Shown here one piece after another: positions 1 through 33,778 of a stretch of DNA of 33,778 bases (positions are counted from its first letter, which is position 1; every line of letters starts with the position of its first letter). The translations under genes were made by a program, and so were the position numbers. Source of the DNA: Gammaproteobacteria bacterium. GTDB lineage: Bacteria; Pseudomonadota; Gammaproteobacteria; Xanthomonadales; Wenzhouxiangellaceae. The DNA lies in assembly GCA_018819105.1 (NCBI GenBank), contig JAHJQV010000054.1:1-33778 (forward strand), written 5' to 3'. Under the pieces are notes generated by a model. That model was not told the origin of the DNA. It ran no database searches and saw only the letters and a list, made by a program, of their open reading frames with translations.

Positions 1-18
1 GAATCGCGGCAGCGATAT

Positions 19-122
19 CCGGAATCCATGCCTAAAATTGCCCGCTGGGACGCTGGTGCTGCAAAGCCGGTAAAGCCACAGGAACGATGGATTCCGGCTC
101 TCCGCTGCGCTGCGGCCGGAAT
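19..122. repeat. Inverted-repeat intergenic element (CCGGAATCCAT family)
   Basis: An 11-bp perfect inverted repeat, CCGGAATCCAT at 19-29 and ATGGATTCCGG at 87-97, is followed by a third partial copy CCGGAAT at 116-122. The enclosed stretch near 44-70 (GGGACGCTGGTGCTGC) resembles the GGGACGCTGGCGCTCC core of the composite repeat at 246-420. No coding region is supported here. It looks like a short non-autonomous palindromic repeat; its true boundaries need genome-wide copies. Confidence 0.55.
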
Positions 123-189
123 GACGGCTTTGTTTAGCGCACCGAACAGACGATGATGTCATGCCTACCAGCAAGCTCAAGCCCAGATG

Positions 190-219
190 TAGGCCGGATA
201 AGCGCAGCGCATCCGGCAA
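190..219 (+). repeat. REP-like palindromic unit (single)
   Basis: The unit starts TAGGCCGGATAAGCG and ends GCGCATCCGGCA, so its arms can pair around a short AGCGCAGC centre. The same sequence recurs at 345-369, 5200-5280 and 8109-8190. It closely resembles enterobacterial REP (Y-type) units as I remember them. No partner in inverted orientation is immediately adjacent, so this is a solo unit. Confidence 0.75.
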
Positions 220-245
220 TGATCATGATAATCAGCCACTGCTGG

Positions 246-420
246 AACAATGCCAGCGGGGACGCTGGCGCTCCAGGCAAGGTTCAGACCACGATGCTGC
301 TTCGGAGCGCCACGCACACACATAGCTCTGGTGACCATGGAGGCACGATAAGCGCAGCGCATCCGGCAAGCCTCAACGTTCACGATCATCGCCAGATGCG
401 CCATGCTTGTCCGGCCTACA
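246..420 (+). repeat. Composite repeat: GC palindrome module plus REP pair
   Basis: About 175 bp. It starts with a palindromic module (CCAGCGGGGACGCTGG at about 252-267), passes through a stretch ending near 335, and finishes with two inverted REP-like units (345-369 and 390-420). The whole arrangement recurs on the opposite strand at 8108-8279 with roughly 90% or better identity in the first 90 bp by eye. The second REP pair here is degenerate. It carries no gene. Repetition as a unit suggests a mobile or gene-converting non-coding element. Confidence 0.75.
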
Positions 421-478
421 AAAGCGCCGAGCCAGATCAGTTGCCATTGCCGCGTTCCCGCGAGTGCATGCACATTGT

Positions 479-484
479 TATACT
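479..484 (+). promoter_or_regulatory. Candidate -10 box for the CtlX-like gene
   Basis: TATACT lies just downstream of the composite repeat and 34 bp before the preferred TTG start at 518. No good -35 hexamer is visible at 16-18 bp, so the call rests on the -10 and position only. Confidence 0.3.
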
Positions 485-517
485 GATCAGCCCGTCCATC
501 ACCACCGGATCACAACC

Positions 518-1435
518 TTGATCGCCACCACGCCAGCACAGTTTCTGCAAGCATTCCAACAGTTGCCGCCCGACCCGCCGCCGCGCCCGTTGCGTGCTGT
601 GTTCATGATCGAACCGGACCATTTCAGCGTCAGCACCGAAACCACCGCCGACAACGTCTACATGGATGTGGCCAGCAAGGCCGATCCCGAGCGCGCCCTG
701 GCCCAGCACCGCGAACTGGCGCGGGTGATCAATGCCTGTGGCGTGCCGGTGATCCGCTTTCCCGGCAATGCCGACACGCCCGATGACGTGTTTCCCAACA
801 ATGTGTTTGCCACCACGCCCGGACGGCTGGTGCTGGGTGCCATGCGCCATCCGCTGCGACAGCAGGAAAGCCAGCGCCGTGACATCAGGCAGTTCTTTAC
901 CGATCTGCTCGGCTATGCCCAGCACGATCTCAGCGTCATTCCCGGCGCCGTGTGCGAGCTGACCGGGTCCTCGGTGATCGACCGTCGCCGCCAGGTCAAC
1001 TACTGCGGTCTGTCACAGCGGCTCAATGCAGCCGGCGTGGAGGCCATGCACGAGGCCTTCGGCTTCGCCCTGAGCTGGCAGTTCGAGCTGCAACCCGACG
1101 AGTACCATCTGAACGTGGTGATGACGATTTTGGCCGATCGTGACATCATTCTGTGCCCGTCTGCGTTTATAGATAACGAGGTTCCAAAAGCCATTGCCAT
1201 CGCCTATCCCGACCGGGTTCTGCAAATCAGCCCGGAAGAGAAGGCAAGCTTCACCGGCAATTGTCTGGCGGTAACATCAAAAGACGTGATCATCAGCGCC
1301 ACCGGGCTGCAGGCACTTACAGCAGGCACCCGGCGCAAGCTGGAAGATCGGGGTCTGCAACTGCATGCCGTCGCCTACGACGAAGTGGAAAAGGCCGGCG
1401 GCAGTGTCAGGTGCAGCATCGGTGAGATCTATTGA
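518..1435 (+). CDS. Arginine deiminase-related (CtlX-like) guanidine hydrolase
   Basis: Member of the pentein/amidinotransferase fold family, which acts on guanidino or ureido groups (arginine, citrulline, dimethylarginine). Visible family signatures are an N-terminal FMIEPDHF with ETTADNVY, an acidic DDVFPNNVFAT loop (residues 89-99), ELTGSSVID (from 147), the catalytic-histidine region YHLNVVM (His197) and the C-terminal nucleophile in GGSVRCSIGEIY (Cys299). Length from the TTG at 518 is 305 aa, about the CtlX family size. The frame stays open upstream to a TTG at 407, but that would place the N-terminus inside the REP repeat, so it is rejected. An ATG at 605 would cut into the first motif. 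The Shine-Dalgarno before 518 is weak, so the start is uncertain. The gene appears monocistronic. Family assignment is firm; whether the substrate is citrulline, arginine or methylarginine is not determinable here. Confidence 0.8.
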   Translation: MIATTPAQFLQAFQQLPPDPPPRPLRAVFMIEPDHFSVSTETTADNVYMDVASKADPERALAQHRELARVINACGVPVIRFPGNADTPDDVFPNNVFATTPGRLVLGAMRHPLRQQESQRRDIRQFFTDLLGYAQHDLSVIPGAVCELTGSSVIDRRRQVNYCGLSQRLNAAGVEAMHEAFGFALSWQFELQPDEYHLNVVMTILADRDIILCPSAFIDNEVPKAIAIAYPDRVLQISPEEKASFTGNCLAVTSKDVIISATGLQALTAGTRRKLEDRGLQLHAVAYDEVEKAGGSVRCSIGEIY

Positions 1436-1660
1436 CAACGCCGGTCGCGGTGCATCGCAGCATGACAGTTGCATGACATTTGCGGCAATCGTTGGACAAT
1501 GGGGCACAACTTGACGTATGATTCGTAAGTTGAATGGCACGAGTCTGGCGTTAACGATCGGACATCACGTCCAGAGATTGAGTTCCGGCTTTGGGTCAGG
1601 GCTTAAGAAACATTTTGCATTTCGGGCGTAACATCTTGTATTATGAGAGGTAACAGAACA

Positions 1661-2497
1661 ATGAGCACCTTAGCAATGAATTCACTGATGAAGATCACCG
1701 GTCGTGCGGCCCTGATTGGTGGCCTGGCCATCGCGCTGGGCACCGGTTCAGCCGTGGCCTGTTCGCTGCAAAACTGGTCCGCCACCAGCGGCGGCATTTT
1801 CGCCAGCCAGCCGGACGGCACCGGTGGCGATCCAGGCGGTTCACCCGCATCTACACGCTATGCCGGTCTGTGCGGCAGCACTGCACCAGCAGGCGCGGTA
1901 AGCTTTGTGCAGGACAATCGCCCGGGTGGCATTGATCGCATCATCGCTCGTTTCTACGTGCTCAACGGCGGTGCCACCAATGCCGTGGTTTACCGTGGCA
2001 ACAACTCTGGCGGTGGCGAACTGTTCAACGTGACCCTCAACGGCGGCAACGCGACATTCAATGCGGGTGCAGCGTCTGCTTCAGCAGCCACCCAGACGGG
2101 CTGGAACTCCATCGAAATCGATTGGGACAGTGCTGGCGGAACCGGCAACCTGATCGTTAACGGCGGTGCGCCGGTAGCGCTGAGCGGTGCTGTGGCAGCC
2201 GGCGCGCTGGCCAACGTTCAGCTTGGCAACGTCAACGGTGCGTCCGGTGGCAGCTTGTCATTCGATGGCTATGAAGCTCATCTGAGCACTCCAGTGGGTC
2301 GCATTTGTAACTGCAATGCCAATGGCAGTGCTGATGATGCAGTAAATGTTCAGGATATTATTGTACTGGTTGGTGAAGCAGGTGGTGGAGCCTTGGCTTC
2401 AGGAACACCTGATTGTAACGAAGATGGAAGCATTAACGTTCAGGATATCATTACTACAAGCAATATCGCTGGTGGTGCTGGTTCTTGCCTGCTTTAA
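1661..2497 (+). CDS. Secreted protein with C-terminal dockerin-like calcium module
   Basis: 278 aa with an N-terminal signal peptide (hydrophobic segment around residues 11-30, ending GTGSAVA). The middle (about 75-205) is rich in Gly, Asn and Thr and reads as a beta-sandwich, LamG-like domain, but I cannot name it. The C-terminal 65 residues carry two calcium-loop repeats, NANGSADDAVNVQDIIVLV and DCNEDGSINVQDIITTSN, each followed by a Gly-rich turn. This is the duplicated F-hand layout of type I dockerins. The ATG at 1661 has AGAGG 10 bp upstream; an in-frame ATG at 1643 would include that site. It is first of three co-directional genes (46-bp gap to the next), whose products carry cohesin-like domains, the natural partners of dockerins. 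The last ~170 bp are visibly AT-richer than the rest. Confidence 0.8.
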   Translation: MSTLAMNSLMKITGRAALIGGLAIALGTGSAVACSLQNWSATSGGIFASQPDGTGGDPGGSPASTRYAGLCGSTAPAGAVSFVQDNRPGGIDRIIARFYVLNGGATNAVVYRGNNSGGGELFNVTLNGGNATFNAGAASASAATQTGWNSIEIDWDSAGGTGNLIVNGGAPVALSGAVAAGALANVQLGNVNGASGGSLSFDGYEAHLSTPVGRICNCNANGSADDAVNVQDIIVLVGEAGGGALASGTPDCNEDGSINVQDIITTSNIAGGAGSCLL

Positions 2498-2543
2498 TGC
2501 ATTAACACCAATCAATATTCACAATCATCTCGAGGACTAGACA

Positions 2544-3008
2544 ATGAACAAAATAATCAGCATTTTTATGTTATTGGCGATTGTTAGCGGAACGGTCTCT
2601 GCCCAGCAGTTCAGCAAAGAAGCCGTTGAAGCAGCGCCTTCAGCTGGTGACCTTTGGGTGCAGAATGGCAAAGGCGGCTATGCGGTTGAGTTTGTCAACG
2701 GTGGCGAAATTGCCGGCTTCCAGTTCGATCTGCACGACAAAAGCATCAATGCCGACAACTACAGCTGTGGTGCCGGCATGGACGCACACTTCCAGGTGGC
2801 CTGCACCCTGCACGCTGAAAAAGGTTTCCTGCGCGTGATCGTGTTCTCCATGGACAATGCCATGGTGCCGGATTCCACCGTGGTTGCCATCAACAGCAAC
2901 GGTGGCGGCAGCAAATACAGCGCCCGCGCCGCAGCGCCGTCGCTCAAAGGCGTGATTTTTTCCGACAACCAGGGAAGGAACATCACCTCCAGCCATCTTG
3001 GCAAATAA
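2544..3008 (+). CDS. Small secreted cohesin-like protein
   Basis: 154 aa with a clear signal peptide (MNKIISIFMLLAIVSGTVSA, cleavage near residue 20-21). The rest is one compact domain containing GEIAGFQFDL, then a Cys pair (SCGAGMDAHFQVAC) and GFLRVIVFSM. The GFQFDL strand and the following spacing match the first domain of the next gene (VGGFQFDLTYDP, CG...SC, GTVRTLIADF) and recall the cohesin signature strand. The two proteins therefore look like paralogues of a cohesin-like fold. There is no membrane anchor, so it would be released or bound to a partner. Shine-Dalgarno GAGGA sits 8 bp before the ATG. It lies between the dockerin-like gene and the anchored gene, 39 bp upstream of the latter. 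Function is inferred from fold resemblance and context only. Confidence 0.7.
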   Translation: MNKIISIFMLLAIVSGTVSAQQFSKEAVEAAPSAGDLWVQNGKGGYAVEFVNGGEIAGFQFDLHDKSINADNYSCGAGMDAHFQVACTLHAEKGFLRVIVFSMDNAMVPDSTVVAINSNGGGSKYSARAAAPSLKGVIFSDNQGRNITSSHLGK

Positions 3009-3047
3009 ACGAATAACGTAATCAACCGTATCGAAAAGGAGTCTATT

Positions 3048-5021
3048 ATGATTTTGTCGAAAAAACCGCTGATCGCCCTGCTGGCGGGAGTGGGTATGTT
3101 GGCCACAGGCCAAGCTTTTGCTGACATTGCCATCACTGTGAATGGTGGTTCAGGCAACGTAGGCGGAACCGTTACCATTGATTTCGACTATGCTGCCCTG
3201 GATGCAGACGATGTCGGTGGTTTCCAGTTTGATCTGACCTACGACCCTGCTGCTCTCACACCCAGCAACATCGCTGATTGTGGCTTGAATCGTCCGGCTT
3301 CACACAACGCCAGTTGTACGGAACCGGGTGGCGCAGGCAATGGTACTGTGCGCACGCTGATCGCCGATTTCACTCCGCCTACCGATGAAATCACTCCTTT
3401 CAACATCGCAAACTTTGGTGAGTTGACCTTTACGATCAACCAGCCGGGCACGCATACATTGACCTTCACCAACGGCGTTGGTGGTGACATTACTGGTGCC
3501 AATGTGCCTATCACCGGTAACGATGCTTCCATCACTGGAGCCATCGTAGGCAATGCAGGCTTCGCCTCATCACCCGCTCCGGGCGCAACCATTGCCCTCG
3601 GTGAATCGGAAGTTGGCACTGTCAGTGGCCTTTCGCCACAGAACATCACCGTCAGCGAAATCGGTGACCAGCAACTGGATATAACGGCGATCACTTTTGC
3701 GGGTCCAGACGCTGCTGATTTCTCTACCACCGTGGCACCTTTCTCGATTGCAGATGGTGGTGCAGACGCTATCGTTGACGTCAGTTGTACACCGAGTTCG
3801 CGCGGCTTTCTGACTGCAACAGTAGAACTGACCAACAACTCAGTGAATGCACCGGCTCCGGTGTATGACCTGACCTGTGCCGGTCTCTCCCCCAATGTTG
3901 TTGTGCCAGCCGGCCCGGTTGCCATCAATGGTCTGACCATTGACCCGAACCCGCTGACAGGTACATTCGATGTTACCAATCCAGACGATGATTTTACCTC
4001 TGACGCTCTGAACGTAACCGCTGCGGCCGTGGGTGATGCGGAAATCACCGTAGCACCGGCTGGTCCGCTGACCATCGCCACCGCTGGCTCACAGACCTTT
4101 ACCGCTTCCTGTGACAACACTGCGGCAGGCAACTTTACCTCTACCATCACCATCACCTGGGACGATCCGGTATCCGGTGGCACGCTCAATGACACCATTG
4201 ATGTCAACTGTACCGTGATAGACGAAGTGGCCGAGTACGAATCCGTACCGCCCGCTGGCTCCACTCTGGACTTCGGTGCCGTACTGAATGGTGACACCTC
4301 TGCGCCGCTGGGTGTGGACATCGGTAACTCCAACACCGACGCCACCCCGAACGCTGATCTGACCATCTCAGCTGCCACCATCACCGGCCCGGATGCCGCA
4401 GTGTTTACTCTGCTGACCGACCCTACCGGTGACGTGATTCCTGCTGGTCAGGCTCCGGATGGCACCGACAACGCCGAAGTAACCTGTACCCCGACCGACG
4501 GCTTCAGCACCTTCACTGCCACGCTGACCATTTCATCCAACGATCCGGATGGTGACGCCACCTATCCGCTGACCTGCGATGGTGACAGCGATGCAGCACT
4601 GGTTTCTGATCCGGTTCCGGGTACGGTAAGCCTTGGCATCATTGGCCCGGGTGGTTCAGCGGATACCACCATCACGCTGACCAACACCGGCACCACCGAT
4701 GACATCTCGCTGGATTCATGCACCTTGACGGCCGATCCGGAAATCACCCTGGTCAGCCCGGTGGCCTTCCCGGTTGCCATTGCTCCGGGTGCCAGCACCG
4801 ACATCGTACTGAACTGCACCCCAGGTTCACCGGGTACCTTCACCGGTACGCTGGCCTGTGAGGCAAGCGATGTTCAGGGCACGCTGATCCCGCTGAACTA
4901 TGACCTGATCTGCTCAGGCCAGGCTGTCGAAGTACCGACCTTGTCACGCCTCGGTCTGCTGGCCATGATCATGGCGCTGATGGCAGTCGGCTTCATCGGC
5001 TTCCGTCTGCGTCAGAACTGA
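3048..5021 (+). CDS. Anchored surface protein: cohesin-like domain, four ASH/Ig-type repeats, IPTL-type CTERM
   Basis: 657 aa. Signal peptide residues 1-25 (ending TGQAFA). Residues about 26-165 form a cohesin-like domain with VGGFQFDLTYDPAALTPS. Four tandem beta-sandwich repeats follow, each ending in a paired-Cys motif: YDLTCAG (~277), DVNCTV (~388), YPLTCDG (~509) and YDLICSG (~621). Each is preceded by a CTP or CDN motif, as in choice-of-anchor/ASPM-SPD2-Hydin-type domains. The C-terminus (from 628) is VPTLSRLGLLAM, a hydrophobic helix, then FRLRQN. This is a variant of the IPTLSxWG anchor that family knowledge links to exosortase H sorting. Strong Shine-Dalgarno AAAGGAG lies 7 bp upstream. 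It is last in the operon, with a terminator 26 bp after the stop. Likely role: surface scaffold that could present the cohesin-like domain. Confidence 0.82.
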   Translation: MILSKKPLIALLAGVGMLATGQAFADIAITVNGGSGNVGGTVTIDFDYAALDADDVGGFQFDLTYDPAALTPSNIADCGLNRPASHNASCTEPGGAGNGTVRTLIADFTPPTDEITPFNIANFGELTFTINQPGTHTLTFTNGVGGDITGANVPITGNDASITGAIVGNAGFASSPAPGATIALGESEVGTVSGLSPQNITVSEIGDQQLDITAITFAGPDAADFSTTVAPFSIADGGADAIVDVSCTPSSRGFLTATVELTNNSVNAPAPVYDLTCAGLSPNVVVPAGPVAINGLTIDPNPLTGTFDVTNPDDDFTSDALNVTAAAVGDAEITVAPAGPLTIATAGSQTFTASCDNTAAGNFTSTITITWDDPVSGGTLNDTIDVNCTVIDEVAEYESVPPAGSTLDFGAVLNGDTSAPLGVDIGNSNTDATPNADLTISAATITGPDAAVFTLLTDPTGDVIPAGQAPDGTDNAEVTCTPTDGFSTFTATLTISSNDPDGDATYPLTCDGDSDAALVSDPVPGTVSLGIIGPGGSADTTITLTNTGTTDDISLDSCTLTADPEITLVSPVAFPVAIAPGASTDIVLNCTPGSPGTFTGTLACEASDVQGTLIPLNYDLICSGQAVEVPTLSRLGLLAMIMALMAVGFIGFRLRQN

Positions 5022-5046
5022 TACGGTTTCTGACCAATGAATACTG

Positions 5047-5071
5047 GCCGCCCCACTGGGGCGGCTTTTTT
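5047..5071 (+). terminator. Rho-independent terminator of the dockerin/cohesin operon
   Basis: Perfect 8-bp stem GCCGCCCC / GGGGCGGC with an ACT loop, followed by six T. It lies 26 bp after the stop codon of the anchored surface protein. Confidence 0.93.
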
Positions 5072-5162
5072 GTGGGCGATCCTATTTTTGCCGCCAACCA
5101 TAACGTGCGGTGATGGCCATACGGCTTATCAACTCACAGCCGTAACAGGACACGACACTGCT

Positions 5163-5280
5163 CAGGAGCGCCAGTCTCCTGCCTGGCTATGGTGTTTACG
5201 TAGGCCGGATAAGCGCAGCGCATCCGGCAGCTAACATGGCGCAGAACATTGCCGGATGCGCTGCGCTTTTCCGGCCTACG
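5163..5280 (+). repeat. REP pair (BIME-like) with degenerate GC module
   Basis: Two inverted REP units, GTAGGCCGGATAAGCG...GCATCCGGCA (5200-5229) and TGCCGGATGCGC...CCGGCCTAC (5250-5279), are separated by about 20 bp. To the left, 5163-5188 (AGGAGCGCCAGTCTCCTG) resembles a decayed copy of the GC module seen in the composite repeats at 246-420 and 8108-8279. The rest of the 5022-5412 gap shows only the upstream terminator and no gene. Confidence 0.8.
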
Positions 5281-5412
5281 ATGGAGTGTTGGCAGGCAAT
5301 GAGCCGGACTACAGGCACCGTGCTGATCGCGGCGGACTACTCGAAGTATGAGCTCCTATCGGCTTTCGCAATTCAGCCACGGTTTAGACATCTGCGCTAG
5401 AATACGCACATC

Positions 5413-5676
5413 ATGAAACCGCACCAGCGCATCCCTGTCCAGCGATCAGGCCGGCGTCCAGCACGTCTGTTCAGCGTCGTGCTGTGCACCGCATTGTTGT
5501 TGTTTGCACTGACCGCCGAGGCCATCACCCTGAAACAGGCGGCACGGCAGGTGGCCAGACAATACGACGGCAAGGTCGTCGCTGCCCGCACCATTGAGCA
5601 GAATGGCCGTCGCATTCATGTCATCCGCGTGGTGACCAAACAGGGCGTGGTGAAAACTGTGCGCATACCGGAGTAA
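5413..5676 (+). CDS. PepSY-like small periplasmic protein
   Basis: 87 aa. The N-terminus is basic with a hydrophobic segment (about residues 20-36, LFSVVLCTALLLFALTAEA), consistent with a signal peptide or membrane anchor. The remaining ~50 residues (ITLKQAARQVARQ, GKVVAARTIEQNG, YRV-like strand IHVIRVV, KTVRIPE) have the helix plus beta-hairpin pattern of PepSY domains, which inhibit proteases or act as periplasmic sensors. It ends 7 bp before a PhoP-type response regulator, so the three genes are probably co-transcribed and it may feed the sensor kinase a periplasmic signal. A TAGAAT hexamer at 5398-5403 may be its -10, very close to the ATG. Confidence 0.72.
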   Translation: MKPHQRIPVQRSGRRPARLFSVVLCTALLLFALTAEAITLKQAARQVARQYDGKVVAARTIEQNGRRIHVIRVVTKQGVVKTVRIPE

Positions 5677-5683
5677 GCCAGCC

Positions 5684-6370
5684 ATGCGCATCCTGGTGAT
5701 AGAAGATGACCTGCGGCTGCAAAAGCAGATTGCCGATCAGTTGCAGGCAGCCGGTTACGCGGTGGATGTCTGCGCCGACGGTGTCGAGGGTGACTACATG
5801 GCGCGTGAATATCCGGTGGATCTGGCCATTGTCGACCTTGGTCTGCCGGAGATGTCCGGGCTGGAAGTGATCCGCGCATTGCGTGCCGCGCAGAAAGATT
5901 ATCCGGTACTGATCCTGACCGCCCGCAGTGAGTGGCAGGAAAAGGTCGAAGGCCTTGAAGCCGGTGCCGACGACTATCTGACCAAACCCTTTCACATGCA
6001 GGAACTGCTGGCTCGCTTGCAGGCCCTGTTACGGCGCAGTGCCGGACACTCATCACCGGTGCTGCGGTTTGCTGACCTGCAGATCAATCTCAGCAGCCAG
6101 CTGGTGGAGTTGGCCGGTCAGCCGTTGTCTCTGACCAGCTTCGAATACAAGATGCTGGAATACTTCGTGCTGCATCCCCGCACCGTGGTCACCAAGGCGC
6201 AGTTGAATGAACACCTGTACAACGAGGACGCCGATCCCGACAGCAATGTGCTGGAGGTGGTGCTGGGCAGGTTGCGCCGCAAGATCGATCCGGATGGCTC
6301 GCGCAAACCCATTGAGACGCTGCGCGGACGTGGCTACCGCTTCAACCTTCTCGCCGAAAACAGTGCCTGA
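5684..6370 (+). CDS. OmpR/PhoP-family response regulator
   Basis: 228 aa. The N-terminal receiver domain has the acidic pair Asp8/Asp9, phosphoacceptor Asp51 (IVDLGLPEMSG), Thr79 (LILTARS) and Lys101 (GADDYLTKPF). The C-terminal winged helix (about 130-222) has LSLTSFEYKMLEYF, the recognition helix region DPDSNVLEVVLGRLRRKI and the wing RGRGYRF. It matches PhoP length and style, but orthology to enteric PhoP with Mg2+ sensing is not shown. It sits 7 bp after the PepSY-like gene and 55 bp before its cognate kinase. Confidence 0.92.
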   Translation: MRILVIEDDLRLQKQIADQLQAAGYAVDVCADGVEGDYMAREYPVDLAIVDLGLPEMSGLEVIRALRAAQKDYPVLILTARSEWQEKVEGLEAGADDYLTKPFHMQELLARLQALLRRSAGHSSPVLRFADLQINLSSQLVELAGQPLSLTSFEYKMLEYFVLHPRTVVTKAQLNEHLYNEDADPDSNVLEVVLGRLRRKIDPDGSRKPIETLRGRGYRFNLLAENSA

Positions 6371-6425
6371 CTGCAGTACGCAGCAACTGCGTCGCCAGTC
6401 GGTCATGCCTGTGCACTGAGCAGCC

Positions 6426-7793
6426 ATGACTGCACCCACCCATGCCGGCAACAAGACCTTCTCGATCCGCTTCCGGGTGCTGGTCACGGTCAGCCTGGTG
6501 CTGATCATCGGTCTGGGGGGCATTGGCTGGTCGATTGATCGCATGTATGCGCAGTCCATTCAGGCCAGCATAAGCGAGCGCCTGACCTCAACGCTGAACC
6601 TGCTGGTATCCAGCATCGAGGAAACCGATGGCCGGCTTGCCATCAGTCAGCCACCGGACTCACGTCTGCAGCAACCGGGCAGCAATCTGACTGCCGGCAT
6701 GCGCACCGACGATGGCACCTGGTTGTCCGAATCGACGCTGCAGGTGCCGCCGGAACAGTGGCCGCATGGCCCGGTGGGCGAGCAGGTATTGCGCCGCATC
6801 GACAACTTCTTTGCCGACAGCAATCCACAGTATGTGATGAGCTGGGAACTCGGCTGGGAGACCGAGGACGGTGCCGTGCTGCCATTGCATTTGTGGGCCG
6901 CCGCCGACATCGACGAATTGCGCCAGCCACTGTCCACCTTCAGACGCGGCACCTGGCGCTGGCTGGCCATGGTTGGTGCCTTGCTGGTGCTGGTGCAGTT
7001 GCTCACCGGCTGGCTGGGCATGAAACCCATGCGTCGGGTCGAGCGCGAAATCCAGGCCATAGAAAAAGGCGAGAAGCAGTCGCTGGACGGAGTCTATCCG
7101 GCAGAACTGGCGGCACTGACCGACAACCTCAATGCCTTGCTGGCCAGTGAACAGATCGGCCAGCGTCAATACCGCAAGGCACTGGGCAATCTGGGGCATG
7201 CCATGAAAACACCGCTGGCCGTGCTCAGCAGCATTGTGCAGCAGCAGCACATCAGCGATGAGGATAGGGAGCAGGCCGGCAATGCCGTGCGTGAGCTGCA
7301 CAGCGTGATCCGCTTTCAGATCGAACGTGCCGCCTCGGCTGCGCGGCGCACCATGATACAGCCGGTGGCGGTGGCAGAGCAGGCGGAGCGGCTGTTGCGC
7401 AGCCTGCACAAGATTTATCCGCAGGTGGAGATCAGCGCCGAGATTGAACCTGAGAGCCGCTTCTTCGGTGAGCAGCGCGATCTGCTGGAAGTGCTGGGCA
7501 ACCTGCTGGAAAATGCCTGCAAATATGGCAGCGGAAAGGTGCTGTTACGCGTGCAGCAGCGTCGTGACGGCAAGCGCAAGCCGGGCCTGGTGATCAGCGT
7601 TGGCAACAGTGGCCAGCCGTTGACTGCGGAGCGATTCGAGAAGCTGCTGCAGCGCGGTCGGCGCGGTGATGAGCGCGTTGACGGCGATGGTCTGGGACTG
7701 GCGATCGTGGCCGAAATTGCCGAGGCCTATCAGGCCCGCTTGTACAGCCGCACCAGTTCGCTGGGCGGGCTCGAGGTGGTGTTGGAGTTTTAG
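6426..7793 (+). CDS. PhoQ-like sensor histidine kinase
   Basis: 455 aa inner-membrane kinase. The first membrane segment is around residues 18-38, followed by a periplasmic sensor of about 130 residues (40-170) and a second membrane segment around 178-197. A linker and dimerisation domain follow, with the H-box LGHAMKTPLAVL (His258 phosphoacceptor), then N-box NLLENACKYG and the glycine box GDGLGLAI in the C-terminal ATPase. The HAMKTPL form of the H-box is typical of PhoQ-type kinases. The periplasmic domain is acidic in places (ELGWETEDG), which could suit cation sensing, but that is inference. It follows the response regulator in the same operon. Confidence 0.9.
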   Translation: MTAPTHAGNKTFSIRFRVLVTVSLVLIIGLGGIGWSIDRMYAQSIQASISERLTSTLNLLVSSIEETDGRLAISQPPDSRLQQPGSNLTAGMRTDDGTWLSESTLQVPPEQWPHGPVGEQVLRRIDNFFADSNPQYVMSWELGWETEDGAVLPLHLWAAADIDELRQPLSTFRRGTWRWLAMVGALLVLVQLLTGWLGMKPMRRVEREIQAIEKGEKQSLDGVYPAELAALTDNLNALLASEQIGQRQYRKALGNLGHAMKTPLAVLSSIVQQQHISDEDREQAGNAVRELHSVIRFQIERAASAARRTMIQPVAVAEQAERLLRSLHKIYPQVEISAEIEPESRFFGEQRDLLEVLGNLLENACKYGSGKVLLRVQQRRDGKRKPGLVISVGNSGQPLTAERFEKLLQRGRRGDERVDGDGLGLAIVAEIAEAYQARLYSRTSSLGGLEVVLEF

Positions 7794-7844
7794 CTGTTGC
7801 TGTCTTTGCGGGTTAACGGCTTAGCAAATGTGCCCCCACCCCGA

Positions 7845-7870
7845 CCCTCCCCCGCTTTGCAGGGGAGGGG
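7845..7870. repeat. GC-rich hairpin repeat downstream of the kinase
   Basis: Arms CCCTCCCCC (7845-7853) and GGGGAGGGG (7862-7870) around GCTTTGCA form a strong hairpin 50 bp after the kinase stop. Similar CCCTCTCCC/GGGAGAGGG repeats are common intergenic elements in several proteobacteria. It has no clear U-tract, but it could still end the two-component operon transcript. Confidence 0.55.
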
Positions 7871-7936
7871 GTTGGCTTCGATCGGCGTTTGTGTTGGCCG
7901 GGAGTGTTTGGTGGTTTCTGAGTTTTGTGAGGTGAG

Positions 7937-7966
7937 ATCCCTCGGCTCGCTGCGCTCGCCCGGGAT
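7937..7966. repeat. Short palindromic intergenic repeat (ATCCC...GGGAT)
   Basis: ATCCC (7937-7941) and GGGAT (7962-7966) flank CTCGCTGCGCTCG-type sequence. It resembles widespread repeats of the form AGATCCCTCG...GGGATGA. The 7794-8330 gap holds this, the hairpin at 7845-7870 and the composite repeat at 8108-8279. I see no gene in it. Confidence 0.4.
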
Positions 7967-8107
7967 GAGCGCCTTGTTGGGTACTTGTGAATATGTTGCA
8001 GATTTCAGGGGCGGCAAGGCACAGGCATCCAGGCATCGGAGCCTGGGAACTGGAACATGGATTGCTGTGATGGATGATGCCAGGCAGAAATCTGCATCAG
8101 CACCCAG

Positions 8108-8279
8108 GTTAGGCCGGATAAGCATGGCGCATCCGGCAATGTTCAATGTGCATAAATACTGCCGGATGCGCTGCGCTTATCCGTCTTACGTGGTTACCGA
8201 GCTATGCGGGAGCGAGGCGCTGCGAAGCAGTATCGTGGTCTGAACCTTGCCTGGAGCGCCAGCGTCCCCGCTGGCATTG
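8108..8279 (-). repeat. Composite repeat, second copy, inverted relative to 246-420
   Basis: Reading the minus strand from 8279, the order is the palindromic GC module (CCAGCGGGGACGCTGG), the AGGTTCAGACCACGAT core, then two inverted REP units (8160-8190 and 8109-8139). Order and spacing match 246-420, which lies in the opposite orientation. Here both REP units are nearly intact and separated by an AT-rich spacer. Its left part abuts the 3' flank of rmuC. Confidence 0.8.
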
Positions 8280-8330
8280 ACTCGGCGCTGCAGTGCTGAA
8301 CCCAAAGCTAGACGTCACAGTTAAGGGAGG

Positions 8331-9827
8331 TTAATCCTCAACCGGCGGAGTTTTCTCATCGGTGTCTGAACTGCTGTCATCGTCGTCATCCACCAGCGCC
8401 TGCGTGCTGCGGATGCTCAGGCTTTTGCTGGTCTTGGCGCCGAGTTCCTTGAGCATTTCTGCCTGCCGCAGCAGGTTGCCGTTGCCATCCTTGAGCTTGT
8501 TCATGGCGGCATGCCAGGCGCGATCGGTCTGACCGATGCGTTCGCCGATTTCGTTGAGGTCATCGACAAAGTTGGCAAATTTGTCATACAGCTTGCCGCC
8601 GCGACTGGCGATTTTCTGCGCGTTGACGTTCTGGCGCCAGGCCTGCCACAGACTGCCGATGGTGCGCACCGTGGCCAGCAGGTTGGTCGGGCCGATCATG
8701 GCGACGCCATTTTCCATGGCGTAGTCCATCAGTTCCGGTTGCAGTTGTACCGCTTCGATCAGGGCGGCCTCGATGGGCACAAACATGAGCACGAAATCCG
8801 GCGTCTGCAGCTCTTCGGTGCGGGTGTAGCCTTTCTTTGCCAGACTGGCGATGTGCGCGCGCAACGACTGGCAGTGCTGCTGCAGGCTTTGGGCGCGCTG
8901 CTCTGGCGTGTCGGCGTTGAATGCGCGGGCGTAGTGTTCCAGCGACATCTTGGCATCGATGACGATGGCCTTGTCGTCGGGCAGGTAGATGACGGCATCC
9001 GGGCGCAGCATCTCACCCTTGTCGTTGCGCAGCGTTACCTGCAGCCGGAACTCGCTGTCGCGCTGCAGGCCGGCGCTTTGCAACAGACGCTCCAGCCGGG
9101 TTTCGCCAAGATTGCCCATCAGCTTGTTGCTGCCGCGCAATGCCTGGCTAAGCTGCGAGGCCTCCTCACCGAGGCTCTGGTTCATGGTCTTGAGGTCGGA
9201 CAGGGTCTGCAGCAACTGGCTGTGCTGGCTGATGCCGCGATGGCTCATTTCCTGCACCTGCTCGCGGAAATCCTTGAGCTGTGATTGCAGCGGATGAATC
9301 AGCCCGCTGATCTGCTCGTTGCTGGTGAGTTTGAAGGCGCGGGTCTTTTCCTCGAACACCTCGCCGGCGAGCCGCTTGAAGGTGTCGGCCAGACGCTGCT
9401 CGGCGGCCTCCAGCTTTTCGATCTGCTGTTGCAGATTGCGCTGATCGCTGCTGCTGGAGGCCTGCAGGCTGGCGTACTGTTCCCGCAGGCTGTTGTGCTG
9501 CACCTGCAACGCCTCCAGCTTTTCCTGCTGCTGCTGGTACTGCTGCTGCAGTTGCTGCTGCGATTCCCGCACATGCTGCAACTCGGTGCTGCTGGTCAGC
9601 TGTGCCCGTTCGGCCTGTTGCAGTTGCTGCTGCAGGACATGCTGTTTGCTCCGGCTGCGCCACCAACCCAGCCACCAGCCCAGCAGCAGAAACAGCAGCA
9701 CTAGCAATGTCAGTGCCAGCAGCAGCAGCGGCTGCTGGCTCAGCTGTTGCCACAGCTGCGCCATGTCAGTCATGTCAGTCATGTCAGTCATGTCAGTCAT
9801 GTCAGTCATGTCAGTCATGTCAGTCAT
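8331..9827 (-). CDS. rmuC: RmuC family protein (putative DNA recombination/nuclease)
   Basis: 498 aa from the first ATG. RmuC limits recombination at inverted repeats and has a PD-(D/E)xK-like core. Visible here are a membrane segment near the N-terminus (LLLLALTLLVLLFLLLGWW), a long Gln/Glu-rich coiled coil (about residues 60-170), then the RmuC domain with LGETRLERLL, RPDAVIYLP and VIDAKMSLEHY (candidate Asp/Lys catalytic residues), VPIEAALIEA and GPTNLLATVRTI. The N-terminus is seven MTD repeats before MAQLW, giving eight in-frame ATG codons at 9-bp steps from 9827 to 9764. No Shine-Dalgarno picks one; the first ATG overlaps the mazG stop, so translational coupling is likely. The acidic tail ends in DDDDDSSSDTDEK. 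Confidence 0.9.
   Translation of the reverse strand: MTDMTDMTDMTDMTDMTDMTDMAQLWQQLSQQPLLLLALTLLVLLFLLLGWWLGWWRSRSKQHVLQQQLQQAERAQLTSSTELQHVRESQQQLQQQYQQQQEKLEALQVQHNSLREQYASLQASSSSDQRNLQQQIEKLEAAEQRLADTFKRLAGEVFEEKTRAFKLTSNEQISGLIHPLQSQLKDFREQVQEMSHRGISQHSQLLQTLSDLKTMNQSLGEEASQLSQALRGSNKLMGNLGETRLERLLQSAGLQRDSEFRLQVTLRNDKGEMLRPDAVIYLPDDKAIVIDAKMSLEHYARAFNADTPEQRAQSLQQHCQSLRAHIASLAKKGYTRTEELQTPDFVLMFVPIEAALIEAVQLQPELMDYAMENGVAMIGPTNLLATVRTIGSLWQAWRQNVNAQKIASRGGKLYDKFANFVDDLNEIGERIGQTDRAWHAAMNKLKDGNGNLLRQAEMLKELGAKTSKSLSIRSTQALVDDDDDSSSDTDEKTPPVED
9762..9827 (-). repeat. 9-bp tandem repeat at the mazG/rmuC junction
   Basis: Seven perfect copies of ATGACTGAC (minus strand), followed by the ATG of an eighth start. 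Each unit contains an rmuC-frame ATG and a mazG-frame TGA. Copy-number change keeps the frame, leaves MazG unchanged and only adds or removes Met-Thr-Asp units on RmuC. Confidence 0.97.
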
Positions 9828-10689
9828 GTTCTTGCGGCTTTGCTGCCGCCGACTGCTGTCGCTTGCACTGCTGCCATAAAGCTTCCATGGCGTCCAGGTC
9901 CAGCTGCTGCAGCGCTGTCTGTTGCTGTGTCGCCAACTGCTCCATGCCACGAAAGCGCTGTTCGAATTTGGCGTTGGCATGGCGCAGGGCGGCGGCGGCA
10001 TCAATGTCCAGCTTGCGCGCCAGGTTGACCAGCACAAACAGCACATCACCCAACTCGTCCTCGATGCGCGCGGGATCGCCGCCCTGGCGTGCCTCGGCCA
10101 GCTCTTCCAGTTCCTCGTCCAGCTTGCTCATGACGGCATCGGCATCGGGCCAGTCAAAGCCAGTGCGCGCGGCGCGTTTTTGCAGTTTCAGCGCCCGGCT
10201 CAGCTCCGGCAGGTTGCCGGGCACATCGTCGAGGATGGAGGTTTGACCGCGCTGCGCCCGTTCCTGCTGTTTCAACTGCTCCCAGTTCTCGGTCTGCCCG
10301 GCGGCGTCAAAGTCCGGTGCCGACTCGCCTGCCGGCGGGAACACATGCGGATGTCTGCGCACCAGCTTGTCGTTGATGGCGTTGCAGACATCGGTGAAAT
10401 CGAACCAGCGCTGTTCCGCGGCCAACTGGGCATGGAACACCACCTGCAGCAGCAGATCGCCAAGCTCGCCGGGCAGGGCCGGCCAGTCCTGCCGCTCGAT
10501 GACGTCGGCCACCTCATAGGCCTCCTCGATGGTGTAGGGGGCGATGCTGGCAAAGTTCTGCGCCAGGTCCCACGGACAGCCGCCATCGGGGTTGCGCAGC
10601 TGACGCATGATGGCGATCAGTTGCAGCAGCCCGTCGGCCTTGGCCTGGTCGTCTGCAGTCGCGGTTGGCAGGGGTGCTGATGCGCTCAT
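9820..10689 (-). CDS. mazG: Nucleoside triphosphate pyrophosphohydrolase MazG
   Basis: 289 aa. MazG hydrolyses NTPs and dNTPs to the monophosphate and pyrophosphate, a house-cleaning role that also affects (p)ppGpp levels. Both tandem MazG domains are seen: the N-terminal one with GGCPWDLAQ, TIEEAYEVADVI and ELGDLLLQVVFHA, and the C-terminal one with KLDEELEELAEA and IEDELGDVLFVLVNLA, which carries the acidic metal-binding residues. The central NWEQLKQQER and FDWPDADAV segments are typical. The start is well supported: AAAGGAGA lies just upstream of the ATG. Its stop overlaps the first rmuC ATG by ATGACTGA. The C-terminal tail (about 20 residues after the second domain) is Gln/Lys-rich. Confidence 0.96.
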   Translation of the reverse strand: MSASAPLPTATADDQAKADGLLQLIAIMRQLRNPDGGCPWDLAQNFASIAPYTIEEAYEVADVIERQDWPALPGELGDLLLQVVFHAQLAAEQRWFDFTDVCNAINDKLVRRHPHVFPPAGESAPDFDAAGQTENWEQLKQQERAQRGQTSILDDVPGNLPELSRALKLQKRAARTGFDWPDADAVMSKLDEELEELAEARQGGDPARIEDELGDVLFVLVNLARKLDIDAAAALRHANAKFEQRFRGMEQLATQQQTALQQLDLDAMEALWQQCKRQQSAAAKPQEHD

Positions 10690-10847
10690 GTGGTCTCCTT
10701 TCGCTGCATTATCGCATTGCAGGCTGATCGCAGCGTCATCCCGGTTTGTTGCTGAAGCTGGCTAGTGGGCCATGCGGATTGTGATGCAAGTTTGCAGCGC
10801 AGCAGCTTGACAGTGCCGGGCAGCGGCTTCCGGCGACTGCAGGTCAA

Positions 10848-12083
10848 TCAAAAATGCTCGTAGTGACGGATGTGATCGCGCGTGCCGGTGTAAAACAGGC
10901 CGCTGTCCAGTCCATAATCGGCAGGATTGAGCTGCGCCTCGGTGTCGGCGTTTTCGCTGGCGTTGATCAGTTGCTCGTACTCGTCAATGCTGAGGCGCCG
11001 CCGCTGCTGCAGCTGGGTGGCAGGATCCAGCTGCGCGGACCAGTCGCCGGCCTGGGCCGCGATCTGTCCCAGACAGAAAGTGGCCCCGCAGCCGCTGCCG
11101 TAGGAGAACAGGCTGATGGTTTCTCCGGCCAGGCTGGTGCCGGCCTGGCGCAACAGATCAATCAGGGACAAAAACAGCGAGCCGGTATAGATGTTGCCGA
11201 TTTCCGCATTCAGTTTCAGCCACGGCGCGACTTTCTCGCCAAAGTGTTCCTGCAGCTGCTGCCAGCCGTCCGCCTGCTCCTTGCTGTAGCTGTTGCCGGT
11301 TTCGATTTCCAGCAGCCGCTGGTGCGCCTTGAATGCCATCTTCACGAACGGCACGTGGTAAAGACTGGCCGCCAGGCGATCCAGCAGCGCATCGCTGGAA
11401 CCGTTGAGGGCATCGTTGTGGGCACCGCTGAGTGCATCCAGATAGCACTGGATGGAATAGTGTCCGTCGGCAAAGGCATATTTGGAATACAGCGGCCGCC
11501 AGAAGTCCATCACCTGCCGGGTGTAGTCGCCGATGTGCATAGGGTCGATGCTGAGCAGGCGCGGCTCGGGTGCCACCACCATGGCCACGGCGCCGGCACC
11601 CTGGGTCGGTTCGCCGGCAGTGTTGAGGCCGTAGCGGGCGATGTCGGAGGCGATCACCATGGCCTTGCGGCCCCGGGCACGACCGGATGCAATCCAGTCC
11701 ATCGAAGCGGTGAGTCCGGCCATGGCGCCGTAGCAGGCGTGTTTGGTTTCGAAGGTGCGACAGTTCTGGCTCAGTCCCAGCAGTTCGTGCGCGTACACCG
11801 CCACCGGTTTGCTGTGGTCGATGCCGGTTTCGGTACCGACGATGAGTGTGCCGATGTCGTCGGGATCAATGTCAAACTGTTGCAGCGCCTGCTGCCCGGC
11901 AGCCACCGCCATGGTCACGGTGTCTTCGCAGGGCGCGGCGATGGCCATGCTGTTCTGTCCCAGCCCGAGCAGGTACTTGGCCGGGTCCACGCCGCGCGCC
12001 TGGGCGAGTTCGGTCATGTCCACATAGCCAGCCGGGCCGGCAAAGGCCAGGGCATCAATGCCAGTTGTTGGGTTCAAGATCAT
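10848..12083 (-). CDS. Hydroxymethylglutaryl-CoA synthase
   Basis: 411 aa. The enzyme condenses acetyl-CoA with acetoacetyl-CoA to HMG-CoA, the entry to the mevalonate route; relatives do beta-branching in polyketide synthesis. Catalytic residues are in place: Glu85 (VGTETGID), Cys117 nucleophile (ETKHACYGAMAG) and His243 (YHVPFVKMAFKAH). Other family signs are SDIARYG, TQGAGAVAM, DFWRPLYSKY, GNIYTGS and FSYGSGCGA. It stands alone: no HMG-CoA reductase, mevalonate kinase, acyl carrier protein or polyketide gene is nearby. It is transcribed divergently from trmJ, with a plausible promoter between. The Shine-Dalgarno is weak (GGAAT). Mevalonate-type MvaS is more likely than a polyketide enzyme because of the solitary context, but this is not settled. 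Confidence 0.92.
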   Translation of the reverse strand: MILNPTTGIDALAFAGPAGYVDMTELAQARGVDPAKYLLGLGQNSMAIAAPCEDTVTMAVAAGQQALQQFDIDPDDIGTLIVGTETGIDHSKPVAVYAHELLGLSQNCRTFETKHACYGAMAGLTASMDWIASGRARGRKAMVIASDIARYGLNTAGEPTQGAGAVAMVVAPEPRLLSIDPMHIGDYTRQVMDFWRPLYSKYAFADGHYSIQCYLDALSGAHNDALNGSSDALLDRLAASLYHVPFVKMAFKAHQRLLEIETGNSYSKEQADGWQQLQEHFGEKVAPWLKLNAEIGNIYTGSLFLSLIDLLRQAGTSLAGETISLFSYGSGCGATFCLGQIAAQAGDWSAQLDPATQLQQRRRLSIDEYEQLINASENADTEAQLNPADYGLDSGLFYTGTRDHIRHYEHF

Positions 12084-12109
12084 ATTCCGTGCTTATCAGG
12101 GCAGACGAA

Positions 12110-12137
12110 AACATACCACAGTGCAGCGCAATAGCAA
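12110..12137 (-). promoter_or_regulatory. Candidate sigma70 promoter for HMG-CoA synthase
   Basis: On the minus strand, TTGCTA (12137-12132) and TATGTT (12115-12110) are 16 bp apart, 27 bp upstream of the ATG. Confidence 0.4.
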
Positions 12138-12191
12138 AGAATCCGACCGCACACTGTGCCAAACTATGTCCATTTTCCGGCTCCATGCGAC

Positions 12192-12950
12192 ATGATCACC
12201 AAGCTGCAACAGATTCGTATCGTCCTCGTTGACACCACCCATCCCGGCAACATCGGCGCCACCGCCAGGGCGATGAAGGTGATGGGTCTGACCCGGCTGT
12301 ACCTGGTGCGGCCCAGGCATTTTCCTGACGCCAAGGCCACCGCCATGGCCTCGGGTGCGGCCGATCTGCTGGAACAGGCGGTGGTGTGCGAGGATCTGGC
12401 TGCCGCCATCGGCGACTGTAGACTGATCATGGGAGCCAGTGCGCGCCCCAGAACCCTGCGCTGGCCGGCGCTGATGGTGCGCGAGGCCGCTGACCACGTC
12501 GCCGCCGAGCTGCAGTCTGGCACTGAAGAGCTGGAGACGGCGATGCTGTTTGGCACCGAAAGCGTCGGCCTCAGCAATGAACAGTTGCAGCAGTGTCATT
12601 ATCGCATCGAGATTCCAACCAGCGCTGAGTACAGTTCGCTGAACCTGTCGCAGGCGGTGCAGGTGGTGTGCTACGAGTTGCGCATGGCGCTGACGGCAAC
12701 TGCGGTCGCCAGCGACGCGCTGCCGGGCACTGATGAGGGCCTGCTGCCGGCCGATCAGCGCAGCGTGGAGAGTCTGATCCAGCGCAGTGAACAGTTGCTG
12801 GAAGAGATTCGCTTTCTGCACCCCACGCAGCCGCAGATGCTGCTGCAAAGGCTGCGTCGACTCATCGTGCGGGCGCGGCTGGAGCAGCGTGAAGTGAGCA
12901 TTCTGCAGGGCATCGTCTCCGCCCTGCTGGAGCGTATCAAGCCTTACTAA
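12192..12950 (+). CDS. trmJ: tRNA (cytidine/uridine-2'-O-)-methyltransferase TrmJ
   Basis: 252 aa SPOUT-class methyltransferase that 2'-O-methylates position 32 in the anticodon loop of several tRNAs using SAM. N-terminal motif 1 is HPGNIGATARAMKVMG; the knotted SAM-binding part shows LFGTESVGLSNEQL and IPTSAEYSSLNLSQAVQVV. The C-terminal ~75 residues form the helical dimerisation extension (LQRLRRLIVRARLEQREVSI). The ATG at 12192 gives MITKLQQIRIVLV, the normal family start; an in-frame ATG at 12156 would add 12 residues not expected in the family. The Shine-Dalgarno is poor for both. The stop codon lies in a palindrome shared with the 3' flank of rho. Confidence 0.94.
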   Translation: MITKLQQIRIVLVDTTHPGNIGATARAMKVMGLTRLYLVRPRHFPDAKATAMASGAADLLEQAVVCEDLAAAIGDCRLIMGASARPRTLRWPALMVREAADHVAAELQSGTEELETAMLFGTESVGLSNEQLQQCHYRIEIPTSAEYSSLNLSQAVQVVCYELRMALTATAVASDALPGTDEGLLPADQRSVESLIQRSEQLLEEIRFLHPTQPQMLLQRLRRLIVRARLEQREVSILQGIVSALLERIKPY

Positions 12951-12972
12951 TACTCGTGCAGGTATTAGTAAG
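12943..12972. terminator. Palindrome over the trmJ stop codon, between convergent trmJ and rho
   Basis: Perfect 11-bp arms CTTACTAATAC (12943-12953) and GTATTAGTAAG (12962-12972) around an 8-base loop. The left arm contains the trmJ TAA. There is no U-tract on either strand, so it may be an mRNA 3'-end stabiliser or a weak bidirectional terminator. Confidence 0.5.
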
Positions 12973-13026
12973 TGGCAACTCAACCGCAGGCCTTTCCAAT
13001 GGTGGTAACACCAATGGCGATGTCAC

Positions 13027-14283
13027 TCAGCGCTTCATGGACTTGAAGAATTCGTCGTTGGTCTTGGTGGCTTTCATCTTGTCGAGCATGAACTCGATGG
13101 CCTGGATCTCGTCCATCGGATGCAGGATCTTGCGCAGAATCCAGATGCGCTGCAGGTCGTCGGCGTCGACCATGAGCTCTTCACGACGGGTGCCGGAGCG
13201 GTTGATGTCCAGTGCCGGGAACACGCGCTTTTCGGCGATTCTGCGGCTGAGGTGGATTTCCAGGTTGCCAGTGCCTTTGAATTCCTCGTAGATGACTTCG
13301 TCCATCTTGCTGCCGGTGTCCACCAGGGCGGTGGCGATGATGGTCATGCTGCCGCCTTCGGTCACGTTGCGCGCGGCACCGAAGAAGCGCTTCGGTTTCT
13401 GCAGTGCGTTGGCATCCACACCACCGGTCAGCACCTTGCCCGAGGACGGTGCCACGGTGTTGTAGGCGCGCGCCAGGCGGGTGATGGAATCCAGCAGAAT
13501 GACCACGTCATGCTTGTGTTCAACCAGGCGCTTGGCGCGTTCGATGACCATTTCAGCCGCCTGCACGTGGCGTGTGGCGGGCTCGTCAAATGTACTGGAA
13601 ATGACTTCCGCATCCACCGTGCGCTGCATTTCGGTCACTTCCTCGGGGCGCTCATCAATGAGCAGGATGATCATTTTTGCATCCGGGGAGTTGTGTCGGA
13701 TGCTGGTGGCAATGTTCTGCAGCAGCATGGTCTTGCCGGCCTTGGGCGGCGACACGATCAGGCCGCGCTGGCCTTTGCCGATCGGCGCAATCAGATCAAT
13801 GATGCGCGTGGTGATGTCTTCGGTGCTGCCATTGCCGCGTTCCAGCGGAATCTGTACACGGGGAAATTCGGCAGTGAGGTTTTCAAACAGAATCTTGTTC
13901 TTGGAGGCTTCCGGCGGCTCGTAATTTAGTTCCTGCACCTTGAGCAGGGCGAAGTAGCGCTCGGACTCCTTGGGTGGGCGGATTTTGCCGGAGATCATGT
14001 CACCGGTGCGCAGATCAAAGCGGCGGATCTGGCTGGGGGAGACGTAGATGTCGTCCGGCCCGGCCAGATAGGAGCTGTCGGCGGCGCGCAGAAAGCCGAA
14101 CCCGTCCTGCAGAATTTCCAGTACGCCATCGCCATAAATGGCTTCACCGCTGCGTGCGTGTGCCTTGAGGATGGCGAAAATCAGTGCTTGTTTGCGCGAC
14201 CTCCCAACATTGCTTAGCCCCATTTCATTAGCAATATCAATAAGTTCCGCAACGGACTTTAACTTGAGTTCTGTCAGGTTCAT
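13027..14283 (-). CDS. rho: Transcription termination factor Rho
   Basis: 418 aa, nearly the E. coli length (419). Hexameric RNA-dependent ATPase that ends transcription. The N-terminal helical domain starts [15 protein letters not shown]; the cold-shock RNA-binding domain shows [16 protein letters not shown] and [12 protein letters not shown]. The ATPase core has P-loop [27 protein letters not shown], the Q-loop region [12 protein letters not shown] and the R-loop [21 protein letters not shown]. The C-terminus [23 protein letters not shown] is standard. All functional motifs are intact. It lies downstream of trxA in the same direction, 260 bp away, the arrangement known from enterics and pseudomonads. 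The upstream gap may carry leader-based autoregulation, but no specific structure was identified. Confidence 0.98.
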
Positions 14284-14509
14284 GGGTTTAGATGATTTGA
14301 AGTTGATGAAATCGCGTGACAGCGAATGGATTGAGAATGTTTTCTACGGCACAACTGTCTGCACAGGAATGGCAGTCAGTTCCGGATACGTCATGGTGGA
14401 GTGACGGCTGGAGTACCGTGGCGATAATCTAGCATCAAATACTGGTCACGTCCAGCAGCAATTCATTTGCCTGCAGCAACGGGAATGGCCTGCGGACTTT
14501 GATCTGTCG

Positions 14510-14539
14510 TTCAAGCCGGGCAGAGCCCGGCCAGTTGAA
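14510..14539 (-). terminator. Hairpin downstream of trxA
   Basis: GCCGGGC (14515-14521) and GCCCGGC (14525-14531) around AGA, extended by TTCAA/TTGAA outer arms. It lies 5 bp past the trxA stop in the trxA direction. The U-tract is poor, so termination may be partial, leaving read-through to rho. Confidence 0.5.
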
Positions 14540-14543
14540 GGCT

Positions 14544-14876
14544 TCAGGCCTTGACGGCGTCGTCGATGAAGTCCTGTAGCTGACCTTTGGTCACCGCGCC
14601 GACTTTTGTGCCCTGCACCTTGCCGTCGCGGAACACCATCAGGGTCGGAATGCCACGCACGTTGTACTGCATCGCGGTGCTGCGGTTCTCGTCGATGTTG
14701 ACCTTGGCAAAGCGCACCTGGCCGTTGTAGTTGTCTGCCAGTTCATTGATGATTGGCTCGATCATCTTGCACGGGCCGCACCATTCAGCCCAGTAATCCA
14801 CCAGCACCGGAAGCTCGGAGTTGAGCACCTGCTCCTCGAATTCCTGTTCGGATACATGAATGACATTGTTGCTCAC
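14544..14876 (-). CDS. trxA: Thioredoxin 1
   Basis: 110 aa cytoplasmic dithiol reductant. Active site WCGPC (Cys33/Cys36) in DYWAEWCGPCKMIEP; the conserved cis-proline is in RGIPTLMVF; AKVNIDEN and GAVTKGQLQDFI are typical of TrxA. The start is GTG at 14876: AAGGAC lies about 8 bp upstream and the protein then begins MSNNVIHVSE, matching family length (108-110 aa). The open frame continues upstream to 14963, but that extension is not thioredoxin-like. Divergent from rhlB and upstream of rho, a conserved gammaproteobacterial neighbourhood. Confidence 0.96.
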   Translation of the reverse strand: MSNNVIHVSEQEFEEQVLNSELPVLVDYWAEWCGPCKMIEPIINELADNYNGQVRFAKVNIDENRSTAMQYNVRGIPTLMVFRDGKVQGTKVGAVTKGQLQDFIDDAVKA

Positions 14877-15364
14877 GGGATTGTCCTTTGGCTGCTGTTT
14901 GGGAGTAGACGTATTGTTGAAGCTGCAGGCGATAATTTCAAGTCGCTGTGGCCAGAATAACACATCGCTGTGGCAAAACGCTGAGTCCCCGGATGATCCA
15001 GGGCCCGAACGTCACAGCAGCCTGGCTCATGAATAATCCGCGGTGACAATATATAGTGTGTGTTAATATGATGCAGTACAGGTCTGGCGTTTCGCGCGCA
15101 GGTCACGTCCCAGCGACTGCAGGTTGCCGGTTCAGGGCCAGCGCAAGCCGGCCGACCGCGCCAGCTGGCGTTGCCGTCACCATCGCCGCACCGGTTATTC
15201 CGCCCCAGCTTCGTCGCGCCACAGGCACCACAAACCTGCGTTCGCACGCGTCTGCACTGGTGGCCTGCAATGGCGGGCGGCTGCAGGTGCCAGCGGCCAA
15301 CCGCCGCGGGCAAGCCAGCCCGTTGCATCGCCATCGCATTCAATCAAGGACCGAAGACAATCAT
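14877..15364. other. Divergent trxA/rhlB intergenic region with long rhlB leader
   Basis: About 490 bp without a supported gene. It should hold promoters for both trxA (-) and rhlB (+). The plus frame of rhlB is open from 15056, giving 103 extra codons rich in Arg, Ala and Pro with no DEAD-box similarity; I treat this as GC-biased non-coding leader. No riboswitch or tRNA was recognised. Confidence 0.5.
15043..15072 (+). promoter_or_regulatory. Candidate rhlB promoter
   Basis: GTGACA (15043-15048) and TATGAT (15067-15072) are 18 bp apart in an AT-rich island inside GC-rich sequence. It would give a leader of about 285 nt before the rhlB ATG. Confidence 0.35.
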
Positions 15365-16708
15365 ATGAGTCAACAACCTCTACCCTCCGACGAACAGCTC
15401 GACGTCGCTGCCGAAACCGGCGTGGCGACGGCGCTGACCGCCACCCGCTTTGCCGAGTTTGATCTGCATCCGCTGATCATGGCTGGTCTGGATCAGGCCG
15501 GCTTCACCCACTGTACGCCGATCCAGCAGCAGACCCTGCCGCTGGCACTGCGCGGTCTGGATGTGACCGGACAGGCGCAGACCGGCACCGGCAAGACCGC
15601 AGCCTTTCTGCTGGCGATCTTTCAGCGCCTGCTGCAGCAGCGTGATCTGGCGCAGTCTGCCGATGCCGACAGCAGCACGCGGCGTCCGGATGAACTGGCG
15701 GCGCTGATTCTGGCGCCAACGCGCGAGCTGGCGATCCAGATTCACCGTGATGCCGAGATGCTGAATCAGGCCGCCGGTCTGCGCATGGCGCTGGCCTATG
15801 GTGGCATCGATTATGACAAGCAGCGCAGTGACATCCATGCCGGCATCGACATTCTGATCGGCACGCCTGGCCGCATCATCGATTATTTCAAGCAGGGGGT
15901 GTTCAAGCTCAAGCATCTGCAGGTGCTGGTGCTCGATGAAGCTGATCGCATGTTCGATCTGGGTTTCATCAAGGACATACGCTATCTGTTGCGCCGCTGT
16001 CCGCCACCGGATCAGCGCCAGACGCTGCTGTTTTCCGCCACCATCTCGCATCGCGTGATGGAGCTGGCCTACGAGCACATGAACGAGCCGGAGCGGGTCA
16101 CCATCGAGACCGAACAGGTCACCGCCGACAACATCGAGGAGCGCGTCTACTACCCGGCCAATGAGGACAAGCTGCCGCTGCTGGTGAGGGAGCTGCAGCA
16201 ACCAGGGGTCGAGCGCGCCATCGTGTTCGTCAACACCAAGCACCAGGCACAGCGCGTGGCCGACACGCTGCGCGCCAACAACATCTCCTCGGCGCTGCTG
16301 TCGGGCAATGTGCCGCAGCAGCGGCGGCAGAAACTGCTGGCACGATTCAGCGCCGGTGAAGTGGCGGTGCTGGTCGGCACCGATGTGGCGGCACGCGGCT
16401 TGCATATTCCGGCGGTGTCACACGTGATCAATTACGACCTGCCGCAAAGTGCCGAGGACTATGTGCATCGTGTCGGGCGCACCGCCAGACTTGGCGCCAC
16501 CGGGGTGGCGATCAGCTTCGCCTGTGAGCATTACGCTTTTCATCAGCCGGAAATCGAAGAATACATCGGCCATGCGCTGCCCTTGCAGCAGTATGATCCC
16601 GAGCAGTTGCCGAAGATTCAGATTGCCGCCATGCGGCCGCGTAAAAGCAGTCGCGACGGCCGCGGTGGCGGTGGTGGCGGACGCGGTCGGCCACCACGGC
16701 GCAGATGA
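15365..16708 (+). CDS. rhlB: DEAD-box ATP-dependent RNA helicase RhlB
   Basis: 447 aa. In enterics RhlB unwinds RNA for the RNase E degradosome. Helicase motifs appear in order: Q motif ([13 protein letters not shown]), motif I AQTGTGKT (~res 70), Ia PTRELAIQ, Ib [14 protein letters not shown] (~191, [15 protein letters not shown]), III as [26 protein letters not shown] and [12 protein letters not shown]. The C-terminus is a short basic, Gly/Arg-rich tail ([19 protein letters not shown]), typical of RNA-binding extensions. The start at ATG 15365 has AAGGACCGAAG upstream; the frame is open further, but the extra sequence is unlike the family. The rhlB name rests on sequence style plus the trxA-rho neighbourhood; degradosome membership is inferred. 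Confidence 0.93.
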
Positions 16709-16721
16709 TGCCGGGCCTCTA

Positions 16722-16752
16722 TTGCTGCTGAGGCCGTGGTCGGCGTTATAAT
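16722..16752 (+). promoter_or_regulatory. Candidate promoter for the gspCDEF-ftsEX unit
   Basis: A perfect -10 TATAAT (16747-16752) with TTGCTG at 16722-16727 (19-bp spacer). The -10 ends 7 bp before the gspC ATG, so transcription would begin at or next to the start codon. Confidence 0.5.
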
Positions 16753-16759
16753 TCCGTTC

Positions 16760-17719
16760 ATGCAGGCATTGACTTTTACCTCTCTGGATTCGCACCGGCT
16801 GCAGACCATCGCCGCCAGGCTGAGTCTGATTCTGTTGCTGCTGTTGACCATGTGGCTGGCAGTACGCTGGCTGCTGCTGCTGATCAGCGGCCCGGAACTG
16901 GTCGTGCGCATGCCCGAGTTGCCCACCCAGGCCGGCACGGCGGCAAGTTCGCAGGCAGCTGGAGGAGGCAGCAGCATTGCCGATCTGCATCTTTTCGGTG
17001 AGGCCGGTGTCGCCAATCCGCTGCTGCTGGAGATGCTGCCGGAAACCTCGCTGGATCTGGCCCTGCGTGGCATTGTTGCCGCCGCCGATGAAGATCAGCA
17101 GGGGCATGCGATCATCGTCAGCAGTGACGGACGGGAATGGGTATATGGCGTCGGCGACCGCTTGTCCGACGACACCGAGGTGGTCGCCATCACTGCCCAG
17201 CAGGTGGTGCTGCAGCGCAATGGCCAGCGCGAAACCCTGTCCCTGCCCAATCGCGCCGAGGAACAGCGCACACCGGGTGTGCGTTCGGGGTCACCAGCGC
17301 GCAATCAGCCGGCAGTCGCCGGTGGCACGCAGAACAATGCCCTGGTGGGCGCGGCCATGCCGGGATTCACCTCGATGCGTGCGGGCATGCCCTCAATCAC
17401 CGCTTCCGCCGGCAGTATCGGCGGCGTCACTCTGGATAGCACCAACCTGGCGCGCATGGCACAGATGGTGCAGGTCACCCCGGCCGCCGGTGGCGGCTAT
17501 CAGGTGTTCCCCGGTCGCGATGCCAGTCAATTCAGACAGTTGGGCCTGCAGGCCAACGATGTCATCACTGCGGTCAATGGTCAGCCGCTGACCAACGTGC
17601 AGACGGCGATGCAGATATTCCAGAATCTGGGTGCGCAAAACAGTGTAACCTTGTCGGTCAGACGCAATGGTCAGGTGGTGCAGTTGCAGCCTGATCTGAG
17701 TTCGCTGCAACAGCAATAA
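16760..17719 (+). CDS. gspC: Type II secretion system inner-membrane protein GspC
   Basis: 319 aa. GspC spans the inner membrane once and links the inner platform to the secretin GspD. Seen here are a cytoplasmic N-tail, a membrane helix (about residues 20-43), a Gly/Ser-rich linker, the homology region beginning IADLHLFGEAG (about 75-165; it contains VGDRLSDDTEVVAI), a low-complexity stretch, and a C-terminal PDZ-like domain (NDVITAVNGQPLTNVQTAMQI, about 230-315). The ATG at 16760 is preferred: the longer frame from 16736 would put the N-terminus across the TATAAT box. No Shine-Dalgarno is visible, so translation may be leaderless. First gene of a tight gspC-D-E-F run; 25-bp gap to gspD. Confidence 0.92.
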   Translation: MQALTFTSLDSHRLQTIAARLSLILLLLLTMWLAVRWLLLLISGPELVVRMPELPTQAGTAASSQAAGGGSSIADLHLFGEAGVANPLLLEMLPETSLDLALRGIVAAADEDQQGHAIIVSSDGREWVYGVGDRLSDDTEVVAITAQQVVLQRNGQRETLSLPNRAEEQRTPGVRSGSPARNQPAVAGGTQNNALVGAAMPGFTSMRAGMPSITASAGSIGGVTLDSTNLARMAQMVQVTPAAGGGYQVFPGRDASQFRQLGLQANDVITAVNGQPLTNVQTAMQIFQNLGAQNSVTLSVRRNGQVVQLQPDLSSLQQQ

Positions 17720-17744
17720 ACACATTTCTCCAGAGGCTTTTTCG

Positions 17745-19769
17745 ATGGGGCTTGTCAGCATCAACAGACTATTCCGGCGTCCACCAGCAGCCCGGCAGCT
17801 GCGTCAGCTGCTGATTGCGCTGTGTGCAGGCTGCAGCATGGCGCTGCTGGCGCAGCCACAGGTACTGAACTTCAACCAGGCCGAGATCCAGTCGGTGATT
17901 GCCACCATGGGCGAGATCACCGGCAAGACCTTCGTCATTGATCCGCGCGTTCAGGGCCAGGTCACGGTCATCTCCAGCAAGCCGCTGCAGCCGGATGAGA
18001 TGTATGGCGTGTTTCTCAACGTGCTGCAGGTGCATGGCTATGCCGCGATCGAGGATGGCAGTGTGGTGCGCATCGTGCCGGATGCCGTGGCCAGACAGCA
18101 GTCCGGCAGCAACCAGAACAACAGCATGGGCGGGGAGAACATCGTCACGCAGATTCTGCCGCTGAGCAACATCTCCGCCAGCGAAGCATTGCCACTGCTG
18201 CGTCCGCTGCTGCCGCAGGGTGCCCACCTGGTGGCCCATGACGGCAGCAACACGCTGATTGCGGCCGATCGCGCCAGCAACATCGAGCGCCTGCGCAGCA
18301 TCATCGCGCGCATCGACAAGGCCGAACAGAGCGAAGTTGAAATCATGCGCCTGGAGCACGCCTCCGCCACCAGCCTGCTGCGCATCATCGACGAAATGAA
18401 CAGTTCCGGCACCAGCAAGGTGCTGGCCGACGAGCGCACCAACAGCCTGCTGCTCAGCGGTGATCCGGCCGGACGCCTGCGCCTGCGCACACTGGTCTCG
18501 CATCTGGACACGCCACTGGATCAGGGCGGCAACACCCAGGTGGTGCATCTGAACTATGCCGATGCACAGGAAATGGTGCCGATTCTGCAGGGGCTGGTGG
18601 AACAGCAGGCGGCCACTGCGGAGCCTGCCCAGGGCAATGCTGCCGGCAGCGGCATGCAGGCCAGAATCCAGGCCCATCAGCAGACCAACTCGCTGATCAT
18701 CTCGGCGCAGCCAGATGAGCTGCGCAGCATGAAGAACGTCATTCGCAGTCTGGACATTCCGCGTGCCCAGGTTCTGGTCGAGGCGATCATTGCCGAGGTC
18801 ACCATCGACACCTCGCGCGAGCTGGGCATCCAGTGGCAGGCGACCGGCTCGCTGAACCCGATTCTGGGGCCGGATGGCGAGGTCATCGGCCTCGACAGCG
18901 GCTTTCTCGGCGGCACCAATTTCGGCACCGGCGGCAACAACATCATCAATCAGACTTTTTTCAATCCGGACAATCTGGCGCTGCCCAGCAACGGTCTGAA
19001 CATCGGCTATCTGTCCGGCACCACCAGCATCCTCGGCACCGAAGTGCTGGAGCTGGGCGTGGTGCTGCGCGCCTTGTCCAGCGACAGCAACAGCAACATT
19101 CTGTCGACGCCGTCGATTGTCACCATGGACAATGCCGAAGCCAGCATCAGTGTCGGCCAGGAAGTCCCGTTCATCACCGGCTCGTTCACCAACACCTCGG
19201 TGGACTCCGCCGATGGTCAGGTCAATCCGTTCCAGACCATCAACCGCGAGGAGGTCGGTATCCTGCTCAAGGTGACGCCGAAAATCAACGAGGGCGATGC
19301 CGTGATCCTGACCATTTCGCAGGAAGTCTCGGCGCTGCTGGGACAGGCGGCGGGTGCTTCCGACCTGATCACCAGCAAGCGCACCCTGTCCACCCAGGTG
19401 ATGGTGCACGACAACGATGTGCTGGTGCTCGGCGGGCTGATCACCGATGACGTCATGGAAGTGGAGGATCGCGTGCCGGGACTGGGCGACGTGCCGGTGC
19501 TGGGCTATCTGTTCAAGACCCGCAGCAACCGCAAGATCAAGCGCAATCTGATGGTGTTCATCCGTCCGCGCATCCTGCGTGATCGCGACCTCAGCAATGC
19601 CATCAGCGCTGGCAAGTACGAGTTCATGCGCGCCAGTCAGATGGACATGCGCGATCGCGCCCAGGGCCTGTCGCCCAGCGACGAGATGCCGCTGCTGCCG
19701 GAACTGTACCAGTACCTGCAATCCACGCCGGAACAGGTACAGCCGCAGGAATCCGGCGGCAGCGATTGA
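17745..19769 (+). CDS. gspD: Type II secretion system secretin GspD
   Basis: 674 aa outer-membrane channel. A hydrophobic N-terminal signal (about residues 20-36) is followed by the N0 domain (LNFNQAEIQSVIATMGEITGKTF style) and three N1-N3 repeats (VVHLNYADAQEMVPIL and similar). A Gln/Gly-rich loop near residues 285-305 interrupts N3, as is common. The secretin core has VLVEAIIAEVT, the beta-barrel part around VGQEVPFITGSF (~res 474) and VGILLKVTPKINEGD, and the closing LMVFIRPRIL motif. The C-terminal ~60 residues could be the S-domain bound by a pilotin. No lipobox is evident, so outer-membrane insertion probably needs a separate pilotin. AGAGG precedes the ATG by 9 bp. Confidence 0.95.
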   Translation: MGLVSINRLFRRPPAARQLRQLLIALCAGCSMALLAQPQVLNFNQAEIQSVIATMGEITGKTFVIDPRVQGQVTVISSKPLQPDEMYGVFLNVLQVHGYAAIEDGSVVRIVPDAVARQQSGSNQNNSMGGENIVTQILPLSNISASEALPLLRPLLPQGAHLVAHDGSNTLIAADRASNIERLRSIIARIDKAEQSEVEIMRLEHASATSLLRIIDEMNSSGTSKVLADERTNSLLLSGDPAGRLRLRTLVSHLDTPLDQGGNTQVVHLNYADAQEMVPILQGLVEQQAATAEPAQGNAAGSGMQARIQAHQQTNSLIISAQPDELRSMKNVIRSLDIPRAQVLVEAIIAEVTIDTSRELGIQWQATGSLNPILGPDGEVIGLDSGFLGGTNFGTGGNNIINQTFFNPDNLALPSNGLNIGYLSGTTSILGTEVLELGVVLRALSSDSNSNILSTPSIVTMDNAEASISVGQEVPFITGSFTNTSVDSADGQVNPFQTINREEVGILLKVTPKINEGDAVILTISQEVSALLGQAAGASDLITSKRTLSTQVMVHDNDVLVLGGLITDDVMEVEDRVPGLGDVPVLGYLFKTRSNRKIKRNLMVFIRPRILRDRDLSNAISAGKYEFMRASQMDMRDRAQGLSPSDEMPLLPELYQYLQSTPEQVQPQESGGSD

Positions 19770-19775
19770 GCGCTG

Positions 19776-21251
19776 ATGGTCAGCCAGCGTCCCGCCTATG
19801 CATTTGCCCGCCGCAATGGTGTCCTGCTGCTGGGCTGGAACGACGACGGCAAGGCCAGGGTGGCCTGGCGCCAGCCGGGTGAGCTGCACGCCCTGAGCGA
19901 AATACGCCGCTACCTGCGCGCACCGATTGAGGTGCAGAAGGTGGCGGCCGAACAGTTCGATCAACTGCTGGAACAGACCTATGCCGAGGGCACCAGCAGC
20001 GCCAGCGAGATCGCCGCCGATGTCAGTGGCGATCTGGATCTGAACGCACTGGCTGACAACCTGCCGGAACCCGAGGATCTGCTGGAAAGCGAGGATGACG
20101 CGCCGATCATCCGTCTGATCAATGCCATCCTCACCCAGGCGGTCAAGGAGCAGGCCTCTGATGTGCACATCGAGCCGGATGAACAGCATCTGGTGGTGCG
20201 CTTCCGCGTCGATGGCGTGTTGCACGAAGTGATGCGGCCGGCGCGCAGTCTGGCCAGCCTGATCGTGTCACGCATCAAGGTCATGGCGGAACTGGACATT
20301 GCCGAAAAGCGATTGCCGCAGGATGGCCGCATCGGTTTGCGCATTGCCGGTCGACCGGTGGATGTGCGCGTGTCCACACTGCCGGCCGGTCGCGGCGAGC
20401 GCGTGGTGCTGCGCTTGCTCGACAAGCAGGCCGGACGCATGGATCTGCAGCAGCTGGGCATGGACGCGACCACGCTGCAGCGGGCGCGCCGGCTGATTTC
20501 CCGCCCGCACGGCATCATTCTGGTCACTGGTCCCACCGGTTCCGGCAAGACCACCACGCTGTATGCCATGCTCAGTGAGCTGAACGACCGCAGCCGCAAC
20601 ATCATGACCGTGGAAGACCCGGTCGAATACCAGCTTGAGGGCATCGCCCAGACCCAGGTCAACGCACGCATAGATCTCACCTTCGCGCGTGGCTTGCGCG
20701 CCATTCTGCGCCAGGACCCGGATGTGGTCATGGTCGGCGAAATCCGTGATCTGGAAACCGCCCGGATCGCCGTGCAGGCCAGCCTGACCGGCCATCTGGT
20801 GCTGTCCACCCTGCATACCAACTCCGCCATCGGTGCCATCACCAGGCTGGTGGACATGGGCATTGAGCCGTTTTTGCTCTCGGCCAGCCTGATCGGCGTG
20901 CTGGCCCAGCGGCTGGTGCGACAGCTGGAGCCGCAGCATTGCGAGCGCTGGCAGGCCAGTGTCGAGGAATTGCAGCAACTTGGCCTGAGTGCCGATCAGC
21001 CCGCCGAGCTGTGGCGGCCGCAGGCGGACCTGCCGGCCGGTGTCAGTGGCTACCATGGTCGTCTGGGTTTGTATGAACTGGTGCAGATCGACGACGGCAT
21101 GCGGCAGCTGATTCATGATCAGGCCGGCGAGCAGGCGATGACCACGGCAGCACGCCAGCAGACCCCGGCGCTGGCCGATGACGGCTGGCACAAGGCGCTG
21201 GCCGGGCGCACCTCACTGGAGGAAGTGCTGCGCGTCACCCGGGTCGAGTAG
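19776..21251 (+). CDS. gspE: Type II secretion ATPase GspE
   Basis: 491 aa cytoplasmic hexameric ATPase that powers pseudopilus assembly. The N-terminal GspL-binding part is short (about 1-110). The catalytic region shows SDVHIEP, Walker A GPTGSGKTTTLYAM (~res 252), the Asp box ILRQDPDVVMVGEIRD and the His box GHLVLSTLHTNSA. The C-terminal zinc module normally has four Cys in two CxxC pairs; here the equivalent stretch (after AQRLVRQLEPQ) has a single Cys and then goes directly to GYHGRLGLYEL, so the zinc site has been lost. It begins 6 bp after gspD; the start context is weak, suggesting coupling. Otherwise complete. Confidence 0.95.
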   Translation: MVSQRPAYAFARRNGVLLLGWNDDGKARVAWRQPGELHALSEIRRYLRAPIEVQKVAAEQFDQLLEQTYAEGTSSASEIAADVSGDLDLNALADNLPEPEDLLESEDDAPIIRLINAILTQAVKEQASDVHIEPDEQHLVVRFRVDGVLHEVMRPARSLASLIVSRIKVMAELDIAEKRLPQDGRIGLRIAGRPVDVRVSTLPAGRGERVVLRLLDKQAGRMDLQQLGMDATTLQRARRLISRPHGIILVTGPTGSGKTTTLYAMLSELNDRSRNIMTVEDPVEYQLEGIAQTQVNARIDLTFARGLRAILRQDPDVVMVGEIRDLETARIAVQASLTGHLVLSTLHTNSAIGAITRLVDMGIEPFLLSASLIGVLAQRLVRQLEPQHCERWQASVEELQQLGLSADQPAELWRPQADLPAGVSGYHGRLGLYELVQIDDGMRQLIHDQAGEQAMTTAARQQTPALADDGWHKALAGRTSLEEVLRVTRVE

Positions 21252-21256
21252 CAGTC

Positions 21257-22471
21257 ATGGCGGCATTCGATTACATCGCCATGGACCAGCAGGGTGGCCG
21301 GCACAAGGGCGTGCTGCAGGGCGACAGCGCACGTCAGGTGCGCGCCAGACTGCGCGACCAGGGGCTGCTGCCGCTGACCGTTGAAGCGGTAACCGAGGCA
21401 ACGGATGCGCGCCGCACGCTGCGCTGGCGGCGTGGATTCAAGCCGGCCGAGCAGGCCCTGCTGCTGCGGCAACTGGCCACGCTGCTGCGTTCCGGACAAC
21501 CGCTGGCCGAGGCACTGCAGGCCCTCACCCGCGGCGAACAGCCGGCACGTCTGCGCAACGTGGTGGCTGCCTTGCGGGCCCAGGTGCTGGAGGGGCGCAG
21601 CCTGGCTGCGGCCATGGCCAGCTATCCGCATCATTTTTCCGAACTGATGACCGCTTCGGTGGCTGCCGGCGAGCGCGCCGGTCGCCTCAATGAGGTCATG
21701 CTCAGGCTGGCTGATTACACCCAGAACCGTGCGCGCATCGGCAGCACGGCGTTGATGGCGCTGCTCTACCCGGTGTTGCTGGCGGTGTTGTCCGTGCTCA
21801 TCGTGGCTGGTCTGGTCACCTACGTGGTGCCGCGCGTGGTGGTGGTGTTCAGCAATTACCAGCAGCAGCTGCCGTGGCCGACCCGATTGCTGCTGGGCGT
21901 CAGCGATCTGTTGCGAGATCATGGCCTGCTGTTGCTGCTGGCGGCACTGCTGGCGGCGGGGCTGGGCTGGTGGCTGTGGCAACAACCGGCTTATCGCCTG
22001 CGTCTGCAGCAGTCGCTGCTGCAGCTGCCGCTGCTGGGACGACTGTTGCGCGCCAGTGAATCGGCACGCCTGACCCGCACGCTGGCGATCATGCTGGGCA
22101 GTGCCGTGCCGGTAACCGAGGCACTGCAGGCCAGTGCCAGGGTGGCGGTGCTGTTGCCGGTGCGCCGGAGTATCGAGCAGGCCGCCCGCAGCGTGCGCGA
22201 GGGCAGCAGCATGGCGCGTGCGCTGGAGCACGGCAACTGGATGCCGGCGGTGGTGCTGCAGCTGATTCACAGCGGTGAGCAAAGCGGTGATCTGCCCTAT
22301 CTGCTGGATCAGGCCGCTGCCATTCAGGAGCAGGAACTGGATGCCGCCACCGCCCTGCTCAGCAACCTGGCGCAGCCGGTGCTGATTCTGCTGGTCGGCG
22401 TCATGGTTCTCTTTATTGTGCTTGCCATCATGCTGCCGATTCTGGACATGAACACGCTGGTGGGCGGCTGA
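21257..22471 (+). CDS. gspF: Type II secretion inner-membrane platform protein GspF
   Basis: 404 aa polytopic inner-membrane protein that couples the GspE motor to pseudopilin assembly. Two homologous T2SSF cytoplasmic domains are seen: one around 65-190 (LLLRQLATLLRSGQPLAEAL, MTASVAAGERAGRLNEVM) and the second around 270-390 (ARLTRTLAIMLGSAVPVTEAL, LIHSGEQSGDLPYLLDQAA). Membrane helices are near 170-195, 215-240 and the C-terminus (LILLVGVMVLFIVLAIMLPI). It starts 5 bp after gspE. Its TGA shares one base with the ftsE ATG (TGATG), so translation of ftsE is probably coupled. Confidence 0.96.
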   Translation: MAAFDYIAMDQQGGRHKGVLQGDSARQVRARLRDQGLLPLTVEAVTEATDARRTLRWRRGFKPAEQALLLRQLATLLRSGQPLAEALQALTRGEQPARLRNVVAALRAQVLEGRSLAAAMASYPHHFSELMTASVAAGERAGRLNEVMLRLADYTQNRARIGSTALMALLYPVLLAVLSVLIVAGLVTYVVPRVVVVFSNYQQQLPWPTRLLLGVSDLLRDHGLLLLLAALLAAGLGWWLWQQPAYRLRLQQSLLQLPLLGRLLRASESARLTRTLAIMLGSAVPVTEALQASARVAVLLPVRRSIEQAARSVREGSSMARALEHGNWMPAVVLQLIHSGEQSGDLPYLLDQAAAIQEQELDAATALLSNLAQPVLILLVGVMVLFIVLAIMLPILDMNTLVGG

Positions 22472-23187
22472 TGCGGCAGACCTCGCTGGACTACTTTTTC
22501 AATGACAATGCGCAGATTGTGTTCCGTCAGGTGTGCAAGCGCTTTGCCGGCGGCATCCGCGCGCTGGATGACATCACGCTGAGCATCGAGCAGGGCGAAA
22601 TGGTGTTTCTGACCGGGCACTCAGGGGCCGGCAAAAGTTCGCTGCTGAAGCTGATCAGCATGCAGCAGCGGGTCACGCGCGGTCAGCTCAAGGTGGCCGG
22701 ACGCGACCTGCGCAACCTGCCGCCGCGGCAGATACCGGCGCACCGGCGCAATCTGGGTCTGGTGTTTCAGGATCACCAGTTGCTGTTGAACAAAAGCGTG
22801 TTCGACAACGTGGCCCTGCCACTGGTGATCGCCGGCCTCGGCTACCGTGAAATCGGCCGACGCGTGCGTGCTGCACTGGATTCGGTGGGCCTGGGCGAGC
22901 GGGAAAAATCCATGCCCGGCATGCTTTCTGCCGGTCAGCAGCAGCGTGTCGGCATTGCCCGCGCCATCGTCAACAAGCCGGACATCCTGCTCGCCGACGA
23001 ACCCACCGGCAACCTGGATCCGCAGCTGTCCCATGACATCATGTCGCTGTTTCGCAGTTTCAACGAGCGTGGCATGACCGTGATCATCGCCAGCCACGAC
23101 CTGTATCTGGTGCGCAAGCTGGCGCAGCGCGTGCTGGTGTTGCAGGAAGGCCAGCTGATCGACGATGTCGAACCGGGGGGAGCATGA
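22471..23187 (+). CDS. ftsE: Cell division ATP-binding protein FtsE
   Basis: 238 aa ABC ATPase which, with FtsX, controls septal peptidoglycan hydrolases. Walker A GHSGAGKSS (~res 49), Q-loop LVFQDHQLL, Walker B ILLADEPTGNLD and H-loop IASHD are all present. The signature motif reads LSAGQQQR instead of the usual LSGG form. The first ~16 residues (MRQTSLDYFFNDNAQI) extend beyond the typical FtsE start (I-x-F-x-x-V); an internal GTG near 22519 would give the normal length, but the ATG at 22471 overlaps the gspF stop and is preferred. The ATGA overlap with ftsX is standard. Confidence 0.93.
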   Translation: MRQTSLDYFFNDNAQIVFRQVCKRFAGGIRALDDITLSIEQGEMVFLTGHSGAGKSSLLKLISMQQRVTRGQLKVAGRDLRNLPPRQIPAHRRNLGLVFQDHQLLLNKSVFDNVALPLVIAGLGYREIGRRVRAALDSVGLGEREKSMPGMLSAGQQQRVGIARAIVNKPDILLADEPTGNLDPQLSHDIMSLFRSFNERGMTVIIASHDLYLVRKLAQRVLVLQEGQLIDDVEPGGA

Positions 23188-24149
23188 ACCGCACCGAGGC
23201 GATGCGCAATGGTCTGCGCGGGTGGCTGCGCCAGCATGGCTATTCGCTGCTGTACAGCATCGGCAACCTGGTGCGGCATCCGTTGGCCAGTCTGATGACG
23301 GTGCTGGTACTGGGCATGGCCATGCTGCTGCCGCTGCTGTTGTGGACCGGCCTGGAGCAACTGCAGGGGCTGCGTCAGCTTAACGAGGTGGAGCGCATTT
23401 CGGTGTTTGTCGATCCGGCGCAGACCAGCCCGCAGACCACGGCGCAGCTGGCACCAGAAGCTGCGGTGGCGGCACTGGCCACAGACCTGCTGGCCTGGGA
23501 CGAGGTTGCCGCCGTGCAGACGATTTCTCCACAGGACGGCATGCGGCAGTTGCGCGAGCAGTCGGCATTTGGCGACACCCTGGCGCTTCTGGATGACAAC
23601 CCATTGCCCTGGGTGCTGTCGGTGACACCGGTGGAGGACACACCGGCCGCGGTGCAGGCCCTGCTGGACAGGCTGCAGCAGCAGTCCTGGGTGGAGCTGG
23701 TGCAGGCCGATCTGGGCTGGCTCCGGCGCTTGCAGAGCATGCTGGACTTTGCCGCTGCGGCGATCCAGCTGCTGGCCGTGCTGCTGGCGGTGGCGGTGCT
23801 GCTGGTGGTCAGCAACACGATCCGCCTGGATGTGCAGAACCGGCAGGATGAAATCGATGTGCTGGCGCTGTCCGGCGCCACCCCGGGTTTCATTCGCCGG
23901 CCGTTTCTGTACACCGGCTTCCTCTACGGAGCGCTGGGCGGTCTGAGCGCACTGTTGCTGCTGGTGATGACACTGCTGCTGCTGCGCGAGCCATTGGCGG
24001 CTATGGCGCGTGCCTACGCCACCAGTCTGTCCCTGCAGTGGCCGCCGGCGGCGACGCTGCTGCTGATCGTGCTGGCTGCCGGCGTGCTGGGTCTGCTCGG
24101 AGCCTGGCTGGCGGTGAGTCGCCGCCTGCAGCTGATGCAACCGGATTGA
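23184..24149 (+). CDS. ftsX: Cell division permease FtsX
   Basis: 321 aa, four-helix inner-membrane partner of FtsE. The N-terminal cytoplasmic part ends in the first helix (LASLMTVLVLGMAMLLPLLL). A periplasmic loop (about 60-190) includes the SVFVDP strand and VEDTPAAVQALLDRL. Then come the three-helix FtsX permease domain (ALLAVLLAVAVLLVVSNTIRLDV, the conserved IDVLALSGATPGFIRRPFLYTG stretch, and two C-terminal helices). It overlaps ftsE by 4 bp. It is the last gene of the gsp-fts run; rpoH starts 167 bp later with its own promoter. Confidence 0.95.
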   Translation: MNRTEAMRNGLRGWLRQHGYSLLYSIGNLVRHPLASLMTVLVLGMAMLLPLLLWTGLEQLQGLRQLNEVERISVFVDPAQTSPQTTAQLAPEAAVAALATDLLAWDEVAAVQTISPQDGMRQLREQSAFGDTLALLDDNPLPWVLSVTPVEDTPAAVQALLDRLQQQSWVELVQADLGWLRRLQSMLDFAAAAIQLLAVLLAVAVLLVVSNTIRLDVQNRQDEIDVLALSGATPGFIRRPFLYTGFLYGALGGLSALLLLVMTLLLLREPLAAMARAYATSLSLQWPPAATLLLIVLAAGVLGLLGAWLAVSRRLQLMQPD

Positions 24150-24263
24150 ACCGCTGTGGCGAACGCTGGTCTGAGTGCCAGTTTCCCGGCATTCGCAGTC
24201 GTCAGTCGCGGGTTGTACAAGCCATTGCAACAGGCTGGCGGGGATGCAATGCAGGGCTGAATT

Positions 24264-24272
24264 TGTTATAAT
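24264..24272 (+). promoter_or_regulatory. Extended -10 promoter of rpoH
   Basis: TG-T-TATAAT, an extended -10, lies 45 bp before the rpoH ATG. A -35 is poor (ATGCAA at 24244-24249), as expected for extended -10 promoters. No sigmaE-type GGAACTT/TCTGA pair was found by eye. Confidence 0.6.
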
Positions 24273-24316
24273 ATTAGTCGTTTCTAAATGATTATGAGAT
24301 TTGTGGAGGCTCGATC

Positions 24317-25183
24317 ATGACCAACAAATCATTGCTTCCAGCTCAACAGCAACTGGTCGCCAGCGCGGTCGGCAATCTGGATGCCTACATTTATGAAGTC
24401 AACCGGATTCCGGTGCTGACCCTGGATGAAGAACAGAGTCTGGCGCGGAGCTACCGCGACGAAGAGGATCTGGATGCGGCACGCCGGATGGTGATGGCGC
24501 ATCTGCGCTTTGTCGTGCATGTGGCCAAGGGCTATTCCGGCTATGGTCTGCCGCTGGCGGATCTGATTCAGGAAGGCAACATCGGCCTGATGAAGGCGGT
24601 CAAGCGTTTTGACCCTGACGTTGGTGTGCGTCTGGTGTCGTTTGCCGTGCACTGGATTCGTGCCGAAATGCACGAGTACATTCTGCGCAACTGGCGCATC
24701 GTCAAGGTCGCCACGACCAAGGCGCAGCGCAAGCTGTTCTTCAATCTGCGCAAGAACAAGAAGCGCCTGGGCTGGCTTTCGCACAAGGAAGTCAACCAGG
24801 TGGCCAGCGACCTCGGCGTGAAGCCGGAAGTGGTGCTGGAAATGGAAAAGCGCCTGTCCGGTCAGGACACGTCGTTTGACCTGTCCAGCAGCAACGACGA
24901 CGAGGACGACTGGGTGGCACCGGCGGCGTATCTGCAGAACAGTGAACTGGATCCGATGTTGCAGGCTGAGCACGATGATCTGACCGATCACCACCACGAA
25001 CTGCTGCTGCAGGGCATGGACAATCTGGATGACCGCAGCCGTGACATCATCAGCTGTCGCTGGCTCAGTGACAACAAGACCACGCTGCAGGAACTGGCTG
25101 ATCGCTATGGCGTTTCGGCAGAACGTATCCGGCAGCTGGAGTCGGTCGCGATCAAGAAGATGCGCGCCAGTTTCGTTGCCTGA
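24317..25183 (+). CDS. rpoH: Heat-shock RNA polymerase sigma factor RpoH (sigma32)
   Basis: 288 aa (E. coli 284). It directs RNA polymerase to chaperone and protease promoters. Region 1.2/2 shows YEVNRIPVLTLDEEQSLA, LRFVVHVAKGYSGYGLPLADLIQEGNIGLMKAVKRFDP and the FAVHWIRAEMHEYILRNWRIVK region 2.3-2.4. The RpoH box QRKLFFNLRKNKKRL, which separates it from RpoS/RpoD, is present. The C-terminal region 4 helix-turn-helix is LQELADRYGVSAERIRQLE. Shine-Dalgarno GGAGG sits 8 bp before the ATG. It follows ftsEX, a widely conserved arrangement, and ends at a strong terminator. The mRNA 5' end might form the thermosensor known in enterics, but I could not fold it reliably. Confidence 0.97.
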   Translation: MTNKSLLPAQQQLVASAVGNLDAYIYEVNRIPVLTLDEEQSLARSYRDEEDLDAARRMVMAHLRFVVHVAKGYSGYGLPLADLIQEGNIGLMKAVKRFDPDVGVRLVSFAVHWIRAEMHEYILRNWRIVKVATTKAQRKLFFNLRKNKKRLGWLSHKEVNQVASDLGVKPEVVLEMEKRLSGQDTSFDLSSSNDDEDDWVAPAAYLQNSELDPMLQAEHDDLTDHHHELLLQGMDNLDDRSRDIISCRWLSDNKTTLQELADRYGVSAERIRQLESVAIKKMRASFVA

Positions 25184-25201
25184 TCGGTAGCAGTAATGCA
25201 C

Positions 25202-25232
25202 AAAAAAGCCGCGACACTGTCGCGGCTTTTTT
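25202..25232. terminator. Bidirectional terminator between rpoH and the cytochrome c gene
   Basis: Stem GCCGCGAC (25208-25215) / GTCGCGGC (25219-25226) with an ACT loop, flanked by six A on the left and six T on the right, so it works on both strands. It serves rpoH (+) and the convergent cytochrome gene (-). Confidence 0.95.
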
Positions 25233-25265
25233 CTTTTGCAGATCAGACCGTAGTCGGGGAGTCGC

Positions 25266-25589
25266 TCATTCGCCGCCGGCAGCTGCAACCATGTGGTCGA
25301 CCGCAGCCTTGACTTCGTCATCGCTCAGGTTGGTGAAGCCGCCCTTGGCAGGCATGATGCCGGCCTCACCCTGAAAACCGTTCAGGGAATGTTCGTACAG
25401 GGTTGCCTTGCCCTGGGCAATGCGTGCGGACCAGGCATCGGCATCGCCGTATTTGGGCGCACCGGCCACGCCCATGGCATGGCAGGCCATGCAGTAGGTG
25501 TCATACACGGCTTTGCCGTCGGCAGCCAGGCCGGCACTGCTGATGAACAGCGCTGCCATGGCGGCAGCGGTAACAATGGTCTTGCGCAT
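25266..25589 (-). CDS. Cytochrome c5-like periplasmic cytochrome
   Basis: 107 aa. Signal peptide residues 1-22 (ending SSAGLA). A single c-type heme site CMACH (Cys33, Cys36, His37), with Met79 in the GIMPAKGG loop as the likely sixth ligand. LSDDEVKAAVDHMV is the C-terminal helix of class I c5-type cytochromes. Expected role: soluble or membrane-associated electron carrier to a terminal oxidase. AGGAA lies 7 bp upstream of the ATG. It stands alone and is divergent from the transporter gene. Confidence 0.93.
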   Translation of the reverse strand: MRKTIVTAAAMAALFISSAGLAADGKAVYDTYCMACHAMGVAGAPKYGDADAWSARIAQGKATLYEHSLNGFQGEAGIMPAKGGFTNLSDDEVKAAVDHMVAAAGGE

Positions 25590-25768
25590 CGTGGGTTTCC
25601 TCGTGTGTTCAAACGGGGGTGTATTCGAACATCATTATACTGCAATGTGGGTCGGTCTGGCCCTTTTGCCGTCGCTTCGCCGGGCCCGGAATCAGCGGTC
25701 TGGAGGCCAAGCATTTTGCTGGCAAAACGGTTAAGCTTGGCAGTTCCTGTGGCGAGCGATGTGTTTGC

Positions 25769-27595
25769 ATGACTGTAGAAATCCTGCTGGTGTTCCTGAT
25801 CATTGCGGTGGCGTTGTACCTGTTTGCCACCGAAAAAGTGCCGGTGGATGTGACCGCGCTGGGAATTCTGGTCACCGTGATGGCGATTCCGGTGCTGTTT
25901 CACTCGCAGTGGCTGCTGGATCGTGGCGTCAATCTGCAGGCGGCGTTTCCTAGCGTATCGGAAAGCCTTTCCGGTCTGTCCAGCACCGCCACGGTCACAG
26001 TGTTGTGCATGTTCATTCTGTCTGGCGGCATTCAGCGTTCCGGGCTGGTGCATCTGCTGGGCAAGAAGCTGTTTCCGATGGTGGGGAAATCGGAAACGCG
26101 CCAGATCATCATCATCGGCGTCATGGTCGGCCTGGTGTCAGGGTTTATCAACAACACGGCGGCGGTGGCGATAGCCATTCCACTGGTGCTGGACATGGCG
26201 CACCGCAGTGGCGTGAAAGCATCGCGCGTGCTGATTCCGGTGAGTTTTTTCGGCATGCTGGGCGGCACCCTGACGCTGATCGGCACTTCGACCAACATTC
26301 TCGCTTCAGCGATTCTGGCCGATGACCCCAGCGTGTCACGTGAGCTGGGCATGTTCGAGTTCACCCATCTGGGGCTGATCGTGCTGGCCACCGGTGTGCT
26401 GTATTTCCTCACCATCGGCCGTTGGCTGTTGCCCAAAGAGGATGCCCGTCCGTTGCAGCGTGATGATGAAGAGTCCTTTGTCATCGAACTGTGCGTGCCG
26501 GACGATTCGCCATTGCGCGGGCAGACGCTGGCCAAGGCCCGCTTCGAGGAGCACAGCGGTGCCAAGGTGATCAAGCTGACCCGCGATGAATTCAGCTGGG
26601 TGAAGCGGGCATTGAGCACCGAGGTGCGTGAAGGCGATGTGATCATGGTGCGCGCATCGATACGCCAGATCATGGATCTGATCAAGGACGACAGCATCGA
26701 CGTGCTGTCGGAGTTTGGCGAACCGCGCAAGGCCCACGGCGAGGGCCAGCTGGTGCCGGTGCTGCTGCGCGACCGTACCCTGTTTAATGGCCGCATCGCC
26801 AAGGCGGTGGATTTCTACAAGCGCTATCACGGGCGCTTGATCGGACTCGATACTGACGAAATCAGTGAGCGCCGGCTGGCCCAGGAAAAGCTGCACGTGG
26901 GCGAGATTGCACTGCTTGAAATCACCCGCGAAGCGCTGGATGAGTTGATGAGCAATTCTGATGTGGTGGTACTGGATCAATACAAGGATGAGTTCGATAC
27001 GTTCAGAATGCTGATAGCCGGCGGCATTGTCGCCGGCGTTATTCTGCTGGCCACACTGACGCCGATGCCAATTGTGCTGACCGCCATTGCCGGGGTCATT
27101 GCCATGGTCACAACCGGTTGCATATCGAAACACGAGATGTACTCGGATGTGGCCTGGGATGTGATCTTTCTGCTCGCCGGCATCATCCCGCTGGGCATTG
27201 CCATGAACAAGTCCGGTGCCGCTGACTGGCTGGCATCCATTCTTTCCCTGTACGCGGTGGGCTGGCATCCGGTGTTCATACTGATGGCGCTGTATGGCAT
27301 CACCACGGTGTTGACGGAGCTGGTGAGCAACAATGCCGCCGCAGTCATTCTGATACCGGTCAGCATGTCTGTGGCCAGCATTCTGGGGCTAAACCCCATC
27401 CCGCTCGCACTGATCGTCATGTTTGCGGCTTCAACCAGCTTTCTTTCTCCGGTGGGCTATCAGACCAACACAATGATTTATGGCACCGGGGTGCTGCGGT
27501 TTACCGATTTCATCAAGGTTGGCGGCCCGTTGAATCTGCTGTTGATGGTGGTCACCAGTTTTTCCGTCTGGTCGCTGTGGCCAATGTACCTGTAG
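25769..27595 (+). CDS. SLC13/DASS-family transporter with two TrkA-C (RCK-C) domains
   Basis: 608 aa. Membrane half 1 covers about residues 1-210 (helices VEILLVFLIIAVALYLF and following) with the substrate/ion loop NNTAAVAIAIP; half 2 begins near 410 with the matching SNNAAAVILIP loop. Between them (about 225-395) are two cytoplasmic TrkA-C-like domains: FVIELCVPDDSPLRGQTLAK with EGDVIMVRAS, and QLVPVLLRDRTLFNGRIAK with VGEIALLEIT. These are regulatory modules found in sulfate/dicarboxylate-type carriers of the family. The ATG at 25769 is the first with a membrane helix directly after; the open frame before it to 25619 is not hydrophobic. Substrate (sulfate, dicarboxylate or other) cannot be told from sequence alone. 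Confidence 0.9.
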   Translation: MTVEILLVFLIIAVALYLFATEKVPVDVTALGILVTVMAIPVLFHSQWLLDRGVNLQAAFPSVSESLSGLSSTATVTVLCMFILSGGIQRSGLVHLLGKKLFPMVGKSETRQIIIIGVMVGLVSGFINNTAAVAIAIPLVLDMAHRSGVKASRVLIPVSFFGMLGGTLTLIGTSTNILASAILADDPSVSRELGMFEFTHLGLIVLATGVLYFLTIGRWLLPKEDARPLQRDDEESFVIELCVPDDSPLRGQTLAKARFEEHSGAKVIKLTRDEFSWVKRALSTEVREGDVIMVRASIRQIMDLIKDDSIDVLSEFGEPRKAHGEGQLVPVLLRDRTLFNGRIAKAVDFYKRYHGRLIGLDTDEISERRLAQEKLHVGEIALLEITREALDELMSNSDVVVLDQYKDEFDTFRMLIAGGIVAGVILLATLTPMPIVLTAIAGVIAMVTTGCISKHEMYSDVAWDVIFLLAGIIPLGIAMNKSGAADWLASILSLYAVGWHPVFILMALYGITTVLTELVSNNAAAVILIPVSMSVASILGLNPIPLALIVMFAASTSFLSPVGYQTNTMIYGTGVLRFTDFIKVGGPLNLLLMVVTSFSVWSLWPMYL

Positions 27596-27606
27596 TCGGT
27601 CAGGCT

Positions 27607-27615
27607 TGCTATAAT
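27607..27615 (+). promoter_or_regulatory. Extended -10 promoter of guaBA
   Basis: TG-C-TATAAT lies 12-20 bp after the transporter stop and about 80 bp before the guaB ATG. The predicted leader is about 72 nt. No -35 of quality is seen. Confidence 0.6.
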
Positions 27616-27690
27616 ATCCGGTTAATTTATCGACGTTTATGGTGCCTGACCGCTGGCATCTGGATGTCGCCACAACCAGCCAGCAGGTGA

Positions 27691-29172
<1,482 letters not shown>

Positions 29173-29196
29173 GCGGCAAGCCGGAGCACACCGCCA

Positions 29197-30768
29197 ATGA
29201 GCATCCACGATCACCGTATCCTGATTCTGGATTACGGCTCCCAGTACACCCAGTTGATCGCGCGTCGGGTGCGCGAGGCCAGGGTGTACAGCGAAATCAT
29301 GCCGTGGGATGTCGACCCGGAGGCGATCAGCCGGTTTCGACCCGATGGCGTGATTCTGTCCGGCGGTCCGGAAACCACCACGCTGGACAATGCACCGGAC
29401 ATCCCCGCCACGGTGCTGGCACTGAATGTGCCACTGCTGGGCATCTGTTACGGCATGCAGGCTTTGGCGCGGCATTTTGGCGGTCGCACCGAGCCCAGCG
29501 ACAAGCGCGAATTCGGCTTTGCCCGGGTGGAAGTGGTGGCCGACAGCGAGCTGCTGCAGGGGCTGTCCGATCATCGCGGTGATCGTGGTCAGACCATGCT
29601 GGATGTGTGGATGAGCCACAGCGATCACGTCACTGCGGTGCCGCAGGGCTTTCAGGTTCTCTGCACCACGCCGTCGGCACCGATTGCCGGCATGGGTGAT
29701 GATGCTCGGCGCATCTACGGTCTGCAGTTTCATCCCGAGGTGACCCACACCGCCAGCGGCCAGGCCATTGTCGAGCGTTTCGTGCACCAGATCTGTGGCT
29801 GTCCCAGCCTGTGGACCGCCACCAACATCATTGAGGAACAGACCCGTCGTATCCGCGAACAGGTTGGCCGCGACAAGGTGCTGCTGGGGCTGTCCGGCGG
29901 GGTCGACTCTTCCGTGGTGGCGGCACTGCTGCATCAGGCCATTGGCGATCAGCTGACCTGCATCTTTGTCGACACCGGCCTGTTGCGCCACCACGAGGGC
30001 GATCAGGTGATGGCCACGTTCGCACGCCACATGGGGGTGCGCGTGATCCGCGTGGATGCGCGCGAGCAGTTCATGCAGGCGCTGCAGGGCGAGTCCGATC
30101 CGGAAGCCAAGCGCAAGATCATCGGTCGCGAGTTCATCGAAGTGTTTGATCAGCAGGCGCAGGCACTCAAGGACGTCAACTGGCTGGCCCAGGGCACGAT
30201 TTATCCGGATGTGATCGAATCGGCCGGCGCCGCCACTGGCAAGGCGCACGTGATCAAATCGCATCACAATGTCGGCGGCCTGCCCGAGCGCATGAAGCTG
30301 CAGCTGGTCGAGCCGTTGCGCGAGCTGTTCAAGGACGAGGTGCGCACACTGGGCCTGGAGCTGGGCCTGCCGGAAGACATGATCATGCGTCACCCGTTTC
30401 CCGGCCCGGGGCTGGGCGTGCGCATACTGGGCGAAGTGCGGGCTGAATACGTGCCGCTGCTGCAGCGTGCCGACGACATTTTCATCGACGAACTGCGTCA
30501 GCACGGCCTCTACGACAAGGTCTCGCAGGCCTTCGCCGTGTTTCTGCCGGTGCGCTCGGTGGGGGTGATGGGCGATGGTCGTCGCTACGACTACGTCATT
30601 GCCTTGCGCGCGGTGGAAACGATCGACTTCATGACCGCACGCTGGGCGCAACTGCCATACGATTTCCTCGACCACGTCTCACGGCGCATCATCAATGAGA
30701 TCGATGGCATCTCGCGTGTGGTGTATGACATCTCCGGCAAACCACCGGCCACGATTGAGTGGGAGTAG
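29197..30768 (+). CDS. guaA: GMP synthase (glutamine-hydrolysing)
   Basis: 523 aa. Aminates XMP to GMP using glutamine and ATP. The N-terminal class I amidotransferase has [20 protein letters not shown], the nucleophile elbow [11 protein letters not shown] (Cys84), and the His/Glu pair in [11 protein letters not shown]. The ATP pyrophosphatase P-loop is [14 protein letters not shown]. The C-terminal dimerisation domain carries [16 protein letters not shown] and ends [17 protein letters not shown], the universal GuaA terminus. Second gene of guaBA, same length class as E. coli (525). Confidence 0.98.
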
Positions 30769-30780
30769 GTGGGTTCATAA

Positions 30781-30793
30781 TGTCACTGTGACA
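30781..30793. promoter_or_regulatory. Palindromic site after guaA
   Basis: TGTCACTGTGACA is a 13-bp palindrome with one central base. It sits 12 bp past the guaA stop, in the gap before the MFS gene. A second, looser inverted repeat (CACTTCC at 30854-30860, GGAAGTG at 30882-30888) lies downstream. Either could be an operator of the MFS gene or a transcript end; there is no U-tract. Confidence 0.3.
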
Positions 30794-30975
30794 GCGTCTT
30801 ACTGTGTCATCACCGTCTGACTGTTGAGCCGGCTTGATACGGGGCATCAAGGCCACTTCCTGTAAACTTCTGTAGCCGTGCGGAAGTGCCTGAGTTGACT
30901 TATGCCTGTCACTTGGCGCCTGGCTGGCATGCAAAATAAGTAGCAGACAACCCACCGGCAATAACAGGCACATCA

Positions 30976-32193
30976 ATGCAACGCACAAGCTCAAAGCTGG
31001 CAATGGTCTTTCTCGCTGCCACGGCATGCATCAACTCCATGGGCATGGGGCTGATCGTGCCGGTGATGCCGGCTCTGCTGGTCGAGATCAGCGGCGGCGA
31101 TCTGGCCGATGCCGCGTTCTGGGGCGGGATTGCCCTGGTCAGTTACGCCATCATGCAATTCATCTTCTCGCCGATCATGGGTGCGCTTTCGGACCGTTTC
31201 GGCCGCCGTCCGATATTGCTGATGTCTCTCACTGCCTATGCCGCAGACATGCTGCTGCTGGCGCTGGTGCAGACATTGCCCTGGTTTCTTCTGATACGCG
31301 GGCTGGCCGGTGTGTTTGCCTCCACCTTCTCCACCACCAGCGCCTATGTGGCGGACATCACACCGCCGGATCAACGCGCCAGGCGCTTCGCCATCATTGG
31401 TGCCGCGTTTGGTGCCGGCTTCATTCTCGGCCCGGCCATCGGCGGTGTGCTCGGCGACCTCAATGTGCGTTATCCCTTTTTTGCCGGCGCAGTGTTGGCG
31501 GCAAGCAATGCCATCTTCGGTGCATTCTTTGTCGGTGAATCACTGCTGCCAGAGCGCCGTCGAGCATTTTCCTGGGCACGTGCCAACACTTTCGGTACGC
31601 TGCTGCGACTGGTTAAGGTGCCCGGCATCGGTACCTTGCTGCCGGTGTTTTTTCTGGCCACTCTGTCGTCCTGGGTCTACCCCACGGTCTGGTCCTATGT
31701 GGCGAAGGAGAAATTTCTCTGGACGGAAGCAGAGATCGGCTGGTCGATTGCCTATTACGGCGTGATCGCCTTCCTGGCCCAGGCGGTGGTCGCTCAGCTG
31801 ATCCTGCCGCGCATGCACATGCGCACAGTGATCTGGCTGGCACTGCTGGTCGAGGTGCTGGCATTGCTGGGCATCGGCCTGGCCGGTGCCGGCTGGTTTG
31901 TCTATCTGATGGTCACCACCGCGCTGATCTCCACGATGCAGGATCCGGCCATCCGTCAGGCCGTGTCGGCACGGGTGCCCGACGATGCACAGGGTGAGTT
32001 GCAAGGAGGGCTTTCGGCCCTGACCAGTGTGGCGATGATCATGGCACCGTTGATCTACAACGGCACCTTCAGCCTGACCGCAGGCGAGGATGCACTGTTC
32101 TACCTGCCCGGTTCGCCATTCATTGTTGCGGCGGCCATTTCCGGCATGGCTGTGGTGTTGTATGCCTTCAGGTCACCTCGCCAAAGACAGTAG
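30976..32193 (+). CDS. MFS transporter, TetA-like drug:H+ antiporter family
   Basis: 405 aa, about 12 membrane helices. Loop 2-3 motif A reads GALSDRFGRRPILL, the TetA/DHA1 form. Helix 1 (MGMGLIVPVMPALL), DITPPDQRARRF between helices 4 and 5, and GFILGPAIGGVLGDL (motif C, antiporter signature) match the tetracycline-exporter-like branch. Expected role: proton-driven export of a small molecule; tetracycline is not implied. No TetR-type regulator is next to it. The AT-rich leader before 30976 (AATAACAGGCACATCA) has only a weak Shine-Dalgarno. Confidence 0.9.
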   Translation: MQRTSSKLAMVFLAATACINSMGMGLIVPVMPALLVEISGGDLADAAFWGGIALVSYAIMQFIFSPIMGALSDRFGRRPILLMSLTAYAADMLLLALVQTLPWFLLIRGLAGVFASTFSTTSAYVADITPPDQRARRFAIIGAAFGAGFILGPAIGGVLGDLNVRYPFFAGAVLAASNAIFGAFFVGESLLPERRRAFSWARANTFGTLLRLVKVPGIGTLLPVFFLATLSSWVYPTVWSYVAKEKFLWTEAEIGWSIAYYGVIAFLAQAVVAQLILPRMHMRTVIWLALLVEVLALLGIGLAGAGWFVYLMVTTALISTMQDPAIRQAVSARVPDDAQGELQGGLSALTSVAMIMAPLIYNGTFSLTAGEDALFYLPGSPFIVAAAISGMAVVLYAFRSPRQRQ

Positions 32194-32324
32194 ACTGATG
32201 TCGGCTCGGGCCCGTGCTGCTGCCATGCAGATGCTGCCGCCTGGCTCTCTACCATCCTGTTGAGATCCTGACAACCGGTGCTGCTAAGCTGGCAAACAGA
32301 CATTGCGTCACGCTATGTGCTGGC

Positions 32325-32353
32325 TTGACTTGGCTGTGCGGTTCTCGTACTCT
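32325..32353 (+). promoter_or_regulatory. Candidate sigma70 promoter in the gap
   Basis: TTGACT (32325-32330) and TACTCT (32348-32353) with a 17-bp spacer. Nothing clearly coding starts directly downstream, so it could drive a small RNA, the doubtful frame at 32487, or the surface protein from a long leader. Confidence 0.35.
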
Positions 32354-32486
32354 TAGACCAAAGTATAAGGGCGCACAACGATTACGTTGGCTAAGCGCTG
32401 CTTAATCAAGGAAGGTTAATGTGGTGGTCTTCATTAGCAATTGCCAACGACCGGCTGTCATAAAATCAGCACAAAGGGATTTGCCC

Positions 32487-32792
32487 ATGACCATATCAAT
32501 TGATTCGATGAATCAGGATCTCAGCGGTGCTGACGCCCATGCGCATGGTCGGCAGTACAGTGGCTTGTTTCGGCACGCTTGTGCTGCATGGTTCGACCTG
32601 CGCCATTGCAGCCTAAACCATTTCATTACTCTGCTCATCTCCTGCGCCTTGATAATTAGACGACATAAGGCATCATCCTTCATAGCCCGCGCCCAGGACT
32701 TTCAAGCCTATCACAAATTGTCCAGAATCAGCGAGGTCAGGGGCTTTGCATTAGGTGGTGAGTTGCGTTCTGGTCAAGTCGTCGGTCTCTAG
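32487..32792 (+). CDS. Doubtful short open frame, unknown
   Basis: 101 codons from an ATG with AAAGGGA 8 bp upstream. The predicted product has a possible hydrophobic stretch (FITLLISCALII) but no recognisable domain, no low-complexity or family signature, and codon use unlike the neighbouring genes. It may be chance. Listed because the Shine-Dalgarno and upstream promoter-like pair are reasonable. Confidence 0.18.
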   Translation: MTISIDSMNQDLSGADAHAHGRQYSGLFRHACAAWFDLRHCSLNHFITLLISCALIIRRHKASSFIARAQDFQAYHKLSRISEVRGFALGGELRSGQVVGL

Positions 32793-32891
32793 GTTGGTGT
32801 CAGTGGTGAAATAGAAAACAATGGCTTTGATGATGTTGTTGTGATAAGTGCTTGAAGCCAAACTCTAAGAAATATATGTAATTAACTAGGG

Positions 32892-32912
32892 TTCACTCTG
32901 TGGCTGAGTGAA
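32892..32912. promoter_or_regulatory. Hairpin or operator before the surface-protein gene
   Basis: TTCACTC (32892-32898) and GAGTGAA (32906-32912) form a 7-bp inverted repeat around seven bases, 43 bp before the ATG. It could be an operator or an mRNA leader hairpin. Confidence 0.4.
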
Positions 32913-32954
32913 TTGAAATTGGTCGAAATATAAATTTTTGAAGGGAGTAAAGGA

Positions 32955-33778
32955 ATGAACACGAATCCGCAAATTATTTGCATTCAGGATGTATGCGCCA
33001 AGGTTAATAAAATAATCAACTCAACGGTGAATAAATGGAATCATATGAGCATCTTTTTGCCTATGCTGATGATTTCATTACTGCTGGCATCGACGTCAGT
33101 TCAGGCTGTGCTCGATCTGGCCGTGGAGATTAACCCGCCTGATCCTATACCGGGTGAGCAAGTCCATGTGCGGGTCACAGTTACAAATCCTGGTGCTGCG
33201 GTTGCGTCGAATGTTGGTGTTCAGTTGTTGTATCCTTCAGGTTTGGATTCTATATTTTCTGGCAACATTACAGACTCTGCAATCTGCTCAAGCAGCTTCT
33301 GTAGTCCAGGTGAAATCGTGGTCTGGAATCTTGGCAACCTGGCGCCTGGTGAGGGCCGCACGCTTGCATTCAGCCCATTTGTAAGAACGAATACCACACA
33401 AGATCAAGTCATTACATTCACCGCGTCGGCCTTGCAGTCTGGCAGCACTCAAGCCACATCCAGCCCTTCAATACAGGTCAATGCTACCAGAATCTTCGAT
33501 CTCACTGTCAATCCAGAACAGGATCCGGCCGTCTCAGGCAATGATTTAAGCTACGACCTGACCTTTGGCCATCGTGGCAGCATTGCCACCACCGGCACCG
33601 AGCTGCGCTTTCCGATCCCTGCTGACACCACTTTTGCCAGTGCCGATGGTGGGGCAACGGTGAATGCAGGAGAAGTGATCTGGAGCATTGGTTTGTTGAA
33701 CCCTGGCGAGGGCGGTCGACGACGGGTCACCGTGCAACTTGATGCGGGGCTGGCGGCAGGCGATATCATTGATGTCAA
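32955..33778 (+). CDS. Secreted protein with DUF11-like repeats (3' end outside window)
   Basis: Partial: the frame is open for 274 codons to the right edge. The ATG has a strong GGGAG Shine-Dalgarno 8-10 bp upstream. Residues 1-30 are polar (an unusually long N-region), followed by a hydrophobic signal core (SIFLPMLMISLLLASTSVQA); an internal ATG at 33045 would give a conventional signal peptide. After cleavage, VLDLAVEINPPDPIPGEQVHV and VTNPGAAVASNVGVQL are the start of a DUF11/CARDB-like beta-sandwich; ATRIFDLTVNPEQDP, SYDLTFGH and VIWSIGLLNPGEGG start and close a second repeat. Such proteins are large and surface-exposed. Early codons are AT-rich; GC-rich usage resumes from about 33500. 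Confidence 0.8.
   Translation, partial: MNTNPQIICIQDVCAKVNKIINSTVNKWNHMSIFLPMLMISLLLASTSVQAVLDLAVEINPPDPIPGEQVHVRVTVTNPGAAVASNVGVQLLYPSGLDSIFSGNITDSAICSSSFCSPGEIVVWNLGNLAPGEGRTLAFSPFVRTNTTQDQVITFTASALQSGSTQATSSPSIQVNATRIFDLTVNPEQDPAVSGNDLSYDLTFGHRGSIATTGTELRFPIPADTTFASADGGATVNAGEVIWSIGLLNPGEGGRRRVTVQLDAGLAAGDIIDV

Follow-up and report, generated by a model that had tools for sequence, protein, structure and literature searches.

A predicted enzyme-free cohesin-dockerin display module tied to exosortase H in Xanthomonadales

The clostridial cellulosome combines a surface-anchored scaffoldin with dockerin proteins, and non-cellulosomal cohesin and dockerin proteins of bacteria and archaea were reportedly treated by Peer et al. 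in 2009. According to the accessible parts of two papers, both domains are widespread outside cellulosomes, where they are described as having no known function and no clear pairing, and ANME archaea encode many cohesin/dockerin proteins with unassigned partners (PMC5244752, PMC9012536). A window of 33,778 nucleotides (the whole stretch of DNA analyzed) from a gammaproteobacterium of the Wenzhouxiangellaceae raises the question on a small scale: do three adjacent genes encode a dockerin protein, a free cohesin and an anchored cohesin that work together, as an earlier note on this DNA proposed? On sequence evidence, they probably form a closed, enzyme-free surface cohesin-dockerin display module tied to exosortase H.

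Three adjacent genes and their domains

Genes 1, 2 and 3 (1661..2497, 2544..3008 and 3048..5021, all + strand) are co-directional open reading frames in a 3.4-kb row, with gaps of 46 and 39 bases. Purine-rich stretches resembling Shine-Dalgarno sites can be read from the sequence before each start (AGAGGT before the ATG at 1661, CGAGGA before 2544, AAAGGAG before 3048), and all three products have a hydrophobic, signal-like N-terminus by eye, in agreement with the three consecutive secretory genes described earlier. The mechanical reading frame of gene 1 runs from 1643; the ATG at 1661 is preferred, being preceded by AGAGGT. Upstream lies a sigma-70-like promoter candidate (1493..1522, +; TGGACA-18-TATGAT, 10/12 matches, by consensus only), one of five such candidates against 2.2 expected from shuffles. 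An intrinsic terminator-like hairpin with a T-run lies 3' of gene 3 (5046..5071, +), its stem at 5046-5066 having 9 pairs, 8 of them G-C. Because the scan found 4 terminator-like sites where shuffles gave 3.2, this hairpin is notable solely by its strength and position; the single terminator proposed earlier is present as a strong hairpin, but of a kind found near shuffle level.

Gene 1 encodes a secreted-looking laminin-G-like protein with a C-terminal dockerin, as judged from the reading frame and from family and fold searches. The jelly roll (1859..2284, +) was located by VIA-align on an AF2 model (aligned residues about 67-208; block pLDDT 56-91 over residues 71-200). The best 14 rows were laminin, neurexin and agrin LG domains, with Z up to 12.8 for laminin alpha-2 LG4-5 (rmsd 2.6, 138 aligned), which identifies the domain as laminin-G-like; alginate lyase and inulinase rows were also among the fold matches, and no Pfam family scored the jelly roll in the Pfam scan. 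The AF2 models of genes 1 and 2, made with five sequences, are weak (mean pLDDT 52 and 51), and the dockerin part of gene 1 is not folded (block pLDDT 25-33).

The dockerin was recognized instead from sequence and alignments of relatives, which place its calcium loops at 2321..2356 (NGSADDAVNVQD) and 2411..2446 (DCNEDGSINVQD), both on the + strand. Loop 1 looks degenerate in the window but reads NGDADGIVNVQD in one relative. Across 63 aligned relatives (63 of 64 dockerin stretches; L176, which has no dockerin, was left out), the loop-final Asp is invariant in both 12-residue loops, loop 1 being otherwise more variable. A profile of these relatives, searched against solved structures, gave the CelS dockerin as best match (E 1.2e-7), and its best 14 rows were all cellulosomal enzymes or scaffoldins by name. 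The two 12-residue calcium loops and the family homology to known dockerins thus point to type I. Pfam Dockerin_1 (PF00404) matched 41 of the 63 family members at E<=0.1; the gene 1 product of the window did not reach its cut-off and had no Pfam or NCBIfam match. With six sequences the evidence was suggestive (best E 0.031, 11/12 rows dockerin or cellulosomal entries), and it became convincing with 63 relatives. The dockerin-type end previously ascribed to gene 1 therefore stands on its family, but not on a Pfam match of the window protein alone. Single-sequence PDB searches with each of the three window proteins returned nothing useful.

Gene 3 carries a cohesin, four choice-of-anchor-D repeats and an IPTL-class tail, assigned from Pfam, NCBIfam and tail profiles. 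Its cohesin domain (3129..3536, +) scored about 34.3-36.7 bits with PF00963 (cut-off 24.1; residues 28-163, E 3e-8), and a profile of 56 relatives (56 of the 63 large-gene cohesin domains) found a scaffoldin cohesin among solved structures at E 2.5e-13, so that the proposed cohesin is confirmed, even if Pfam Cohesin at E<=0.1 recognizes just 28 of these 56 domains. A GreA row from the PDB search (E 0.27) was discarded. The Ig-like choice-of-anchor-D/ASH repeats (3525..4883, +), a putative stalk, bear out the four Ig/ASH-type repeats noticed earlier: NF012200 (choice_anch_D) scored 93 bits in four stretches, the best at residues 160-267, and PF15780 and PF22544 matched residues 308-375 and 526-612.

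The C-terminal sorting tail, EVPTLSRLGLLAMIMALMAVGFIGFRLRQN (4929..5018, +), consists of VPTLSRLG, a hydrophobic stretch and Arg, and was assigned from NF033207 and orthologous tails. NF033207 (midcut_by_XrtH) matched it at E 5.7e-5, with 23.2 bits against a cut-off of 45. TIGR04174 (IPTL-CTERM) found nothing in the window's own tail at E<=1, but matched 36 of 48 orthologous tails at that threshold (51 complete genes minus two without a tail and one near-copy). By eye, an IPTL-class tail ends 49 of the 51 large genes that are complete and 300-999 aa long; genes of >=1000 aa fall outside this count, and two of them, L157 and L173, show no such tail. The proposed IPTL-type anchor thus has its VPTLSRLG tail and the backing of its orthologues, though not a TIGR04174 score of its own; motif, transmembrane stretch and basic end occur together in a family whose host genome encodes exosortase H.

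Gene 2 is a free-standing cohesin-fold protein with a signal-like N-terminus and no anchor, as indicated by HHalign and fold searches. It shares GFQFDL with gene 3, and its family aligned with the gene 3 cohesins at probability 98.4 (HHalign, E 8.8e-15). In a Foldseek search with the low-confidence model, the best 15 rows were all cohesin entries (best E 5.6e-3); VIA gave Z 8.8, rmsd 3.1 and 106 aligned residues against 2jh2, barely over the tool's 'common' level, and CBM3-bearing rows followed the cohesins (Z 7.7). Fold, from this model, and homology thus both indicate a cohesin. The family profile found cohesin among solved structures at E 0.0013, and this support is modest because cohesins make up the first four rows only, most others being antibody light chains. 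PF00963 matched none of 36 relatives at E<=0.1, and the window protein had no Pfam match at all. A six-sequence profile returned one unrelated row, the convincing result requiring 36 relatives; a designed TALE entry (25-residue match, E 3.8e-7, no stretch passing alone) was discarded. The second cohesin proposed earlier accordingly holds by motif, profile and HHalign, but not by Pfam. Its closest solved relatives are the cohesin-like modules of Clostridium perfringens NagJ and other glycosidases (2jh2, 2o4e, 2ozn, 2w1n, 2vo8), which, like gene 2, are single cohesins outside a cellulosome; by their entry titles they are appended to glycosidases, whereas gene 2 is a stand-alone small protein.

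Linkage across the order

Of 398 genomes from the order, 64 contain relatives of gene 1; the other 320 genomes sampled from the class gave none. With at most six candidates scored per genome, the 64 genomes gave at least 72 matches, of which 67 loci are evaluable after removal of two where gene 1 runs off the contig and three with less than 1.5 kb downstream. A cohesin-like gene lies directly downstream of gene 1 in 62 of the 67, and in three more of these 67 (G021, G024, G027) cohesin, laminin-G domain and dockerin are fused in one polypeptide. The adjacency count relies on a cohesin model iterated on the same loci. Pfam Cohesin, which does not depend on that model, gave 40 matches in the 398 genomes, and 22 of them follow a gene 1 on its own strand at a distance of up to 3 kb (a check on 34 of the 72 gene 1 places, including all in genomes with a Pfam cohesin). 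The other 18 are not beside gene 1, and in ten genomes a Pfam cohesin occurs although gene 1 is absent, so cohesins in the order also serve elsewhere. There are two exceptions to the arrangement. In G041, a hydrophobic Arg-rich tail replaces the dockerin of the laminin-G protein, which has no cohesin after it; at L137 (G082), the dockerin is present, the neighbor is by eye a large RHS-like ORF, and no cohesin scored better than E 0.14.

Among the 62 adjacent cohesin-like genes, 36 are small and 26 were classed as large-only, although two of the latter (L147, L156) are fragments of <220 residues at a contig end and of uncertain size; a large cohesin gene thus follows gene 1 directly, without a small one, in 24 of the 62. 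The contig end truncates the last gene in ten of the 62 loci. A small cohesin alone was seen in three: at L141 and L167 the next gene is large, with a hydrophobic tail and no detected cohesin, and at L149 the contig ends. The gene 2 profile matched 26 of the 398 genomes, some weaker matches falling in large cohesin genes, and wherever a search with the gene 2 sequence turned up a relative in the family (five cases), the triad proposed earlier was intact. The host genus is represented by one further genome (G007, 88% complete), which shows neither gene 1 nor gene 2.

The host genome has one copy of exosortase H (198.6 bits vs 86 in the profile search), a gene that the earlier note had named as a check; no exopolysaccharide cluster was seen by eye in 16 kb around it. 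In raw counts that ignore kinship, exosortase H occurs in 61 of 64 gene 1 carriers vs 101 of 334 non-carriers, and the three carriers without it are genomes 77-85% complete. Exosortase H is often present where gene 1 is missing (these 101 genomes), so its sorting does not require the module. The whole arrangement recurs in relatives and is therefore more than chance. It is an order-wide system, not a one-off, and what had been called an unusual minimal module is indeed enzyme-free, but conserved through the order rather than peculiar to this genome.

Candidate partners within a closed set

In the host genome, the family profile found one strong dockerin, that of gene 1 (E 1e-27), and the gene 3 profile found two cohesins, those of genes 2 and 3, gene 2 at a modest E of 0.0016. 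The dockerin profile gave another weak match on contig C58 (E 0.124); two sub-cut-off Dockerin_1 matches elsewhere were not reproduced by it, and a second weak Pfam Cohesin match (E 0.395, C40) was absent from the gene 3 profile search. The choice of partners thus narrows to two possible pairings, the dockerin with either cohesin.

Divergence among relatives bears on both. By plain p-distances over short domains, the dockerin is correlated with the large-gene cohesin at r 0.63 in 33 triads and 0.57 in 25 dyads (partial 0.54 given the laminin-G domain in each case), and with the laminin-G domain that shares its polypeptide at 0.39 and 0.47. Laminin-G and cohesin given dockerin have a partial correlation of -0.05 in dyads and 0.36-0.37 in triads. 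Dockerin divergence tracks the cohesins better than it tracks its own protein's laminin-G domain. Between the two cohesins, gene 2 distances follow the dockerin with r 0.59 (partial 0.22 given gene 3), and the partial correlation for gene 3 given gene 2 is 0.34.

That last difference speaks against a working pair of genes 1 and 2, released as a soluble complex with gene 3 as a separate surface protein, as do the 24 loci in which a large cohesin gene directly follows gene 1. Small cohesins right after gene 1 in 36 of the 62 loci, three of these without a cohesin seen in the following large gene, and the correlation of gene 2 with the dockerin would fit such a pair, which we nevertheless consider quite improbable. 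The domains may also be true homologues that do not pair, the dockerin being a calcium-stabilized C-terminal cap and the cohesins binding, for example, glycan. Cohesin folds do resemble carbohydrate-binding modules, as the CBM3 rows for gene 2 illustrate, the gene 1-gene 3 pairing is a prediction, and cohesin/dockerin function outside cellulosomes is called unknown in the part of the source available (PMC5244752). Such a cap is harder to reconcile with near-strict gene linkage, with fusions of cohesin and dockerin, with co-divergence, and with the one case in which both the dockerin and the cohesin neighbor are missing, and is thus unlikely.

A remnant or minimal cellulosome that breaks down polysaccharides would share the same pair of domain families, a type I-like dockerin with two calcium loops and a cohesin predicted to be sorted to the surface, and the jelly roll of gene 1 is a fold also found in some lyases and glycosidases. 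The genome, however, has one strong dockerin, on a protein without any Pfam family, and two single-cohesin proteins, where a cellulosome has several dockerin-bearing enzymes and a multi-cohesin scaffoldin; no such scaffoldin was found in it. The locus further differs from the clostridial system in having no enzyme, a Gram-negative envelope, and exosortase H in place of a sortase or SLH anchor. We consider a cellulosome of this kind very improbable.

A probable display module and its biology

The preferred reading, a surface display module, draws on domain identities, gene linkage, co-divergence, the exchange of an anchor for the dockerin in one relative, and exosortase H co-occurrence; we infer secretion, physical binding, surface location, the ligand and the role of gene 2, and hold the reading as a whole to be likely. 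All three products would be secreted. Gene 3 would be sorted by exosortase H through its IPTL-class tail, as is proposed for the tail class (TIGR04174, TIGR04177, NF033207), with its four Ig-like repeats serving as a stalk that holds the N-terminal cohesin off the surface. Gene 1 would dock on this cohesin through its calcium-loaded dockerin and thereby expose its laminin-G-like domain; the probable ligand is a component of the matrix or of a neighboring cell, either glycan or protein. The module thus probably displays an adhesive domain without any sugar-degrading enzyme. Gene 2 may be an unanchored second cohesin that vies with gene 3 for the dockerin; its likeliest roles are those of a cap or escort ahead of docking, or of a release factor. 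The free cohesin is accessory, since 24 of the 62 loci have a large cohesin gene directly after gene 1. Given linkage in 62 of 67 loci, fusions, exosortase H in 61 of 64 carriers, and co-divergence, the interpretation of the earlier note appears essentially right and is supported overall. Those checks proposed in the note that were run favored it after relatives had been brought in.

To our knowledge, no gene for a stand-alone cohesin next to that of its anchored paralogue has been described. As far as the parts consulted of the ANME papers go, the module resembles other non-cellulosomal systems in having both domains without cellulose degradation and in the idea of surface attachment, and differs from ANME in its short row of one dockerin and two cohesins, its order-wide spread, and its one exosortase-type tail. 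For exosortase H, a literature search judged by title gave almost nothing beyond a Methylomirabilis S-layer protein with an IPTL-CTERM tail (PMC8671808, available in part). The puzzle of non-cellulosomal cohesins and dockerins and that of exosortase H meet here in one closed system, and the module could supply a new natural pair for Gram-negative surface display. More tentatively, it may be a minimal plug-and-socket surface assembly of exosortase H bacteria in the order, in which a dedicated free cohesin regulates display of the dockerin protein; gene 2, whose clade is old and separate from that of the anchored cohesins, might then act as cap, escort or decoy and set the timing and amount of dockerin protein on display. 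If true, this would be a regulated, enzyme-free counterpart of the cellulosome, with an adhesive laminin-G-like domain as its payload.

The gene row and its surroundings

Three genes lie consecutively on the + strand, separated by gaps of 46 and 39 bases. The product of gene 1 (1661-2497) has a signal-like N-terminus, followed by a middle domain and, at its C-terminus, a region holding two twelve-residue loops; the mechanical ORF start, 1643, falls within the gene's own Shine-Dalgarno-like stretch. Gene 2 (2544-3008) encodes a secreted-looking protein of 154 residues, and gene 3 (3048-5021) a protein with a Pfam cohesin match over the cut-off, four choice-of-anchor-D stretches and a C-terminal tail consisting of VPTLSRLG, a hydrophobic stretch and Arg. 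Gene 3 is followed by a strong T-run hairpin at 5046-5066. The secretory row with terminator claimed in the earlier note was recovered, its Shine-Dalgarno sites and signal peptides being by-eye readings.

The 5' neighbour (407-1435) encodes a citrulline-hydrolase CtlX/dimethylargininase-like protein (below cut-offs), and a CtlX-like gene is found upstream of the operon in four of five close relatives, with none within 6 kb in genome G010. Beyond the terminator lies a REP-like 31-base inverted repeat (5199-5280; 97% complementary, arms 20 bases apart), and 3' of the operon (5413-7793) come a small gene (5413-5676) and two genes resembling the PhoP/PhoQ two-component system, with scores short of the NCBIfam cut-offs. 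All five close relatives carry the same gene and pair downstream of the operon. PhoQ-type sensors read divalent cations, a suggestive trait next to a putatively calcium-dependent module. Farther along, a perfect 9-base tandem repeat of 7.6 copies (9762-9829), near the start of the long minus-strand ORF 8331-10049, translates as repeated MTD.

Cohesin and dockerin domains

Single-sequence family and PDB searches were insufficient to identify the domains of genes 1 and 2, and the assignments below come from family profiles and predicted models. The proposed dockerin at the end of gene 1 emerged from a 63-sequence C-terminal profile, for which the best solved structure was the CelS dockerin (E 1.2e-7); judged by name, the first 14 rows were scaffoldins or enzymes of cellulosomes, and other EF-hand proteins came only further down. 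Pfam Dockerin_1 is matched by 41/63 family members (E<=0.1). Loop 1 is degenerate in the window (NGSADDAVNVQD) and reads NGDADGIVNVQD in relative G002. In its predicted model, the middle domain folds as a jelly roll of the laminin-G type (VIA Z 12.8, rmsd 2.6, 138 residues).

The cohesin claimed for gene 3 holds: besides its own Pfam match, the profile of its relatives finds scaffoldin cohesins (E 2.5e-13), and 28/56 of their domains, taken singly, reach Pfam Cohesin (E<=0.1). A tandem duplicate of gene 3 lies behind gene 2 at L022:3988-8121 in genome G009. The cohesin likeness of gene 2 was also upheld. Its family profile (36 sequences) ranks the Clostridium perfringens NagJ cohesin at the top (E 0.0013) and matches gene 3 cohesins in profile-profile comparison (probability 98.4, E 8.8e-15). 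Its predicted model is weak (pLDDT 52); the first 15 Foldseek rows are cohesin entries, as are the first 8 in VIA (Z 8.8 to 7.8), followed by CBM3-bearing rows at 7.7, where Z under 8 can reflect a common arrangement.

The source genome (3.14 Mb, 98.7% complete) holds one strong dockerin by family profile search, that of gene 1 (E 1e-27; runner-up E 0.124), and two cohesins by gene 3 profile search, in gene 3 (E 3.2e-32) and gene 2 (E 0.0016). The exosortase H that the earlier note had suggested seeking is present once (198.6 bits vs cut-off 86), on a contig other than the operon's (G000:C34:26973-27437), and no exopolysaccharide cluster was seen by eye around it.

Distribution and linkage in Xanthomonadales

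Searching with gene 2 identified relatives in 5/42 other family genomes, and all five keep the three genes together in the order 1-2-3, the check in relatives that the earlier note had proposed. Across the order, the gene 1 profile gave 72 matches in 64/398 genomes and 28/98 genera; among 321 genomes drawn from the class (four from the order, the window's own included), only the window's own genome matched. The flanks of all 72 were inspected and 5 could not be judged. In 62 of the remaining 67, a cohesin-like gene lies directly downstream, as called by a model that was iterated on those same loci and picked 102/1454 ORFs. A small cohesin of the gene 2 type occurs in 36 of the 62, three of them with the small one only. 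Pfam Cohesin alone matched 40 times in 36/398 genomes; 22 of these (21 genomes) follow a gene 1 on its own strand at a distance of <=3 kb, 18 are not so placed, and 10 genomes have a cohesin without gene 1.

In three further loci (L158, L159 and L142, from genomes G021, G024 and G027), one polypeptide of about 2000 residues has a cohesin at its N-terminus and, farther inside, a laminin-G-dockerin unit, the module's same parts in one chain; L158 additionally has five choice-of-anchor-D stretches. Such fusions could self-assemble. The two exceptions are L137 (G082), with a dockerin and no cohesin seen at the locus, and L176:2923-3819 (G041), a laminin-G-type relative that lacks a dockerin and next to which no cohesin gene was found. 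The L176 protein has its own hydrophobic, Arg-rich C-terminal tail, unnamed by NCBIfam. G041 encodes exosortase H, gave no match to Pfam Cohesin, and is possibly a natural exchange of plug-plus-socket for direct anchor.

Exosortase H occurs in 61/64 gene-1 genomes vs 101/334 others (Fisher p 6e-24, kinship ignored), and the three lacking it are 77-85% complete. An IPTL-class tail, judged by eye, ends 49/51 complete large genes of 300-999 aa. The IPTL-type tail proposed earlier stands for the family, with 36 of 48 scanned tails matching TIGR04174 and 33 midcut_by_XrtH (E<=1), but not fully for the window, whose own tail matches only midcut_by_XrtH, below its cut-off, and not TIGR04174.

A putative docking module and its free cohesin

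In the simplest reading, exosortase H would sort gene 3 to the envelope, from which its N-terminal cohesin would stand out atop an Ig-like stalk; the gene 1 dockerin would plug into it with calcium, presenting the laminin-G-like domain. Distances between dockerin and large-gene cohesin correlate at r 0.63 in 33 triads and 0.57 in 25 dyads, a crude measure for short domains; dockerin and small cohesin give 0.59, and dockerin and laminin-G domain of the same protein less (0.39 and 0.47). With laminin-G held constant, the dockerin-large cohesin partial is 0.54 in both. Laminin-G follows the cohesin only through the dockerin in dyads (partial -0.05 given dockerin), but not in triads, where 0.36-0.37 remains.

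The likeliest role for gene 2 is to compete for, or escort, the gene 1 dockerin, since gene 2 lacks any anchor and shares a C-x(7-16)-C cysteine pair with the large cohesins (35/36 small, 58/65 large). Because 24/62 loci have the large cohesin gene immediately after gene 1, the free cohesin appears to tune docking instead of enabling it. It looks like an old separate line, not a broken copy: when 101 cohesin domains are placed on a tree, built from few columns and with 44/98 inner branches below 80 support, the small/large label needs 2 changes vs 29.6 in shuffles.

PMC5244752 is the one paper found to mention exosortase, cohesin and dockerin together, and cohesins and dockerins of ANME are treated there and in PMC9012536; an S-layer protein with an IPTL-CTERM tail (PMC8671808) and PEP-CTERM/EpsH (PMC1569441) have also been described. 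Among the papers listed on cohesin/dockerin (non-cellulosomal ones included), exosortase H, IPTL-CTERM, Xanthomonadales/Lysobacter and laminin G, none describes this module by its title and abstract opening, and none turned up on Wenzhouxiangella with exosortase, within a coverage including few subscription journals. Altogether, the observation in the earlier note is confirmed, its cohesin-dockerin interpretation is supported, and the system is order-wide, beyond the single operon first noted. The kinds of part were already known; what is new is the way they are combined, in a closed set linked to exosortase that includes a stand-alone cohesin.
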